A stretch of 64,000 bases of DNA. It comes from Allostella vacuolata (GTDB lineage: Bacteria > Pseudomonadota > Alphaproteobacteria > ATCC43930 > Allostellaceae). How positions within the stretch are numbered: position 1 is the first letter of the stretch; every line of letters starts with the position of its first letter. The position numbers and the translations under genes were made by a program. The notes beneath the pieces are model-generated. The model was not told where the DNA came from, did not search any database, and saw nothing but the letters and a program-made list of their open reading frames with translations. The stretch lies in assembly GCA_006739055.1 (NCBI GenBank), contig AP019702.1:1426501-1490500 (forward strand). Direction: 5' to 3'. Positions 1 through 64,000 of the stretch are shown here, piece by piece.

Positions 1-339
1 CCGGGCGGCTTCTACGACGGCAGCTTCTCGATCGTCATGAACCCGGCCGCCCTCGACAGCCTCGGCCCCGACCGGGCGGCGCTCATGTCGGTATCCGGCG
101 AGCGGCTGTCGGCGCTGGCCGGGCGCGGCTGGCGCGCCGCCGACGGCCGGGCGCGCACGGCGATCGACGCCGCCGGCAACATCGTCACCATGGCCGATGC
201 GGCGATGCAGCTGGAGTTCGAGGCGATCTTCGGGCCGATCGAGATGGCCTGGATCATCAAGGCGTCGCAGGCGCGCGGCATCGATGCGCTGTCAGTGCTG
301 GCGGAATACCGCTCGATTGCCCGCACCTTCAGCGAATAG
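1..339 (+). CDS. TRAP transporter substrate-binding protein, DctP family (3' part)
   Basis: The window opens inside this gene; 112 codons are in frame from base 1 to the TAG at 337-339. The visible part matches the C-terminal lobe of DctP-type periplasmic solute receptors: an asparagine-containing [11 protein letters not shown] segment, then an SGE...GRGW...AD helix and a final helix beginning GPIEMAW. Such receptors bind organic acids and similar solutes in the periplasm and hand them to a DctQM membrane pair. The signal peptide and ligand-binding arginine lie outside the window, so the substrate cannot be inferred. No dctQ or dctM follows; the next gene is purC, 56 bp downstream. The family call is by motif reading only. 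Confidence 0.75.
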
Positions 340-395
340 GGTACGACCATTGGCTTCGCGGGCCTGCAGGGCCCGCACTTCCCAGGACGAGGGCG

Positions 396-1373
396 ATGAT
401 CCGCACGGAACTGATGGGACAACTGGACCGCGTCCTCGCCGACGCGACGATCCCGGAGCTCCCGAACCACTACCGCGGCAAGGTCAGGGACAATTACGAC
501 CTGCCCGACGGCCGCCGCGTGCTCATCGCCACCGACCGGCTGAGCGCGTTCGACCGCATCCTGGCGCTGATCCCGTTCAAGGGCCAGGTGCTGACCCAGA
601 CCGCGCGGTTCTGGTTCGAGGCGACGGCCGACCTCTGCCCGAACCATGCCCTGGACTATCCCGACCCCAATGTCGTGATCGGCCGCCGGCTCGACATCCT
701 GCCGGTGGAGGTGGTGGTCCGCGACTATCTGGCCGGGACCACCGGCACCTCGATCCTGACCATGTACAAGGCCGGCCAGCGCGAGATGTACGGGGTCCGC
801 CTGCCGGACGGGCTCCGCGACAACCAGCGCCTGCCGCAGCCGATCATCACCCCCACCAGCAAGGCGTTCGACGGCGGCCACGACGAGCCCCTGTCGGCCG
901 AGGCGATCCTGGCCCAGGGGCTGGTGTCGGCCGGGCAGTGGCGGCAGCTGACGGACTATGCCTTCGCCCTCTTCGCCCGCGGGCAGGAGATGGCGGCCCG
1001 GCAGGGCCTCATCCTGGTCGACACCAAGTACGAGTTCGGCACCGACCGCGACGGGCGCATCGTGCTGGCCGACGAGATCCACACCCCCGACAGCAGCCGC
1101 TACTGGATGGCCGACAGCTATCCGGCGCGCTTCGCCGCCGGCGACCGGCCGGAGAGCTTCGACAAGGATTTCGTCCGCAGCTGGGTCGCCCATCGCTGCG
1201 ACCCCTACAAGGACCCGATCCCGGAGATCCCGGCCGACCTGATCGCCGGCACGGCCGAGGTCTATATCCGCGCCTACGAGATGATCACCGGCCAGACCTT
1301 CCGCTTCCCCCCGGCCGGCCCGATCCTGGAGCGCATCCGCGGCAACCTGCGCGGGCTGTTCCAGGCGGCGTGA
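396..1373 (+). CDS. purC: Phosphoribosylaminoimidazole-succinocarboxamide synthase (SAICAR synthetase)
   Basis: Joins CAIR and aspartate using ATP to make SAICAR in purine biosynthesis; cytoplasmic. The 325-aa protein carries the nucleotide-binding motif GKVRDNY (residues 28-34), DRLSAFD (47-53), a PIITPTSKA segment, VDTKYEFG, and [12 protein letters not shown] in the C-terminal domain. At 325 aa it belongs to the longer form of the family rather than the roughly 240-aa E. coli form. The ATG at 396 follows a GAGGG ribosome site. It lies on the opposite strand to the next gene, and a strong hairpin at 1380-1403 separates the two convergent genes. Confidence 0.95.
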
Positions 1374-1379
1374 GACGGC

Positions 1380-1403
1380 GGAGGCCGGACGTGCCCGGCC
1401 TCC
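1380..1403. terminator. Hairpin between convergent purC and LLM oxidoreductase genes
   Basis: A perfect 9-bp stem (GGAGGCCGG / CCGGCCTCC) with a 6-nt loop fills most of the 39-bp gap between the two stop codons. There is no U-tract on either side, so it would act as a bidirectional RNA end-protecting hairpin or a weak terminator. Confidence 0.5.
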
Positions 1404-1412
1404 GGTTCCCGA

Positions 1413-2570
1413 TCAGCCGGCCTTCGCCTTGTGCTTCTCGATCTCCGCGTTGACCGCGTTGGCCGACTGCTGCTTGTAGCCGTCGCTGTGGCTGGTGGCG
1501 ATGTCGTAGCTGAGCTGGCGCAGCGCGTTGGAGTTGCGCTGGAAATGCGGGTGGACGAAGCGCGCCATCAACTCGTAGCTGCGCTGCGTCGCCGCCCAGT
1601 CGGCCCAGTTGTGGGCCAGCAGCAGCGCCGCCCCGAAGCCACCCTCGGACCCCTGCCACAGCCGCTCGAAATGCCGGATGCAGTCGTCGGGCGTGCCGAT
1701 GCAGGCGATGCCCTCGGTCGTCAGGTACTCCAGCGGGTCGGTGATGCCGGGCGGGATGATGGGGAAGGTCGCGACGTCGGTGAAGTACTGGCAATATTTC
1801 TGCAGGCCGAACTCGACGTCCTTGCGCGCCTGCTCGCGGGTCTCGGCGACATGGGCGAAGGTGACGATGCGCCACTTGCGGCGGTCGGCGACCTTGCCGT
1901 TCTGCTCGGCGTTCTGGGTGTAGATGTTCCAGTTGTTGGCATGCGCCTTCAAGGCGTCGTCCGAGGTGCCGCCGATCGACAGCATGCCGATGCCGTGCCG
2001 GCCCGAGGCGACGGCGCCGACCGGCGAGCGGGCGCAGGCGACCGCCATCTCCATCATCGGCTGGGTGTAGCTCGGCAGCTGCACCTGGGCCGCGTTGAGG
2101 TCGAACCAGTCGGTCTTCTTGGTGACCGATCGGCCCTGCATCAGCTCCATGATCACGTCCAGCGCCTCGTTCATGCGCGGGCGCTGCGAGGCGGCGTCGA
2201 TGCCGATCTTGGCCGCGTCATGGACCAGCGCGCCGGGGCCGACGCCGAACATGGCCCGGCCGCGCGTCATGTGGTCGAGCTGGACCATCCGGCTCGAGAG
2301 GGTGAAGGGGTTGTGGTAGGGCAGCGACACCACTCCGGTGCCGAGCCGGATGTGGCGGGTGCGCTCGGCCGCGGCGGCGATGAACATCTCCGGGCAGGCG
2401 ATGATCTCGAACCCGCCCGAATGATGCTCGCCGATCCACGCCTCATGGTAGTTGAGCCGGTCGAGATGGACCAGCAGGTCCATGTCCCGTTCCATCGCCA
2501 GCGTCGGGTTTTCTCCCAGCGCGTGGAACGGGGCCAGGAAGATGCCGGTGCGCAGGTAGCGGTCGTCCAT
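1413..2570 (-). CDS. LLM-class flavin-dependent oxidoreductase (luciferase-like monooxygenase)
   Basis: A 385-aa bacterial-luciferase-fold protein that would use reduced FMN supplied by a separate reductase. Visible features are the N-terminal strand GIFLAPFH, AWIGEHHSGG near residue 50, RLGTGVVSLPYHNP, and GRAMFGVGPG. The length and the EHHSGG / SLPYHNPF segments resemble limonene 1,2-monooxygenase-like members, but substrate cannot be assigned. I chose ATG 2570 (MDDRYLRTG) over an in-frame codon 24 residues upstream, because homology starts at MDDRYLR and a GAGAG ribosome site precedes it. It is followed on the same strand by nothing in operon; its 5' side abuts a GNAT/GMC pair about 90 bp away. 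Confidence 0.85.
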   Translation of the reverse strand: MDDRYLRTGIFLAPFHALGENPTLAMERDMDLLVHLDRLNYHEAWIGEHHSGGFEIIACPEMFIAAAAERTRHIRLGTGVVSLPYHNPFTLSSRMVQLDHMTRGRAMFGVGPGALVHDAAKIGIDAASQRPRMNEALDVIMELMQGRSVTKKTDWFDLNAAQVQLPSYTQPMMEMAVACARSPVGAVASGRHGIGMLSIGGTSDDALKAHANNWNIYTQNAEQNGKVADRRKWRIVTFAHVAETREQARKDVEFGLQKYCQYFTDVATFPIIPPGITDPLEYLTTEGIACIGTPDDCIRHFERLWQGSEGGFGAALLLAHNWADWAATQRSYELMARFVHPHFQRNSNALRQLSYDIATSHSDGYKQQSANAVNAEIEKHKAKAG

Positions 2571-2657
2571 GGGCCGGTCTCTCTCGGATCGTGTCGGGGG
2601 CGGGAAGGCGGCGGGCGGAATTTCGCCGGCCAGATTAGGCATGGCGGGCGGCGTTGC

Positions 2658-3170
2658 TCAACGGTGTTGGAACAGCAGAATGGTCCGCATTCCGCCGCGT
2701 CGCGGCCGATCCATGGTCCGTTCGCCGACCGGACGGAAGCCGCAGCGCGCCAGCACCGCCTGCGACGCCAGATTGTCGATGTCGGTGGTGGCGACGATCG
2801 TCCGGCCGGGCTCCGCCCGAAGCGCCGCGGCCAGCAGTGCCGACACCGCCTCTGCCATCGCGCCGCGTCCCTGGGCGTCGGGATGCAGCCAGTAGCCGAG
2901 CTCGCGGCCCTCCGCGCACGGCTCCAGCGTCACCATGCCGAGCAGCTGGTCGCCGATACCGTCGGCGATCGTCCAGCGCTCCTGGAACGGCGCCGGCGGC
3001 GCCAGCAGGAAGCCCCGCGCGTCGGCCTCGGCATAGGGATAGGGCGTGCGGTTGAGCCAGCGCGCCACCGCCCAGTCATCGAGGGCGGCGGCCGTGCGCG
3101 CGATGTCGGCCTCGACCGGCCGGCGCAGGCAGAGCCGCGCGGTACGGATCGGCCCGCGGAGCGTCGTCAG
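2658..3170 (-). CDS. GNAT-family N-acetyltransferase, apparent CTG start
   Basis: A RimJ/RimL-like acetyltransferase of about 170 aa that would use acetyl-CoA. Visible: RTARLCLRRP at the N-terminus, an ELGYWLHPDAQGRGAMAEA motif (acetyl-CoA pyrophosphate loop Q-G-R-G-x-M/A) and the typical NLASQAVLARCGFRPVGE near the C-terminus. No ATG, GTG or TTG exists in frame near the domain start; the only initiator-like codon is CTG at 3168-3170, which overlaps the stop of the upstream GMC gene as CTGA, the same geometry as the common ATGA overlap, with GGCGGAG upstream. The protein would then begin (M)TTLRGPIRTARL. The domain call is firm; the start is inferred. Confidence 0.8.
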   Translation of the reverse strand: MTTLRGPIRTARLCLRRPVEADIARTAAALDDWAVARWLNRTPYPYAEADARGFLLAPPAPFQERWTIADGIGDQLLGMVTLEPCAEGRELGYWLHPDAQGRGAMAEAVSALLAAALRAEPGRTIVATTDIDNLASQAVLARCGFRPVGERTMDRPRRGGMRTILLFQHR

Positions 3171-4813
3171 CGCGGCTCCGCCGTCAGGATCGGCTCCGCC
3201 GCGGGGCGGCCGAGGATCATGTCGCTGGCCTTCTCGCCGATCATCAGGGTCGAGGCGTTGAGGTTGGCGGACGGCATCGACGGCATGATCGAGGCGTCGA
3301 CCACCCGCAGCCCCTCCATCCCGTGCACGCGCAGCTGGTCGTCGACGACCGTCGTCGGATCGGTCGCCGGCCCCATGCGGCAGGTGCCCATCAGGTGGAA
3401 GGTGGTGGTGCCGCGCTGCTTGGCGAAGGCGAGCAGCTCGTCGTCGGTCATCGCCTCGTCGCCGGGGAACTCCTCGCGCTCGAAATAGGGGGCGAGCGGG
3501 TCGGTGCGCAGCAGGCGGCGGCCGAGCCGGATGCCGCCCAGCAGCACGCGGCGGTCCATCTCGTGGGCCAGGTAGTTCGGCTGGATCTCGGGCGGCGCCA
3601 GCGGGTCGGCCGAGCGGGCGCGGATCCAGCCGGTGCTCTCCGGCCGCTGCTGCCAGGCGGCGACGGTCATGCCGGGGAAGTCGTCGAGCGTCGACTGCAC
3701 CCCTTCCTTGTAGCTGGCGGGGGTGAAGGTCATCTGCAGGTCGTTGGTCTGGAGCGCCTCGTGCGACTTCCAGAAGCAGTGCACCACGGTCGGGCTCAGG
3801 CCCAGCACGCCCTTGCGGGCCACCAGCCACTTGGCGACCTCGGCCGCCAGGCGGATGCCGCGGACGCGCTCGTTGATGGTGTCGATGCCCTTCACCCGGC
3901 CCACCAGCCGGGCGGCATAGTGGTCGCGCAGGTTCTCGCCCACCGCGGCCAGGTCGTGGGCGACCGGGATGCCGAGCCGGTTGAGCAGGGCGCCAGGCCC
4001 GATCCCGGAGACCTGGAGGAGCTGCGGCGAATTGACCACGCCGCCCGCCAGGATCACCTCCTTGCGAGCCCGGAGCTCGACCTCCTTGCCGCCGCGTCCG
4101 CCCGCCATGTAGCGCACACCGACCGCGCGGCGCCCTTCGAGCAGGATCTTGGTCGCATGGGCATGCGTGCGCACCGTCAGGTTGCCGCGGCCGGAGGCCG
4201 GGTGCAGGAAGGCGCGTGCGGCGCTGACCCGGCGGCCGCGATGGATCGCGCGCTGGAAATAGCCGACGCCGTCCTGGGTGGCGCCGTTGTAGTCGGGGTT
4301 GCGCGGGATGCCGATGCTGACCGCGCCGTCGATGAAGGCGTCGCACAGCGGGTGCTTCCAGTCCGGGTCGCTGACGACGATGCCGCCGTCGCGGCCGCGA
4401 TAGGTGTCGTCGGCGTCGCCTACCCGGCGCTCGCTGCGCCGGAAATAGGGCAGCACGTCGGCATAGCCCCAGCCGCGGTTGCCGCGCTGCGCCCAGCCGT
4501 CGAAATCCAGGCGCTGGCCGCGGTTGTAGATGTGCCCGTTGATGGCGCTCGACCCGCCCAGCGTCTTGCCGCGGGCTGCCAGGATGCTGCGCCCGCCGGT
4601 CCACTCGCTGGGCTCGGTCTTGTAGAGCCAGTTCACCTTGGGATCGACGAGCGTCTTCATGAAGCCGGCCGGGATGTGCAGCATCGGGTTCCAGTCGCGC
4701 CCGCCCGCCTCCAGGATGCAGACGCTGGACTTGCCGTCCGCCGTCAGCCGGTTGGCGAGCACGCAGCCGGCGGTGCCCGCGCCGACGATGATGTAGTCGA
4801 AGGTGTCGCTCAA
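3167..4813 (-). CDS. GMC-family FAD oxidoreductase (choline dehydrogenase-like)
   Basis: A 548-aa glucose-methanol-choline oxidoreductase that oxidises an alcohol using FAD. It shows the N-terminal dinucleotide fold DYIIVGAGTAGCVLA (about residues 6-20), the first GMC signature KTLGGSSAINGHIYNRG (about 84-100), and the second, GGVVNSPQLLQVSGIGP. The C-terminal catalytic region has HLMGTCRMG, with the active-site histidine, and NASTLMIGEKASDMI. Substrate is open: choline dehydrogenases, aliphatic alcohol dehydrogenases and similar enzymes share these motifs. No signal peptide. It heads a two-gene unit with the GNAT gene, which overlaps its stop codon by 4 nt. Confidence 0.9.
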   Translation of the reverse strand: MSDTFDYIIVGAGTAGCVLANRLTADGKSSVCILEAGGRDWNPMLHIPAGFMKTLVDPKVNWLYKTEPSEWTGGRSILAARGKTLGGSSAINGHIYNRGQRLDFDGWAQRGNRGWGYADVLPYFRRSERRVGDADDTYRGRDGGIVVSDPDWKHPLCDAFIDGAVSIGIPRNPDYNGATQDGVGYFQRAIHRGRRVSAARAFLHPASGRGNLTVRTHAHATKILLEGRRAVGVRYMAGGRGGKEVELRARKEVILAGGVVNSPQLLQVSGIGPGALLNRLGIPVAHDLAAVGENLRDHYAARLVGRVKGIDTINERVRGIRLAAEVAKWLVARKGVLGLSPTVVHCFWKSHEALQTNDLQMTFTPASYKEGVQSTLDDFPGMTVAAWQQRPESTGWIRARSADPLAPPEIQPNYLAHEMDRRVLLGGIRLGRRLLRTDPLAPYFEREEFPGDEAMTDDELLAFAKQRGTTTFHLMGTCRMGPATDPTTVVDDQLRVHGMEGLRVVDASIMPSMPSANLNASTLMIGEKASDMILGRPAAEPILTAEPR

Positions 4814-4859
4814 CGCCCCGCTCCTCCGTGCCGTCCCGGCCGGCTATCCTGGCTCTGGT

Positions 4860-5081
4860 CTACTTGCATTTGGCGAGGCATTGCCCCGCCTTGCCGCCGC
4901 ACTGGCTCTTGTTGCCGGTGCGCTTGAGGCAGGCCTGTTCCTCGGACACGCACTTGTCGCGGCATTGCGCCTGGGCCGCTGCGTCGGGTGCGGCCACGGT
5001 CAGCACGGCCAGGAAGAGAACGGGTGCCAGAAGTGTCGGCAGCATCGCAAGACCGCCGGTCATCGCCTTGAAGCGAAGCAT
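4860..5081 (-). CDS. Small secreted cysteine-rich protein, 73 aa
   Basis: Starts at ATG 5081 (MLRFKAMTGG) behind a strong GGGAGGA site. An N-terminal hydrophobic stretch of about 20 residues (LPTLLAPVLFLAVLTVAAP) and an AQA-type cleavage region point to Sec export. The mature part is only about 35 residues and holds six cysteines with the symmetric spacing C-x3-C-x6-C-x9-C-x6-C-x3-C and several lysines. This suggests a disulfide-stapled helical hairpin in the periplasm. I do not recognise a family. It sits just upstream of the GMC gene on the same strand (46 bp gap), so co-transcription is possible. Confidence 0.7.
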   Translation of the reverse strand: MLRFKAMTGGLAMLPTLLAPVLFLAVLTVAAPDAAAQAQCRDKCVSEEQACLKRTGNKSQCGGKAGQCLAKCK

Positions 5082-5358
5082 GGTTTCCTCCCAATCGCCC
5101 GGCATTGCGGGCGCTCCCGACAGTAGCGCCGGGCAGGGGCGGAGGCCAGGGGCAGGAAGGGATCCCATGGCGGGAAGGCTGCCGCATCCCGCGTGTCCGG
5201 TGGGTTTGAAACGCTGTCCGGTAGAACCTACCCTGTCCGTGCGGCGATTCGGCGGCCATGCCCGTTGCCGCCCAGGCTTGGGGCGGCAGCGGGCTTGCGT
5301 GAATCATGGGTGCGCGGCGGCCGCGCCGTGGCATGCCGGCAAGGGCGAAAGGGTGGAC

Positions 5359-6333
5359 ATGGCGGGAATCGGGCTGGGCTTCGTCGGCTACGGCATCATG
5401 GGGGAACGGCTGCTGCGGGCGGCCCTCGCGCACGACCCGGCGGTCCTGCGGCCGGTCGGGGTGTGGGACCCGTCGCCGGCGGCGATGGCCCGGCTGGCCG
5501 CGACCTTTCCGGAGGTGCTGCCGTTCGACGGGCCGGAGGCCCTGGTCGCGGCGTCGGACTGCGTCTATGTCGCCTCGCCGCCGGCCAGCCATCTCGACCA
5601 TGCGGCGGCCATCCTTGCCGCTGGCAAGGCGGCCTTCCTGGAGAAGCCGCTGGCGGTCGACGTCGCCGCGGCCGAGCGCCTGGTCGCCGGTGCGGCCGGG
5701 GCGCGGGCAGCGGTCAACTTCCCCTTCGCCTCGTCCCTGGGCGTGGCGCAGCTCGGCGCCTGGCTGGAGGAGGGGGCCGTCGGAGCGGTCGAATCGCTGC
5801 GCATCGAGGTCGCGTTCGCCCATTGGCCGCGACCGTGGCAGATGGATGCCGCCGGCTGGCTGGCGCGGCGCGCCCAGGGCGGCTTCACCCGCGAGGTGGG
5901 GTCGCACTTCCTGTTCCTGGCCCGCCGCCGCCTCGGACCGCTGACGCTGCTGGCACACAGCGTCGAATACCCGGAGGGCGACGGCGACGGGTCGGAGGAG
6001 GTGATCGCCGCCACCCTGACCGCGGGCGCGGTGCCGGTCCGGCTCAGCGGCCGGGTGGGCGGGACGGACAAGCCCGACCACAATCTCTGGGTGCTGGAAG
6101 GGGCGGCGGGGGCCATCCGCCTGCGCGACTGGTCGGTGGCCGAGCGCCGCCAGCCCGACGGAACCTGGCGCGAGGCGGCGGATGCGATGGCCAACGAGCA
6201 GGCCCGGCCGCTGGTCCTGAAGCGCCAGCTCGACGCGGTCGCCGCCATGGCCCGCGGCGAGCCGCATCCGCTCGCCACGCTCGGCGAGGCCCTCGACGTG
6301 CAGCGCGTCGTCGAGCGGATCCTCGCCGGGTGA
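5359..6333 (+). CDS. Gfo/Idh/MocA-family NAD(P)-dependent oxidoreductase
   Basis: A 324-aa dehydrogenase-fold protein. The N-terminal Rossmann motif reads GLGFVGYGIMGERLL (residues 5-19), YVASPPASHLDHA follows, and the family hallmark EKPLAVD, with the catalytic lysine, lies at about residue 95. The C-terminal alpha/beta domain holds REVGSHFLFL, with a histidine in the usual active-site position. Members oxidise or reduce sugars, inositols or other cyclic polyols; the substrate here is unknown. ATG 5359 is preferred; GTG 5353, two codons upstream, is an alternative. It converges with the molybdenum hydroxylase gene, the gap holding a G-quadruplex-type run. Confidence 0.85.
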   Translation: MAGIGLGFVGYGIMGERLLRAALAHDPAVLRPVGVWDPSPAAMARLAATFPEVLPFDGPEALVAASDCVYVASPPASHLDHAAAILAAGKAAFLEKPLAVDVAAAERLVAGAAGARAAVNFPFASSLGVAQLGAWLEEGAVGAVESLRIEVAFAHWPRPWQMDAAGWLARRAQGGFTREVGSHFLFLARRRLGPLTLLAHSVEYPEGDGDGSEEVIAATLTAGAVPVRLSGRVGGTDKPDHNLWVLEGAAGAIRLRDWSVAERRQPDGTWREAADAMANEQARPLVLKRQLDAVAAMARGEPHPLATLGEALDVQRVVERILAG

Positions 6334-6334
6334 C

Positions 6335-6353
6335 GGGTGGGCGGGTGGGCGGG
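6335..6353 (+). other. G-quadruplex-forming sequence between convergent genes
   Basis: Five GGG tracts separated by single bases (GGG-T-GGG-C-GGG-T-GGG-C-GGG) occupy the 23-bp gap between the convergent Gfo/Idh/MocA and molybdenum hydroxylase stop codons. Single-nucleotide loops are known to give the most stable parallel quadruplexes. On the plus strand it would form in the mRNA 3' end of the upstream gene. Confidence 0.7.
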
Positions 6354-6356
6354 CGG

Positions 6357-8687
6357 TCAGGCGGCCTTGGCCGCCTGGATCGCCGCCCAGATGCGCGATG
6401 GCGTCGCCGGCATGTCGATGTGGCCGACACCCGCCTGGGCCAGCGCATCGGCGACCGCGTTCATGACGCTGCCGAGCGCGCCGGCGCAGCCGGCCTCGCC
6501 GCAGCCCTTGGTGCCGAGCGGGTTGGTCGTGGCCGGCACCGGGTGGCTCTGGAAGCCGATCATCGGTACGTCGGGCGCCCGCGGGATCGCATAGTCCATG
6601 TAGGATCCGGTCAGCAGCTGGCCCGAATCGTCATAGACGACGCGCTCCATCAGTGCTTGGCCGATGCCCTGGACGACCCCGCCATGCACCTGGCCCTCGA
6701 CTAGCAGCGGGTTGACGATGGTCCCGAAGTCGTTGACCGAGGTGTAGCGGCCGATCTCCACCGTGCCGGTCTCCGGGTCGACTTCCACCTCCACCACGTG
6801 GCAGCCGTTGGGGAAGGCCGACGGCGCGCCCTCGCTGACATGGGAGACGTCGAGCGAATCCGGCACGCCCTGCGGCAGGACGGGCCGGGCGCGCAGCCGC
6901 TCGGCCATTTCCATGAGGCCGATCGAGCGGTCGGTGCCGGCGATGACGAAGCGGCCGGCGGCGAACTCGATGTCGGGCTCGGCCGCCTCCAGCAGGTGCG
7001 CGGCCAGCGCCTTGCCCTTGTCGACGACCTGGATGCTGGCCTCGTGGATCGCCTGGCCGCTGTTGGTGACCGAGCGCGACCCGCCGGTGCCGCCGCCCGC
7101 CTGCATCTCGTCGCTGTCGCCCTGCAGCAGGCGGATCCGCTCGAACGGGATGCCCAGCCGGTCGGACAGGATCTGGGCGAACGGTGCGGCGTGGCCCTGG
7201 CCGTAGTCGAGGGTGCCGGTGATGATGGTGACGGTGCCGTCCGCCTCGAAGCGCAGCCCGCCCATCTCCTTGTTGGCGGGGGCCGTCACCTCCAGGTAGC
7301 AGCCGATGCCGCGCCCGCGCAGCAGGCCCTTGCTCCGGCTCTGCGCCAGGCGCGCCTCGTAGCCGTCCCAGTCGGCCTTCTCCAGTGCGGAATCGAGCAC
7401 CGCCCGGAAGTCGCCGCTGTCGTAGCTCATCCCCGACGGGGCGGCGTAGGGCAGCTGGTCGGGGCGGATCATGTTGCGCCGGCGCAGCTCCACCCGGTCG
7501 ATGCCCATCTCGATCGCGGCGCGCTCGATCAGCCGCTCCATGAAGTAGTTGCCCTCGGGCCGCCCGGCGCCGCGATAGGCGCCGATCGGCGTCGTGTTGG
7601 TGAGCGCGCAGCGGGTGAAGACCTCCAGCAGCGGGGTCTGGTAGACGCTCGGCACGTTCTTGATGATATTGGTGGTCGCCATCAGCGGGCCGGGCGTCGT
7701 CAGGTACGCGCCGAGGTCGGCGAAGTTGCGCACCCGCACCGCCAGGAAGCGGCCCTCGGCGTCGAGCGCCAGCGAGGCTTCGGCGATGTGGTCGCGGCCG
7801 TGGGTGTCGGACAGGAAGCTGCCCGACCGCTCGTCGGTCCATTTGACCGGCAGGCCCAGCACGCGCGCGGCGTGCAGGACCGCCACATATTCGGGGTAGG
7901 GCGGTGCCTTCATCCCGAACGAGCCGCCGACATTGGTGGTCAGCACCCGCACCTCCCGGGCCGGCACGCCCAGGATCTCGGCCATGCCGGCGCGCAGGCC
8001 GAACACGCCCTGGCTGCCGACATGCAGCACCCAGCGGCCGTCGACGATTTCCCCGATCGCCGAGCGCGGCTCCATCGCCGAGACGACCACCCGGTTGCTG
8101 ACGAGGCGCAGCGACACCGTATGGGCCGCGGCTTCGAACGCGGCCTTGGTCTTCTCCGCGTCGCCGTAGTGGAAGTCGAGCACGAGGTTGCCCGGCACCT
8201 CGTCGTAGAGCTGCGGCGCGCCCTCGGCGGTGGCCGAGGCGGCGTCGGTCACCGCCGGCAGCGCGTCGATGTCGAGCGCCACCAGCTCCGCGGCATCGCG
8301 GGCCTCGGCGACGGTGCGGGCGACCACGACCGCGACCGGGTCGCCGACCCAGCGCACCTTGTCGATCGCCAGCGCCGGCCGGGTTGGCTTGCGCATCGGC
8401 GATCCGTCCTGGTTCTTCATGGGGGCCGCGCATTTGAGCGGACCGTAGCCGGCGGCCTCCAGGTCGGCCCCGGTCCACACGCCGAGCACGCCCGGCGCCT
8501 CGCGCGCGGCCTCGACGTCGATGCCGTTCAGCACGCCGTGGGCGATGGGGCTGCGGACGATCCAGGCATGGGCCTGGCCGGCCAGGTTGATGTCGTCGGT
8601 GTAGCGGCCGCGGCCCTGGACCAACACCGGATCCTCGGACCGCGGAACGGGCTGTCCGATACCGAACTTCTGAAGCGACGGATCCAT
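6357..8687 (-). CDS. Molybdenum hydroxylase large subunit (xanthine dehydrogenase/CO dehydrogenase/aldehyde oxidase family)
   Basis: The 776-aa molybdopterin-binding catalytic subunit. N-terminal part (about 1-150) has the a/b-hammerhead domain with RSEDPVLVQGRGRYTDDI. Molybdopterin-binding segments include GGSFGMKAPPYPEY, AYRGAGRPEGNYFMER and GTGGSRSVTNSGQA, and the C-terminal TKGCGEAGC carries the conserved active-site glutamate. Such enzymes hydroxylate carbon centres of purines, aldehydes, CO or N-heterocycles, usually as a trimer with FAD (CoxM-like) and 2Fe-2S (CoxS-like) subunits. Neither partner gene lies nearby, so it is an orphan large subunit here. Start ATG 8687 (MDPSLQKFGIG) has a GAGGAAA site. 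A sigma-54-type promoter at 8827-8841 points at it, directly after the sigma-54 activator gene. Confidence 0.92.
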   Translation of the reverse strand: MDPSLQKFGIGQPVPRSEDPVLVQGRGRYTDDINLAGQAHAWIVRSPIAHGVLNGIDVEAAREAPGVLGVWTGADLEAAGYGPLKCAAPMKNQDGSPMRKPTRPALAIDKVRWVGDPVAVVVARTVAEARDAAELVALDIDALPAVTDAASATAEGAPQLYDEVPGNLVLDFHYGDAEKTKAAFEAAAHTVSLRLVSNRVVVSAMEPRSAIGEIVDGRWVLHVGSQGVFGLRAGMAEILGVPAREVRVLTTNVGGSFGMKAPPYPEYVAVLHAARVLGLPVKWTDERSGSFLSDTHGRDHIAEASLALDAEGRFLAVRVRNFADLGAYLTTPGPLMATTNIIKNVPSVYQTPLLEVFTRCALTNTTPIGAYRGAGRPEGNYFMERLIERAAIEMGIDRVELRRRNMIRPDQLPYAAPSGMSYDSGDFRAVLDSALEKADWDGYEARLAQSRSKGLLRGRGIGCYLEVTAPANKEMGGLRFEADGTVTIITGTLDYGQGHAAPFAQILSDRLGIPFERIRLLQGDSDEMQAGGGTGGSRSVTNSGQAIHEASIQVVDKGKALAAHLLEAAEPDIEFAAGRFVIAGTDRSIGLMEMAERLRARPVLPQGVPDSLDVSHVSEGAPSAFPNGCHVVEVEVDPETGTVEIGRYTSVNDFGTIVNPLLVEGQVHGGVVQGIGQALMERVVYDDSGQLLTGSYMDYAIPRAPDVPMIGFQSHPVPATTNPLGTKGCGEAGCAGALGSVMNAVADALAQAGVGHIDMPATPSRIWAAIQAAKAA

Positions 8688-8826
8688 GGCGTATTTCCTC
8701 GAAACCGGATGCCGGCAGGGCACGCGCGAAGAGATGGGGAGGTGCTGGCCTTGGCCGGCCCCCTTGGCGTGCCGCCGGGATGGAGCAGATGGCGGATTGT
8801 CGCCCACCAGCGGTGCCCAGATCAAC

Positions 8827-8841
8827 GCAGCATTCGTGCCA
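8827..8841 (-). promoter_or_regulatory. Candidate sigma-54 (-24/-12) promoter for the molybdenum hydroxylase gene
   Basis: Read on the minus strand the sequence is TGGCACGAATGCTGC, against the RpoN consensus TGGCAC-N5-TTGC; the invariant GG and GC are present with exactly 10 bases between them. It begins 6 bp past the stop codon of the sigma-54 response regulator and its predicted start site lies about 130 bp before ATG 8687. Confidence 0.75.
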
Positions 8842-8846
8842 GCATG

Positions 8847-10160
8847 TCAGAGCCCCAATTCCTGCATGCGCTTCCACAGCGTGGTGCGCGAGATGCCGAG
8901 CAGGCGCGCGGCCTCGCTGCGGTTGCCGCCGGCATCGCGGAGGGCGGCCGCGATTCGCCGCCGTGCGGCCTCGTCGACCGCCGCCTGCAGGCTGCGGTCG
9001 CCGTCCTCCCCGCCCGGCGTGGCCAGCCCCTGCTCCGGGAAGAGGTCGGCCGGCCCGATTTCCGCATGGTCGGCCAGGGCGGCGGCCCGTTCCACCCGGT
9101 TGCGCAATTCCCGGACGTTGCCCGGCCAGGCATGGGCCGCGAGCCGGGCGAGCGCGGCCGGCGCCAGGTGGTGCGGGCCGCGGCCGAGCCGTTCGTCGGC
9201 GGCCCGCAGGAACCGCGCCGCCAGGTCCGCCAGGTCCTCCGGCCGCTGCCGCAGGGGCGGCACCACGATCTCCAGCACGTTGATGCGATAGTAGAAGTCC
9301 TGCCGGAACGCCCCGGACGCGACCAGCGCCGGCAGGTCGGCGTGGGTGGCGAAGACGAGGCGCCCCTCGAAGGCCAGCTCCCGGCCGCCGCCGACCGGCC
9401 GATAGGTGCGCTCCTGCACCAGGCGCAGCAGCTTCGCCTGCATCTCGGCCGGCAGTTCGGCCACCTCGTCGAGGAACAGCGTGCCGCCGGCCGCGGTCTC
9501 CGCCAGGCCGGCATGGCGGGCGGTGGCGCCGGTGAAGGCACCCTTCTCGTGGCCGAAGACGGTGCTCTCCAGCAACTCGCGGGGGATGGCGGCGCAGTTG
9601 ATGGCGGCGAACGGCCCTGGCCGGCCCGAGCGGGCATGCAGGAAGCGGGCGGCGACCTCCTTGCCGACCCCGGTCTCGCCCAGCAGCAGCACCGGCAGGT
9701 CGAGCGCGGCGGTCTTGGCCAGGAACGCCTCCACCGCCCGCATCGCCGGCGACCGGCCGAGCCCAGGCCCCGCATCCTCCTCGGTGGCAGCCCCGCTGGA
9801 GGTGGCGGCCCGCACCGCGGCGACCAGGGCGTCGACGTCGACCGGCTTGATCAGGTAGTCGCGGGCGCCGGCCTTGACCAGCCGCACGGCCTGGGCGACC
9901 TCGCCGAAGGCGGTCACGAAGAAGGTCGGCGCGGCGGCCGCCGAATCGAGAAGTCGGCGGAAGACGGTCTCGCCGCTCATGTCGGGCAGGCGGATGTCGC
10001 TGATGATGGCGTCGGGCGGCCGGGCCGCGGCGGCGGCGATCGCCGTTGCCGCGGTCGCGGCCAGCACCGGGTCGAATCCTTCCAGCCGCAGCCGCTGCAT
10101 CAGCGCCGGGCCGAGGATCGGGTCGTCCTCGATCAGCAGGATGCGAGGCGGTGGGGTCAT
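8847..10160 (-). CDS. Sigma-54-dependent response regulator (NtrC/DctD class)
   Basis: A 437-aa transcription activator with three domains. Receiver (1-120): acidic pair in LLIEDDP, phospho-acceptor aspartate in SDIRLPDMSG near residue 53, and lysine in LIKPVD. AAA+ sigma-54 interaction domain (about 140-370): Walker A GETGVGKE, the GAFTGA loop that contacts sigma-54, Walker B GGTLFLDEVAEL, and arginine-finger region FRQDFYYRINV. C-terminal Fis-type HTH: NRSEAARLLGISRTTLWKRMQ. ATG 10160 lies 13 bp after the stop of the histidine kinase gene, so the two form an operon. The adjacent -24/-12 promoter suggests that the downstream molybdenum hydroxylase is its target. Confidence 0.95.
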   Translation of the reverse strand: MTPPPRILLIEDDPILGPALMQRLRLEGFDPVLAATAATAIAAAAARPPDAIISDIRLPDMSGETVFRRLLDSAAAAPTFFVTAFGEVAQAVRLVKAGARDYLIKPVDVDALVAAVRAATSSGAATEEDAGPGLGRSPAMRAVEAFLAKTAALDLPVLLLGETGVGKEVAARFLHARSGRPGPFAAINCAAIPRELLESTVFGHEKGAFTGATARHAGLAETAAGGTLFLDEVAELPAEMQAKLLRLVQERTYRPVGGGRELAFEGRLVFATHADLPALVASGAFRQDFYYRINVLEIVVPPLRQRPEDLADLAARFLRAADERLGRGPHHLAPAALARLAAHAWPGNVRELRNRVERAAALADHAEIGPADLFPEQGLATPGGEDGDRSLQAAVDEAARRRIAAALRDAGGNRSEAARLLGISRTTLWKRMQELGL

Positions 10161-10173
10161 GGGGGTGGGGCGG

Positions 10174-11610
10174 TCATGCCGGGCCGCCCGGCAGGCCGGG
10201 ATCGCCGAGCGGGATGGCGATGCGCACGGCGGTGCCGCGGCCGGGCGTGCTTTCGACCGTGGCCCGCCCGTCGAGCCCGCCGAGGAGGCCGATGACGACC
10301 GCCATGCCGAGCCGGCGCGAGCCGCCGTCCTGCGGTTCCTCCCCGGCAGGCCCGCCCCCCTCCAGGCGGCGCGCGGCGGCGGGGTCGAGGCCGCTGCCGC
10401 CGTCGGCGATGGTGCAGACCAGGTCGCCGCCGGAAATCGCCGCGACCAGGGACACGGTGCCACCCGGCGCGGTCGCGGCACAGGCGTTCAGCAGCAGGTT
10501 GAGCAGGACCTGCCGGACGCCGACCGCGCCGACCGCGACCTCGCCCGCCAGCGTCACCTGCCAGTCGAGCCGAACCCCGGCCCGCGCGGCGGCGGGACGG
10601 ACGAGATGCTCGAGATCGGCGAAGTCGACCGGGCCGAGGCGACGCTCGTCCTCCGGCCGGTAGAAATTGAGGGTGCTGGAGACGATCCGGTCGATGGCCT
10701 CGATGCCGCGCTCCAGCAGGCCCAGGGATTCGGCGCGGACCTGGGCATCGTCGCCGAAGCGCTTCAGGGTCGAGACCGCGGTCGCCAGCCCGCCCAGCGG
10801 ATTGCGCACCTCGTGCGCGACGGTGGCGGCCAGCCGGCCCAGGGCCGCCGCCTGCTCGCGCTCGGCCGTCTCGCCGGCGCGGCGCTGGCGCTCGCCCAGG
10901 CTCTCGGCCATGGCGTTGTAGGCCGTCATCAGGGCGGCGGTGGGCCGGTCGGCCTGGGCCAGGACGCGGTCGGGGACGAGCGTGGGCGGCGCCACCGACG
11001 CCTGCCGCAGGCGGTCGAGCAGGATGGCGATCGGCCGGCTCATCCAGGTCAGGCCGCGATAGGCGAGGAAGCCGCAGGCAGCCGCCAGCGCCAGGTCGAG
11101 CAGGATCAGGCCGAGCGCCAGGCGGCGCCGGGCGGCCAGCATGTCGCTCATGTCCAGGGCTGCGACCAGCCGGCCGGTCCGCCCGTCGTCGACCTGGCGC
11201 GCGATCCAGGCGATGCCGGACGGCTGGTCGAACTCCAGCCTGCCCGGCACCACGGCCGCCGCCCGGTCGGCCCCGAGCGGAAGGTCCATGTGGCTGGCGA
11301 GCAGCCGCCCGTCGCTGCCGAAGGCGAACAGGGCGCGCTCGGTGATCCCCTGCCGCTCGCGGAACGCCTGGAGGAAACGCTCCTCGAGACCGGCCGGCTC
11401 GCCCGCCTCCAGGGCCGGCCGGGTCCCGGCCAGCAGCCCGTCCAGGTAGACCTGTCCCAGCCGGTGGAACTGCGAGTCCGTGGCGGACGCCTGCAGCAGG
11501 AGCGCGACCTGGGTGGTCACCACGGCGACCACGAACACCGCCAGCCCGGCCACCACGGGCAGGCGAGCTGCCGGCGGCAGCCAGGAAAGAGGGGCGAGCA
11601 GGCGATTCAT
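10174..11610 (-). CDS. Membrane sensor histidine kinase, partner of the sigma-54 response regulator
   Basis: 478 aa. Transmembrane helix 1 at about residues 18-40, an extracytoplasmic sensor region of about 130 residues, transmembrane helix 2 at about 175-197 (LALGLILLDLALAAACGFLAYRGL), then a HAMP-like stretch. The dimerisation domain has the phospho-acceptor histidine in AATVAHEVRNPLGG; the ATPase domain has an N box (LLNLLLNACAA), a DGGSGL G1 box and a GRGTAVRIAIP G3 region. The G2 region, RRLGMAVVIGLL, deviates from GLGLAI but keeps the fold spacing. The architecture resembles NtrB/DctB-type kinases that partner sigma-54 activators. The signal sensed is unknown. Confidence 0.9.
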   Translation of the reverse strand: MNRLLAPLSWLPPAARLPVVAGLAVFVVAVVTTQVALLLQASATDSQFHRLGQVYLDGLLAGTRPALEAGEPAGLEERFLQAFRERQGITERALFAFGSDGRLLASHMDLPLGADRAAAVVPGRLEFDQPSGIAWIARQVDDGRTGRLVAALDMSDMLAARRRLALGLILLDLALAAACGFLAYRGLTWMSRPIAILLDRLRQASVAPPTLVPDRVLAQADRPTAALMTAYNAMAESLGERQRRAGETAEREQAAALGRLAATVAHEVRNPLGGLATAVSTLKRFGDDAQVRAESLGLLERGIEAIDRIVSSTLNFYRPEDERRLGPVDFADLEHLVRPAAARAGVRLDWQVTLAGEVAVGAVGVRQVLLNLLLNACAATAPGGTVSLVAAISGGDLVCTIADGGSGLDPAAARRLEGGGPAGEEPQDGGSRRLGMAVVIGLLGGLDGRATVESTPGRGTAVRIAIPLGDPGLPGGPA

Positions 11611-11674
11611 GGCATCGCCATGCTATCCCGGCCAGGCTGGTGGCGACACCGGCGCGGAGGTGCGGCGGCGCGGG

Positions 11675-12970
11675 CTACGGCAGCAGGACCAGGGCCACGG
11701 TCTCGGCCGCGGTCTCGTGCAGGTCCGTGCGCACCGCGCCGAACCAGCCGCTGCCGCTCGACAGGGTGGCCATCACGACCGCGTCGTAGCGGCGCAGCGC
11801 GGCCGCGGCGGCGGCGGGCGAGTGGTCGGCGCCGAGCGGGTCGCCCAGCTCGACCGTCCGGCCATGGGCCTGCAGCAGGTCGACCTGGGCGCGGGCCAGC
11901 TCGGCCGCCCGCTCGGACTGCTCGCCGATCGGGATGACCGTGACCCGGGCGGTCGCCCACAAACCGCCATGGATGAGGCCGTGGGCGAGCCGCCCGCAGT
12001 CGGGCGAGGCCCCGGCCAGGATCGCCACCCGGCGCACCGTCGCGGGCCGGCGGCCGACGCGCAGCACCGGCACCAGGCGGGCGCGGGCCACCTGGGCCGC
12101 CAGCTCCTCCGCGGGCGGGGCCGCCATGCCGCTGGCGTCGATGCCGGCCGGGACGATCACCAGGTCGGCGGCGGCCACCTGCGTCGGCAGGGTGGCGAGG
12201 CCGCCCTCGTCGTGCCGCGCCTCGGCGGGGACGCCGGCGTCGCGGGCGAGGTCCTGGAACTCCGCGAAGGCGTGGGCTGCCGCCTGGCGCATCCGGGTCC
12301 GGCGCGAGGAGGCCAGCCATTGCGCCCAGTGGGTGCCGCCGATCGGGACGGCCCCGCGCGGCTGGCCGGCATCCGAATCCAGCAGCGACAGGCCGGTCAG
12401 CCGGGCGCCGGTGTCCCGGGCGAGCGCGATGGCGACGGCCGAGGCCTCCTGCTGCGCGCCGGCGCCGGCCAGCCAGCAGACGAGGCGACGCAGGGCGGTG
12501 GTCTGGTGCTGGGCGCCCGCGCGCGCGGGATCGCGGATCGGAACGGCGGTCATGGGGGCTTCCTCCGGGGCGGGAGTGGGCGGTGCGGGGCGCCGGTCCC
12601 GCGGCCGGCGGGCAGGATCGATGTCGAACAGCTTGCGGTCGAGCACGCCCGCCAGCGCGTCGCTGATCGTGGCGGGGGAGATCGGCGCGCCGGCGACGTA
12701 GGCCGCGCGCCCCAGCAGGTGGGAGGCGATCGGGGTGGTCGCGACCAGGAAGGCGACGGCGGCGAGCGCGGTCAGCCAGCCGCCCGGCGTGCCGAGCGAG
12801 AAGGCGGTGCCGATCAGGATCAGGCCGCAGCCGACCACCCCGGCCTTGGTCGCAGCATGCATGCGGGTGAAGGGGTCCGGGAAGCGCGCCACGCCGAGCG
12901 CGGCCAGAGCGATCACCACGCCGCCCGCCAGCAGGAACGCCGCCGCCAGGATGTCCAGCAGGGCCGACAT
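11675..12970 (-). CDS. mnhG: MrpG/MnhG antiporter subunit fused to universal stress protein domains
   Basis: One uninterrupted 431-codon frame. Residues 1-95 are MrpG: three hydrophobic helices with the family signature ALGVARFPDPFTRMHAATKAGVVG. A proline-rich linker (about 110-138) follows, then about 290 residues of Usp-like alpha/beta sequence, apparently two repeats (second starting RRVAILAGASPD). Within the frame, ATG 12553 (MTAVPIRDPARAG) is preceded by GGAGGAAG at proper spacing, so a free 292-aa Usp protein may also be made. MrpG proteins are normally 100-130 aa. Start overlaps the mnhF stop as TGATG. Fusion would tether a nucleotide-binding or stress-sensing domain to the cytoplasmic side of the Na+/H+ antiporter complex; that role is inference. 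Confidence 0.85.
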   Translation of the reverse strand: MSALLDILAAAFLLAGGVVIALAALGVARFPDPFTRMHAATKAGVVGCGLILIGTAFSLGTPGGWLTALAAVAFLVATTPIASHLLGRAAYVAGAPISPATISDALAGVLDRKLFDIDPARRPRDRRPAPPTPAPEEAPMTAVPIRDPARAGAQHQTTALRRLVCWLAGAGAQQEASAVAIALARDTGARLTGLSLLDSDAGQPRGAVPIGGTHWAQWLASSRRTRMRQAAAHAFAEFQDLARDAGVPAEARHDEGGLATLPTQVAAADLVIVPAGIDASGMAAPPAEELAAQVARARLVPVLRVGRRPATVRRVAILAGASPDCGRLAHGLIHGGLWATARVTVIPIGEQSERAAELARAQVDLLQAHGRTVELGDPLGADHSPAAAAAALRRYDAVVMATLSSGSGWFGAVRTDLHETAAETVALVLLP

Positions 12971-13272
12971 CAGTCCACCTCCGGCCGGCGCTCGGCCGCG
13001 CCCTCGAGAAGGCCCGCGAAGGCGACCGCCCCCAGGAACCCGAACAGGGCGATGGCGAAGGCGATGTCGAGGAAGGCCGCGTGGATGGCCAGGACGGCGG
13101 TCAGCGCGGCGATGGCGATGGCGAGCAGCCCCAGCATGTCGGTGGCGATCACCCGGTCGGCCGCCGACGGGCCGGTCAGCAGCCGCCAGGCGACCCCGAC
13201 CAGGCCCAGGCCGACCAGGGCCATGGCCGCCCGGGCGGCCAGTTCGACGAGGGTCATGTCGAAGATGGTCAT
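12970..13272 (-). CDS. mnhF: Multisubunit Na+/H+ antiporter subunit F
   Basis: A 100-aa membrane protein with three hydrophobic segments and the MrpF hallmark GPSAADRVIATDMLGLLAIA in its middle. It is a small subunit of the Mrp complex that exchanges cytoplasmic Na+ (or K+) for H+. ATG 13272 is preceded by GGAGG and overlaps the mnhE stop codon as ATGA; the stop overlaps the start of mnhG, so the genes are translationally coupled. Confidence 0.93.
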   Translation of the reverse strand: MTIFDMTLVELAARAAMALVGLGLVGVAWRLLTGPSAADRVIATDMLGLLAIAIAALTAVLAIHAAFLDIAFAIALFGFLGAVAFAGLLEGAAERRPEVD

Positions 13273-13598
13273 GGCAGCACCTCCTGCACGCGCCTCTCCA
13301 GCGCCTGCTTCATGTCGGCCACCGCCGCGGCCGGGTCCGTCACGTCCAGGCAGTGGACATAGAGGGTCCGGCAGTCCGCCGAGACGTCGAGGCTGGTGGT
13401 GCCCGGGGTCAGGGTGACCATGTCGGCGAAGAGCGTGATGCCGGCCGGCGAGCGCACGTCGAGCGGCACCGCCAGGATGGCCGGCCGCAGCCGGCCGGGC
13501 GGGGCCAGGGCGGCGCGCACGGTGGCCAGCGTCGCCTTGCCCAGCTCGACCACGAAGGCGGCGGTGACGGTGGCCCATCCAAGTGCCAGGCGGCTCAT
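13269..13598 (-). CDS. mnhE: Multisubunit Na+/H+ antiporter subunit E, short form
   Basis: 109 aa. It retains the core of MrpE: VVELGKATLATVRAAL, then AILAVPLDVRSPAGITLFADMVTLTPGT and the C-terminal LYVHCLDVTDP with a terminal acidic/basic helix. Typical MrpE proteins are about 150-170 aa with two or three N-terminal helices; here only one remains before the conserved soluble core, so the N-terminal third is missing. The start (ATG 13598) overlaps the mnhD stop as ATGA, which fixes it. Short MrpE forms may be normal in this lineage. Confidence 0.9.
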   Translation of the reverse strand: MSRLALGWATVTAAFVVELGKATLATVRAALAPPGRLRPAILAVPLDVRSPAGITLFADMVTLTPGTTSLDVSADCRTLYVHCLDVTDPAAAVADMKQALERRVQEVLP

Positions 13599-15121
13599 CG
13601 TGCGCCCTCCTGCAGGGCGGCGGTCGCCCGTTCGCCGAGCACGGCCGCGATATAGCCCTGGCGGTCGAGCAGCCCGTCGGCGGCGGCCAGCGACAGGCCC
13701 ATGAAGGGCTCGGTCCACAGGCCGATCGCGAGCGTGGTCCCGGCCAGCAGGACGATCGGCGCGAAGGTCGCGAAGCGGGCCGCTCGCGACCAGGTCTCCG
13801 CGGGCGGGGGCTCGGGTGCCGCCTTCCAGAACGCCTCGTTCCAGATCTTGATCATCGAGAAGAGGGTGAGCAGGCCGACCGCGAGCGCGACCGCCGCCAG
13901 CAGCCAGGCCTCCGCCTCCAGGCTGGCGCGGATCACCGCGAGCTTGCCCCAGAAGCCGGACAGGGGCGGGATGCCGGCCAGCGACAGGGCGGGAATGAGG
14001 AACAGCAGGCCGAGCACCGGCCGGGTCACCCACAGGCCGCCCAGGCGGGCCAGCGCGAACGAGCCGCCGGCCTGCCGGATCGCGCCCGCGATCAGGAACA
14101 GGTTGGCCTTCACGACGATGTGGTGGATGACGTAGAGGACGCTGCCGGCGATCGCGAGCGGCGTCATCAGGGCGACCCCGACCAGCATGTAGCCGATCTG
14201 GCTGATGATGTGGAACGACAGGATGCGGCGCACGTCGTAGTGGGCGGCCGCACCCAGCACCCCCGTGACCATCGTCGCCATGGCGACGACGCCGACGATC
14301 GGGCCGAAGAACGCGGTGTCGTGGGCGAACACCAGGGTGAAGACGCGGATGATGGCGTAGACGCCGACCTTGGTCAGGAGAGCGGCGAAGATGGCCGCGA
14401 CCGGCATCGAGGCGGTGTGGTAGGCGGCCGGCAGCCAGTTGAAGAGCGGGAACACCGCCGCCTTGGCGCCGAAGGCGATCAGCAGCAGGACGGCGACCGC
14501 GGCCAGCGCCCCCTGGTTCTCCACGGCCGGGGCCAGGCGGGCCAGGTCGGCCATGTTGAGGGTGCCGGTCAGCCCCAGCAGCAGGCCCACCGCCAGCAGG
14601 AAGAAGGTGGTGCCGACCAGGTTGAGGGCGACGTAGCGCAGCCCGCCGTCGAGCTGCTCGCGGGTGCGGTCGAGCACCAGCAGCCCGAACGAGGCGATCA
14701 GCATCACCTCGAACCAGACATAGAGGTTGAAGAGGTCGCCGGTGGCAAAGGCACCCGTCACGCCGAGCAGCAGGCCCTGGAAGAGCGGGTGGAAGCCGGC
14801 GCGGTCGCGCTCGGTGGCGCCCTGGCCGGCGGAGTAGACCGCGACTGCGACCGCCATCAGCCCGGTGATGACCAGCATGATGGCCGAGAAGACGTCGACC
14901 ACCAGCACGATCCCGAACGGCGCCGGCCACGCGCCCATCCGGCCGACCAGGGTGCCGGCGGCCAGCGTGTGCGACAGGAGCGCCGCCGAGCAGCCCAGCA
15001 GCAGCACGGCCGCGGCAAGGCTGACCGGCCGCTGCAGGCCGGGGCGGCGCCACAGCAGGGCGGTGACGGCCGAGGCGGCGAGCGGGACCAGCAGCGGGGA
15101 GGCGAGCAGCACCTGGTCCAT
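13595..15121 (-). CDS. mnhD: Multisubunit Na+/H+ antiporter subunit D (NuoN/NuoM-like)
   Basis: 508 aa, polytopic (about 14 helices), of the proton-pumping NADH dehydrogenase ND2/4/5 superfamily. Visible: GAFATGDLFNLYVWFEVMLIASFGLL, with the conserved membrane glutamate, the lysine-bearing AFGAKAAVFPLFNWLP, and a HIISQIGYML helix. MrpD, with MrpA, forms the ion-translocating modules. It overlaps mnhC by 1 nt and mnhE by 4 nt. Confidence 0.95.
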   Translation of the reverse strand: MDQVLLASPLLVPLAASAVTALLWRRPGLQRPVSLAAAVLLLGCSAALLSHTLAAGTLVGRMGAWPAPFGIVLVVDVFSAIMLVITGLMAVAVAVYSAGQGATERDRAGFHPLFQGLLLGVTGAFATGDLFNLYVWFEVMLIASFGLLVLDRTREQLDGGLRYVALNLVGTTFFLLAVGLLLGLTGTLNMADLARLAPAVENQGALAAVAVLLLIAFGAKAAVFPLFNWLPAAYHTASMPVAAIFAALLTKVGVYAIIRVFTLVFAHDTAFFGPIVGVVAMATMVTGVLGAAAHYDVRRILSFHIISQIGYMLVGVALMTPLAIAGSVLYVIHHIVVKANLFLIAGAIRQAGGSFALARLGGLWVTRPVLGLLFLIPALSLAGIPPLSGFWGKLAVIRASLEAEAWLLAAVALAVGLLTLFSMIKIWNEAFWKAAPEPPPAETWSRAARFATFAPIVLLAGTTLAIGLWTEPFMGLSLAAADGLLDRQGYIAAVLGERATAALQEGAR

Positions 15122-15519
15122 CAGGCGGCCTTCCGGTGCGGGGCGGGCAGGGCGGTCGAGGGCGCCGTGGCCGCCACCGGTTCGGCCTCGCCCATGTCCT
15201 CGGCACTGGTCGTGCCCAGGGCCTCGTGGCCCTTCAGCACCAGGACCAGGGCGAACGCGGTCAGCCCGAAGCCGATGACGATCGCGGTCAGGATCAGCGC
15301 CTGGGGCAGGGGATTGGCGGCGGCCTCCAGCGCGGCCGCACCGGGATCGACCAGCGGCGGGCGGATCGGGCCGATCCGCCCGGCCAGCAGGATCGCCAGG
15401 TTGACCGAGGTGCCGAACAGGATGAAGCCGATCAGCATCCGCAGCAGGTCGCGCGACAGGAACAGGTAGACGGACGCGGTGACGACGGCGCCGATGGCGA
15501 TGGCAAGGAGCGTTTCCAT
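15121..15519 (-). CDS. mnhC: Multisubunit Na+/H+ antiporter subunit C (NuoK-like)
   Basis: 132 aa, three helices, NuoK-like: LLRMLIGFILFGTSVNLAIL with the family asparagine, and DPLPQALILTAIVIGFG-like sequence (here NPLPQALILTAIVIGFG). The last 35 residues are a polar alanine/proline-rich tail. The stop overlaps the mnhD start as TGATG; it starts 10 bp after mnhB. Confidence 0.95.
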   Translation of the reverse strand: METLLAIAIGAVVTASVYLFLSRDLLRMLIGFILFGTSVNLAILLAGRIGPIRPPLVDPGAAALEAAANPLPQALILTAIVIGFGLTAFALVLVLKGHEALGTTSAEDMGEAEPVAATAPSTALPAPHRKAA

Positions 15520-15529
15520 GGATGCGCCG

Positions 15530-15937
15530 TCACTTCCGCAGGAGGGGCAGGAACATCGCCGTCACCGTGCCGACCACGGCCAGGTAGACGCCGAGGTCGA
15601 AGACGATCGTGGTGCCGAGCGCCAGGCCGCCGCCCGGGAACCACCAGCGATGGGTGAGGTAGGGGGTGTCCGGCGTGACGAAGCCCAGCAGTCCGCTCGC
15701 CAGCGCCGCCAGCAGCCCGATGCCGCACAGCCCGACCGGCGCCATCCGCATCCGCCGCATCGCCCGGTCCCGCCCGTGGGCGATCGCGTAGAGCAGGATG
15801 CCGGCGGAAGCGATCAGGCCGCCGAGGAAGCCGCCGCCCGGGGCGTTGTGGCCGCGCAGGACGATGAAGATCGAGACCGCGAGCGCCAGCCACAGCAGCA
15901 GCGGCGCCGAGGTGCGCAGGATGAGCGAATCGTTCAT
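15530..15937 (-). CDS. mnhB: Multisubunit Na+/H+ antiporter subunit B
   Basis: 135 aa with four hydrophobic segments. The family signature [27 protein letters not shown] is easy to read, as is the C-terminal [21 protein letters not shown]. It overlaps the mnhA stop codon by 4 nt (ATGA), so it is coupled to mnhA translation. Confidence 0.95.
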
Positions 15938-18252
15938 GGCGTCTTGCCTTCTTGGCCGCGACGCAAGAGGGCGGTCACCGCGAAGGCGGCGAGCGCCAGC
16001 ACGGTGATCTCGCCCAGCGTGTCGAGCGCGCGGAAATCGACCAGGATGACGTTGACGACGTTGCGGCCGTGGGCGGCGGGGAAGCTCTCCGCCCCGAACC
16101 AGTCGGCCAGCCGGCGGTCATAGGGCGTGGCCAGCACCGCCAGCAGCAGCAGGGTGGTGGCAAGGCCGGTCGCGGCGGCGATGACGGCGTCGGTCGCCCG
16201 CTCGGGCCCGGTGCGCCGGCTGCGGCGGCGGATCGGCAGGTGGACCAGGGCGGCGGCGAAGATGACGACCAGCAGCGTCTCCACCGCGAACTGGGTGAAG
16301 GCCACGTCGGGGGCGCCGAAGACGAGGAAGATGATGGCCGTGGCGAAGCCGACCAGCCCCATCGAGATCACCGCGATGAAGACGGTGGGGGCGGTCGCGC
16401 TCGCCACCGCGCCGACGATGAGGCCGATGAAGGCGAGCGCGCGGGCGTCGAGGCCGGTCGGGTCGAATGCCGGGAGCGCAAGCCCGCCGCGGAACAGCAG
16501 GGTGGCCAGGACCGCCACCGCGGTCACCGCGAACAGGGTGCGCAGGTAGCCGCGCAGGCTGCCGTGCTGGATCGCCCGGGTGCAGCGCTCGGCCGTGGCG
16601 ATCGTCCAGGCCAGCCCGCGCTCGTAGGCGGCGGCCGGGCCCAGCAGGTCGATGAAGGCGAGGCCGCGCAGGCGGGGCACCAGCCGGCCCCAGCAGACGA
16701 AGAGCAGGGCCCCGGCGGCGACCGTGGCGGCGCTCAGCGCCAGCACCGGGTTCAGCCCGTGCCACAGGGCCAGGGCCGCGTCGGCCGGGCGGCCGAGGAT
16801 GGCGGTGGCGGCCGGGTCGACCAGCCGGGCGCCGAGCAGCCCCGGCAGGCTGCCGGCCAGCAGGCCGAGCACCGCCAGCAGCAGGGGGCCCGCCAGCATC
16901 GCGAAGCCGGGATCGTGCGGCGCCTTGGGGGTCGGCCGCAGCGGCCCGAAGAACAGCCGCAGCGAAAGCACGCCGGCGATGGCGACCATCGCCGCATTGA
17001 CGAGGAAGCCGACCGCCAGCAGCACGGCTGCCAGGTCCCCGCCCTCGATCTTCACCTCGTACACCAGCTCCTTGGCGACGAAGCCGACGAAGGGCGGCAG
17101 CCCGGCCATGGACAGGGCGGCCAGGACGGCCGCCGCTGCCGTCAGCGGCATCGACCGGCCGAGCCCGCCCAGCCGGGAGATGTCGCGCTGGCCGGTCTCG
17201 TGGTCGACGATGCCCGCCACCAGGAAGAGCGCGGCCTTGTAGAAGGCATGGACGATCAGGAAGGTGACGGCGGCGATCGCGGCCTGGGCCGGGGCGATGC
17301 CGATCAGCATGGTGAGGGTGCCGAGCCCGGTGACGGTGGTATAGGCCAGGACGCGCTTCAGGTCGGTCTCGCGCAGCGCCAGGAACGCACCGGTGGCGGT
17401 GGTCGCCAGCCCGCCCCAGGTCAGGATCGCCTGCCACGCCGCCTCGTCCTGGTAGAGCGGGTTGAAGCGCGCCAGCAGGTAGACGCCGAGCTTCACCATG
17501 GTCGCGGAATGCAGGTAGGCGCTGACCGGGGTGGGTGCTGCCATGGCGTTGGGCAGCCAGAAGTGGAACGGCACCTGGGCCGACTTGGTGAAGCAGCCGA
17601 GGATGACCAGCAGCATCGCCGGCCCGGCCGCCGGGTGCGCCAGGACCGCCTCGCGGGCCGCCAGGATGCCGCTGATCGACGTGGTGCCGGCGGCGCTCGA
17701 CACCAGCACCAGGCCGGCCAGCAGCGCCAGCCCGCCGCCGCCGGTCACCAGCAGCGCCTGCAGGGCGGCCTGGCGCGCGCCCTTGTCCTGGTGGTTGAAG
17801 CCGACCAGGAAGAAGGAGGTGAGGCTCGTCACCTCCCAGAAGACGAACAGCACGATGACGTCGTCGGCGGTGACCGACCCCAGCATCGCCAGCATGAAGG
17901 CGAGCAGCATGACGGCCAGCCGCCGCAGCCGCGGGTCATGGGCCAGATACGCGCTGGAATAGAGGAAGATGAGCGCGCCGATGCCGGTGATCAGCATCGC
18001 GAACAGGAGCGACAGCCCGTCCGCCGCCAGGCCGCCGCCGATGCCGAGGCTGGGCACCGCCATCAGGGGCGCGGTGATCCGGCCGCCCTCCGACAGCGCC
18101 AACAGCCCCGCCAGGTAACAGGCGAATCCGGCCGCCGCCGTCGCCGCGCCGAGCAGGGCCGCCGTCCGCGGCGGCAGGAATGCCGCCACGACGGCGGCCA
18201 GGGCCGCGAGTGCCAGCGGGGCGAGGAGGAGCCAGGAGGGCGCGTCAACCAT
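15934..18252 (-). CDS. mnhA: Multisubunit Na+/H+ antiporter subunit A (NuoL-like plus MbhD/E-like C-terminus)
   Basis: 772 aa. The N-terminal two thirds are NuoL-like: [31 protein letters not shown], the quinone-oxidoreductase block [27 protein letters not shown] (with the HSAT motif) and [14 protein letters not shown]. The C-terminal region ([21 protein letters not shown]) is the MbhD/MbhE-like module that completes the antiporter. It heads the seven-gene mrpABCDEFG operon. ATG 18252 is preferred; GTG 18264, four codons upstream, is also in frame. The upstream intergenic stretch is AT-rich and carries palindromes that could control the operon. Confidence 0.95.
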
Positions 18253-18264
18253 GCCCCCACCCAC

Positions 18265-18606
18265 TCAATCATCGTGCCAAGGAAAATAATATATATAAAT
18301 CAATTAGATAATGGATATCTGCCGATGCGCCGACGCCCCTGCTGTTCAGGATCGCGAACAGTCCGCGGCGCCGGCGTTCGCGTTCGCGAACAAGGGCTTG
18401 CCGGCCGGCTTGGCTTTGCCGGGGCGCCGGGCCACCAGCCTGCGATCGGGATGGATCGCCTAAGCCTCGCCCTCAGCGATCTCGTCCGGCGCTACATGAT
18501 CACCGGTCGGCAGGGCTGATTTGGCGGGCTTCCGGCCTCGCCGTAGTGGTTGAGGCCACTATTCGCCTTGCGCCCGCCCGGTCACTCCGCGGCGGGCATC
18601 GGCGTT
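18265..18606. other. Intergenic region upstream of mnhA with AT-rich core
   Basis: About 340 bp with no credible gene. Bases 18281-18315 form an AT-rich run (TATATATATT-type) that contrasts with the rest of the window and is the likely mnhA promoter core, although I cannot place a standard -35/-10 pair. A small hairpin at 18544-18561 (TAGTGG/CCACTA) may end the DUF2442 transcript. A short frame ending at 18519 has no recognisable product. Confidence 0.5.
18350..18391. promoter_or_regulatory. Paired GWTCGCGAAC palindromes upstream of mnhA
   Basis: GTTCGCGAAC, a perfect 10-bp palindrome, is at 18382-18391; a 9/10 copy, GATCGCGAAC, is at 18350-18359. The copies are 32 bp apart, about three helical turns, so dimers would bind the same DNA face. 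They lie 100-140 bp upstream of mnhA. The first also sits in an arm of CTGTTC-N8-GAACAG (18342-18361). No known regulator is assigned. Confidence 0.4.
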
Positions 18607-19203
18607 CTAGGCCCTGCGCGAAACAGGAATGTCCCCGAAGACCTCGACCACCTTCTCGTCGAGAGTCCGGCGGTCGCCTTCCGGCCGAGCAGCCTTCGGC
18701 CGCCCCACCGATGGCGCCGGCCGGAACAGGGCGTTCATCAGCGTCGGATCTTGGGCGAGCGCACGGCATGCAATCTGAACCGCTTTGGTCGGGTCAGCCG
18801 TCCCAGCCTTGTAGGCGTTCCATGTACTCTGGGCGATGCCGAGCAGGTCCGAAGCCTCGCGGTTCGAGATGCCGAGCTGCTCCTGCCACACCCGCATGTC
18901 GCCGGCGGTCATGGGCTTCTGCGGCGTCGCCAGAATCTCGAGGTGGAGGCTGTCGATCACCATCTCCTCGTCCTCATCCCACGCGATCGCGCCGCCGTAG
19001 TCGATGATCCGGGCGGCGGCGAAGGTGGCGGCGTCGCGCAGGGGGTTGAGCGTCGGCTGTCCGCGCGCAATCCAGCCCACCAGGTCGACGTCGATCGAGC
19101 CGCCCGCCTTCCACTGGATGTGAAGACTGGTCGGGCCGGTCACCTGGAAGGACTGGATGCTCTGGATCTGCTTCGGCAGCAGGGGGGTGATGTAGTCGGC
19201 CAT
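18607..19203 (-). CDS. DUF2442 plus XRE-type helix-turn-helix protein
   Basis: 198 aa in two parts. Residues 1-90 match DUF2442 (short beta-rich domain ending in a GGAIAWDEDEEMVIDSLHLEIL segment). Residues about 98-160 are a Cro/C1-type HTH: WQEQLGISNREASDLLGIAQSTWNAYKAG. The tail contains VGRPKAARP, an AT-hook-like GRPK core. In such pairs a DUF2442 protein commonly follows a small DUF4160 protein; they look like toxin-antitoxin modules but I know of no settled biochemical function. The upstream DUF4160 gene ends 7 bp before this start, and GAGGGCACC provides the ribosome site. The HTH makes this the likely DNA-binding autoregulator. Confidence 0.8.
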   Translation of the reverse strand: MADYITPLLPKQIQSIQSFQVTGPTSLHIQWKAGGSIDVDLVGWIARGQPTLNPLRDAATFAAARIIDYGGAIAWDEDEEMVIDSLHLEILATPQKPMTAGDMRVWQEQLGISNREASDLLGIAQSTWNAYKAGTADPTKAVQIACRALAQDPTLMNALFRPAPSVGRPKAARPEGDRRTLDEKVVEVFGDIPVSRRA

Positions 19204-19210
19204 GGTGCCC

Positions 19211-19450
19211 TCACTCGATCGGGTACTGCGGGTTGCGGCGGTTCCACTCGGCGATCAGGACGCCCCGGTTCTCGGCGGCCCACTCGATGGTCCAGGCCGC
19301 GCGCTTCGGCAGGTCACCGGCCAGGATCGTCAGGGTCGCAATCTCGACCAGGCACTCGCCTTCGGGCGTGATGACGTGGAAGTGCGGCGGAAGGTGGTCC
19401 AGGCCTCGGACCTTGATCTCGACCTTGCCGACCTTCGGGAGCTTCCCCAT
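19211..19450 (-). CDS. DUF4160 family small protein
   Basis: 79 aa. The family signature, a histidine-rich HLPPHFHVITPEGE segment near residues 20-33, is intact, followed by a WTIEWAAENRGVLIAEWNR helix. DUF4160 proteins are usually encoded with a DUF2442 partner, as here. ATG 19450 is preferred; GTG 19453 is the adjacent alternative. The gene pair lies on the minus strand behind an AT-rich operator region and is the only block of the window with a clearly lower GC promoter. Function unknown; a toxin-like role is inference from pairing only. Confidence 0.8.
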   Translation of the reverse strand: MGKLPKVGKVEIKVRGLDHLPPHFHVITPEGECLVEIATLTILAGDLPKRAAWTIEWAAENRGVLIAEWNRRNPQYPIE

Positions 19451-19490
19451 CACCGCCCCGCTTCATGATGAGAAAAATTTACTCCGGCAG

Positions 19491-19526
19491 GCGGATATAA
19501 TCATCAACAATATCCGCAGTGCGGAT
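19491..19526. promoter_or_regulatory. Three-half-site operator upstream of the DUF4160/DUF2442 pair
   Basis: GCGGATAT (19491-19498) and its exact complement ATATCCGC (19510-19517) flank an 11-nt AT-rich spacer; 3 nt further a third half-site GCGGAT (19521-19526) forms a second palindrome, ATCCGC-AGT-GCGGAT. The array lies 41-76 bp upstream of ATG 19450 in an AT-rich stretch, the usual place for an autoregulatory operator. Confidence 0.6.
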
Positions 19527-19588
19527 GGAATTTCGAGTCGGCGGCGAGGCGCCCTCCCTGGTGGGCGGGCTGAGGCCCGGCGGCGGGG

Positions 19589-20071
19589 GTGACGCGGGTT
19601 CAACCGGCGGCGCAGACCACGACCATCGCCGAGAACATCGAGGCGGCGAACTACTGGTCGTTCTTCCAGGCCAAGACGGTGCGGATGACCGTGGTCCGCA
19701 CCGCGGCCGAGGAGATGGAAGCGATGATGCCGTCGGTTTCCGATGCGGAGCTGCGCCGGCAGCTGGAGGCACGCATCGAGCGCTGGAACAAGACTGCGCA
19801 GCGCTACGACACCGAGCCCGAGACCCAGGAGGGCCGCCGGGAACTGGCGGCACGCGCCAAGGCCGCCCAGGCCAAGCGCGATCGGGCGGAGGCCGCCTAC
19901 CATCATTTCGAACTGGGCTCGGCGGCCTTCCAGATCGCCATCGTCCTGGCCTCGGCGGCGATCGTCACCGGGGCGATGGCGCTGGTCGGCGTCGGTGCCG
20001 TGCTGGGCGTCGCCGGGGCGGCGATGACCGCGATCGGCGTATTCGTGCCCGAGGCGGTGCATCTCTTCTGA
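19589..20071 (+). CDS. DUF4337-like membrane protein, N-terminally short
   Basis: 160 aa from GTG 19589; an in-frame TGA at 19571 rules out any upstream extension. The sequence ENIEAANYWSFFQAKTVRMT, the long amphipathic helix and two C-terminal hydrophobic helices (FQIAIVLASAAIVTGAMALVG and the following) match DUF4337. Family members normally carry an extra N-terminal transmembrane helix before the EA(S/N)xxWxFFQAK segment; it is missing here. The missing end lies towards the AT-rich DUF4160/DUF2442 cassette, so the gene may have been truncated by that insertion. It could still be expressed from the GTG. Function unknown. Confidence 0.55.
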   Translation: MTRVQPAAQTTTIAENIEAANYWSFFQAKTVRMTVVRTAAEEMEAMMPSVSDAELRRQLEARIERWNKTAQRYDTEPETQEGRRELAARAKAAQAKRDRAEAAYHHFELGSAAFQIAIVLASAAIVTGAMALVGVGAVLGVAGAAMTAIGVFVPEAVHLF

Positions 20072-20126
20072 TGCGCGTCCGTGCCCGGCCGGTTAGGGTC
20101 GGGGCGATGAAGGACACACGCATCCG

Positions 20127-21872
20127 ATGACCGGCCTGCTGCTGCATGGCGGCCGGGTGGTGACGCTCGACCGCGGCGACCGCATCGCCGAGGCGGTGGC
20201 GGTGGTGGGCGACCGGATCGCGGCGGTCGGCACCTGCGCCGAGCTGGCCGCCTGGGCCGGCCCCGGCGTGACCGAGATCGACCTGGCCGGCCGCACGGTG
20301 GTGCCGGGGCTGATCGACGGCCATGCCCATCTCGACCGCGAGGGGCTGAAGCACGAGCTGCCCTCGCTGGCCGGCGCCCGCTCGATCGACGACGTGCTGG
20401 AGATCGTGGCCGGCCTGGTCGCCCGCGCCGCGCCCGGCGAATGGATCGTCACCATGCCGCTCGGCGCCCCGCCCGACTTCGCCGGGATGCCGGAGGGGCT
20501 GCGCGAGGGACGCTGGCCCGATCGCCACGACCTCGATCGGGTGGCGCCCGACAACCCGGTCTACATCAAGTCCATCTGGGGCTACTGGCGGCACACCCTG
20601 CCGCTGGTGTCGATCGCCAACACCCGGGCCCTGCGCCTGTGCGGGATCGGCGCCGACACGCTGCCGCCCGCCCCGACGGTGGAGATCGTCCGCGATCCCG
20701 CCAGTGGCGAGCCGACCGGCGTGTTCGTCGAGCGGCACTTCATGCCGCTGGTGGAGCTGTCGCTGATGGCGGGCGCGCCGGGCTTCGACGTGGCCGCGCG
20801 CGCCCGGGCGCTGCGCCGGTCCATGCGCATCTACAACGGCTTCGGCACCACCAGCGTGTTCGAGGGACATGGCGTCGCGGCCGACGTGCTGGCCGCGTTC
20901 CAGTCGGTGCGCGAAGAGGGGCGGCAGACGGTGCGCGCCAACCTGGTCTACAGCCCGGCCTGGTCGCTGATGGGCCCGGACGGCAGCCCGGCCGCGGTGC
21001 TGTCGGGCTGGCTCTCCTGGCTGCGCGGCCGCGGCTATGGCGACGACTGGCTGCGCCTGGCCGGGGTCTATGCCGAGATCGACGAAGGCACCGACAACCG
21101 CCTCAGGGCCCGCGCGCTGCCGCAGACCGGCTGGGCCGGGTTCCACTACGATGCCGGCCTGCCGCGCGGGGCGACGCGGGAGCTTCTTCTGGAGGCGGCG
21201 CGCTGCGGGGTGCGCGCGGTCGGCATCTGGCCCAACATGCTGGAGCTGTTCGCCGAGGTCGACCGGCAGGTGCCGCTCGCCGGCCGGCGCTGGGTGTTCG
21301 GCCATGTCAGCCTGGCGACCGGGGACGACATCCGGCGCATGGCCGATCTCGGCCTCGTCGTCACCACCCACACCAACCGCTACATCTGGAAGGAAGGCGA
21401 GGCGCTGCGCCAGCGCATCGGCCAGACGCGCGAGAACGAGATCGTTCCCTTGCGCGCCATCCTCGATGCGGGCGTGCCGGTGTCGCTCGCCACCGACAAT
21501 GTGCCGCCCTCCATGTTCCCGACGGTCTGGCACGCGGTCGCCCGGCAAGCGCGCGGCTCCGGCGCCGTGATCGCGCCCGACCAGCGGCTCGACCGCATGA
21601 CGGCGCTGCGCGCCGCCTGTTCGGCCGGCGCCTGGCTGTCCTTCGAGGAGGCGGACAAGGGCAGCATCGAGCCCGGAAAGCTCGCCGACCTGGCGATCCT
21701 GTCGGACGATCCCCTGTCGGTCGCCGAGGAGCGCTTGCCGACGATCGTCGCCGAACGCACGATCGTCGGTGGCCAGGTGGTCTTCGATCGTGCGATCGAT
21801 GCGCCGGATGCCCTGAAGCCCGAGCCCTTCCTGCCCGCACCCGTACCCGCCGCCCGAGGAGTAGGTCCATGA
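20127..21872 (+). CDS. Amidohydrolase family protein (YtcJ-like)
   Basis: 581 aa, metal-dependent hydrolase of the amidohydrolase-3 group. N-terminal composite domain (LLLHGGRVVTLDRGDRIAEAVAV), metal-binding PGLIDGHAHLD (about residues 62-72), internal EGHGVAADV, GHVSLATGDDIRRMADLG with a metal-ligand histidine, and SLATDNVPPS with the conserved aspartate. The C-terminus returns to the beta sandwich with GSIEPGKLADLAIL. Substrates of this group are varied N-acyl or cyclic amide compounds. It is coupled by an ATGA overlap to a DadA-like oxidase, so both probably act in one nitrogen-compound pathway. Confidence 0.88.
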   Translation: MTGLLLHGGRVVTLDRGDRIAEAVAVVGDRIAAVGTCAELAAWAGPGVTEIDLAGRTVVPGLIDGHAHLDREGLKHELPSLAGARSIDDVLEIVAGLVARAAPGEWIVTMPLGAPPDFAGMPEGLREGRWPDRHDLDRVAPDNPVYIKSIWGYWRHTLPLVSIANTRALRLCGIGADTLPPAPTVEIVRDPASGEPTGVFVERHFMPLVELSLMAGAPGFDVAARARALRRSMRIYNGFGTTSVFEGHGVAADVLAAFQSVREEGRQTVRANLVYSPAWSLMGPDGSPAAVLSGWLSWLRGRGYGDDWLRLAGVYAEIDEGTDNRLRARALPQTGWAGFHYDAGLPRGATRELLLEAARCGVRAVGIWPNMLELFAEVDRQVPLAGRRWVFGHVSLATGDDIRRMADLGLVVTTHTNRYIWKEGEALRQRIGQTRENEIVPLRAILDAGVPVSLATDNVPPSMFPTVWHAVARQARGSGAVIAPDQRLDRMTALRAACSAGAWLSFEEADKGSIEPGKLADLAILSDDPLSVAEERLPTIVAERTIVGGQVVFDRAIDAPDALKPEPFLPAPVPAARGVGP

Positions 21873-23137
21873 ACGCCGCCGCCACCACCGCCCCCACTGC
21901 CCCGGGGCAGGTCATCGTCATCGGTGCCGGCATCGTCGGTGTGTCCTGCGCCCTCTACCTGCAGCGCGACGGCCATTCGGTGACCCTGCTCGACCCGCGC
22001 GGGGCCGGCAACGGCGCCTCGTTCGGCAATGCCGGCAACCTCGGCTGGGCGTCCTGCGTGCCGGCCGCCATGCCGGGCGTGCTGAAGAAGGTGCCGCAGA
22101 TGCTGTTCGATTCGAACGGCCCGCTGAAGCTGCACTGGGGCCATGTGCCGGCCGCCGCCGGCTGGTTCGCGCGCTTCATCGCGGCCGCCCGGCCGAGCCG
22201 CATCGAAGAGATCGCCGACGCCCGCCAGGCCCTGCTGAGCCGGCTGCACGAAGGCTACGCGCCGCTGATCGAGGATGCGGGCGCGGAGGAGCTGATCGAC
22301 TATTCCGGCCTGCTGATGACCTGGGAGAGCGACGAGGCCTTCGCCGGCTCCCAGTACGCGCTCGACATCCGCCGCCGCCGCGGAGTGGCGATGGAGGTGC
22401 TGGACGGCAACGAGGCCCGCCAGATGGAGCCGGCCCTGACCCCGTCCGTGAAGCATGCCGTGCACTTCCCGCGCCTGGCCCACGTCACCGACCCCGGGCG
22501 CCTGACCGAGACGCTGGCCCGGCATTTCGAGCGCCGCGGCGGCCGCTTCCTGCGCGAGGCGGCGCGCGGGTTCGAGATGGGGCCGAACGGGCCGGTGGCG
22601 GTCAAGACCGACAGCGGCCGGCACGCGGCCGACCGCTTCGTGGTCGCGGCCGGGGTGTGGTCGAAGACGCTGGCCCGCCAGCTCGGCACCAGCACCCCGA
22701 TCGAGGCCGAGCGCGGCTACCACACGGTCTTCACCGACCCCGGCATCAGCCTGCGGGCGGCGATCATGTCGGCCGACCGCTACATCGCGGTGACGCAGAT
22801 GGACATGGGGGTCCGCGCGACCGGGGTGGCGGAGTTCGCCCACCCCGACCAGCCGGCCGACATGCGCTACGCCGAGATGGTGCAGCGCCGGGCCATGGAC
22901 TTCCTGCCGGGCCTGCGGGCCGAGAGCAGGACCCAGTGGATGGGGCCGCGCCCGTCGCATCCGGACTCGCTGCCGGTGATCGGCCGCTCGCCCAGGTTCG
23001 CCAACGTCGTCTTCGCCTATGGCCACGACCATATCGGCCTGGCGCTGGGCGGCATCAGCGGCCGCCTGGTGGCCGACATCGTCGCCGGCCGTCCCTCGCT
23101 GGTCGACCTCACCCCCTACCGGCCGGACCGCTTCTGA
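21869..23137 (+). CDS. FAD-dependent amino acid oxidase/dehydrogenase, DadA-like
   Basis: 422 aa DAO-fold flavoprotein. N-terminal FAD-binding VIVIGAGIVGVSCALYL (about residues 17-33), followed by GNGASFGNAGNL, the DadA-type segment SFGNAG; C-terminal WMGPRPSHPDSLPVIGRS and YGHDHIGLALGGISGRLVADI. Members oxidatively deaminate D-amino acids or related amines and pass electrons to the quinone pool. The start codon overlaps the amidohydrolase stop (ATGA) with GAGGAG upstream. Substrate unknown; the neighbour suggests it oxidises a product of that hydrolase. Confidence 0.88.
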   Translation: MNAAATTAPTAPGQVIVIGAGIVGVSCALYLQRDGHSVTLLDPRGAGNGASFGNAGNLGWASCVPAAMPGVLKKVPQMLFDSNGPLKLHWGHVPAAAGWFARFIAAARPSRIEEIADARQALLSRLHEGYAPLIEDAGAEELIDYSGLLMTWESDEAFAGSQYALDIRRRRGVAMEVLDGNEARQMEPALTPSVKHAVHFPRLAHVTDPGRLTETLARHFERRGGRFLREAARGFEMGPNGPVAVKTDSGRHAADRFVVAAGVWSKTLARQLGTSTPIEAERGYHTVFTDPGISLRAAIMSADRYIAVTQMDMGVRATGVAEFAHPDQPADMRYAEMVQRRAMDFLPGLRAESRTQWMGPRPSHPDSLPVIGRSPRFANVVFAYGHDHIGLALGGISGRLVADIVAGRPSLVDLTPYRPDRF

Positions 23138-23141
23138 GCGG

Positions 23142-23579
23142 CTAGGCCAGTGCCGCGGTGCCGGCAGCGACCAGGGCGTAGCGCGCGGCCTTGCCGATGG
23201 TGACCAGCGCCAGGAACGGCCACCAGCGCACGCCGAGCGCGCCCGCTGCCAGCGTCAGCGGGTCGCCGACGACGGGGACCCAGGCGAGCAGCAGCGACCA
23301 CACGCCCCAGCGCCGGAACCACGCTTCGGCCCGGGCGAAGCGGGCCGGGTCGACCGGGAACCAGGGCCGGTCGCGCAGGCGCGCGGCCAGCCGGCCGAGC
23401 AGCCAGTTGACGGCCGAGCCCAGGACGTTGCCCGCGGTCGCGACCGCGACCAGCAGGGCGGCAGACGCCGTCCCGCTCGCCAGCAGTGCCGCCAGCCCCG
23501 CTTCCGACGGCAGCGGCAGGATGGTCGCGGCCAGGAAGGCGGCGAGGAACAGGCTGGAACAGGCGGCAAGGACGCTCAT
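23142..23579 (-). CDS. YqaA-family small membrane protein (SNARE-associated/DedA-related)
   Basis: 145 aa with hydrophobic segments at about 3-30, 35-57 and 85-140. Family features are LPLPSEAGLAALL, NVLGSAVNWLLGRL and the C-terminal GDPLTLAAGALGVRWWPFLALVTIGKAARYALVA, whose GDP..T..AG and K.aRY motifs are typical. Members are inner-membrane proteins related to DedA; lipid transport has been proposed for the superfamily. It converges with the DadA-like gene with only 4 bp between stop codons. Confidence 0.85.
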   Translation of the reverse strand: MSVLAACSSLFLAAFLAATILPLPSEAGLAALLASGTASAALLVAVATAGNVLGSAVNWLLGRLAARLRDRPWFPVDPARFARAEAWFRRWGVWSLLLAWVPVVGDPLTLAAGALGVRWWPFLALVTIGKAARYALVAAGTAALA

Positions 23580-23658
23580 CGGCCGCCCAGGATAGCGCGG
23601 GCGCGCCGCCGCCGTCCGCATCGTCACACCGCATAGAGAAGACCCAGGAGAACGCCCC

Positions 23659-25290
23659 ATGACCCCGCCCGCCATCCGCAGCCACCGCCCGCTGATCATG
23701 GGCCGCAACGGCGCCGTCGCCAGCAACCACCCGGTCGCGACCCAGGCGGGGCTCGACGTGCTGCGCGCCGGCGGCAACGCGGTCGATGCGGCGCTGGCGA
23801 CCGCGCTGGCGCTGGGCGTGGTCGAGCCGCACATGTCGGGCCTGGGCGGCGACGGCTTCTACCATGCCTTCGACGGCCGCACCGGCCGCTCGCGGATCTT
23901 CAACGGCACCGGCGCCGCGCCGGCCGCGGCGACGGCCGAGCACTACCGGGCGCTGCCGGGCGGCATCCCCAACTTCGGGGCGCTCGCCATCTCCACCCCC
24001 GGCAGCCTGGCCGGGCTGGCGGCGATGCATGCGGCGCTGGGCGCGCGGCCCTGGGCCGGCCTCTTCGGCGGCGCCATAACGGCCGCCGCCGACGGCTTCG
24101 CCGCGACCCACGCCTATCGTCATTTCGCCCGCGAGAACCGCCACCGCCTGGCGCCGGACGCGAACAGCGCCGCCCGCTTCCTGGGCGAAGGCGGTGCGCC
24201 GCCGGCCCTGGCCGGCCTGGTGCGGCAGCCGGAGCTGGCGGCAACCCTGGAGGCGCTGGCCCGCGAGGGCGCGGAGAGCTTCTATCGCGGCGCGCTGGCG
24301 AAGCGGATCGCGGCCGGCGTCGCCGCGGCGGGCGGGTTGCTGGACGCGGCCGACCTCGCCGGATGCCAGGCGGAGGAAGTGGCGCCGGTCGCCGTCACCT
24401 ATCGCGGCCACGAGGTGCGGCAGACCCCGCCCAACTCCACCGGCTTCACCATGCTGCAGATGCTGAAGATCCTGGAGGGCACCGACCTGGCCGCACTCGG
24501 CTGGGCCACGCCCGCCCTGATCCACCGCATGGTCGAGGCCAAGAAGCGCGCCTTCGTCGACCGCGAGCGCCACGGCCAGGACCCGCGCGACCGTTCGATC
24601 CCGATCGACCGGCTGCTGTCGGACGGCTACGCGGCGGAACTCGCGGCCGGCATCGACCCGGCGCGGGCGGCCGACCTGCCGGTCCGGGGCGAGCGGGCGG
24701 ACGGCGACACCACCTATTTCTGCGTCGTCGACCGCGACGGCAACGCGGTGTCGGCGATCCAGAGCATCAACTCCGCCTTCGGCTCGGGCGTGACGGCCGG
24801 CGACACCGGCATCCTGATGAACAACCGCATGTGCTACTGGCACCTCGACGCCGGCCACCCCAACCTGCTGACCCCGGGCCGGCGCGTGCGCCACACCATG
24901 AACGCCCCGGTCATCCTCAAGGATGGCAAGCTGTGGGCGGTCCTGGGCACGCCCGGCGCCGACAACCAGGTGCAGGTCAACCTGCAGGTCCTGGTCGGCA
25001 TGATCGATTTCGGCCTCGATCCGCAGCAGGCGGTGGAGGCGCCGCGCTGGTCGAGCAGCCAGGCGGGGCAGGAGGCGAACCATCCCCATGGCGGCGACGG
25101 CGCGCTCACCGTCGAGCGCGGGGTCGGGGCGGACACGATCGAGGGGCTGAAGGCGCTGGGCCACGCCGTCAAGGTGGTGGGCGACTTCGAGGGCCCGTGC
25201 AGCGTCGAGGCGATCCGCGTGGTCGGCGAAAGCGGCGTGCGCATGGCCGCCTCCGACCCGCGCCGCGACGGCTGGGCCGGCGCCCACTGA
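23659..25290 (+). CDS. Gamma-glutamyltransferase family protein
   Basis: 543 aa Ntn-hydrolase. N-terminal GRNGAVASNHPVATQAGLDVLRAGGNAVDAALA and GLGGDGFYH are typical of the large-subunit part. Autoprocessing would occur before the catalytic threonine in GDTTYFCVVDRDGNAVSAIQS (about residue 352). No signal peptide is seen, unlike classic periplasmic Ggt, so it fits the cytoplasmic GGT-like hydrolase group, some of which act on cephalosporins or gamma-glutamyl amides. Its ATG follows AGGAGAA. A near-perfect GC hairpin at 25296-25322 follows the stop. A second, shorter GGT-like gene is present at 50831-52276. Confidence 0.9.
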   Translation: MTPPAIRSHRPLIMGRNGAVASNHPVATQAGLDVLRAGGNAVDAALATALALGVVEPHMSGLGGDGFYHAFDGRTGRSRIFNGTGAAPAAATAEHYRALPGGIPNFGALAISTPGSLAGLAAMHAALGARPWAGLFGGAITAAADGFAATHAYRHFARENRHRLAPDANSAARFLGEGGAPPALAGLVRQPELAATLEALAREGAESFYRGALAKRIAAGVAAAGGLLDAADLAGCQAEEVAPVAVTYRGHEVRQTPPNSTGFTMLQMLKILEGTDLAALGWATPALIHRMVEAKKRAFVDRERHGQDPRDRSIPIDRLLSDGYAAELAAGIDPARAADLPVRGERADGDTTYFCVVDRDGNAVSAIQSINSAFGSGVTAGDTGILMNNRMCYWHLDAGHPNLLTPGRRVRHTMNAPVILKDGKLWAVLGTPGADNQVQVNLQVLVGMIDFGLDPQQAVEAPRWSSSQAGQEANHPHGGDGALTVERGVGADTIEGLKALGHAVKVVGDFEGPCSVEAIRVVGESGVRMAASDPRRDGWAGAH

Positions 25291-25295
25291 GGTCG

Positions 25296-25322
25296 GTGCC
25301 CCCCGGCCATGGCCGGGGGCAC
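25296..25322 (+). terminator. Terminator-like hairpin after the GGT gene
   Basis: GTGCCCCC-GGCC pairs with GGCC-GGGGGCAC, giving a 12-bp stem with one bulged C and a 2-nt apex. No U-tract follows; it probably shapes the mRNA 3' end or acts with Rho. Confidence 0.45.
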
Positions 25323-25397
25323 TCAGCATCGCTATGGACGCGATGCCGACGAACGCGTCATTCTTCGTGGCGTCTCGCCATCATTCGGCGAGCCTCG

Positions 25398-26039
25398 ATG
25401 AAGAAAGGGTCCCCCGTGGTGGACGTCACGCGACGAGACCTTGTCGCCCTTGCCGTCGTCGCGGCGGGCGGCACCCTTCTGTTCGGCCAGTCCCATGGAG
25501 CGCCGCTCATGACGGATCCGATGTTGACGAAGAAGCTCGACGCGATCTTCGGTGCCCACATGGAGGCCGAGCTCGCCGGCGATCTCGACCGGACGCTGGC
25601 CACCATGTCGGACGACCCGCACATCGTGAACGTGCCGACGATGGTCGGCGGCCAGGGCACCGCCGGCGTGCGGACCTTCTACGCCAACCGCCTGATCGGC
25701 CAGTTCTTTCCGCCCGACGTGAAGTTCGAGCCGATCTCCCGCACCTACAGCGACGAGCGGCTCGTCGACGAGCTCATCATCTCCTTCACGCACACCACCC
25801 GGATCGACTGGATGCTGCCCGGCGTGGAGCCGACCGGCCGGCACGTCGAAGTGGTCTTCGTCGTCATCGTCGGCATCGACGAAGGCAAGGTCTCCTACGA
25901 GCACATCCTGTGGGACCAGGCGAACGTCCTGGTGCAGCTCGGCCTGCTCGACCCGGCCGGCCTTCCGGTCGCCGGGGCCGGGGCGGCGGCCAAGCTCCGC
26001 AACCCGTCCCTTCCCGATCCCTTCTTCCACGAAGGGTAG
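25398..26039 (+). CDS. SnoaL/NTF2-like domain protein with Tat-like leader
   Basis: 213 aa. The N-terminus reads VTRRDLVALAVVAAGGTLL: a twin arginine followed by a hydrophobic stretch, resembling a Tat signal. The rest (about 40-195) looks like an NTF2/SnoaL-type alpha+beta barrel: AHMEAELAGDLDRTLATMSDDPHIVNVPTM, then alternating strands with HVEVVFVVIVGIDEGKVSYEHI and WDQANVLVQLGLL. Such proteins bind or isomerise small polyketide-like molecules or have no enzymatic role. The ATG at 25398 was chosen for the leader; ATG 25510 would give a cytoplasmic form. An exact 18-bp tandem duplication covers its stop codon. Confidence 0.7.
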   Translation: MKKGSPVVDVTRRDLVALAVVAAGGTLLFGQSHGAPLMTDPMLTKKLDAIFGAHMEAELAGDLDRTLATMSDDPHIVNVPTMVGGQGTAGVRTFYANRLIGQFFPPDVKFEPISRTYSDERLVDELIISFTHTTRIDWMLPGVEPTGRHVEVVFVVIVGIDEGKVSYEHILWDQANVLVQLGLLDPAGLPVAGAGAAAKLRNPSLPDPFFHEG

Positions 26040-26059
26040 GGCTTCCACGAAGGGTAGGG
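26024..26059 (+). repeat. 18-bp tandem duplication spanning a stop codon
   Basis: Two exact head-to-tail copies of CTTCCACGAAGGGTAGGG (26024-26041 and 26042-26059). The first copy encodes the final FHEG and stop of the SnoaL-like gene; the second lies outside the reading frame. A recent replication slip is the simplest explanation. Confidence 0.9.
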
Positions 26060-26075
26060 CGACCGGCCGGCCGCC

Positions 26076-27584
26076 TCAGCGCCGGTTCAGCACCGAGTCC
26101 AGCATGGTCGGCGGCGCGGCCAGGGGTGCGGGCGGGCCGGCCGTCGTCTCCGCGGTCCAGCCGCCGCCCAGCACCTTGTAGAGCACGACCAGGTTGGAGA
26201 GGCGGGCCAGACGCATCTGGATCAGGTCCTGCTGCGACTGGTAGAGGGCGCGCTGGTTGACCAGCGTCGCGAGGTAGCTGTCGATGCCGCTGCGGTAGCG
26301 CAGCTCGGCCAGGCGGAAGCTCTCCTGGTTCGCCGCCACCAGGGCCTCCTGCGAGCGGATCTGCGTGTCGTAGGTGGCGCGGATGGCGAGCGCGTCGGCG
26401 ACCTCGCCGAAGGCAGTCTGGATCGCCCGCTCGTAGCTCGCGACCTGGATGTTGCGGCGGACCCGGGCCAGGTCGAGGTTGGCCTGGTTGGCGCCGGCAT
26501 CGAAGATCGGCACCGAGATCGACGGCAGGAAGTTCCAGGTGCCCGACCCGCCCCCGAAGAGGCCGCCCAGGCTGGTGCTGGCGGTGCCGAGGCCGGCGGT
26601 GAGGGTGATCCGCGGGAAGAAGGCGGCCCGGGCCGCGCCGATGTTGGCGTTGGCCCCGCGCAGGTCGTGCTCGGCCGCGCGGATGTCGGGGCGGCGCTCC
26701 AGCAGGTCAGACGGCAGCCCGGCCGGCAGGTCCGCCAGCATGTCCTGCCGGTCGAGCGCCCCGCCGTCGCCGAGGGTGGCCACGAAATCCTCCGGCAGCG
26801 GCTGCCCGGTCAGGAATTCCAGCTGGTTGCGGTCGGTGGCCAGCCGCCGGTTGTAGACCGAGATGTTGGCTTCGGCGGTGCGCATCAGGGTCTCGACCTG
26901 GCGCAGATCGAGCTCGGTCGCGACGCCGCGGTCGTAGCTGGCCCGGGTCAGCTCGTAGGATTCGCGCTGGCTCGCCAGGGTCTCGCGGGTCAGCCGCAGC
27001 AGCTGGGCGTCCGCCAGCAGGGTCAGGTAGGCATTGGCGACCTGGGAGACGAGTGCGATCTGGGCGGCGGTGCGGGTCTCGTCGAGCGAGAAATAGCTCT
27101 CCAGAGCCGCGTCGCGCAGGTTCCGCACCCGGCCGAACAGGTCGACCTCGTAGGCGGTGATGCCGAGCCCGACGCTGTAGCTGTGGCTGGTGGTGGCCCG
27201 GCCGCGCTGCGACAGCTCGCCCGGCGTCCGCTGCATGCTGCCCTGGCCGGTGCCGTCGACGCGCGGCAGCTGGTCGGCGCTCTCGATCTGGTACTGGGCG
27301 CGCGCCGCCTCGACGTTGAGGGCGGCGATGCGCAGATCGCGGTTGTGGGCCAGCGCGGCGTCGATCAGCCTCTGCAGGCGCTGGTCCTGGAAGAAGCTGC
27401 GCCAGCCGATGTCGGCGGCGGGCGGCGTGCGGGCGGTGGCCGCGTCCACAGCCGGCCGCTCCTCGCCGGAGCCGAACGGCCAGAAGGAGGCGACCGGTGC
27501 TGCCGGCCGGTCGTAGGCCGGGGCCAGCGAGCATCCGGCCAGCACCGCCCCCATGGCGGCGAGCGAAAGGAAGGACTTCGGCAT
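26076..27584 (-). CDS. RND efflux outer-membrane lipoprotein (OprM/NodT family)
   Basis: 502 aa outer-membrane channel of a tripartite pump. It has a lipoprotein signal with lipobox LAGC (cysteine at residue 20), the family opening SLAPAYDRPAAPV, WRSFFQDQRLQRLIDAALAHNRDLR, and two repeats of the coiled-coil hairpin region with NIGAARAAFFPRITLTAGLGTAS and the mirrored SIPIFDAG-like SVPIFDAGANQANLDLAR. It starts 2 bp after the acrB stop and is the last gene of the tetR-acrAB-oprM unit. Confidence 0.93.
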   Translation of the reverse strand: MPKSFLSLAAMGAVLAGCSLAPAYDRPAAPVASFWPFGSGEERPAVDAATARTPPAADIGWRSFFQDQRLQRLIDAALAHNRDLRIAALNVEAARAQYQIESADQLPRVDGTGQGSMQRTPGELSQRGRATTSHSYSVGLGITAYEVDLFGRVRNLRDAALESYFSLDETRTAAQIALVSQVANAYLTLLADAQLLRLTRETLASQRESYELTRASYDRGVATELDLRQVETLMRTAEANISVYNRRLATDRNQLEFLTGQPLPEDFVATLGDGGALDRQDMLADLPAGLPSDLLERRPDIRAAEHDLRGANANIGAARAAFFPRITLTAGLGTASTSLGGLFGGGSGTWNFLPSISVPIFDAGANQANLDLARVRRNIQVASYERAIQTAFGEVADALAIRATYDTQIRSQEALVAANQESFRLAELRYRSGIDSYLATLVNQRALYQSQQDLIQMRLARLSNLVVLYKVLGGGWTAETTAGPPAPLAAPPTMLDSVLNRR

Positions 27585-27586
27585 GG

Positions 27587-30500
27587 TCAATCCCCGCTCA
27601 TGGCAAGTTCGGGCGCCTTGTCGGGCCCCTTCTCGGACGCATGCCGATGGATGGCCGGCGTCACCCGGAACAGCTTCATCATCACCACGAAGAACATCGG
27701 GATCAGGAAGATCGCGATGAAGGTGGCGGTCAGCATGCCGCCGATCACGCCGATGCCGATCGCGTTCTGTGCGCCCGAGCCGGCCCCCTTGGAGATGGCG
27801 AGCGGTGTCACGCCCAGGATGAAGGCGAGCGAGGTCATCAGGATCGGGCGCAGCCGCTGGCCGGCCGCCTGCAGGGCGGCGTCGAACGCGCTGACACCGC
27901 GGTCGTAGGCTTCCTTGGCGAACTCCACGATCAGGATCGCGTTCTTGGCCGACAGGCCGATGGTGGTCAGCAGGCCGACCTGGAAATAGACGTCGTTCGA
28001 CAGCTTGAACAGCACCGCCGCCCCGACCGCGCCCAGGATGCCGAGCGGCACCCCGAGCATGACCGCGAAGGGGACCGACCAGCTCTCGTAGAGCGCGGCC
28101 AGCGACAGGAAGACGACGATCAGCGAGATGGCGAAGAGGGCGGGCGCCTGGGCCCCGGCCGCCTTCTCCTCGAAGGACAGGTTGGTCCATTCGTAGCCGA
28201 TGCCGGACGGCAGCTGGCGGGCCAGCTCCTCCATCACCGCCATCGCCTCGCCCGAGCTCCTGCCCGGGGCGGCGTTGCCCTGGATGTTGAAGGACGGCAC
28301 GCCGTTGTAGCGCTCCAGCTTCTGCGGGCCGGTCGTCCACTTCGCCGATCCGAAGGCGGAGAAGGGGACCATCTGGCCGGACGCGTTGCGCACGTACCAC
28401 TTGTTGAGGTCGTCCGGCATCATCCGCGCCGGCGCGTCGCCCTGCAGATAGACCCGCTTGACCCGGCCGCGATCGATGAAGTCGTTGACGTAGGCCGACC
28501 CCCACACCGCCGACATGGTGTTGTTGACGTCGGCGATCGACAGCCCCAGCGCGCTCACCCGCTCTCGGTCGATGACCAGCTGGAACTGCGGCGCGTCCTC
28601 GATCCCGTTCGGGCGCACGCCCACCAGCTCGGGCCGCTGCCGCGCCAGCCCCAGCAGCTGGTTGCGCGCGGCCAGCATCTGCTCGTAGCCGAGGCCGGCG
28701 CGGTCCTGGAGCTGGAAGTCGAAGCCGGTGGCGTTGCCGAGCTCCGGCACCGGCGGCGGGGCAATGGCGAAGATGATCGCGTCCTTGACCTGGGACATGC
28801 GGGCCATGGTGCGCTGCGCCAGGGCCTGCACCCGGAGGTCGGGCGTCGGGCGTTCGGACCAGTCGCGCAGGCGGGCGAAGATGATGGCGCCGTTCTGGCC
28901 GCGCCCGGCGAAGCTGAAGCCGACCACCGAGAAGGTGCCCTCGACGACGGCCTTCTCGTCGTTGTTGAGGTAGTCGACCACCTGGTCGACCACCGCCTGG
29001 GTGCGCTCCATGGTCGCGCCGGGCGGCGTCTGGATCTGGACGAACATCTGCCCGATGTCCTCGGCCGGCAGGAAGGACGAGGGCACCCGGCCGTAGAGGA
29101 CGACGACGCCGGCGATCATCAGGCCATAGAGCAGGAAGAAGCGCAGGGTGCGCCGGGCGATGTAGCCGACGGTCGCCTGGTAGCCGCGGTTGGCGCTGTC
29201 GAAGCCGCGGTTGAACCAGCCGAAGAAGCCGCGCCTGGCCTGGTGGTGGCCCTTCTGGACCGGCTTCAGCATGGTCGCGCACAAGGCCGGCGTCAGGATC
29301 ATCGCCACCAGCACCGACAGGACCATGGCCGAGATGATGGTGATCGAGAACTGCCGGTAGATGACGCCGGTCGAGCCGCCGAAGAAGGCCATCGGCACGA
29401 ACACCGCCGACAGCACCATGGCGATGCCGACCAGCGCGCCCTGGATCTGGCCCATGGATTTTCGCGTCGCCTCGCGCGGCGACAGACCCTCCTCGGACAT
29501 GACGCGCTCGACGTTCTCGACGACGACGATGGCATCGTCGACCAGCAGGCCGATCGCCAGCACCACCGCGAACATGGTCAGCGTGTTGATCGAGTAGCCG
29601 AAGGCCGACAGGACCGCGAACGTGCCGAGCAGCACGACCGGCACCGCGATGGTCGGGATCAGCGTCGCCCGGAAGTTCTGCAGGAAGAGGAACATGACCA
29701 GGAAGACGAGCACGATCGCCTCGCCCAGGGTCTTCAGCACCTCCTCGATCGACAGCCGGATGAACGGCGTCTGGTCGATCGGGTAGATGACCTCCAGCCC
29801 CGGCGGGAAGAAGGGCCGCAGGCCCTCGATCGTCTTCTGGATGTTCTTGACGGTATCGAGCGCGTTGGCGCCCGTCGCCAGCTTGATGGCCAGGCCCGCG
29901 GCGGGGTTGCCGACATAGCGGGTGTCGAACGAGTAGCTTTCCGCGCCGAGCTCGCTGCGGGCGACGTCGCCCAGGCGCACCTGCGAGCCGTCGGTGTTGA
30001 CGCGCAGCACGATGGCGTCGAACTGCTCGGGCGTCTGCAGCCGGGTCGAGCCGATGATGGTGGCGTTCAGCTGCTGGCCCTGGGTGGCGGGCGCCCCGCC
30101 GAGCTGGCCGGACGACACCTGGACGTTCTGCGCGCGCACCGCCGCCAGCACGTCGAGCGCCGTCAGGCCGTAATTATTGAGCTTCGACGGGTCGAGCCAG
30201 ATGCGCATCGCGTACTGCGAGCCGAACAGCTGGAAGTCGCCGACGCCGGCGGTGCGGCTGATCGGGTCCTGCACCGTCGAGGCCACGAAGTTGGCGATGT
30301 CGTAGTTCTTCATGCTGCCGTCCTTCGACACGAAGCCGACGATCAGCAGGTAGTTGCGGGTGGCCTTGGTCACCCGGATGCCCTGTTGCTGCACCTCCTG
30401 GGGCAGGAGCGGGGTGGCGAGCTGCAGCTTGTTCTGCACCTGCACCTGGGCGATGTCCGAGTTGGTGCCCTGGGCGAAGGTCAGGATCAGCTCGACGCTG

Positions 30501-30757
30501 CCGTCCGCGCTGCTCGACGAGGCCATGTACTGCAGGCCGTCGATGCCGTTCATGCGCTGCTCGATGACCTGGACGACCGTGTCCTGCACCGTGCGCGCGG
30601 ACGCGCCGGGATAGGTGACCGAGATGCTGATCTGCGGGGCGGCGATGTTCGGGTACTGGGCGATCGGCAGGGTCATGATGGCGAGCAGGCCGCCCAGCAT
30701 CATGGTGATGGCGATGACCCAGGCGAAGACGGGCCGGTCGATGAAGAAACGGGCCAT
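27587..30757 (-). CDS. RND efflux transporter, hydrophobe/amphiphile exporter-1 (AcrB/MexB-like)
   Basis: 1056 aa inner-membrane proton-driven pump. N-terminal helix [16 protein letters not shown], the first porter loop ([31 protein letters not shown]), transmembrane helix 4 with the proton-relay aspartate pair in [19 protein letters not shown], and [10 protein letters not shown]. The C-terminal half repeats the fold with [15 protein letters not shown] and [14 protein letters not shown]. The sequence is close to typical AcrB/MexB/MexD drug pumps, so broad-spectrum hydrophobic substrates are expected. It lies 16 bp after acrA. Confidence 0.96.
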
Positions 30758-30773
30758 GACGGCTCCTTCCGGC

Positions 30774-31985
30774 TCAGTTCGACGCCGCGGGCGCGGGGGT
30801 CGACTTCGCGGGTGCCGGGGCGGCCCCCTGCTGCGGGCGCGGGGCGGCTGGCGCCCCGGCGGCGACGACCCGCACCTCGGCGCCCGGGCGCACCTTCTGC
30901 ACGCCCTCGACGATGATGCGGTCGCCCGCCGCCACGCCGCCGGTCACCAGCCACTGGTCGCCGATGGCGCGGTCGACCGTCAGCGTGCGCTGCTCGACCT
31001 TGTTGTTCTGGCCGACGACCAGCGCCACCGGCTGGCCGCGCATGTCGCGGCTGACGCCGCGCTGCGGGACCAGCAGGGCGTCGGCCACCGCACCCGCCTG
31101 GATGCGGGCATGCACGAACATGCCGGGCAGGAGGAACCCCTTGGGGTTGGGGAACTCCGCCCGCAGGGTGACCGAGCCGGTGCCCGGATTGACCGTCACT
31201 TCCGAGAACAGCAGCTTGCCCGGCTGCGGGTATTCCGAGCCGTCCTCCAGCACCAGCCGGGCCGGCGCCTGGCCGGAATCGTCGGTCTGCATCTGGCCGC
31301 CCTCCATCTGGCGGCGCAGGCGCAGGAGGTCGGCGGTCGACTGGGTGACGTCGACATACATCGGGTCGAGCTGCTGGACGGTGGCCAGGGGGGCGGCCTG
31401 GTTGGCGGTCACCAGCGCACCCTCGGACACGGCCGAGCGCCCGACGCGGCCGGCGATCGGCGCCAGTACCTTCGTGTACTCGACCGAGATCCGCGCGGTC
31501 TCGATCTGGGCGCGGGCCGAGGCGACGTCGGCGGCGGCCTGCTGGGCGGAGGCGACGGCGTTGTCGTAGTCCTGCTTGCTGACCGCCTTGGCGTCGACCA
31601 GCGGCTTGTAGCGCTGGGCCAGCAGGCGGGACGCGGTCGACTGGGCGCTGGCGCGGGCGAGTGCGGCCTGCGCGCTCTGGTAGGCCGCCTGGTAGCTGGC
31701 CGGGTCGATCTGGTAGAGCTGCTGGCCGGCCTCGACCAGGCTGCCCTCCTCGAACAGGCGCTTCAGGATGATGCCGTTCACCTGCGGTCGGACCTCCGCC
31801 ACGCGGAAGGCGGCGGTGCGGCCCGGCAGCTCGGTGACGATGTCGACCTTGCGCGGGGCGAGCGTCACCACGCCGACCTCGGGTGGCGGCGGCGGTGGCG
31901 GCGCGGCCTGCTGCTTGGGCGCCTGGTCGCAGGCGGCGAGCAGCAGCGCGGCGGCGAGCGGGATGGCGATGGCACGAAGATTCAT
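30774..31985 (-). CDS. RND efflux periplasmic adaptor (AcrA/MexA-like lipoprotein)
   Basis: 403 aa membrane fusion protein linking pump and channel. Start ATG 31985 gives a lipoprotein signal ending LLAAC (cysteine at residue 19). The proline run and [38 protein letters not shown] begin the lipoyl/barrel-sandwich part; the alpha-helical hairpin spans about 100-170 ([19 protein letters not shown]). The second lipoyl half is [20 protein letters not shown]. The C-terminal beta-barrel/membrane-proximal part includes [11 protein letters not shown]. The tail is alanine/proline-rich. An operator-like palindrome lies 122-149 bp upstream of the start. Confidence 0.95.
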
Positions 31986-32106
31986 GACGGTGACGTCCCC
32001 GCTGCAGGGCATCTGGTCCCTGGTTGTCTCGATAGCCGCTTCCGCCCATGGCCGGGCGGTGCGCTTCCTGTTCCTGCATCCTCCGCCGCGACGGCGGGGC
32101 GGGCCC

Positions 32107-32134
32107 TGGTGATGAAACCAGGGTTCCATTACCA
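32107..32134. promoter_or_regulatory. Candidate TetR operator upstream of acrA
   Basis: TGGTGATGA-N10-CCATTACCA: an imperfect palindrome (7 of 9 positions pair) with the same arm sequence and 10-nt spacing as the perfect site at the tetR start. It lies in the tetR-acrA gap, next to a possible minus-strand promoter. Within it, CCCTGGT-N6-ACCAGGG (32104-32123) is a second small inverted repeat. Confidence 0.6.
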
Positions 32135-32148
32135 AAATCTGGCGGACC

Positions 32149-32757
32149 CTACTGCAATGCCCGCCCGATGAATTTCACATGTGCGCGAGCGCGCCGTTCC
32201 GTTTCCGCCGGGCTCCATTCCGAAAGGAACAGCGGATGCAGGAAGACCATCAGCGAATCCAGGATGATCTCGGCGCTCTGGCCCGAGTCGACGGACCGGA
32301 ACTCCCCGGTGCGGATCCCGTCCTCGATCAGCTGGGCGACGATGTCGCGCAGGGTGCTCTTCCAGCGCCGCACGCATCCCCACTTCTTGGCGTTCGCCAT
32401 GATGATCAGTTCGTAGAGATTGATTTCATTTTCGAAGCGGCGGCGGTGACTTTCCACGATCGCCAGCGTGATGTTCTCTATCCGTTCCAGCGCCGTCCCG
32501 CGATCATGTGCGGCCAGAAGCACGGTGGAGCGCAGATCCTCGATACTCTGTTCCGCGGTCGCCTCGATCACCGCATTCTTGGATGCGAAGAACTTGTAGA
32601 TATTGGACGTGGACATATCGAGTTCTTCGGCGATCGTGGCGATCGTCGTCTTCTCGTAGCCGCGGGCACGGAACAATTCGTCGGCCTTGGCGATGATACG
32701 GGCCCTGACCTGCTCGCGGCTGGGGCGCGGCTGGGGGCGGGCAATGGTGCGCTGCAT
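32149..32757 (-). CDS. TetR/AcrR-family repressor of the efflux operon
   Basis: 202 aa. N-terminal HTH (about 20-65): IIAKADELFRARGYEKTTIATIAEELDMSTSNIYKFFASKNAVIEA, a canonical TetR DNA-binding domain. The helical C-terminal ligand domain has no obvious catalytic or metal motif. It is transcribed in the same direction as acrAB-oprM and is the first gene of that cluster. A 9-bp-arm palindrome overlaps its start codon and a related site precedes acrA, so it probably represses both itself and the pump and is released by a pump substrate. ATG 32757 is set by the domain start and the position of the operator. Confidence 0.92.
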   Translation of the reverse strand: MQRTIARPQPRPSREQVRARIIAKADELFRARGYEKTTIATIAEELDMSTSNIYKFFASKNAVIEATAEQSIEDLRSTVLLAAHDRGTALERIENITLAIVESHRRRFENEINLYELIIMANAKKWGCVRRWKSTLRDIVAQLIEDGIRTGEFRSVDSGQSAEIILDSLMVFLHPLFLSEWSPAETERRARAHVKFIGRALQ

Positions 32758-32784
32758 GGTGACGAAATCGATAAATCGTCACCA
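32757..32784. promoter_or_regulatory. Perfect 9-bp-arm palindrome at the tetR start codon
   Basis: TGGTGACGA-N10-TCGTCACCA, with arms exactly complementary, covers the region from the first base of the tetR ATG to 27 bp upstream. Its size and symmetry are typical for TetR dimers. The acrA-proximal copy at 32107-32134 shares 14 of 18 arm bases. Confidence 0.75.
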
Positions 32785-32902
32785 GCCCGGCGTCAAGCGC
32801 GATCGTCGATTCGCCTGCGAATTGTTCGCACCAGCAGCGCTGGCCGAAGGCTTCGTCAGGATGCCGGGAGCGGGGTGGAAGTACCGCCGCGCCGCCCGGC
32901 TG

Positions 32903-33367
32903 CTACAGCTCCTGCACCGCCTTCAGCACTTCCTCCACATGGCCCGCGACCTTCACCTTGTTCCAGCGGGCCTGGACGATGCCCTGTCCGTCGATCAGGA
33001 AGGTGGTGCGCTCGATGCCCATGTACTTGCGGCCGTACATGCTCTTCTCGACCCACACGCCGTATTTCTCGCAGACCCCGGTGTCGGCGTCGGACGCCAG
33101 GATGAAGGGCAGCTCGTACTTGGCCTTGAAGCGGTCGTGGCTGGCGACGCTGTCCTTGGAGACGCCGATGATGGTGGCGTCGACCTTCGAGAAGTCGGGC
33201 ATGGCGTCGCGGAAGCCGCAGGCCTCCTTGGTGCAGCCCGACGTGTCGTCCTTGGGGTAGAAGTAGAGGATCACCGGCTTGCCCTTGAGGGCGGCCAGGC
33301 TGACCTTGCCGCCGCCGTCGGTGGGCATGGTGAAGGCCGGGGCGGCTTTGCCGATGTCGACGCTCAT
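32903..33367 (-). CDS. bcp: Thioredoxin-dependent thiol peroxidase (BCP/PrxQ)
   Basis: 154 aa atypical 2-Cys peroxiredoxin that reduces hydrogen peroxide and organic hydroperoxides. KPVILYFYPKDDTSGCTKEACGFRD contains the peroxidatic cysteine (in SGCTKEAC, residue 45) and the resolving cysteine five residues later, as in the E. coli BCP type. RTTFLIDGQGIV near residue 120 is also typical. The start overlaps the glnE stop by 4 nt (ATGA), so it is translated in a glnE-bcp operon. Confidence 0.96.
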   Translation of the reverse strand: MSVDIGKAAPAFTMPTDGGGKVSLAALKGKPVILYFYPKDDTSGCTKEACGFRDAMPDFSKVDATIIGVSKDSVASHDRFKAKYELPFILASDADTGVCEKYGVWVEKSMYGRKYMGIERTTFLIDGQGIVQARWNKVKVAGHVEEVLKAVQEL

Positions 33368-36366
33368 GGGATCTGCTCCGCGGGTAGGGCGTTGGCGGGG
33401 GAGGGGACGGCGAGGCGGCTGGCCGGTTCTTCCACCAGTCGCACGAAATGGCCGTGCGCCAGCCCCGCCAGCCGCGACATTTCCTGCTCCAGCCCGGCGA
33501 AGTCAACGGCGCCGGCGGAACGGGCCAGGGCCGCGCGGTGCGCTTCCCCGGCCCCGGCCATGTCGGTCGCCTCGCCCAGCGTCAGGCGCTGGAAGCTCTG
33601 CACCCGCCGCCACAGCCGCATCGCCTGGTCGAGATCGGCCGCGGCCGCGGCATCGAGGCAGCCGGCCGCCGCCAGCCGGGCCAGCGCATCGGTGGTGTTG
33701 GCGCTCAGCACCTCGGGGTGAAGGGCCGCATGGCGCAGCTGCAGGTACTGGGCAATGAACTCGCAGTCGACCAGGCCGCCGCGGCGCTGCTTCACGTCCC
33801 ACAGGTCGGTCGGCCGCTTCTCCTTGAGCATCCGGGCGCGCATCGAGGCGACGTCGGCCAGCAGCCGGTCGGGGTCGCGGGGCTGGACCAGGATCTCGCG
33901 CACCACGGCCATGGTCCGGGCCGCCAGGCCGGGGTCGCCGGCGATCGGCCGGGCCCGGGTCAGCGCCATGTGCTCCCAGGTCCAGGCCTCGGTCCGGTGG
34001 TAGTGGGCGAAGCCCTCGACGCTGGCGGCGATCGGCCCCTTGTTGCCGGACGGGCGCAGCCGCATGTCGACGTCGTAGAGCTTGCCCTCGCCGGTCGGCG
34101 CGGTCACCGCGTTCACCAGCCGGGCGTTGAGCCGGATGTAGTAGGTCGAGACCGGCAGCGGCTTGGCGCCGTCCGAGCCCTCGGCGTCCGCGGGCGTCTC
34201 GTAGAGGCTGACCAGGTCGAGGTCGGAGCCGACGGTCATCTCCCGCCCGCCCAGCTTGCCCAGCGCCAGCACCACCATGCTGCCGCCGGCGATGCGGCCA
34301 TGGGCCTGGGCGAACTCGGTCTCGACCAGCGGCAGCAGCCCGGCCACCGCGGTCTCGGCGATGGCCGAGAAGCCGGCCCCGGCCTGGTCGCCGTCGGTCG
34401 CGTGGCGCAGCAGCTGGACGCCCAGCCGGAACTGCTGGTCGTGGGCCCAGCGCCGCACGAGGTCGAGCGCGTCGCCGAAGTCGCGGGCCTGGGTCAGGGT
34501 CAGCGCCAGGTCGGCCGACAGGCCGTCCGGCCCCGGCAGCGGGTTGGTGAAGCCGCCCGCCAGCACCGCGTCGAGGCGCACCGGGTGGCGGTTGAGGTGC
34601 TCGGCCAGGCGCGGCGCGCCGCCCATCACCTGGGCCACGAAGTCGAGCAGCCAGGGATTGGCCTGGAACAGCGAGAAGATCTGCACGCCCGCCGGCAGGG
34701 CCGCCAGGAAGGCGTCGAAGCGCATGAAGGTGGCGTCGGGCTCGCTCGCCTTGGCGAGTGCCGCCAGGAGCTGCGGCTTCAGCTCGGTCAGCAGCTCGCG
34801 CGCACGCTGGCTGCGCAGCGAGCGGTAGCGGCCGCGGTGCCAGTTGCTGACCACCGGCCACAGGCTGGCCGGGTCGCGGAAGCCCATCCCGCGCAGGGTG
34901 GCGAGCGTGTCGGGGTCGGGCTCCGGCCCGGTGAAGACGAGGCTGCCGGGGCCGGCCGCCAGCGACGGCGAATTCTCGAACAGTGCCGCATAGTGCGTCT
35001 CGACCCGGCCCAGATGGCCGAGCAGGTCGGCTTCGAACGTCGGGCGGTCGGGATATCCCGCGAAGCGGGCGAACGCCTCCAGCTCGCGGTCGTCGGTCGG
35101 CAGGCTGTGGGTCTGGCGGTCGGCCACCATCTGCAGGCGGTGCTCGACCCGGCGCAGGAACTCGTAGGCGGCGTGCAGCTCCCGGTTGGCCTCGGGCGCC
35201 AGCCGGCCGACCCGCTCCAGGGCGTCGAGCGCGTCCAGGGTGCGGGGCATGCGCAGCGAGGGGTCGCGGCCGCCCCAGATCAGCTGCTGGGTCTGGGCGA
35301 AGAACTCGATCTCGCGGATGCCGCCGCGGCCGAGCTTCAGGTTGTGGCCCGCCACCGCGATGGTGGCGCCGCCGCGATGGGCGTTGATCTGCCGCTTGAT
35401 GGAATGGATATCCTGGACGGCCGCGAAATCGAGGTGGCGGCGCCACAGGAAGGGGACGAGGAAGCGCAGGAACTGCCGGCCGGCCGCCAGGTCGCCGGCG
35501 ATCGGCCGGGCCTTGATCATGGCCGCGCGTTCCCAGTTCTGCCCCATGCTCTCGTAGTAGGACTCGGCTGCCCGCACCGACACCGCCATCGGGGTCGAGG
35601 ACGGGTCGGGCCGCAGGCGCAGGTCGGTGCGCGCGACATAGCCGTCCGGCGTGCGCTCCTCCAGCAGCCGGACCAGCTTGCGGGTGATGCGCACGAAGCA
35701 GCGGGTGGTGTCCTCGCGGCCGACATAGCGCACCCGCGACTCGTCGAAGAAGACGATGAGGTCGATGTCGCTGGAATAGTTCAGCTCGCGCGCGCCGAGC
35801 TTGCCCATGCCGAGGACGAAGTAGCCGCAGTCGCGGTCGGGCTCGGCCGGGTCGGGCAGCTCCAGGTGGCCGGCGCGGGCGGCGTCGCGCAGAAGGTGGC
35901 GCACGGCCAGCGAGACGGCCCGTTCGGCGAAGGTGGCAATTGCCCCGGTGACCGCATCGAGCGGCCAGAGCCCGACGATGTCGCCGAGGGCCACCGCCAG
36001 CGCGGTGCGCCGCCGGCCGATCCGCAGGCCGCGGCGCAGCGGCTCTTCGTCGCGGGCCTCGTCGAGCCCGGCGAGTTCGCTCTCGGCCATCGCCAGCGCC
36101 GCGGCGGGCCCGTCCTCCAGGAGGCGCCGGGCGAAGTCCATCTCGGCCAGCAGGCACTCGCCCAGGAACGGGCTGCCGCCGAAAACGGCGGCCAGCAGGG
36201 CGCGGCCCGTGCTATCCTTGGCGGTCGCCCGGGCAAATTCGAGCAGAGCGGGATCGCCGCTGTCCGATGCGCGTTCAATCCAATGCTCCAGACCGATCGC
36301 GGCCTGTTCGGGATTGCCGGGGGCGGGAATGCGTGTCGGATCGTCGAGCGTGGCGTGAAGAGGCAT
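33364..36366 (-). CDS. glnE: Glutamine synthetase adenylyltransferase / adenylyl-removing enzyme
   Basis: 1000 aa bifunctional enzyme that adenylylates and deadenylylates glutamine synthetase under PII control. Two nucleotidyltransferase domains are visible: the N-terminal one with GYFVLGMGKLGARELNYSSDIDLIVFFD (about 200-230) and the C-terminal one with VVLALGKLGGREMTVGSDLDLVSLYE (about 700-725). Each G-S-x-x-D-x-D carries the metal-binding aspartates. The family residues LKLGRGGIREIEFFAQ and KQRRGGLVDCEFIAQYLQL follow each domain. ATG 36366 (MPLHATLDD) was chosen; 11 further codons upstream are open but show no homology. It is divergent from the AsmA-like gene. Confidence 0.96.
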   Translation of the reverse strand: MPLHATLDDPTRIPAPGNPEQAAIGLEHWIERASDSGDPALLEFARATAKDSTGRALLAAVFGGSPFLGECLLAEMDFARRLLEDGPAAALAMAESELAGLDEARDEEPLRRGLRIGRRRTALAVALGDIVGLWPLDAVTGAIATFAERAVSLAVRHLLRDAARAGHLELPDPAEPDRDCGYFVLGMGKLGARELNYSSDIDLIVFFDESRVRYVGREDTTRCFVRITRKLVRLLEERTPDGYVARTDLRLRPDPSSTPMAVSVRAAESYYESMGQNWERAAMIKARPIAGDLAAGRQFLRFLVPFLWRRHLDFAAVQDIHSIKRQINAHRGGATIAVAGHNLKLGRGGIREIEFFAQTQQLIWGGRDPSLRMPRTLDALDALERVGRLAPEANRELHAAYEFLRRVEHRLQMVADRQTHSLPTDDRELEAFARFAGYPDRPTFEADLLGHLGRVETHYAALFENSPSLAAGPGSLVFTGPEPDPDTLATLRGMGFRDPASLWPVVSNWHRGRYRSLRSQRARELLTELKPQLLAALAKASEPDATFMRFDAFLAALPAGVQIFSLFQANPWLLDFVAQVMGGAPRLAEHLNRHPVRLDAVLAGGFTNPLPGPDGLSADLALTLTQARDFGDALDLVRRWAHDQQFRLGVQLLRHATDGDQAGAGFSAIAETAVAGLLPLVETEFAQAHGRIAGGSMVVLALGKLGGREMTVGSDLDLVSLYETPADAEGSDGAKPLPVSTYYIRLNARLVNAVTAPTGEGKLYDVDMRLRPSGNKGPIAASVEGFAHYHRTEAWTWEHMALTRARPIAGDPGLAARTMAVVREILVQPRDPDRLLADVASMRARMLKEKRPTDLWDVKQRRGGLVDCEFIAQYLQLRHAALHPEVLSANTTDALARLAAAGCLDAAAAADLDQAMRLWRRVQSFQRLTLGEATDMAGAGEAHRAALARSAGAVDFAGLEQEMSRLAGLAHGHFVRLVEEPASRLAVPSPANALPAEQIP

Positions 36367-36460
36367 GCGTGGCCGGCCTGTTGAAAGGCCGGGGGACACT
36401 GCCCCTCGCCCGACCTCAGGGTCAAGCGGGGCGTAGAGGGCTGCGGGAGGTGGTTCGGGT

Positions 36461-39400
36461 TTGGTTCGCCGTTCGGCACGCTTGCTCTTCGAGCTCCTGG
36501 GCGCGTTGCTGGCCGGGGCGGCGATCGCCGTCGCGCTGGTCGCCTGGCGCCTGTCCTCCGGCCCGATCGAACTGGAGTTCCTGACCCCCTACCTGGAGGA
36601 GGCCCTGTCCGACCCGGCCGGCCAGCAGGTGGAGATCGGCCGCACCATCGCCGTCTGGCGGGGCTGGACGGCCAACCCCGAGCTGCGGGCGGAGAACGTC
36701 GTGGCGCGCGGCACGGAGGGGCAGGTGGTGGCGACCGTGCCGGCGCTGGCCCTGTCGATCAGCCTGCAGACGCTGCTGCGCGGCGTGGTCGCCCCGGCCA
36801 GGGTCGAGCTGGTGGAGCCGCGGCTGCACCTGGTGCGCGACCTGGACGGCAGCGTCCGGGCCGATGTCGGCGGCGCCGGCGATCGCCCGGGCGATCCGGC
36901 GGTCGTCGAGTCGATGCTGGCCGAGCTGATGGCGCCGCCGCATCGCCGCGGCCCGCTCGGCCAGCTGCGCCAGCTGTCCGTGCGCGACGCCACCATCGTC
37001 GTGGAGGACCACAAGGCCGGGCGGACCTGGACCCTGCCCGACGGCGACTTCGTCTTTCGCCGGGGCGAGCGCGGCCTCGACGGCACGCTGTCCATCGCCG
37101 TCGACCTCGGCGCGCTCGTCCCGGGCGCGTCCGATCCCGGCGCGCGGGACCGGGCACGGCACCTGCAGCGGCTCGACGGGACCTTCGTCCATCGCCGCGA
37201 AGGCGGGGGCACCGAACTGACCCTCAACGTCGACGTGCCCGACCCGGCGGCGTTCGCCAGGCTGGCGCCCGAACTGGCGCCGCTCGCCGGGATCGGCATG
37301 CGGGTCGGGGTGGAAGCGACGCTCGACCTGAACCTGCCGGACCGCATCCGGGGTGCCAGCCTGAAGCTGACCGGCGGGGCCGGCCGGGTCGTCCATCCGG
37401 CCATTCCGGGCGGCGCTCTCGACATCTCGGCCGCGACCGGGCGGCTGCGCTGGGACGCGGCCCAGGCGAAGGTGGTGCTGGAAGACCTGTTCGTCGACCT
37501 GGGCGGGCCCACGCTCGCCGTGACCGGCCAGGCCGAGGGGATCGGGACGGACATCCTGGCCCGGCTTCGCACGGGCCGGCCGGAGATCCGCGTGGCGATG
37601 GAGATGGCGGTGGTGGACATGCCGACCGCCACGCTGTGGCGCCTGTGGCCGGCCGCCCTGGTCCCGGGCGGACGGCGCTGGGTGGTCGCCAACATCGCCG
37701 ACGGCGGCGTGCGCGACGCCCAGATCCGCTTCGCCGCCACCCTGCCGCCCGAGGGCGAGCCGCGGGTCGAGCGGCTGGACGGCATCTTCTCCTATCAGGG
37801 ATTGACCGTCACCTACATGCCGGGCCTGCCGCCGGTGCGGCAGGTCGGCGGGCAGGCCCGCTTCGACGACCAGCAGCTGACGCTCGACCTGGCCGGGGGC
37901 GCGCTGCTGCGCCAGACCCGGGTCGAGCGCAGCACCGTCCGGGTGATCGACTTCCAGAAGCGCGACCAGCAGATCCTGATCGAGACCGGCACCGCCGGCC
38001 CGGTGCGCGAGGCGCTGGAGGTGATCGACCGGCCGCGGCTCGGCTTCCTGGCGCGGTTCGGCCTGCGGCCCGCGGACGTGTCGGGCGATTCCACCGTGCG
38101 CATGTCCTTCGCCTTCCCGGCGATCGATTCCCTGAAGATGGACGATGTCCGGCTGCGGGTGACGGCGGGGGTCCGGAACGGGTCGATGCCGACCGGCGTC
38201 AACGACTGGCGCCTGACCGATGCCGACCTGAACTTCGAGGTCGACAAGGACAAGCTCGAAGCTTCCGGCACCGGCCGGCTGCTCGACGTGCCGATCAAGG
38301 TCACCGGCCGCGAGGTCTTTGCCGCCAACGCGCCCATTCCCAGCGAATATACCGCCCGGGGGCGGCTCGACGATGCCGCCCGGCGCCGCTTCGGCCATGA
38401 CTATCCGCCGTGGCTGACCGGGCCGACCGACGTCGACCTGACCTATCGCAGCCGCCGGGAGCGTCGCAGCGAGGTCCTGCTCAAGGCCGACCTGACGCCG
38501 GCCACTCTCGACCTCGCTCCGGCAGGCTGGTCGAAGCCGCCCGGCGTCCGCGGCTCGGCCGACCTCGCCTTCGATTTCAACGGCGGGGACCTGACGGCGA
38601 TCCGGACCATCCGCCTGTCCGCCCCGGGGCTGGCGTTCGACGGCCAGGCATCCTTCGCCGGCAAGGCATGGACGCTCGACATCGCCCGCGCGACCCTGGG
38701 CGAAACCCAGCTGGCCGGGCGCGTGCGCCCCCAGGGCGGGGGGTATGCGGCCAGCCTGCAGGGGCCCGTCCTCGACCTCGGCCGGATCCTGGATGGCGGC
38801 CTGGGCGACAAGAAGGGCGGGACGGCAACGACGCCGGTCCGGCTCGATGCGCGCTTCGACCGGGTGCTGCTGGGCGACGGGCGGGCATTGACGGGCGTCG
38901 CCGCCGACCTGCAGATCGATGCCACGGGGCATCGCCGGGGCCAGGCCAGGGGCCGCCTGTCCCAGGGGGGCGCCGTGACCGTGTCGCTGGCCCCCGGCCC
39001 CGACGGCCGCGACCGGCTGGAGGCGGAGACGGACAATTTCGGGGCGGTGCTGTCGACCGTGACCGGCCGCGACAGCTTCCGCGGCGGTAGCCTGCGCGTC
39101 ACCGGGCTGGTGGGTGGCGCGGCCGGCCGGGATGCCATCGTCGGCAGTGTCCGGGGCTCGGACTTCCGGATGGTGCGGGCGCCGGCCGCCACCAAGCTTC
39201 TGAGTGTGCTGTCGCTGACCTCGCTCGTCAGCCTGCTCCAGGGCGACGGGCTGCCCTTTTCGGACCTGCGCTTCGACTATGTCTGGGCCGACGGGCGGCT
39301 GACCGCCCGCCAGGGGCGCATGTATGGCGGCGCGATCGGCGGCACCTTCGAAGGGGTGGTCGACACGCGCGCCTCGACGCTCGACATGGAGGGCACGGTG

Positions 39401-39667
39401 GTGCCCGCCTATACGTTGAACAACCTGCTGGGAAACATCCCGATCCTCGGCACGCTGCTGGCCGGGGGCCGGGACGAGGGGGTCTTCGCGGCCAACTTCC
39501 GGGTCGCGGGGCCGCTCGACGACCCCGGGGTCTCGGTCAACCCGCTGAGCGCGCTCGCCCCCGGCATCCTGCGCAAGATATTCCCGTTCCTGGAGGCGGG
39601 CGACCCGCGCGCGACCAACGGCGAGGCACCGGCCTTCCGGCAGGACGGCCCCCGCCCGCCGAACTGA
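36461..39667 (+). CDS. YhdP/AsmA-like large envelope protein (DUF3971 and AsmA C-terminal region)
   Basis: 1068 aa. A single N-terminal transmembrane helix (LLFELLGALLAGAAIAVALVAW) anchors a long periplasmic beta-rich body. The early VEIGRTIAVWRGWTANPELRAENVV is AsmA/YhdP-like, and the C-terminal region (SLVSLLQGDGLPFSDLRFDYVWADGRLTARQGRMYGGAIGGTFEGVVD..LDMEGTVVPAYTLNNLLGNIPILG) is the typical AsmA_2/YhdP end. Such proteins are thought to bridge inner and outer membranes and move phospholipids. Start is TTG 36461, with GGGAGG 10 nt upstream; no ATG is available before the helix. It is divergent from glnE with a gap of about 94 bp. Confidence 0.85.
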   Translation: MVRRSARLLFELLGALLAGAAIAVALVAWRLSSGPIELEFLTPYLEEALSDPAGQQVEIGRTIAVWRGWTANPELRAENVVARGTEGQVVATVPALALSISLQTLLRGVVAPARVELVEPRLHLVRDLDGSVRADVGGAGDRPGDPAVVESMLAELMAPPHRRGPLGQLRQLSVRDATIVVEDHKAGRTWTLPDGDFVFRRGERGLDGTLSIAVDLGALVPGASDPGARDRARHLQRLDGTFVHRREGGGTELTLNVDVPDPAAFARLAPELAPLAGIGMRVGVEATLDLNLPDRIRGASLKLTGGAGRVVHPAIPGGALDISAATGRLRWDAAQAKVVLEDLFVDLGGPTLAVTGQAEGIGTDILARLRTGRPEIRVAMEMAVVDMPTATLWRLWPAALVPGGRRWVVANIADGGVRDAQIRFAATLPPEGEPRVERLDGIFSYQGLTVTYMPGLPPVRQVGGQARFDDQQLTLDLAGGALLRQTRVERSTVRVIDFQKRDQQILIETGTAGPVREALEVIDRPRLGFLARFGLRPADVSGDSTVRMSFAFPAIDSLKMDDVRLRVTAGVRNGSMPTGVNDWRLTDADLNFEVDKDKLEASGTGRLLDVPIKVTGREVFAANAPIPSEYTARGRLDDAARRRFGHDYPPWLTGPTDVDLTYRSRRERRSEVLLKADLTPATLDLAPAGWSKPPGVRGSADLAFDFNGGDLTAIRTIRLSAPGLAFDGQASFAGKAWTLDIARATLGETQLAGRVRPQGGGYAASLQGPVLDLGRILDGGLGDKKGGTATTPVRLDARFDRVLLGDGRALTGVAADLQIDATGHRRGQARGRLSQGGAVTVSLAPGPDGRDRLEAETDNFGAVLSTVTGRDSFRGGSLRVTGLVGGAAGRDAIVGSVRGSDFRMVRAPAATKLLSVLSLTSLVSLLQGDGLPFSDLRFDYVWADGRLTARQGRMYGGAIGGTFEGVVDTRASTLDMEGTVVPAYTLNNLLGNIPILGTLLAGGRDEGVFAANFRVAGPLDDPGVSVNPLSALAPGILRKIFPFLEAGDPRATNGEAPAFRQDGPRPPN

Positions 39668-39676
39668 CGGGCAGGG

Positions 39677-39691
39677 GCCGGCGCCGCCGGC
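39677..39691. terminator. Short hairpin between convergent AsmA-like and prfB genes
   Basis: GCCGGC-GCC-GCCGGC: 6-bp GC stem, 3-nt loop, filling most of the 24-bp gap between the two stop codons. No U-tract. Confidence 0.3.
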
Positions 39692-40808
39692 TCAGAGCTG
39701 GTCGCGCTTGACCCCGACCCGGGAGGCCAGCGACGCCTCCAGGAAGGCATCGATGTCGCCGTCGAGCACGGCATCGACGTTGGAGGTTTCCACCTGCGTG
39801 CGCAGGTCCTTCACCATCTGGTAGGGCTGCAGCACGTAGGACCGGATCTGGTGGCCCCAGCCGATGTCGGTCTTGAGCGCGTTCTCGGCGTCCGCCTGGG
39901 CCTCGCGTTTCTGCAGCTCGGCCTCGTAGAGCCGGGCCCGCAGCATGTCCATCGCCATGGCCCGGTTGCGGTGCTGCGAGCGGTCGACCTGGCAGGCGAC
40001 GATGATGCCGCTCGGCACGTGGGTGATGCGGATGGCGCTTTCCGTCTTGTTGACGTGCTGGCCGCCGGCGCCCGACGCCCGGTAGGTGTCGATCTTCAGG
40101 TCCTTGTCGTCGATCTGGATGTCGATCTTGTCGTCGACCACCGGGAAGACCCAGGCCGAGGCGAAGCTGGTATGGCGGCGGGCGGCGCTGTCGAAGGGCG
40201 AGATGCGCACCAGCCGGTGCACGCCGCTCTCCGTCTTCAGCCAGCCATAGGCGTTCGGGCCCTCGATGCGGACGGTGGCGGACTTGATGCCGGCCTGCTC
40301 GCCCTCGCTCTCCTCCATCCACTCGGTCTTGTAGCCGTGCTTCTCCGCCCAGCGCACATACATGCGCAGGAGCATCTCGGCCCAGTCCTGCGACTCGGTG
40401 CCGCCGGCGCCGGCATGGACCTCCAGGTAGGCGTCGCTCTGGTCCGCCTCGCCGCTGAGGAGAGTCGCGAGCTCGGCCTTGGCGCCGCGCTGGCGCAGCG
40501 CCTTCAGGGCGGCTTCGCCCTCGGCGACCGTCTCCGCATCGCCCTCCGCCTCGCCCAGCTCGACCAGGGTGATGGCATCCTCGAGGCCGCGCTCGAGATC
40601 CCGGCATTCGCCGATCGCACCCGCAAGCTGGGTGCGCTCGCGCATCAGCGTCTGGGCGCGCGCGGAATCGTTCCAGAGATCGGGGTTTTCGACGAGGGAA
40701 TCGAGCTCGGCCAGACGCCGGAGTGCCTGATCCCAGTCAAAGATGCCTCCTCAGCAGCGTGAGCGATCCTCGGATCGCATCCACGTCTGCTTGCAGTTCG
40801 GCGCGCAT
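39692..40808 (-). CDS. prfB: Peptide chain release factor 2, with programmed +1 frameshift
   Basis: RF2 ends translation at UGA and UAA. The gene needs a +1 frameshift: codons 1-23 run from ATG 40808 ([14 protein letters not shown]...RRHL) to CTT, then an in-frame TGA at 40739-40737. Slipping one base at CTT-T continues in the -1 positioned frame as [13 protein letters not shown], giving 371 aa, the usual RF2 length. The second part has the stop-codon recognition tripeptide SPF in [12 protein letters not shown] and the catalytic GGQ in [15 protein letters not shown] simple ORF scan would see only 317 aa from an internal ATG. It follows mrcA on the same strand with a gap of about 70 bp. Confidence 0.96.
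40736..40751 (-). promoter_or_regulatory. prfB programmed frameshift site
   Basis: Minus strand: AGGAGG-CAT-CTT-TGA-C. An internal Shine-Dalgarno-like AGGAGG lies 3 nt upstream of the CTT slippery codon and the UGA-C stop, the same arrangement as the E. coli site (AGGGGG-TAT-CTT-TGA-C). Low RF2 favours the slip and so restores RF2 levels. Confidence 0.95.
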
Positions 40809-40877
40809 GCGCGGGGTTCCTTCCATGGGGCGGGGCCAGGGGCCCCGATCGGTGGGAGCCCTGTATAGCGGCGACGC

Positions 40878-43385
40878 TCAGTAGATTCCACTCGGTGCCG
40901 ACACCGGCGCGATCGGCCGCGGCGGGGCCGGCTGGCTCGGATCGAACGGGACGGAGGGGCCGGACGGGAAGCCGGAGACGTAGGCCGGGCCCTCGGCGGT
41001 CGGCTCCGTGCCCGGCTTGAACACTTCCATGATGGTGTTGGGATCGCCGGGGTTGGCGAGCGCGCCGGTCGTCCGGTCGATGCGCACGAGGCGCAGGCCG
41101 GGCGGCATGCGGAACGGCACCACCGGCGTGCCCTTCAGCGCGCGTTCCATGAAGTTCATGAAGATCGGGGCGGCGGCGGTGCCGCCCTGCTCGCCGGGCC
41201 CCAGGGTGCGCGGCCGGTCGAAGCCGACATAGGTGGCGACCACCAGGTCGGGCGAGAAGCCGACGAACCAGGCGTCGAGGGCATCGTTGGTGGTGCCGGT
41301 CTTGCCGGCGACCGGCCGCCGCAGCGCCGCCAGCCGGCCGGCGGTCCCGCGCAGCACCACCCCTTCCAGCATCGACACCATCTGGTAGGCGGACTGGGGA
41401 TCGATCACCTGGGGCCGCGAATCCTTGAGGACGGGCGGGGCCTGGCCGTTCCACTCCCGCGCGGTGCAGTCGGGGCATTCGCGCGTGTCGTGGCGGAAGA
41501 TGGTCCGGCCCTCGCGGTCCTGCACCCGGTCGATGATCGTGGGCGTCAGCTTGCGTCCGCCGTTGACGATCATCGCATAGGCCGTGGCCATGCGCAGCAG
41601 CGTCGTCTCGCCGGAGCCGAGCGCCATGGCGAGCGCGGTGTTCATCTCGTCGAAGACGCCGAAGCGCTTGGCGACGTCGGCCACCTTCTCCATGCCGATC
41701 TGCTCGGCCAGGCGCACCGTCATCAGGTTGCGCGAGCGCTCGATGCCGACGCGCATGGGCACGGGCCCGAGGAAGCGGCCGTCGGCGTTGCCGGGGCGCC
41801 AGCGCTCCTGCCCGCCGCCGGGATCGAAGATGAACGGGGCGTCCTGGATGATCTGGTTGGGCGGGATGCCGGCTTCCAGCGCCGCCATGTACACGAACGG
41901 CTTGAACGCCGAGCCGGGCTGGCGATGGGCCTGGGTGGCGCGGTTGAACTGCGAGCCCTCGAAGCTGAAGCCGCCGACCATCGCCAGGACCCGGCCGGTA
42001 TGCGGGTCGAGCGCCACCAGCCCGCCGGAGACGTCGGGGATCTGCCGCAGGGTGAAGCGGTCGGTCTCGGCCGGCTCGGCGGCGGCCGGCCGGCCGCGGG
42101 CCGGGCGTGCCTGCGCGGCCGCGGCGGCGACGCGCTCGACGGCGATCACGTCGCCGACCGCCAGCACGTCCTGGGCGCCGCGGACGGCCGGGCCCAGCCT
42201 CTGGTCGTCCTTCGACTCGCGTGCCCAGCGCAGCTCCTCGAGCGGGATCCGGCCGCGCGTGCCGTCGCCGAGCCCGATCCGGGCCTCGGCCGGGGCCACC
42301 GCCAGGACGACGGCCAGCGACCACGGCGCCAAGCCCGGCGGGGCGGCCTGGGCGGCCAGCAGCGGCTTCCAGGCATCGCCGCGCCCGTCGCCGGCGACGG
42401 CGATGCGGGCGATCGGTCCGCGCCAGCCGTGGCGCCGGTCATAGGCGACCAGGCCCTCCCGGAACGCGGCCTCGGCGTGGCCCTGCATCACCGGGTCGAG
42501 CGTCGCCCGGACGCTGAGGCCGCCGCGGTAGACCGCCTTCTCGCCGAACTGGCGCATCAGCTCGCGCCGCACCTCCTCGGCGAAGACGTCGGCCCGGACC
42601 GCCTCGGCCTCGGTGCGCGAGCGGATCTCGATCGGCGCGGCGAGTGCGGCCGTCGCCTCCTCGCGGGTGATGACGCCGTCCTCGGCCATGCGCTCGATGA
42701 CGTAGTCGCGCCGCGCCTTGGCGGCCTCGGGCCGGCGCAGCGGATGATAGTTGTTGGGCGCCTTGGGCAGGGCCGCCAGGTAGGCGGCCTCCGCGACGGT
42801 CAGTTCGGCAAGTGGCCGGTTGAAATAATTGAGCGCCGCGGCCGCCACGCCGTAGGAGTTGAAGCCGAGGTAGATCTCGTTGAGGTACAGCTCGAGGATG
42901 CGGTCCTTGCTGAAGGCCTGCTCGATGCGATAGGCGAGCACGGCTTCCTTGAGCTTGCGCTCGAACGACACCTCGTTGGTCAGCAGGAAGTTCTTCGCCA
43001 CCTGCTGGGTGATGGTCGACGCGCCGATCGGCCGCCGGTTGCTGCCGAGCGCCAGCGCGTTCTGGATCGCGGCCCGGATGATGCCCTGCAGGTCGATGCC
43101 GGGATGCGAATAGAAGTTCTTGTCCTCGGCCGACAGGAAGGCGGAGATCACCCGCTTGGGGATGGCGCCGATCGGCACGAACACCCGGTTCTCGACCGCG
43201 AACTCGGCCAGCATCCGCCCGTCGCCGGCCTGCACCCGGGTCACCATCGGCGGGTCGTAGGCTGCCAGCTGCTGATAGTCGGGCAGCTCGCGGGTGTAGT
43301 GCAGGAAGGCGAAATAGCCCGCGCCCGCGGCGACGGCGCCGAGGGCCAGCAGGGTAAACAGGAAGAGGCGGACGATCCGGAACAT
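40878..43385 (-). CDS. mrcA: Penicillin-binding protein 1A, bifunctional glycosyltransferase/transpeptidase
   Basis: 835 aa. One N-terminal transmembrane helix (about 5-30). GT51 glycosyltransferase domain (about 55-230) with the catalytic glutamate in SAEDKNFYSHPGID, then IGASTITQQVAKNFLL and KLKEAVLAYRIEQAFSKDRILELYLNEIYLG. An OB-like region is inserted between domains. Transpeptidase motifs are SAFK (in GSAFKPFVYMAALE, about residue 487), SRN (IERSRNLMT) and KTGTT (VAGKTGTTNDALDAWFVG). It polymerises and crosslinks peptidoglycan at the outer face of the inner membrane. prfB follows on the same strand. Confidence 0.96.
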   Translation of the reverse strand: MFRIVRLFLFTLLALGAVAAGAGYFAFLHYTRELPDYQQLAAYDPPMVTRVQAGDGRMLAEFAVENRVFVPIGAIPKRVISAFLSAEDKNFYSHPGIDLQGIIRAAIQNALALGSNRRPIGASTITQQVAKNFLLTNEVSFERKLKEAVLAYRIEQAFSKDRILELYLNEIYLGFNSYGVAAAALNYFNRPLAELTVAEAAYLAALPKAPNNYHPLRRPEAAKARRDYVIERMAEDGVITREEATAALAAPIEIRSRTEAEAVRADVFAEEVRRELMRQFGEKAVYRGGLSVRATLDPVMQGHAEAAFREGLVAYDRRHGWRGPIARIAVAGDGRGDAWKPLLAAQAAPPGLAPWSLAVVLAVAPAEARIGLGDGTRGRIPLEELRWARESKDDQRLGPAVRGAQDVLAVGDVIAVERVAAAAAQARPARGRPAAAEPAETDRFTLRQIPDVSGGLVALDPHTGRVLAMVGGFSFEGSQFNRATQAHRQPGSAFKPFVYMAALEAGIPPNQIIQDAPFIFDPGGGQERWRPGNADGRFLGPVPMRVGIERSRNLMTVRLAEQIGMEKVADVAKRFGVFDEMNTALAMALGSGETTLLRMATAYAMIVNGGRKLTPTIIDRVQDREGRTIFRHDTRECPDCTAREWNGQAPPVLKDSRPQVIDPQSAYQMVSMLEGVVLRGTAGRLAALRRPVAGKTGTTNDALDAWFVGFSPDLVVATYVGFDRPRTLGPGEQGGTAAAPIFMNFMERALKGTPVVPFRMPPGLRLVRIDRTTGALANPGDPNTIMEVFKPGTEPTAEGPAYVSGFPSGPSVPFDPSQPAPPRPIAPVSAPSGIY

Positions 43386-43854
43386 GGGCGGTTGGCTGCT
43401 CGTCGGGCGTCGAAAGTATTTGGTTCAAGTCTACTGCCGCAACAATGCGGCATATCGGCGGCAGGTTCCCCGGCCGCGCCCTCCTATACCCCTGCCGAAT
43501 GATCGGTTGTGAATCATGGCGCGCGGCTGTATTCTATTGTTGCGAAAAAGTCGCAGTCCGCCGATTGCCGGGAAGTGCCCGACTGAGGCGTCCGTTGCGG
43601 TGGCGTTCCGCTTGGGCCCCGGTGGCCGGCGGCGACCGCCTTGCGGACCGAGGATCCCTGCGATGACCGTCCGAAACCAAGAAGCCGCCGACCGATGCGT
43701 TCGGCCGGCCTGCCAGAAGGGAGCCCCGCCATGACCTGCTGTCGCGTGTCGTTCGGCGTCGTGGCCCCCGGCAGAGCCCGCTTCGACAATCTCGGCGCCT
43801 TCCTGTCCGTCATTCGCGCGGACCGGGCGGGGCGCTGTGCGGAGTCCACGCCGT
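43386..43854. other. Divergent intergenic region and rne leader
   Basis: About 470 bp between divergent mrcA and rne. It contains the candidate rne promoter (43507-43535) and a predicted 5' leader of about 310 nt. The leader begins near a small GCGA/TCGC hairpin (43545-43557) and contains a possible upstream ORF, ATG 43731 to stop 43922, with a GAAGGGAG site, that overlaps the rne start in another frame. Long structured rne leaders are known to mediate autoregulation in other bacteria. No other gene is seen. Confidence 0.5.
43507..43535 (+). promoter_or_regulatory. Candidate rne promoter
   Basis: TTGTGA (43507-43512), exactly 17 bp, then TATTCT (43530-43535). Four of six bases match -35 consensus and four or five match -10. 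The start site would be near 43542. Confidence 0.5.
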
Positions 43855-46800
43855 ATGGCCAAGCGTATGTTGATCGATGCCACCCATCCCGAAGAAACAC
43901 GGGTGGTCATCCTTTCCGGTAGCCGTCTGGAAGAGTTCGATTTCGAGACGTCCACCAAGAAGCAGGTCAAAGGGAATATCTATCTCGCCAAGGTCACCCG
44001 GGTAGAGCCGTCGCTCCAGGCGGCGTTCGTCGAGTATGGCGGCAACCGCCACGGCTTCCTGGCGTTCAGCGAGATCCATCCGGACTATTACCGCATCCCG
44101 GTCGCCGACCGCGAGGCGCTGCTGGCCGAGCATGCCGCCGCCGACGAGGACGACGACGAGTTCGACGCCGAGCCCCGCCGGCGCTCGCGCCGGCCGCGGC
44201 GCGGCGGTCGCGACGGCGGTGGCCGTGAGGCCGCGTCGAACGACGCGGGCGACGGCGAGCGGGACGCGGGCGGTGCGGATGCGGGCGGCGATGCCGAGGC
44301 GGCGTCGGACGCCGCCGCCTGGGACCACCGCGCGGAACAGCGGGACGAACGCGAGCAGCCCGAGCAGACGTGGTCCGGCCAGGACGATTCGGGCCAGGAC
44401 GATTCGGGCCAGGATCGGGCCGAAGCGGCTTCGCCCGAAGGCGAGCCTGCCGACCCGAGCGCGACCGACGGTCGTGCCTCGTCCGGCGGGGCGATCGAGC
44501 CGCAGCCCGGCGCCGAGCCGATCTGGGGCGCCCCGGCCGGTGACGAGTACGCCGCGACGGACGCGGCCGATTCGAGCAAGGGCGCCGACGACGCGACCCG
44601 CCCGCCGCCGGCGATGCCGACGGCCGAAGGCCTGTCCGTTCCGAGCCTCCGTTCCGAGCCGATCGGCCGGTACGAGACCGACCAGGATGGCGGCGGGGAC
44701 GCATCGGGCCGGCCGGCCGGCGACGACGAGACGCAGTCCGGCGAGCCGGAAGAGGCCCTGGAGGCCGCGCCGGCGCCGACCGCCGAGGAAGAGGCCGAGC
44801 GGGTCGAGGCCGCAGCCGCCATCGAGACCCTGGGCGGCGACGAGCTGGAGGACGTGCGGCGCCGGCGCCAGCGCAGCACCCGCCAGTACAAGATCCAGGA
44901 AGTCATCAAGCGCCGGCAGATCCTGCTGGTCCAGGTCACCAAGGAAGAGCGCGGCAACAAGGGCGCGGCGCTGACCACCTACCTGTCGCTGGCCGGCCGC
45001 TACTGTGTGCTGATGCCCAATGCCGGCCGCAGCGGCGGCGGCGTCTCGCGCAAGATCGTCAACCCCGTCGACCGCCGCCGCCTGAAGTCGCTGATCGAGG
45101 AGATGCAGCTGCCCGACGGCACCTCGGTCATCGTCCGCACCGCGGGCAGCGAGCGCAGCCGGGCCGAGATCAAGCGCGACCTCGAATACCTGCTGCGGCT
45201 CTGGGACGAGATCCGCGACCTGACGATGCAGTCGACGGCGCCGGCCCTGGTCTATGAGGAAGGCAAGCTGATCAAGCGGGCGATCCGCGACCTCTATTCC
45301 CGCGACATCGAGGAAATCCTGGTCGAAGGCGAGGACGCCTATCGCGAGGCCAAGGATTTCATGCGGATGCTGATGCCGAGCCACGCCAAGCGCGTGCAGC
45401 CGTATCGCGATCCCGGCATCCCGCTGTTCAACCGCTTCCAGATCGACCAGCAGATCGATGCGATCCACAGCCCGGTCGTCCAGCTGAAGTCGGGCGGCTA
45501 CATCGTCATCAACCCGACCGAGGCGCTGGTCGCGATCGACGTCAACTCCGGCCGCTCGACCCGCGAGCGCAACATCGAGGAGACGGCGTACCGCACCAAC
45601 CTGGAGGCGGCGGACGAGATCGCCCGCCAGCTGCGCCTGCGCGACCTGGCCGGCCTGATCGTCATCGACTTCATCGACATGGAGGAGGGCCGCAACCAGC
45701 ACGCGGTCGAACGCCGCCTGAAGGAGGCGATGAAGGTCGACCGCGCGCGCATCCAGATCGGGCGGATCAGCCCCTTCGGCCTGCTCGAGCTGTCGCGCCA
45801 GCGCCTGCGTCCCAGCATTTTCGAGACCTCGACCCAGCCCTGCCCGCATTGCGGCGGCACCGGCCATATCCGGTCGACGGAATCGACCGCGCTGCATGTG
45901 CTGCGCGCGATCGAGGAAGAGGGGCTGCGGCGGCGCAGCGCCGAGATCCGGGTGACCGTGCCCACCTCGGTCGCGCTCTACATGCTGAACCAGAAGCGCG
46001 CGACCCTGTCGGACATCGAGCGCCGCTATGCCTTCGAGGTGTTCATCGACCGCGACGACGCGCTGATCCCGCCGGACTACCGGCTGGAGCGGCTGCGCGT
46101 GCGGGCGGCGAGCGATGCGCCGCCCTTGCCGGCGCCGCTGCCGATCATTCCCGAGGATGACGACCTCGACATCGCCGACGAGGACGTGACGGACGAGGAG
46201 GAGGCCGAGGAGGCCGCATCTCAGCCGGCCGCGGCCGAGAGCGAGCCCACCCCGACTGAAGGTGCCGGCGAGGACGAGGATGGCGGCCGCCGCCGTCGCC
46301 GCCGCCGTCGCCGCCGGGATGACCGGCCGCAGGGGGACGAGGCCGCCGCGGGCGAGGAGCAGGCCAGGCCCGATGCGGCGCCGGCCGGCGAGCATGCCCA
46401 GGACGACGATCGTCCCGAGGACGGGCTGCGCCCGGCCGCGGCGGCCGAGCCCGCCACCGCCGAGGATGCGTCCTCGGAGGACGGCGAAGAGGGCGAGGAC
46501 GGCCCGGAAGCGGCGGAAGGCGGCGACGACGAGGACCAGCAGGCCCGGCGTCGGCGGCGGCGCGGCCGCCGCGGCGGTCGGCGGCGCACCCGGCGCGAGG
46601 ACGAGGCATCGCCCGAGAACGGCGAGGCCGGCACCCCGGCCGCAGCCGAGGCGCAGGCGGCGCCGGAGCCCGCACCGGAGGCAGCGGCCGCCCGCCCGGC
46701 GATGATCCGCCCGCCGCTCAACACCCGCGATGCGGTCGAGGCATTGTTCGAGGCCATGGAAATCGACCAGGAACGCACGGTCGTCCGGCCGGCGGCCGGC

Positions 46801-47466
46801 GCCGCCGAGGATCCGGTCGACGATCCCTGGCGATCGACCCTGCCGCCGGTCGAGCCGTCGGTTGCCGCGACGGTGCCGGAGCCGCGGCCCGAGCCGTCGG
46901 CACCGACCGAGCCGGAGGCCGCGGCGCCCGAGCCCACGCCCGAGCCGCCCACGCCCGAGCAGCCCGGGTCGGAAGCGCCCGTGACAGAAGCCCCGGTGCC
47001 GGAAGCCCCGGTGGCGGAAGCCTCGGTGCCGGAGTCGCTGGAAGCCGGGCCGGCTGCAGCCGCCCCGGTCGTCCCGGAGCCGGTCGTTTCCGAGCCACTC
47101 CCGGTCGAGCCCACCGCTCCCGCGGAGCCCACCGCTCCCGCGGAGCCCACCGCTCCCGCGGAGCCCACTGCTCCCGCGGAGCCCACCGCTCCCGCGGAGC
47201 CCACTGCTCCCGCGGAGCCCACTGCTCCCGCGGAGCCCACTGCTCCCGCGGAGCCCACCGCCCCCGCGGAGCCCACTGCTCCCGCGGAGCCCACCGCTCC
47301 CGCGGAGCCCACCGCCCCCGCGGAGCCTGCCGTGCCGGCGGAACCGGTCGCCGTTGCGGAGGCCGGGCAGTCGGAGCCCGTCGCCGCGGCGGCGGAACCG
47401 GCTGCGGCAGAGCCGTCGCGGCCGCCGCGCAAGGGCTGGTGGCAGCGCCTCGTCGAGACGCGCTGA
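43855..47466 (+). CDS. rne: Ribonuclease E/G with long acidic insertion and proline-rich tail
   Basis: 1203 aa. The S1 domain at the N-terminus (QVKGNIYLAKVTRVEPSLQAAFVEYGGNRHGFLAFSEIH) is split by about 250 residues of acidic, low-complexity sequence before TRQYKIQEVIKRRQILLVQVTKEERGNKGAALTTYLSL resumes the fold; this split is an alphaproteobacterial trait. The catalytic DNase I-like part has IDVNSGR and IVIDFIDM with the metal-binding aspartates, and the zinc link CPHCGGTGH. The C-terminal half is a disordered degradosome scaffold with arginine-rich patches (RRRRRRRRRDD-like) and 12 EPTAPA repeats. It starts mRNA decay and processes rRNA. ATG 43855 (MAKRMLIDATHPEE) chosen; a strong terminator follows. 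Confidence 0.95.
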   Translation: MAKRMLIDATHPEETRVVILSGSRLEEFDFETSTKKQVKGNIYLAKVTRVEPSLQAAFVEYGGNRHGFLAFSEIHPDYYRIPVADREALLAEHAAADEDDDEFDAEPRRRSRRPRRGGRDGGGREAASNDAGDGERDAGGADAGGDAEAASDAAAWDHRAEQRDEREQPEQTWSGQDDSGQDDSGQDRAEAASPEGEPADPSATDGRASSGGAIEPQPGAEPIWGAPAGDEYAATDAADSSKGADDATRPPPAMPTAEGLSVPSLRSEPIGRYETDQDGGGDASGRPAGDDETQSGEPEEALEAAPAPTAEEEAERVEAAAAIETLGGDELEDVRRRRQRSTRQYKIQEVIKRRQILLVQVTKEERGNKGAALTTYLSLAGRYCVLMPNAGRSGGGVSRKIVNPVDRRRLKSLIEEMQLPDGTSVIVRTAGSERSRAEIKRDLEYLLRLWDEIRDLTMQSTAPALVYEEGKLIKRAIRDLYSRDIEEILVEGEDAYREAKDFMRMLMPSHAKRVQPYRDPGIPLFNRFQIDQQIDAIHSPVVQLKSGGYIVINPTEALVAIDVNSGRSTRERNIEETAYRTNLEAADEIARQLRLRDLAGLIVIDFIDMEEGRNQHAVERRLKEAMKVDRARIQIGRISPFGLLELSRQRLRPSIFETSTQPCPHCGGTGHIRSTESTALHVLRAIEEEGLRRRSAEIRVTVPTSVALYMLNQKRATLSDIERRYAFEVFIDRDDALIPPDYRLERLRVRAASDAPPLPAPLPIIPEDDDLDIADEDVTDEEEAEEAASQPAAAESEPTPTEGAGEDEDGGRRRRRRRRRRDDRPQGDEAAAGEEQARPDAAPAGEHAQDDDRPEDGLRPAAAAEPATAEDASSEDGEEGEDGPEAAEGGDDEDQQARRRRRRGRRGGRRRTRREDEASPENGEAGTPAAAEAQAAPEPAPEAAAARPAMIRPPLNTRDAVEALFEAMEIDQERTVVRPAAGAAEDPVDDPWRSTLPPVEPSVAATVPEPRPEPSAPTEPEAAAPEPTPEPPTPEQPGSEAPVTEAPVPEAPVAEASVPESLEAGPAAAAPVVPEPVVSEPLPVEPTAPAEPTAPAEPTAPAEPTAPAEPTAPAEPTAPAEPTAPAEPTAPAEPTAPAEPTAPAEPTAPAEPTAPAEPAVPAEPVAVAEAGQSEPVAAAAEPAAAEPSRPPRKGWWQRLVETR
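44377..44406 (+). repeat. rne: 15-bp tandem repeat in the rne acidic insertion
   Basis: Two exact copies of GGCCAGGACGATTCG (44377-44391, 44392-44406) encode GQDDSGQDDS within the low-complexity insertion of the S1 domain. Confidence 0.9.
47107..47340 (+). repeat. rne: 18-bp coding tandem array, 12 EPTAPA units plus one degenerate unit
   Basis: Twelve consecutive 18-bp units GAGCCCACYGCYCCCGCG encode EPTAPA exactly; the thirteenth (47323-47340) encodes EPAVPA. Units differ only at synonymous third positions (ACC/ACT, GCT/GCC), which shows unit-wise expansion with purifying selection on the peptide. The array is near the C-terminus of RNase E. Confidence 0.97.
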
Positions 47467-47496
47467 CCCCGATCCCACCGCTCCAGCCGGATACCG

Positions 47497-47533
47497 CACC
47501 CCGCCCGTCCCAGACGGGCGGGGTGTTTCGTTT
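47497..47533 (+). terminator. Rho-independent terminator of rne
   Basis: A perfect 12-bp stem (CACCCCGCCCGT / ACGGGCGGGGTG), 5-nt loop CCCAG, followed by TTTCGTTT. It starts about 30 bp after the rne stop. Confidence 0.9.
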
Positions 47534-47643
47534 CAGGGCGCGGCGATGCCTCGAAGCAGGCGGCGTGGCCGGGTCGAAAGGCGGGGCAGGGAACGTGGAC
47601 CGCCGGTCCGGAGTTTCCGACCACCGATCATGGAGGGTGTCCG

Positions 47644-48000
47644 ATGAACATGCCGCTTGCCGCCGCAGCCGCGCTGGCCATGAGTTTGACGATCGGGAGT
47701 TTGACGATCGGGGCGGCGTTCGCCGCACCGGTGACGGTGCGCAACTGCACCGGCGGGCCGGTCGATATCCAGATCCGCGATGCCGGCGGGCCGAGCGGGG
47801 AGGTCCGGACCGCTTTCCAGAACCTGCCCCACGGAGGCACCTGGTCCGGCGGTTGCAGCCCGGCCGCGCAAACCTGTGCCGTGCAGGTCGACCGCTATCT
47901 CTCCGGCACGATCAACGTCCTGACGGCCGGCACGATCTGCATCGTGCCGACCACGTCGGACACGGCCCTGCCGCTGCCGATGAACGCCTGCCCCTGCTGA
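47644..48000 (+). CDS. Small secreted cysteine-containing protein, 118 aa
   Basis: ATG 47644 with GGAGG seven bases upstream. A Sec signal peptide covers about residues 1-27, with likely cleavage at AFA-AP. The mature 90 residues contain six cysteines (NCTGG, GGCSP, QTCAV, TICIV, ACPC) and beta-rich, glycine-rich segments, suggesting a disulfide-bonded periplasmic or extracellular protein. No family recognised. The signal peptide contains a 15-bp tandem duplication giving SLTIGSLTIG. It is framed by the rne terminator and a hairpin at 48010-48034, so it is its own transcription unit. Confidence 0.7.
   Translation: MNMPLAAAAALAMSLTIGSLTIGAAFAAPVTVRNCTGGPVDIQIRDAGGPSGEVRTAFQNLPHGGTWSGGCSPAAQTCAVQVDRYLSGTINVLTAGTICIVPTTSDTALPLPMNACPC
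47683..47712 (+). repeat. 15-bp tandem duplication in a signal peptide
   Basis: Two exact copies of AGTTTGACGATCGGG, encoding SLTIG twice within the hydrophobic core of the signal peptide and lengthening it by five residues. Confidence 0.9.
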
Positions 48001-48009
48001 TCGGCGCGG

Positions 48010-48034
48010 CGAAGGCGGGCCCGGCCCGCCTTCG
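48010..48034. terminator. Bidirectional terminator-like hairpin
   Basis: CGAAGGCGGG pairs exactly with CCCGCCTTCG around a 5-nt loop, between the convergent secreted-protein and RsbW-like genes. There is no long U-tract. Confidence 0.55.
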
Positions 48035-48073
48035 TCCTGCGCTTCTCGGTTGCCTCCCGACGGCGGCCCCGGT

Positions 48074-48481
48074 TCAGATCTGCTTGACCAGCGTCAGCCG
48101 GTTGCGGCCGGCGTCGCGACGATAGGTCTGGCGATCGGTCATGCGCCGCATCATCTCGACGCCCAGGCCGCCGATCTCGCGTTCCATCAGCGGCTGGTCG
48201 GGGTCGGGCGGGGGAACCGTGAGGGGATCGAAGGCCGGCCCGTCATCGACGATCTCGACGGTAACCGAGTCGCCCTGGCGCTCGATCGATACCGAGCCGT
48301 CGCCGGCATGGTCGGCAAAGCCGTGGCGGATGACGTTGCTCGCGGCTTCCTCGATCACCAGCGCCAGGTGGAACGCGGCATCGTCCGGCACCCCTTCCTC
48401 GGCACAGAAGGTCTCGACGAATTCGGCGATTGGGCGCAGATCATCGAAGCTATGGCCGATCTTGATCGTTCGTGCGGGCAT
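48074..48481 (-). CDS. RsbW/SpoIIAB-like anti-sigma factor kinase
   Basis: 135 aa HATPase_c_2 domain: FHLALVIEEAASNVIRHGF is the N box (E and N residues), VEIVDDGPAFDPL the G1 box and REIGGLGVEMMRRMTD the G2 box. Family members phosphorylate an anti-anti-sigma STAS protein on serine and bind a sigma factor or other partner. Start ATG 48481 (MPARTIKIGHSFDD) fixed by the domain. It is divergent from a STAS gene 137 bp away, the likely substrate. No sigma factor gene is nearby, so the output could be something other than transcription. Confidence 0.9.
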   Translation of the reverse strand: MPARTIKIGHSFDDLRPIAEFVETFCAEEGVPDDAAFHLALVIEEAASNVIRHGFADHAGDGSVSIERQGDSVTVEIVDDGPAFDPLTVPPPDPDQPLMEREIGGLGVEMMRRMTDRQTYRRDAGRNRLTLVKQI

Positions 48482-48547
48482 TCGTGCCTCATCATTCGCC
48501 TGCGTCGGATGGGCCGGCGCATTCGCTTCCGCGGACCGTCCACTGCA

Positions 48548-48555
48548 AGTATAGT
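48548..48555. promoter_or_regulatory. Overlapping divergent -10 hexamers between RsbW-like and STAS genes
   Basis: The octamer AGTATAGT reads TATAGT on the plus strand (48550-48555) and TATACT on the minus strand (48553-48548). No clear -35 elements are seen, so this is a weak candidate for mutually exclusive divergent promoters. Confidence 0.25.
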
Positions 48556-48618
48556 GGGCCGGCACGCTTCAAGGGGGTTGCGGGGCGGAATGCCACCGCG
48601 ACAGGGGGATCATTGCCA

Positions 48619-48951
48619 ATGAACCTGCAGCAGGAAAGCCAAAACGGTGTCGTCATTGTGACGCCGAACGGCAGACTCGATATCAGTTCGGCCAAGCTGG
48701 TCGAAGATTCGCTGATCGGCATCATCGATCGCGGCCATACGCGGCTGGTGCTCGATCTGTCGCAGCTCGACTACATCAGCAGTGCCGGGCTTCGCACGCT
48801 GCTCGTCGTCGCCAAGCGGGTGGAAGGGGCCAAGGGCAAGATCGCGCTCGCCGCCCTGAAGCCGAATGTCCGCGAAGTGCTGGAGGTCGGCGGGTTCGAC
48901 CGGATCTTCGCCATCCATGCGGACCGTGCGTCGGCAGTCGCGGCCGTCTAA
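48619..48951 (+). CDS. STAS-domain anti-anti-sigma factor (SpoIIAA/RsbV-like)
   Basis: 110 aa. GVVIVTPNGRLDISSAKLVED at the N-terminus, then LVLDLSQLDYISSAGLRTLLVVAKRVE; the SSAG serine is the expected phosphorylation site for the RsbW-like kinase. It is the partner in a switch where dephosphorylated STAS protein sequesters the kinase. It is followed by a GPP34-family gene 21 bp downstream on the same strand. Confidence 0.92.
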   Translation: MNLQQESQNGVVIVTPNGRLDISSAKLVEDSLIGIIDRGHTRLVLDLSQLDYISSAGLRTLLVVAKRVEGAKGKIALAALKPNVREVLEVGGFDRIFAIHADRASAVAAV

Positions 48952-48972
48952 TTCCGTTACAGGAGCAAGACG

Positions 48973-49623
48973 ATGCTGACCTTCGTTGAAGAGATCCTTC
49001 TGCTCATGCTGGACGACCAGGATGGGCGGCTGGTCGACCTGCCGCGTTCGGCCATGAACGGGGTGATCGCCGGCGCGGTCCTGATGGATCTCGCGATGCA
49101 TGACCGCATCGACAGCGATCTGCAGGAGCTTCGCGTCGTCAACACGACCCCGACGGGCGACCCGCTGCTGGACGGTACGCTGGCCAGCCTGTCGGCTGCC
49201 CAGGGCGGGCGCAACAGCAGTGCCTGGGTCGAGGAGGTGGCGCGCGACGCCGACGACCTGCGCGAGAAGGCGCTGGCGCGGCTCGTCTCCCGCGGCATCC
49301 TGCGCAAGGAGGAAGGGCGCTTCCTGTGGGTGTTCCACACCCGCCGCTATCCGATCATCGATGATCGCGAGCAGCGGGAGGTGAAGGCCCGCCTGCGCGA
49401 GCTGGTGCTCGGCACCGAGATTCCCGACCCGCGCGACGTGGTCCTGGTCTGCCTCGTCGAGGCGGCCGGGCTTTGGGACCTGCTGCTGACCGAGGACGAG
49501 CAGGACAAGGCCGCCGATCGCATCGCCCAGCTGCGCAAGATGGACCTGGTCGGCCAGGCGATGACCCAGGTGGTCCGGGACATCCAGGAAAGCATCGCCG
49601 TCGCCTCCACCATGGCGTGGTGA
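48973..49623 (+). CDS. GPP34/GOLPH3-family protein
   Basis: 216 aa, mostly helical. It begins LTFVEEILLLMLDDQDGRLVDLP and continues MNGVIAGAVLMDLAMHDRIDSD, the hallmark of GPP34; GTEIPDPRDVVLVCLVEAAGLWDLLL, near residue 150, is also typical. In eukaryotes GOLPH3 binds phosphatidylinositol-4-phosphate and Golgi enzymes; bacterial members have no firmly assigned function. Its tight linkage to a STAS antagonist and an RsbW-like kinase suggests it belongs to that switch or is controlled with it. Good start context; a long hairpin follows. Confidence 0.85.
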   Translation: MLTFVEEILLLMLDDQDGRLVDLPRSAMNGVIAGAVLMDLAMHDRIDSDLQELRVVNTTPTGDPLLDGTLASLSAAQGGRNSSAWVEEVARDADDLREKALARLVSRGILRKEEGRFLWVFHTRRYPIIDDREQREVKARLRELVLGTEIPDPRDVVLVCLVEAAGLWDLLLTEDEQDKAADRIAQLRKMDLVGQAMTQVVRDIQESIAVASTMAW

Positions 49624-49644
49624 GGCGCTGAGCTTCGCGCAGAT

Positions 49645-49674
49645 CCGCGGGCGGCCGTTTCCGGCGGCCCGCGG
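49645..49674. terminator. Terminator-like hairpin between GPP34 and aminotransferase genes
   Basis: CCGCGGGC-G-GCCG-TTTC-CGGC-G-GCCCGCGG: a 12-bp stem with one G-G mismatch and a TTTC loop, between the two convergent genes. Confidence 0.5.
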
Positions 49675-49683
49675 GGAACGCGC

Positions 49684-50829
49684 CTAGCGGCGCCAGCCGA
49701 TCAGGCGATGGGCGGCCTCCGCCATCGCCTCGGTCGAGCCGGCGAACGAGAAGCGCAGGCTGCGATGGCCGCGCTCCGGGTCGAAATCGATCCCCGGTGT
49801 GGCGGCGATCCCGACCTCTTCCAGCATGCGCCGGCAGAAGTCCGCACTGTCGTTCGTCAGATGGGCGACGTCGGCATAGATGTAGAAGGCGCCGTCGGCC
49901 GGCGCCAGCCGGTCGAACCCGGCCCGCGGCAGCTGTTCCAGCAGCAGGGCCCGGTTGCGGGCGTAGCGGGCGACGTTCTCTTCCAGCTCCGGCACGCAGT
50001 CGAAGGCCGCCATCGCCGCGTACTGCGACAGCGTCGGCGGCGAGATGAACAGGTTCTGGCCGAGGCATTCGACCGCCCGGACCATGTCCTCGGGCACGAT
50101 CATCCAGCCGAGCCGCCAGCCGGTCATCGAGAAGTATTTCGAGAAGCTGTTGATCACGATGGCGCGGTCGTCGAAGGCGGCCGCCGTCGCGGCCTCGGCG
50201 CCGTAGGTGATGCCGTGATAGATCTCGTCGGAGACGAGGCGGACACCGTTGTCGCCACACCAGTGGCTGAGGGTCTTGAGGTCGGCCGCGGCCAGCATGG
50301 TGCCGGTCGGATTGGCCGGGCTGGCGACGATCACGCCGTCGAGCGGGCCCGCCGCGGCCAGCAGGGCCGGGGTCGGCTGGAAGCCGTGGTCGGCCTCCCC
50401 CGGCACCAGCACCGGCTCGACCCCGAGCGCCGTCAGGATGTTGCGATAGGCGGGATAGCAGGGGGTTGCCAGGGCCACCCGGTCGCCCGGCTCGAACGCA
50501 CCGAGGAAGGCCAGGACGAAGGCGCCGGACGAACCCGGGGTCAGGGCGATCCGCTCGACCGGGATCGTCACGCCGTAGCGTGCGCGATACCAGTCCGCCA
50601 GGCGCTGGCGCAGCGGCTCGAGCCCGAAGGCGCCGGTATAGCCCAGCAGGTTGCCGGCCAGCGCCGCCTGGGCCGCTGCCAGCACGCCCCTGGGCGCGGG
50701 CGTGCTCGGCTGGCCGATCTCCATGTGCAGGACGTCGTGGCCGGCAGCGGCCCGCGCCTCGGCGGCGCGGACCACGTCCATCACGATGAAGGGCGGGATG
50801 CGGCCCCGCCCGGCGACCTTGAGGGCCAT
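49684..50829 (-). CDS. Class I/II pyridoxal-phosphate aminotransferase
   Basis: 381 aa fold-type I aminotransferase. Key features: the N-terminal MEIGQPSTPAP, YTGAFGLEPLRQRLADWY, phosphate-contact TPGSSGAFVLAF, VASPANPTGTM with the family asparagine, LVSDEIYHGITYG with the PLP-ring aspartate and tyrosine, and SFSKYFSMTGWRLGW, where the lysine of SFSK forms the Schiff base. A C-terminal arginine in HRSLRFSFAG binds the carboxylate. Substrate is not predictable; aspartate or aromatic amino acids are possible. It starts 1 bp after the GGT-like gene ends, so the two are one operon. Confidence 0.93.
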   Translation of the reverse strand: MALKVAGRGRIPPFIVMDVVRAAEARAAAGHDVLHMEIGQPSTPAPRGVLAAAQAALAGNLLGYTGAFGLEPLRQRLADWYRARYGVTIPVERIALTPGSSGAFVLAFLGAFEPGDRVALATPCYPAYRNILTALGVEPVLVPGEADHGFQPTPALLAAAGPLDGVIVASPANPTGTMLAAADLKTLSHWCGDNGVRLVSDEIYHGITYGAEAATAAAFDDRAIVINSFSKYFSMTGWRLGWMIVPEDMVRAVECLGQNLFISPPTLSQYAAMAAFDCVPELEENVARYARNRALLLEQLPRAGFDRLAPADGAFYIYADVAHLTNDSADFCRRMLEEVGIAATPGIDFDPERGHRSLRFSFAGSTEAMAEAAHRLIGWRR

Positions 50830-50830
50830 C

Positions 50831-52276
50831 CTATTGCCCCGGGAAGGCGGCGAGGCCGGCACCGCGCGGGTCGGCGCGGGTGGCGCAGGTCTCGGGCTTG
50901 CGGGGCGCCCCGAACGGGCACGAGACGACGTTGACACGGGCGCGGCGGTCCGCGGCAAGGCCGGAATAGGCCTGGTCGAGCGAGCGCTGCCCGATCAGGA
51001 CGGCCGCCATCGTGCCGGCCAGGGCGGACGGGCCGTCGCTGCCGCCGGCACCGGCGGCCGCCAGGAAGAACTCGTTCACGTTGCTGTTGATCATCAGGGC
51101 CGCTGCCAGGGTTCCCGCGCTGGCCGCATCCATGGGCGGCGCCAGCAGGATGCCGGTGCTGCGGGCCGACCGGCCGAGGCCGAAGGGCCGGCCCATCGAC
51201 AGGACGCAGGCGACGGCCGAGCCCTCGCGGTCGGTGACGACGAAGCCGGTCGAGGCGTCGTCCGCCGGCCCTGGTCCGGCGGCGTCGCGGAGCGCTGCCT
51301 GCCCGCTGCGGCGATACTCGCCGCCGTCGGCCAGCCGGCGCCACAGGGTGCTGGTCGCGGCCGCCCCTGGGAACGCGTCGGGCAGCAGGAAGAGGCGCTC
51401 GTCGATGAACCGGGTCTCGGCCGGGGCCGTCCAGGCCGGGATCGTGGTGCGCATGTCGTCGGCGGTGATGGCGGCCCCGGCGGCGCGGGCGGCCTCCGCG
51501 AACTCGTGCGCCAGCCGGCCGGCATAGAAATCGCCGGGGCCGGAGCCGCGCATGCGGGTGATGGAGGCGGCCAGCGCCACCTGGCTCAGGTTGCTGCCCT
51601 CGGCCAGCGGCGCGCGGCCGGGCCCGAGCAGCTGCCCGGCCAGCTCCGGGTCGCCGGCCAGGCGCTCGCCGTGGCGGGCGAGGTCGCGGGCGAGCGCCCG
51701 GGACACGGGGTGGCCGAAGCGCGCGAAACCCTCGGCCGGGGCCAGCGCCTGTTCCCAGCGCAGCCGGCCATAGCGCGCGTGCATCGCGAACAGGCCGCGC
51801 GGCATCGCCGGGGCGGCGGCCGGCAGCCGGCCCGCCTGCGCCGGCGGGGCGGACGGAAACAGGATCGCCTCGGTCTTCTTGGCCCGCGCGTCATGGACCA
51901 GGCAGGCGCCGCCGCCGCCGATGCCGGCGCGCGACGGCAGGGTGACCGCCAGGGTAAAGGCCGTGGCGACCGCGGCGTCGACCGCGCCGCCGTTGTTGGC
52001 CAGGACGTCGCGGCCGGCCAGGGTCGCGCGCGGCTCGTCGGAGGCGACCGAGCCGAAATAGCCGGTCACCGGGGCCGTGGTGCCGATCGGCTCGTTGCTC
52101 TTGCCGCCGCAGCCGGCCAGCGCCACGATGCCGCCGCAAACCAGCGCCAGCCTTCCGGCCAGGCCGAGGCGGCGCTTGCGCCTTGCCGCCGCCACCACGC
52201 GGGCGCGGACGGCCCGGACGGATTGATGCTCGCCCTCGGATTGACGGTCGGGGTAGCCGGCCTTAGCTAGAGTCAT
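50831..52276 (-). CDS. Gamma-glutamyltransferase-like lipoprotein, short form
   Basis: 481 aa from ATG 52276. A polar N-terminus of about 40 residues is followed by GRLALVCGGIVALAGC, a lipoprotein signal with lipobox LAGC. The body is GGT-like: RDVLANNGGAVDAAVATAFTLAVTLPSRAGIGGGGACLVHD, and DDASTGFVVTDREGSAVACVLSMGRPFG with the presumed nucleophile threonine. It is shorter than typical Ggt (about 570 aa) and the glycine-rich oxyanion segment is divergent. The M48 protease gene begins only 18 bp away on the other strand, and a promoter-like TTGACG lies inside the first codons; GTG 52198 would give a standard lipoprotein start and is a credible alternative. Coupled to the aminotransferase. Confidence 0.8.
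   Translation of the reverse strand: MTLAKAGYPDRQSEGEHQSVRAVRARVVAAARRKRRLGLAGRLALVCGGIVALAGCGGKSNEPIGTTAPVTGYFGSVASDEPRATLAGRDVLANNGGAVDAAVATAFTLAVTLPSRAGIGGGGACLVHDARAKKTEAILFPSAPPAQAGRLPAAAPAMPRGLFAMHARYGRLRWEQALAPAEGFARFGHPVSRALARDLARHGERLAGDPELAGQLLGPGRAPLAEGSNLSQVALAASITRMRGSGPGDFYAGRLAHEFAEAARAAGAAITADDMRTTIPAWTAPAETRFIDERLFLLPDAFPGAAATSTLWRRLADGGEYRRSGQAALRDAAGPGPADDASTGFVVTDREGSAVACVLSMGRPFGLGRSARSTGILLAPPMDAASAGTLAAALMINSNVNEFFLAAAGAGGSDGPSALAGTMAAVLIGQRSLDQAYSGLAADRRARVNVVSCPFGAPRKPETCATRADPRGAGLAAFPGQ
52241..52269 (+). promoter_or_regulatory. Candidate promoter for the M48 protease gene
   Basis: TTGACG (52241-52246), 17 bp, TAGCTA (52264-52269). The -35 is strong, the -10 poor. 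It lies inside the annotated 5' end of the divergent GGT-like gene. Confidence 0.35.
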
Positions 52277-52294
52277 GGTGCCGGAGTCCTCTGC

Positions 52295-53683
52295 TTGATC
52301 TCGCGCTCGTCCATCCGCCGGCTCGCCGCCGGCCTGATCGCGTGCCTGATGGCCGTGGAGCCGGTCATGGCACAGAATCGGGTCTCGCTCATTCGCGACG
52401 CGGAAATCGAGGCCACGGTGCGTGCCTACGCCGCGCCGCTATTCGCCGTGGCCGGCCTCGACCCGGACGCCGTGCAGGTCTACCTCGTGAACGACCAGCG
52501 CATCAACGCGTTCGTGGCCGGCGGCCAGCGGCTCTTCCTCAATACCGGCCTGATCCTGCGCGCCAAGACCCCGAACCAGCTGTCCGGCGTCATCGCCCAC
52601 GAGACGGGGCACATTGCCGGTGGCCACCTGGCCCGCATCCAGGACGCGCTCAGCACCGCCTCGACCACGGCCATCATCGCCATGCTGCTCGGCATCGCCG
52701 CCGCCGCGCTCGCGGGCGACGGCAAGGCCGCGGGGGCCGCGGTGATCGGCGGGACCTCGCTCGCCCAGCGCAACCTGCTGCACTACAACCGGGGCCAGGA
52801 ATCCTCGGCCGACCAGGCCGGCATGTCCTATCTCGACCGCACCGGCCAGTCGTCGCGCGGCCTGCTGGAATTCTTCGGGATCCTGGAGCAGCAGGAGCTT
52901 CTGGCCGCGATCCGCCAGGACCCCTACCTGCGCAGCCACCCGCTGACCCGCGAGCGCATCGACGCGGTCCGTGCCCACGTCGCCCGTTCGCGCCACAGCG
53001 ACGCGGTGGATTCGCCCGAGTTGCGGGCGCGCCACGACCGCATGCTGGCCAAGCTGCGCGGCTTCCTGCAGTCGCCGTCGGAGACGCTGGCGCAGTATCC
53101 GGCGAGCGACCGCAGCCTGCCGGCGCGTTATGCCCGGGCGATCGCCTACTACCGGATTCCGGATCTGAAGCGCGCCCTGCCCGAACTGGACCAGCTGATC
53201 CGGGACTTCCCGAAGGATCCCTTCTTCCACGAGCTGAAGGGCCAGGTCCTGTTCGAGACGGGCCGGGGGCAGGAGGCCGCGGCACCCTACCGGGAGGCGC
53301 TGCGCCTCGCCCCGGCCGAGCCGCTGCTACGCTACGGGTTGGCCCAGGTCCTGCTGGAGCGCAACGACGTCGAGGCCGCCACCGAAGCCCGGGCCCTGCT
53401 CAACGAGGCGGTGCGCCACGAGACCCGCAACCCCTCCTTCTGGCGCCTGCTGGCCATCGCCTATGGGCGGGAGGGCAATATCGGCATGGCCGCCCTGTCC
53501 CTGGCCGAGCGCTACGCGGCCGCCGGCGACAACCGCAACGCCGTGCAGCAGTCGAACCGCGCGCTCGGCATCCTCGCCCGCGGCTCTCCGGCCTGGCTGC
53601 GCGCGGAGGACCTCCGGGCCGAGGCCCGGCGCGGCGTCAAGCGCGACGAGGAACAGGATCGCCGACGCGGCGACGACGATTAG
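52295..53683 (+). CDS. M48-family periplasmic metalloprotease, BepA/YfgC-like
   Basis: 462 aa. Signal peptide (about 1-26, cleavage after VMA). M48 protease domain with zinc-binding HEXXH as VIAHETGHIAGGH (about residues 103-115) and the third ligand region QESSADQAGMSYLDRTG. The C-terminal half is TPR-like (FPKDPFFHELKGQVLFETGRGQEAAAPYREAL and following). This matches BepA, which handles outer-membrane protein assembly quality control with BAM and LptD. Start is TTG 52295 with GGAG eight bases upstream. It diverges from the GGT-like gene with an 18-bp gap. Confidence 0.92.
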   Translation: MISRSSIRRLAAGLIACLMAVEPVMAQNRVSLIRDAEIEATVRAYAAPLFAVAGLDPDAVQVYLVNDQRINAFVAGGQRLFLNTGLILRAKTPNQLSGVIAHETGHIAGGHLARIQDALSTASTTAIIAMLLGIAAAALAGDGKAAGAAVIGGTSLAQRNLLHYNRGQESSADQAGMSYLDRTGQSSRGLLEFFGILEQQELLAAIRQDPYLRSHPLTRERIDAVRAHVARSRHSDAVDSPELRARHDRMLAKLRGFLQSPSETLAQYPASDRSLPARYARAIAYYRIPDLKRALPELDQLIRDFPKDPFFHELKGQVLFETGRGQEAAAPYREALRLAPAEPLLRYGLAQVLLERNDVEAATEARALLNEAVRHETRNPSFWRLLAIAYGREGNIGMAALSLAERYAAAGDNRNAVQQSNRALGILARGSPAWLRAEDLRAEARRGVKRDEEQDRRRGDDD

Positions 53684-53900
53684 GCACCCCGGCTCCGGCT
53701 CGCGGGGCCTGCTGGAAGCATTTTCGGCGGCCCGCTCCTCCGACGGCCGTGGTGCCTGCAATCCTGTAACGGCCGACCTCTAGCATCGCCGCGTCGCCAG
53801 GGGACCCCGAGGGTCCCGGCGAACGCTGGGTGAAGTCCCCCAATGTCTTGTCATCTTCCGGGCGGGCCGAGCATGGCGCCACCGGCTTTCGAGGCATGCC

Positions 53901-55595
53901 ATGCAGGCTGACATCTTCAGGGACGTCCTGGTACCGGTCATCGGCGGGCTCGGCATCTTCATGCTCGGCCTGGAATTCATGTCCAACGGCATCCAGGCGA
54001 TGGCCGTCAACCGGATGCGGGCGATGCTGGCCCGGGTCGCGGGCACGCCGATCACCGGGCTCGCCGCCGGCACCTTCATCACCGGCATCATCCAGTCCAG
54101 CACCGCCATGACCGTCATGGTCGTCGGCCTGGTCAATGCCGGGGTGCTCGGCCTGCGGCCGGCGATCAGCGTCATCATGGGCGCCAACATCGGCACGACG
54201 CTCGGCAACGGGCTGATCGCGCTGCCGCTCGGGCCGCTCGGGCTGATCCTCGCCGGCTTCTTCGCCCTGGTCTACGTCTTCTCCAAGAACGACCGGGTGC
54301 GCAACATCGCGCTCACCTGCATGGGCTTCGCGCTCATCTTCTACGGGCTCAACCTGATGACGGGCGGCCTGCGGCCGCTGCGCAACATGCCCGAGGTAAT
54401 GTCGGCGATCAGCGTCCTGCGCGCCGACGGCTACGTCAACCTGGTCTGGTGCGTCCTGATCGCGGCCCTCATCACGGCGATGATCCATTCCTCGTCGGCG
54501 ACCATCGGCATCGTCATGGGGCTGGGGGCGGCCGGCGTACTGGACTGGCAGACCGCGGTCGCCTTCTCGCTCGGCGCCGATCTCGGCACCACGATCACCT
54601 CCTGGATCGCCTCGCTCAACCTGTCGAAGAACGCCAAGCGCGCCGCTTACGCGCACATATCGTTCAACATCCTGGGGGTGGCATTCATGCTGCCCCTGTT
54701 CTTCCTCTCGATGGAGGCCCTGATCTGGGTCATGGGCTGGTTCGGCGGCGACCCCGGCGTGGCGGTGATCGTCAACGGCAAGGAGACGTTCCCCCTGGTG
54801 CCGGTCGCGGTCGGCATCTACTCGACGGCGTTCAACATCTTCAACACCGCCCTGATGTTCCCCTTCATCGGCGTGTTCGACCGCGTGCTGTCGCGGATCG
54901 GCCATTCCAGCGCCGACGACGAGGAGGACTACGCCCAGCCGCGCTTCCTCGACCCCAAGGCCGGCGGGCAGATCGCGACCGGCGTCCCCGCCGTCCAGCG
55001 CGAGTCGGTCCGCTACCTGGAGGGGGCGGCCCAGTTCCTGGCCATCGCCCGCAGCGCGCCGAAGGCACCCGACGACGCGATGAAGCACTTCCTGGCGCTG
55101 GATGCGCTGAGCCGGGAAATCCGGGCCTACACCGCGGCGATGATCCAGCCCGGCATGCCCTACGACCAGACCGACCTGCTGGCGAGCCTGGTCGAGGAGG
55201 AGGACTGGACCGCGAGCCTGGGCGAGACCCTCTACCAGATCGCGCGGCGCTGCGAACGCCAGCACTTCTCCGCGCCGGGCCGCCCGCTGGTCGACGCCAC
55301 CCTGGACCTGGTGGCCGAGGCGATGCGGACGATCACCGTGAATGCCGACGCCCAGGCCAATCGCCTGCCCGCGCTGCTGGAGCTGCGCGCACGCAGCCTC
55401 CGGCTCGGCGGGGAACTGCCGTCGGCGGAGCGCGGCGCGATCCTGACCCTGCTCGGCAGCGCCGAACGGGCCTTCTACCTGATCGAGCGCATCGAAGCGG
55501 AGCGGCGGTCGGTGTCGCGCACCGTGCCGGCCGCCGTCGCCGAAGATGCCCCCGGCCGGCAGGGCTTCGGCCCGGCCGTCCCGGCCTCGGCATGA
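53901..55595 (+). CDS. Na/Pi cotransporter family protein with PhoU-like C-terminus
   Basis: 564 aa. The N-terminal membrane part (about 1-310) has the PNaS repeats with the QSS motif: FITGIIQSSTAMTVMVVGLVNAG and, in the second copy, MIHSSSATIGIVMGL, each followed by GANIGTT or GADLGTT. A cytoplasmic helical part of about 220 residues resembles PhoU (DALSREIRAYTAAM...), as in YjbB-type exporters. It moves phosphate with Na+; direction is not settled. The stop overlaps the PstS-like start as ATGA. The 217 bp before it hold no gene. Confidence 0.92.
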   Translation: MQADIFRDVLVPVIGGLGIFMLGLEFMSNGIQAMAVNRMRAMLARVAGTPITGLAAGTFITGIIQSSTAMTVMVVGLVNAGVLGLRPAISVIMGANIGTTLGNGLIALPLGPLGLILAGFFALVYVFSKNDRVRNIALTCMGFALIFYGLNLMTGGLRPLRNMPEVMSAISVLRADGYVNLVWCVLIAALITAMIHSSSATIGIVMGLGAAGVLDWQTAVAFSLGADLGTTITSWIASLNLSKNAKRAAYAHISFNILGVAFMLPLFFLSMEALIWVMGWFGGDPGVAVIVNGKETFPLVPVAVGIYSTAFNIFNTALMFPFIGVFDRVLSRIGHSSADDEEDYAQPRFLDPKAGGQIATGVPAVQRESVRYLEGAAQFLAIARSAPKAPDDAMKHFLALDALSREIRAYTAAMIQPGMPYDQTDLLASLVEEEDWTASLGETLYQIARRCERQHFSAPGRPLVDATLDLVAEAMRTITVNADAQANRLPALLELRARSLRLGGELPSAERGAILTLLGSAERAFYLIERIEAERRSVSRTVPAAVAEDAPGRQGFGPAVPASA

Positions 55596-56740
55596 GCGCC
55601 CGGGTCATGTCGGGCTCGACCATGCGGTCCCGTGCCGGGACCGCGCTGCGCCAGCTCCTCGCCGGCCTCGGCGTGGCCGCGGCGCTGGCCGCGGTGCCGG
55701 CGGCACCGGTCCAGGCGCAGGAGGTGGCGGGCCGGGCCGCCATCGCCGGCGCCGGCTCCACCTTCGCCTATCCGGTGCTGTCGCGCTGGGCCCAGGGCTA
55801 CCGGCGCTGGGTCGCGGGCGGCGGCGACTTCCCGGCCGGCAACTCCGGCCTGGACGATCCGCCGACCGCCCCCTCGTTCGAGTATGAGCCGATCGGCTCG
55901 CTGGCCGGCATCATGCGCGCCCGCGAGGCGGCGGTCGACTTCGGCGCCTCCGACATGCCGCTGGCGTCGGGCGACCTGGGCAAGCTCGGGCTGGCCCAGT
56001 TCCCGGTCGTCATCGGCGGCGTGGCGGTGGTGGTCAATATCGAGGGCGTCGGCCCCGGGCGGATCCGCTTCGACGGGCCGCTGCTGGCCGGGATCTTCTC
56101 CGGCCGGGTGCGCAACTGGTCGGATCCGGCGATCCGGGCCCTGAACCCCGAGCTGCAGCTGCCGGACGCGGCGATCGCGGTCGTGCACCGGGTGGATGGC
56201 TCCGGCACGACCTTCAACTTCACCGACTACCTGTCGAAGGTCAGTCCGGCCTGGCGCGAGCAGGTCGGCTCCGACCTGCTGGTGTCGTGGCCGGTCGGCA
56301 CCGGGGCCAGGGGCAATGACGGGGTGGCGCGCGCGGTGCGGCAGACGGCGAACGCCATCGCCTACATCGACTATGCCAATGCCGTCCGCAACAACCTGAG
56401 CCATGCCGCTCTCGCCAACCGCTCGGGGGCGTTCGTCGAGCCGCGCCCGGCCAGCTTCCAGGCGGCTGCCGCCGGCGCCGACTGGGCGCGGGCGGGCGAC
56501 TTTCACCTGCTGCTGACCGATACCCCGGGCGAGGGGGCCTATCCCATCGTCGCCACCGTCTTCGTCCTGATCCCCAAGGCGACCTCGCCGCGGCGGATCC
56601 GGGCGGCGCTCGCCTTCTTCGAGTGGTCGCTCGAGAAAGGGGGCAAGGACGCCGAGGAGCTGGGCTATGTGCCGCTGCCGCGGGCGCTGGTGCAGCGGGT
56701 GCGGGCCTACTGGGCCACCAACCTCAAGGCCGGAGGCTGA
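55592..56740 (+). CDS. PstS-like phosphate-binding protein
   Basis: 382 aa periplasmic solute-binding protein. Signal peptide with hydrophobic core LLAGLGVAAALAAVP and cleavage near VQA-QE. Typical PstS residues: AIAGAGSTFAYPVLSRWAQGY, YEPIGSLAGIMRAREAAVDFGASDMPL, and phosphate-contact VHRVDGSGTTFNFTDYLS. The C-terminal QTANAIAYIDYANAVRN region is also conserved. It is coupled to the Na/Pi symporter; no pstC, pstA, pstB or phoU follows. The leader is long (about 45 residues to the cleavage site); ATG 55607 or 55622 are possible later starts. Confidence 0.92.
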   Translation: MSARVMSGSTMRSRAGTALRQLLAGLGVAAALAAVPAAPVQAQEVAGRAAIAGAGSTFAYPVLSRWAQGYRRWVAGGGDFPAGNSGLDDPPTAPSFEYEPIGSLAGIMRAREAAVDFGASDMPLASGDLGKLGLAQFPVVIGGVAVVVNIEGVGPGRIRFDGPLLAGIFSGRVRNWSDPAIRALNPELQLPDAAIAVVHRVDGSGTTFNFTDYLSKVSPAWREQVGSDLLVSWPVGTGARGNDGVARAVRQTANAIAYIDYANAVRNNLSHAALANRSGAFVEPRPASFQAAAAGADWARAGDFHLLLTDTPGEGAYPIVATVFVLIPKATSPRRIRAALAFFEWSLEKGGKDAEELGYVPLPRALVQRVRAYWATNLKAGG

Positions 56741-56855
56741 CGGGAGCCGTTCCGACCCCCGGGTGGGGGCCTCACGATGATTTCACCGCCACCGGCCGCG
56801 GCCGGACGGTATGGTGGCGTCGCTTGGACCCCCACCCGAGGAGTACCCCCCGCAG

Positions 56856-57596
56856 ATGCTTCGCCTTTTGAGCCGGGCGGCCATGGCCGCCGCGATCCTG
56901 GTCTCGGGCCCGGTCGCCGCGGGCGCCCAGTCCCTCTCGCCGCAGCAGCGCCAGGAGGTGGAGTCGGTGCTGCGCGACTATCTGAAGCGCAATCCGGAGT
57001 TCCTGATCGAGGTGCTGCAGGCGGCCGAGGAGAAGCAGCAGGCCAACCAGCTGGTGCGGGCGCGCGACACCATCGTGGCGGAGCGCAAGAGCCTGGTCGC
57101 CAACCCCGCCGACCCGGTCGGGGGCAACCCGAAGGGCGACGTGACGATCGTCGAGTTCTTCGACTATCGCTGCCCCTACTGCAAGCAGGTGAAGCCGATC
57201 GTCGAGCAGGTGCTGGCGCAGGACCGCAACGTCCGCGTCGTCTACAAGGAGTTCCCGATCCTCGGCCGCGACTCCGTGTATGCCTCGCGGGCCGCACTCG
57301 CGTCGCAGAAGCAGAACAAATACCTGGCCTTCCACCATGCCCTGATGGCCCAGCGCGGCCAGTTGACCGAGGACGCGGTGATGACCGTCGCCCGCGACAG
57401 CGGCCTCGACGTCGAGCGGCTGAAGCGCGACATGGCCGACCCCGCGATCGAGAAGACGATCGCCGCCAACCGCGAGCTCGCCGAGAAGATCGGCATCCGC
57501 GGCACGCCGGCCTTCATCGTCGGCGACCACCTGGCGCCGGGGGCGATCGACCCGGCCTCGCTGAAGGCGATGATCGACAAGGCCCGCAAAGGGTGA
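56856..57596 (+). CDS. DsbA-family thiol-disulfide protein with ScsC-type N-terminal helix domain
   Basis: 246 aa. ATG 56856 (MLRLLSRAAMAAA) gives a signal peptide cleaved near AGA-QS. A helical segment (LSPQQRQEVESVLRDYLKRNPEFLIEVLQAAEEKQQ) resembles the ScsC/DsbA N-terminal oligomerisation domain. The thioredoxin fold carries the active site CPYC in FFDYRCPYCKQVKP and the cis-proline loop IRGTPAFIVG. It should oxidise or isomerise disulfides in the periplasm. An in-frame codon at 56811 is unlikely as a start. Confidence 0.93.
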   Translation: MLRLLSRAAMAAAILVSGPVAAGAQSLSPQQRQEVESVLRDYLKRNPEFLIEVLQAAEEKQQANQLVRARDTIVAERKSLVANPADPVGGNPKGDVTIVEFFDYRCPYCKQVKPIVEQVLAQDRNVRVVYKEFPILGRDSVYASRAALASQKQNKYLAFHHALMAQRGQLTEDAVMTVARDSGLDVERLKRDMADPAIEKTIAANRELAEKIGIRGTPAFIVGDHLAPGAIDPASLKAMIDKARKG

Positions 57597-57684
57597 GGGG
57601 CGGCGGCCACGGCCGCGCGCCATCCATGACCGAACGATGACGATGCGATGACGGCCATGGCGGCGGCGCGCTAGCGTCGCCGCC

Positions 57685-58539
57685 ATGGCGATCGATCTGT
57701 CGGTGGGGGCGCTCGTTCTCGTGGGCGCCCTTCTTCATGCAAGCTGGAACGCGATGGTGAAGGCGGGCGACGACCGCCTCGTCGCGCTGGCTGCCGTCTT
57801 CTTCACCAGCGGCCTCGCCGGCCTGGCAGCCCTGCCGTTCGTCCAGGCTCCGTCGCCGGCCGCCTGGCCCTGGCTGGCGGCCTCGGTGGTGATCCACGTC
57901 CTCTACGTCATGGGGCTGGTCGGGGCCTATCGCCATGGCGACCTGAGCCGGGTCTATCCGCTGGCGCGCGGCTGCGGGCCGCTGCTGGTGGCGCTGGTCG
58001 CGGGCCGGCTGGTGGGCGAGCACCTGTCGGCCTGGCAGGTGGCCGGCCTGGTCCTGGCCTCGACCGGTATCGTCGGGCTGGCGATGGAGCCGGGCGCGTT
58101 CGGCGTCGGCCGCCGCGGTACCCTGTGGGCGCTCTTCACCGGGGCGACCATCGCCGGCTACACGGTGGCCGACGGGATGGGCGGGCGCCTGTCGGGCGAC
58201 GCCATCGGCTATACCGCCTGGCTCTTCGCCTTCCAGATTCCCGTCATCCCCGCCTATGTGCTGCTGACCCGGCCGGCGGCCGTGCGCGCCTATTGCGCCG
58301 GCGGGCAGTGGAAGCGCGGCACCGGCGGCGGCATGGTGGCGCTGGCCAGCTACGGCATCGCCATCTGGGCGATGAGTGCCGCCCCCATGGCGCTGGTGGC
58401 GGCCTTGCGCGAGACCTCGGTCCTGTTCGCCGCCCTGATCGGCACCTTCATCCTGCGCGAGGCGATGGGCGCCTGGCGCATCGCGGCGGCGCTGCTCGTG
58501 GTGGCGGGGCAGGTGATGATGAACCTGGCGCGCCTGTAG
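57685..58539 (+). CDS. EamA/DMT-family transporter
   Basis: 284 aa with about ten predicted helices in two EamA repeats. The first has [51 protein letters not shown] is typical of the YdcZ/RhaT-like group. The end of the second repeat is [36 protein letters not shown]. Substrate unknown (metabolite, amino acid or sugar exporters are found in this family). It converges with the PhyH gene 10 bp away. Confidence 0.9.
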
Positions 58540-58549
58540 GGCGCCCGGG

Positions 58550-59356
58550 TCAGGGGCGGGGCCAGACCCGGGGGAAGAGCGCGCAGTCCATCGCCTGGCC
58601 GTGGGCGAGACCGGGGTCGCTGGTGGGGATCGCCACCTCGCCCGGGCGCCGGGCGAAGGTCGCGTCGTCGCCGGTCCAGCGGGTCGCGAGCGCGCGGCGG
58701 CGGCCGGCCTGGCGGTTGCCGGGGGCGCCATGGACGATCATCGCCTGGAACACCAGGCAGTCGCCCGGCTCCAGGTCCCAGCGGCGGATGTCGAGGCGGC
58801 CCCGCGCGGCCTCGATGTCGGGCAGGGGCGGCAGCCCGGTGCCGGCATAGGGCGTGCCGTCGGAGAAATGCTGCGGGTTGAACTGCTGGCGCCAGAGATG
58901 GGACCCGGCCACGTACTCGACGCAGGCGTCGGCCGGCACAGGGTCGAAGGGCAGCCAGATAGAGCAGACCTGCCGGCCGTCGACCGCCCAGTAGGGCTGA
59001 TCCTGGTGCCAGGGCGTGCGCTCGGCCGTCCCCGGCTCCTTCACCAGGAGCTGGTCGTAGAAGAAGTTGACCCGGCTCGCCCGCATCAGGCGGGCGGCGA
59101 TCCCGGCGGCCGGGGATTCGAACACGAAGCGGCGGAAGGCGTCGTGGCGCTGCCACAGGTCGAGGTCGCCGAAGAAGCGGCCGGGCCGGCCGGGCGGGGT
59201 ATAGTCCTCGGCATGGGGGCCGGGGGCGGCCATCGCTGCGTCCGTCGCCGCCGCCATCCGGGCGATCCAGCCGGCATCGAACCGGCCGCGCAGGCAGACG
59301 ATGCCGTCCCGCTCGTACGCCTCGATCTCGGCTTCGCCGATCGCCGGTGTGGTCAT
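58550..59356 (-). CDS. Phytanoyl-CoA dioxygenase (PhyH) family protein
   Basis: 268 aa Fe(II)/2-oxoglutarate-dependent dioxygenase. The N-terminal [15 protein letters not shown] is typical. The iron triad is readable: H and D in PWHQDQPYW (about residue 137) and a distal histidine in MIVHGAPGN near residue 225; an arginine in RRRALATRW is the likely 2-oxoglutarate ligand. Substrate unknown; members hydroxylate ectoine, phytanoyl-CoA and secondary metabolites. Same strand as the ornithine decarboxylase gene ahead of it but separated by a hairpin, so independent expression is likely. Confidence 0.88.
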
Positions 59357-59363
59357 GGCGGCA

Positions 59364-59398
59364 GCGGCCCCCGTCCTGGGAGGAGGGAAGGGGGCCGC
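59364..59398 (-). terminator. Hairpin between ornithine decarboxylase and PhyH genes
   Basis: GCGGCCCCC pairs with GGGGGCCGC across a 17-nt loop. The loop contains GGGAGGAGGG. No U-tract; it may only be a weak terminator. Confidence 0.35.
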
Positions 59399-59425
59399 CG
59401 CCGGTCCAGGCTCAGCTGTAGCGGC

Positions 59426-60556
59426 TCAGATGTAGTGCTCGGCCAGCGGCGGGAAGCCGTTGAAGCCGACCGCCGAGTAGCTGGTGGTGTAGGCGCCGGT
59501 CGCGTGGATCTCGACCTTGTCGCCGATGCGCAGCGCCATCGGCAGCTTGTAGTCGGCCTTGTCGTACAGCACGTCGGCGCTGTCGCAGGTCGGGCCGGCC
59601 AGGACCACCGCCCCGGCCTCGCCGCCGTCGTGCGGGGTGCGGATGCGGTACTGGATCGACTCGTCCATGGTCTCGGCCAGGCCGCCGAACTTGCCGATGT
59701 CGAGGAACACCCAGCGGCGCTTCTCGTTGTAGCCCTTCTCCGAAATCAGCACGACCTCGGACTGGATGATGCCGGCGTCGCCGGTCATGCCGCGGCCGGG
59801 CTCGATGATCAGGCGCGGCATGCGGTTGCCGAAATGATGCTCGACCGCGCGGTTGATCGCGTCGGCATAGGCCTCCAGCGCCGGGATGTCGCGGCGATAC
59901 TGGGCCGGGAAGCCGCCGCCCAGGTTCAGCATGCGCAGCTCGATGCCGGCCTCGTTCAGCTGGGTGAAGACCATCATGGTGCGGCCGATGGCGAGATCCC
60001 ACTGGTCGAGGTCGGTCTGCTGCGAGCCGACATGGAACGACAGGCCGTACGGGTCGAGGCCAAGGTCGCGCGCCTGCAGCATCAGGTCGCGCGCCATCTC
60101 CAGCTCGCAGCCGAACTTGCGGTTCAGCGGCCATTCGGCGCCGGCGCAGTCCATCAGCACGCGGCAGAAGACGCGCGAGCCGGGTGCGGCCACGGCCAGC
60201 TTCTCCAGCTCGGCCCGGCTGTCGAACGCGAACAGGTCGACGCCGCGGGCAAACGCGGCCGCGATGTCCGACTGCTTCTTGATGGTGTTGCCGAACGACA
60301 GGCGCGCGGCCGGCGCGCCGGCCGACAGGCACAGGTCGATCTCCTGGATGCTGGCGGTGTCGAAGCACGAGCCCTTCTCGGCCAGCAGGCGGACGACCGG
60401 GACGGCCGGGTTGGCCTTCACCGCGTAATAGATCTCGGCCCGCGGCAGCAGCCGGTGCAGGCGGTCATAGTTCTCGCCGACCACGTCGAGGTCGACCACG
60501 AGGCACGGGGTAGCGGGCTGCTGATCGCGCAGAAAGCGGCGAATCTTCTCGGTCAT
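59426..60556 (-). CDS. Ornithine (or lysine/ornithine) decarboxylase, fold-type III PLP
   Basis: 376 aa eukaryote-like ODC. The PLP lysine is in [12 protein letters not shown] (about residue 49), with [24 protein letters not shown] and EPGRGM following for phosphate binding. [13 protein letters not shown] near the C-terminus carries the catalytic cysteine and the aspartate that selects ornithine-type substrates. It makes putrescine (cadaverine if it also uses lysine). Start ATG 60556 (MTEKIRRF) has GGGAGGC upstream. It has a long leader with an upstream ORF and three hairpins, suggesting control by polyamine or ornithine. Confidence 0.92.
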
Positions 60557-61069
60557 CGAAACGGCCTCCCAGCCGAATGCGACTGCCCTCGCCCGAGCGG
60601 GCGAGAGTCGAAGCAAAAATCCAACGGTGTTCGATTGGGTGGACCCGCCGCATGCGGGTCCGAAGCGCGCGCGGTATCAGATCCGCGACGCGGTCATACT
60701 CGACGGGAGGACGAATTCGTGCAGCGTGACGACGATGGTCGTCCGACGGGAGCCATGGGGGATGAGAATGTCGGACGACGCGGGGTAACGCGACGCCGCT
60801 CCTCGGCAAACAGCGAACATTGCTACCTCCTCTTGACTGGCCGTCGCCATCGCGGGCTGACGGGGGAAGTACGCCTAACGTCGTTGCTTGTCCTGGAACA
60901 GCCAGGGGCACGTGCGATTGCGCAGGCCGGCTATATAAGCCAAGCGCGCGGAATGAAAAGCGAATTCTGCGCTTCCGGGGGCAGTTTTTCGGCTTGCCGG
61001 ATTCGCCTGCGGGGGCCGGCTTCCGGCCCTCGTTGCGGGGGCGAGTCCCCATGCTATAAGGGCCGCCCC
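60557..61069 (-). promoter_or_regulatory. Structured leader of ornithine decarboxylase and aroQ upstream region
   Basis: About 510 bp between divergent genes. On the minus strand: a promoter-like pair TTTTCA-N16-TATATA (60959-60932), about 100 nt of leader, a 47-aa ORF (60820-60677), then three hairpins before ATG 60556. They are GGACCCGC/GCGGGTCC (60641-60661, 5-nt loop); CCAA-CG/CG-TTGG with a bulged T, followed by ATTTTTG (about 60615-60638), which looks like an intrinsic terminator; and CTCGCCCG/CGGGCGAG (60588-60605). On the plus strand, TTGCGG-N16-TATAAG (61033-61060) could drive aroQ. Confidence 0.55.
60677..60820 (-). CDS. Candidate leader peptide upstream of ornithine decarboxylase, 47 aa
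   Basis: ATG 60820 is preceded by a perfect AGGAGG at 5-nt spacing; the frame runs 47 codons to TGA at 60679-60677, about 120 nt before the decarboxylase ATG. The peptide starts [12 protein letters not shown] and contains [10 protein letters not shown]. In gammaproteobacteria a short arginine-containing leader peptide (SpeFL) controls speF by ornithine-dependent ribosome stalling; this peptide shares the RRTT tetrapeptide with it, which may be chance. The excellent ribosome site in an otherwise noncoding leader is the main evidence that it is translated. Confidence 0.5.
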
Positions 61070-61549
61070 ATGATAGCGGACGCATACGACGTGACCGAGC
61101 CGACGATCCTCGTCCTCAACGGGCCCAACCTCAACCTGCTGGGCGTGCGCGAACCTTCCCTCTACGGCAGCGCCACCCTGGGCGACGTCGAGGAGGCCTG
61201 CCGGGAACGCGCCGGGCTGCTCGGCTACGAGGTGGATTTCCGCCAGTCCAACCACGAGGGCTCGCTGATCGACTGGATCCAGGAAGCCCGCGGCAGCGCG
61301 GTCGGCATCGTGCTCAATGCCGGCGCCTACACCCACACCTCGGTCGCGATCCACGACGCGCTGAAGGCGGCCGACGTGCCGGTGATCGAGGTCCACCTGT
61401 CGAACGTCTTCCGGCGGGAGCCCTTCCGCCACCATTCCTACATCTCCGGCGTCGCGGCGGGCGTGATCTGCGGCTTCGGGACCCACAGCTACGTGCTGGC
61501 GATCGAGGCACTGGCCGGGATCCTGGACGCGGGCAAGGAGGACGCATGA
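61070..61549 (+). CDS. aroQ: Type II 3-dehydroquinate dehydratase
   Basis: 159 aa. Converts 3-dehydroquinate to 3-dehydroshikimate in the shikimate pathway. [21 protein letters not shown] holds the start motif with the catalytic tyrosine, then [33 protein letters not shown] and [20 protein letters not shown] with the catalytic histidine. The ATG at 61070 lies only 10 bp after a TATAAG hexamer; GTG 61091, in frame, is an alternative start ([11 protein letters not shown]). accB overlaps its stop as ATGA. Confidence 0.95.
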
Positions 61550-61998
61550 AGACGGCCCTGCCGCTCGTCGTCGACGAGGAACTGATCCGCACCCTGGCCC
61601 GGCTGCTGGACGAGACCGGCCTGACCGAGATCGAGGCCCAGTCGGGCGAGGCGCGCATCCGCATCGCCCGGGCGCCGGCGACCCAGCTGGTGCAGGCGCC
61701 GACAGCCGTGGCGGCCGCCCCGGCGGCGCCGGCCGTGGCCGCCGGCCCGGCGCCGGCCGACGACCCGGGCGCCATCAAGTCGCCGATGGTCGGCACCGTC
61801 TACCTGTCGCCGCAGCCCAATGCCCCGCCCTTCGTCCAGCCGGGCGACCGCGTCGCCACCGGGCAGACGCTGATGATCGTCGAGGCGATGAAGGTCATGA
61901 ACCCGATCACGGCGCCGCGCGCCGGCACCGTGCGCTCGGTGCTGGTGGGGGATGGCGAGCCGGTCGAGTTCGCGCAGCCGCTCGTGATTCTCGACTGA
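61546..61998 (+). CDS. accB: Biotin carboxyl carrier protein of acetyl-CoA carboxylase
   Basis: 150 aa. An N-terminal helix ([33 protein letters not shown]), an alanine/proline linker, then the biotinyl domain [15 protein letters not shown] and [16 protein letters not shown]; the lysine in EAMKVM (about residue 113) is biotinylated. It is the swinging arm between AccC and AccAD in malonyl-CoA formation. Overlaps aroQ by 4 nt and is followed 20 bp later by accC. Confidence 0.97.
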
Positions 61999-62018
61999 CG
62001 GCGGGACCGGCCCGCCCC

Positions 62019-63371
62019 ATGTTCGAAAAGATCCTGATCGCCAACCGCGGCGAGATCGCACTCCGCATCCTGCGCGCCTGCCGCGAGATGGGCATCCAGA
62101 CGGTGGCGGTGCATTCCACGGTCGATGCGGATTCGATGCATGTCCGCCTGGCCGACGAATCGGTCTGCATCGGCCCGCCGTCGGCGCGCGAGAGCTACCT
62201 CAACGTGCCGGCGATCCTGACCGCGGCCACCATCACCAACGCCGACGCGATCCATCCCGGCCTCGGCTTCCTGGCCGAGAACGCCGACTTCGCGGCGATG
62301 GTCGAGGAGCACGGCTTCACCTTCATCGGCCCGACCGCCGACCATATCCGCCTGATGGGCGACAAGGTGCAGGCCAAGAACGCCGCCCGGCGCCTCGGCA
62401 TCCCGACGGTGCCGGATTCGGACGGGGCGGTCGCGACCATCGAGGCGGCGACCGAGGCCGCGGCGCGCATCGGCTATCCGGTCCTGGTCAAGGCGGCGGG
62501 CGGCGGCGGCGGCCGCGGCATGCGCGTGGCGCGCAGCCCCGAGCAGCTCCGCGACGCCTTCTCGGTCGCGCGCTCGGAGGCCAAGGCCTTCTTCAGCAAC
62601 GACGCGGTCTACCTCGAGAAGTACCTGAGCCGGCCGCGCCACATCGAGGTGCAGGTGCTGGCGGACGGCATGGGCGGGGTGGTCCATCTGGGTGAGCGCG
62701 ACTGCTCGATCCAGCGCAACCACCAGAAGATCCTGGAGGAGGCGCTGTCGCCCGCGCTCAACGCCGAACAGCGCGAGGAGATCGGGCGGCGCGTCACCGA
62801 CGCGGTGCGCGAGATCGGCTATCGCGGGGTCGGCACGATCGAGTTCCTCTACGAGGACGGCGCCTTCTACTTCATCGAGATGAACACCCGCCTGCAGGTG
62901 GAGCATCCGATCAGCGAGATGGTGACCGGCATCGACCTGGTGCGCGAGCAGATCCGCGTCGCCTCGGGTGCTGCGCTGGGTTACGGCCAGGACGCGGTGC
63001 GCCTGTCGGGCCACGCCATCGAGTGCCGGGTCAACGCCGAGCATCCGGAGACCTTCCTGCCGTCGCCCGGCCGCATCGTCGAGTACCACGCGCCGGGCGG
63101 GCCGGGCGTGCGGGTCGATTCGCACCTCTATTCGGGCTACGTGGTGCCGTCGCACTATGACAGCCTGGTCGCCAAGCTGATCGTCTACGGCAACACCCGC
63201 AACGAGTGCCTGATGCGGCTGCGCCGGGCGCTGGGGGAATATGTCGTGGGCGGGATCGAGACCAACCTGCCGCTGCACCGCCGGCTCCTGTCCAACCGCG
63301 ACTTCCTGGACGGCCATTACGACGTGACCTGGCTGGAGCGGTTCATGGCCTCCGAGCGCGGCGCGGCCTGA
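62019..63371 (+). CDS. accC: Biotin carboxylase subunit of acetyl-CoA carboxylase
   Basis: 450 aa ATP-grasp enzyme that carboxylates the biotin on Acc[26 protein letters not shown] at the N-terminus, [19 protein letters not shown] (ATP loop), [36 protein letters not shown], and [20 protein letters not shown] with catalytic residues. C-terminal [22 protein letters not shown] is standard. Part of the aroQ-accB-accC-aat unit common in Alphaproteobacteria. Confidence 0.98.
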
Positions 63372-63394
63372 ACCGGCCGGGGGGCGCGGCCGGG

Positions 63395-64000
63395 ATGGGC
63401 CAGCTCACGCCCGAGATCCTGCTCCGGGCCTACTCGGTCGGCCTGTTCCCGATGGCGGAATCGGCCGACGACCCGGACCTCTTCTGGGTCGACCCGGAGG
63501 AGCGCGGCGTGCTGCCGCTGGACGGCTTCCACCTGCCGCGCCGGCTGGCGCGCCGGGTCCGCAACAACCCCTTCACCGTCACCGTCGACACCGGCTTCGC
63601 CGCGGTGCTGGAGGGCTGCGCCGACCCGGCGCCGGGCCGCGAGAACACCTGGATCAACGCCCAGATCCACCGGCTCTATGGCGGCCTGTTCCAGCTGGGC
63701 CACGCCCACAGCGTCGAATGCTGGCGCGAAGGGCAGCTGGTCGGCGGCCTCTACGGCGTCCATATCGGCGCCGCCTTCTTCGGCGAGAGCATGTTCACGC
63801 GCGAGACCGACGCCAGCAAGGTGGCCCTGGTCCACCTCGTCGCCCGCCTGAGGAAGGGCCGCTTCCAGCTCCTCGACACCCAGTTCGTGACCGACCACCT
63901 GGCCGGCTTCGGCACCGTCGAGGTGCCGCGGGCCGAGTACCGCCGCCGCCTGGCCCGCGCCATCGCGGCACCGGCGACACTGCCGCTGGAGATGTCGGAC
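63395..64000 (+). CDS. aat: Leucyl/phenylalanyl-tRNA--protein transferase (3' end outside window)
   Basis: 202 codons from ATG 63395, open to the end of the window. [44 protein letters not shown] is the classic N-terminus. [51 protein letters not shown] is the catalytic GNAT-like core, and [25 protein letters not shown] follows. The protein adds Leu/Phe to N-terminal Arg/Lys substrates for ClpAP degradation (N-degron pathway). Typical length is about 220-240 aa, so nearly all is visible. Confidence 0.96.

Follow-up and report, generated by a model that had tools for sequence, protein, structure and literature searches.

Introduction

The alphaproteobacterial speF element (RF00518) has been described upstream of genes for COG0019 decarboxylases of fold type III (PMC1273637). 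The speF leader has been on record since 2005, and no signal or mechanism has been reported for it (PMC1273637, PMC3766115, PMC7717549). The speF RNA of A. tumefaciens bound none of six metabolites, including ornithine, putrescine and spermidine; homospermidine is not listed among them (Corbino et al., PMC1273637). A better understood leader is that of Salmonella speF, where the 3' end of the upstream open reading frame (uORF) orf34 pairs with the speF ribosome site, the translation of the uORF unfolds this pairing, and the control works partly via Rho-dependent attenuation (PMC6386406). TnaC and SpeFL carry a conserved C-terminal peptide motif near the stop codon (PMC8429421).

The locus studied here lies in a Stella genome, in a 64,000-nucleotide stretch of DNA that we call the window. 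The original prediction for this locus, made from the sequence, was that the ornithine decarboxylase (ODC) gene has an attenuator-like leader with a promoter-like pair, a 47-codon ORF preceded by AGGAGG and three hairpins, one of them terminator-like, and that it could be a separate invention, as the enzyme differs from gammaproteobacterial SpeF. The leader is real and wider in scope than that prediction supposed; the observation behind it was partly confirmed and its interpretation partly supported.

Results

The ODC locus and its leader in Stella

The best solved relatives of the window ODC in the PDB are lysine/ornithine decarboxylases (5gjm, E=3e-57), and its match to the lysA family falls under the cut-off. 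Its start codon is the ATG at 60556 on the minus strand, and about 510 bases upstream of it separate it from the divergent aroQ. The main features of the leader are as follows.

59426..60556, minus strand: ornithine decarboxylase gene, fold-type III (COG0019), from the PDB match
60677..60820, minus strand: 47-codon uORF, from the Stella comparison and homologous uORFs in relatives
60826..60831, minus strand: Shine-Dalgarno sequence AGGAGG of the uORF, read from the sequence and conserved in Stella
60804..60918, minus strand: conserved RNA element (speF-related), from a covariance model match and covariation on 85 homologues
60932..60937, minus strand: putative -10 (TATATA) of the leader promoter, from its conservation in four Stella species

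For the comparison within the genus, we used four Stella species including that of the window (the other three leaders are L002-L004). The uORF (ATG at 60820, TGA at 60679-60677) was found exactly where it had been predicted, and its start, Shine-Dalgarno sequence and length are identical in the four species, so that the start codon and the AGGAGG, on whose conservation the prediction had been staked, are both kept. The length of 47 codons is constant despite the variation in length of the neighbouring spacer. The predicted promoter-like pair survived in part: the promoter scan of the window leader gave no sigma70-like pair and no -35 at its threshold, but the TATATA at 60937-60932 is kept within the genus, and the RNA element begins about 14 nt downstream of it. 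The fold of the window leader is more stable than those of its dinucleotide shuffles (z -3.1, 0/100).

A conserved RNA element ends at the uORF start

The original prediction had missed an RNA element upstream of, and overlapping, the start of the uORF; it spans from TCGCACGTGCC at its 5' end to beyond the uORF start codon. A covariance model built from 31 relatives, with Stella left out (R2), matched the window at 60918-60804 on the minus strand with 49 bits (E=8.5e-14), and matched the other three Stella leaders equally well. With a model from 38 sequences (R1), the element was found in 41 of 43 genomes of the order and in 42 of 289 genomes of the class, and in a phylum-wide sample of 349 it was confined to genomes of the same class, where it occurs across many alphaproteobacterial families. 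The RF00518 model gave matches in 11 of the same 289 genomes, with one genome shared with the R1 set. A literature search for the core sequence of the element gave no match.

In 28 of 30 ODC loci fetched from relatives, the block begins with CGCACGTGYC, continues with GCAACGACGT and terminates at an ATG. In the two exceptional loci (L006 and L011), a paralogue comes first and ODC follows it; the leader of L006 (genome G005) is located before that paralogue, and the model search also puts an RNA element just upstream in L011 (genome G006). The element has invariant nucleotides around CGCACGUGCC and GCAACGACG, and almost all of the relatives that we looked at keep the uORF start codon at its end. 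In the genome of the window, the element occurs a second time, before a COG0019 paralogue (G000:C1:2346269-2346384; L105 1501-1616), followed by a uORF of 16 codons, MVATRAGAHASRLGSR, that is nearly identical across the four Stella species. A second copy before a COG0019 paralogue is also present in the other three.

The element is a diverged relative of speF

The Rfam search for the alphaproteobacterial speF motif, suggested with the original prediction, gave no RF00518 match to the window at E<=1, none in the relatives at the gathering score, and none at E<=10 in L003, L005, L012, L024 and L030. We count this as a limit of the model and not as evidence against homology. In the other direction, R1 recovered 10 of the 11 RF00518 loci at the right place and on the right strand, nine of them with E-values, to be read as rough ones, of 2.7e-6 to 0.07. 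The shared blocks of the RF00518 loci and the window-type leaders align by eye, and the ODCs behind the RF00518 loci are 56-61% identical to that of the window. The window leader lies where speF has been described to lie, upstream of a COG0019 ODC in an alphaproteobacterium, and it has the parts of the Corbino description, a conserved 5' block, a basal stem and a long bulged stem-loop of about 80 nt, with covariation in helices 3, 4 and 5. Judged by these sequence comparisons, the window leader belongs to a branch that has diverged from the catalogued speF leaders of alphaproteobacteria, and it falls outside RF00518 in the Rfam definition, because the homology to RF00518 loci is there and the Rfam gathering score is not reached.

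Like the RF00518 leaders, those of the window branch occur in the same bacterial class before the same family (COG0019 ODC), and are built of the 5' block CGCACGUGCC, a stem, GCAACGACG, and a U-rich arm paired to a GAGG arm. Unlike them, they escape the Rfam model, have a short P1, precede genes that include homospermidine synthase, and end in an AUG that opens a uORF or the gene itself; in the RF00518 loci that we inspected, no comparable uORF start could be seen. The idea of a separate invention for a different enzyme does not hold for alphaproteobacteria, where RF00518 speF precedes the same fold-III COG0019 enzyme, and the contrast with speF is thus limited to gammaproteobacteria.

By eye, the RF00518-matched leaders L031-L041 share a conserved hairpin, GCGYCUCCANCGCG, between the speF element and ODC. 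Its loop, UCUCCA, is complementary to GGAGA-type ODC Shine-Dalgarno sequences, which suggests, from base complementarity, that these leaders may sequester a Shine-Dalgarno sequence too.

The element is predicted to pair with the Shine-Dalgarno sequence of the uORF

The covariation of the leader across relatives, the search for which had also been suggested, was found when 85 matches of the element were aligned with fitting to the structure (alignment A3). Two parts of this structure in the window are listed here.

60892..60906, minus strand: 5' hairpin CCUGG/CCAGG, counterpart of helix 3 (P1), from helix 3 covariation
60865..60871, minus strand: UACUUCC arm pairing with the uORF Shine-Dalgarno sequence, counterpart of helix 4, from covariation and fold probability

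In A3, the five-helix structure has 89% of its cells paired, and sliding it along the alignment leaves far fewer. Double changes were seen in 19 pairs versus 10.1 in shuffles, and in 99 cells versus 22.4, and none of 500 shuffles reached the observed value on any measure. In an unfitted MAFFT alignment (A1), the covariation score was no higher than in shuffles and the pair counts were modestly above them, and the pairs that RNAalifold predicted from the MAFFT alignment were mostly invariant and showed no covariation; the stronger result thus depends on the model-fitted alignment. Support is strongest for the 5' hairpin, the apical hairpin and the helix UCCUUUU/GAGAGGGA, in which GAGAGGGA is the Shine-Dalgarno sequence of the AUG that follows the element. 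Helix 3 has double changes in 5 of 6 pairs, and the Shine-Dalgarno-pairing helix 4 in 6 of 8. The outermost stem is nearly invariant, and both sides of a candidate GCAAC/GUUGC pairing after the AUG are too invariant for covariation to show. As read from the sequence, the pairing arm of Stella has a shifted register, UACUUCC/GGAGGUA, and in the predicted fold the pairing probability of the uORF Shine-Dalgarno sequence is about 0.8 in all four species.

The element precedes genes of polyamine synthesis

Among the genes after the 85 elements, ODC was found in 46 cases and its COG0019 paralogue in 29. Two further elements (L075 and L094) are followed by the paralogue, homospermidine synthase and ODC in a row, and homospermidine synthase comes directly after the element in four (L120, L131, L154 and L149; the identity of one of the four was checked against solved structures, E=1e-133). 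The uORFs before homospermidine synthase in these four have 14-16 codons. This association with polyamine genes ties the RNA element to polyamine synthesis. In eight loci (L070, L086, L112, L114, L119, L121, L129 and L134), the AUG of the element is in frame with the decarboxylase itself. As this occurs in several lineages, the element can gate translation on its own. In L115 (1501-1614), the frame that starts at the element AUG runs into a class I glutamine amidotransferase, which is not among the known polyamine genes, and in L140 (1522-1633) this AUG starts a 136-codon frame of unknown family.

The uORFs before ODC often end in a serine motif with one rare codon

The uORFs before ODC usually have 30-60 codons, and those before the paralogue 8-33, mostly 8-16. 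No description of a uORF for the speF leader was found in our searches of the openly accessible literature.

60738..60779, minus strand: hairpin GUCGUCCGAC/GUCGGACGAC within the uORF, with a variable loop sequence, in four Stella species
60695..60703, minus strand: motif Ser-Ser(AGU)-Met (TCG AGT ATG), where ribosomes may pause, from cluster statistics

In the largest clade of relatives, where the uORF has 36 codons, pN/pS is 0.36, with the other frames above 1, and it falls to 0.25 in the last 16 codons, where the constraint is strongest; judging from these substitution ratios, this uORF is clearly coding. In the four Stella uORFs, no purifying selection on the peptide was seen (pN/pS 1.31), and the variable sites are spread evenly over the codon positions. 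What is retained in Stella are RNA features: a 10-bp hairpin within the uORF, which the original prediction had missed, a hairpin loop that contains the stop codon, and the arm at the 3' end. The GUCGUCCGAC/GUCGGACGAC stem is kept in all four while its loop varies. The Stella uORF is thus constrained as RNA and not visibly as peptide, and because its peptide shows no purifying selection, it may be important for its RNA rather than for its product.

The uORFs of the ODC type often end in [S/T]-Ser-[M/I/L/Q], and the second serine is almost always encoded by AGU, while the first uses all six codons. [S/T]-AGU was found within the last ten codons in 13 of 26 peptide clusters, versus 0.93 expected from the shuffling of each uORF's own codons, and is absent from about half of the clusters. 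Elsewhere in the same uORFs, AGU makes up 5 of 1602 codons, and among the serine codons of seven genes of the window it was seen once (1/82). From this rare codon, we infer that ribosomes may pause at the motif. Regulation through a well-placed uORF, the core of the original prediction, is thus favoured by the conservation of the start codon where the element ends and by the shared rare-codon serine motif before ODC.

The 3' end of the uORF is predicted to cover the ODC ribosome site

The original prediction had also missed a long-range pairing between the 3' end of the uORF and the ODC ribosome site.

60693..60710, minus strand: arm CCUCCCGUCGAGUAUGAC in the uORF 3' end, partner of the ODC ribosome site, from folds and shuffles
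60565..60583, minus strand: partner arm GUCGCAUUCGGCUGGGAGG with the ODC Shine-Dalgarno sequence GGGAGG, from folds and invariant in Stella
60641..60661, minus strand: hairpin GGACCCGC/GCGGGUCC between the two long-range arms, with compatible changes in Stella
60588..60605, minus strand: hairpin CUCGCCCG/CGGGCGAG just 5' of the ODC ribosome site, from the Stella comparison by eye
60615..60638, minus strand: terminator-like CCAAU/GUUGG followed by U5, judged not functional, absent in L002-L004

Folded to minimum energy, each of the four Stella leaders contains the helix between 60710-60693 and 60583-60565. Its duplex beats 484-497 of 500 shuffles (3 to 16 of 500 reach it), and in L004 it carries one change, from U-G to C-G. 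Both Shine-Dalgarno sequences, of the uORF and of ODC, are thus predicted by folding to be hidden in Stella. When a ribosome footprint was masked in silico on the AGU codon of the Stella leaders, the accessibility of the ODC Shine-Dalgarno sequence rose from 0 to 0.25-0.59. With footprints at the uORF start, at codons 10 and 20 and at the stop it stayed at 0 to 0.01, and with one at codon 30 at 0, except for 0.2 in one species. In this model, among the footprints tried, only a ribosome on the AGU motif would clearly free the ODC site. The pairing is patchy in other families, clear in Stella and a few others and not general, which implies a different partner or role for the AGU motif where it is lacking.

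The spacer between the uORF and ODC is about 120 nt long. Two of the three predicted hairpins were borne out in it: GGACCCGC/GCGGGTCC (60661-60641) exists and has a pairing-preserving stem change in L004 (GGATCCG/CGGATCC), and CTCGCCCG/CGGGCGAG (60605-60588) exists too, the other Stella leaders keeping, by eye, a hairpin with entirely different letters at this site. The terminator-like stem and U-run (CCAAT/GTTGG and T5, 60638-60615) are present in the window sequence but absent from the other three Stella leaders, and the terminator scan of the window leader found none. Since this stem is not conserved, the predicted attenuation of transcription at an intrinsic terminator is unsupported, the leader having no conserved terminator of this kind.

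Discussion

The anatomy of the leader points to control at two translation starts. In our preferred reading, to which we give a probability of about 0.6, this diverged speF branch acts mainly on translation, through an RNA gate on the translation of the uORF, a pause at the serine motif with AGU, and the resulting translation of ODC. The 5' RNA element would fold and pair with the Shine-Dalgarno sequence of the first AUG, a structure supported by comparison, and this gate would be shifted by some signal related to polyamines, which might be homospermidine or the polyamine pool; we infer both the ligand and the direction of the response. In most ODC leaders, the AUG would then open a uORF of 30-60 codons, which often ends in [S/T]-Ser(AGU), where its conserved sequence with a rare codon suggests that the ribosome probably pauses. 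In Stella, the 3' end of the uORF is predicted to pair with the ODC ribosome site. Standing on the AGU motif, a ribosome would displace this arm and ODC would be translated, and with the uORF untranslated or quickly finished, ODC would stay off. A broader version, in which the gate serves a polyamine regulon (ODC, its paralogue and homospermidine synthase) throughout the class and senses, for example, homospermidine, with the AGU-pausing uORF as a second sensor that opens the ODC site, is put forward tentatively, and we rather doubt it.

The layout is strikingly similar to that of Salmonella orf34-speF. The SpeF ODC of gammaproteobacteria belongs to a different fold family from that of the window, and the orf34/speFL leader is not known to contain anything like the conserved 5' RNA element. 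As in Salmonella orf34 and E. coli speFL, a short uORF precedes ODC, and as in orf34-speF its 3' end would pair with the ODC ribosome site, which is predicted in the four Stella species and not in general. The window uORF encodes a peptide different from those of orf34 and SpeFL, and a role of Rho is on record for orf34. SpeFL has a conserved arginine motif, which the RRTT of the window peptide resembles; RRTT occurs in the window species only, with CRAT or RRAT in its congeners. On the sequence comparison, a separate origin from the SpeFL/orf34 leader is likely. As in TnaC and SpeFL, a conserved C-terminal motif lies near the uORF stop; unlike in these ribosome-arrest leader peptides, one rare codon, AGU, is nearly fixed in the window leader family.

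Could the uORF nevertheless be a true arrest peptide like SpeFL, with ornithine sensed in the exit tunnel, so that stalling and not codon pausing drives the control? The strong constraint on the peptide in the 36-codon clade, greatest towards its C-terminus, would fit, as would a C-terminal serine motif that is common to families and whose first serine uses all six codons. However, the Stella peptide is not visibly constrained, the context of the motif varies between families, RRTT is not conserved in the genus, and the paralogue uORFs are mostly of 8-16 codons and unrelated, and we regard this explanation as unlikely. We give a slightly better, yet still modest, chance to the 5' element being a classical polyamine riboswitch, for example for homospermidine, that gates the first AUG, with the uORFs as passive relays or evolutionary extras. 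The invariant nucleotides around CGCACGUGCC and GCAACGACG, the covarying Shine-Dalgarno-pairing helix, the AUG that shares its frame with the decarboxylase at loci such as L070, L112, L114 and L121, and the link to three polyamine gene families including homospermidine synthase speak for a riboswitch, but it leaves the end motif of the uORF unexplained, and the A. tumefaciens relative bound no ligand tested, homospermidine not being among them (PMC1273637).

Rho-dependent or intrinsic attenuation, in which translation of the uORF shields the leader from transcription termination, has a precedent in Salmonella orf34, which partly works so (PMC6386406), and the long uORF with its spacer of about 120 nt before ODC also speaks for it. 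The terminator-like stem is not conserved, however, and the spacer is structured and GC-rich, which makes such a mechanism improbable. That the uORF is a non-functional ORF in a leader with incidental structure would agree with the missing peptide-level constraint in Stella, but is hardly credible given the independent model match, the breadth of occurrence, the covariation and the motif statistics.

The window branch gives three new handles on the speF leader: the start codon that forms part of the element, the genes behind it, which point to polyamines including homospermidine, a compound that the reported ligand tests do not list, and the conserved motif with its one rare codon at the end of the uORF. 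With these three, the mechanism of the speF leader becomes directly testable. The layout suggests how many alphaproteobacteria may control polyamine synthesis and, if true, a uORF would be known to control ornithine decarboxylase in a second system, laid out as in Salmonella and probably of independent origin.
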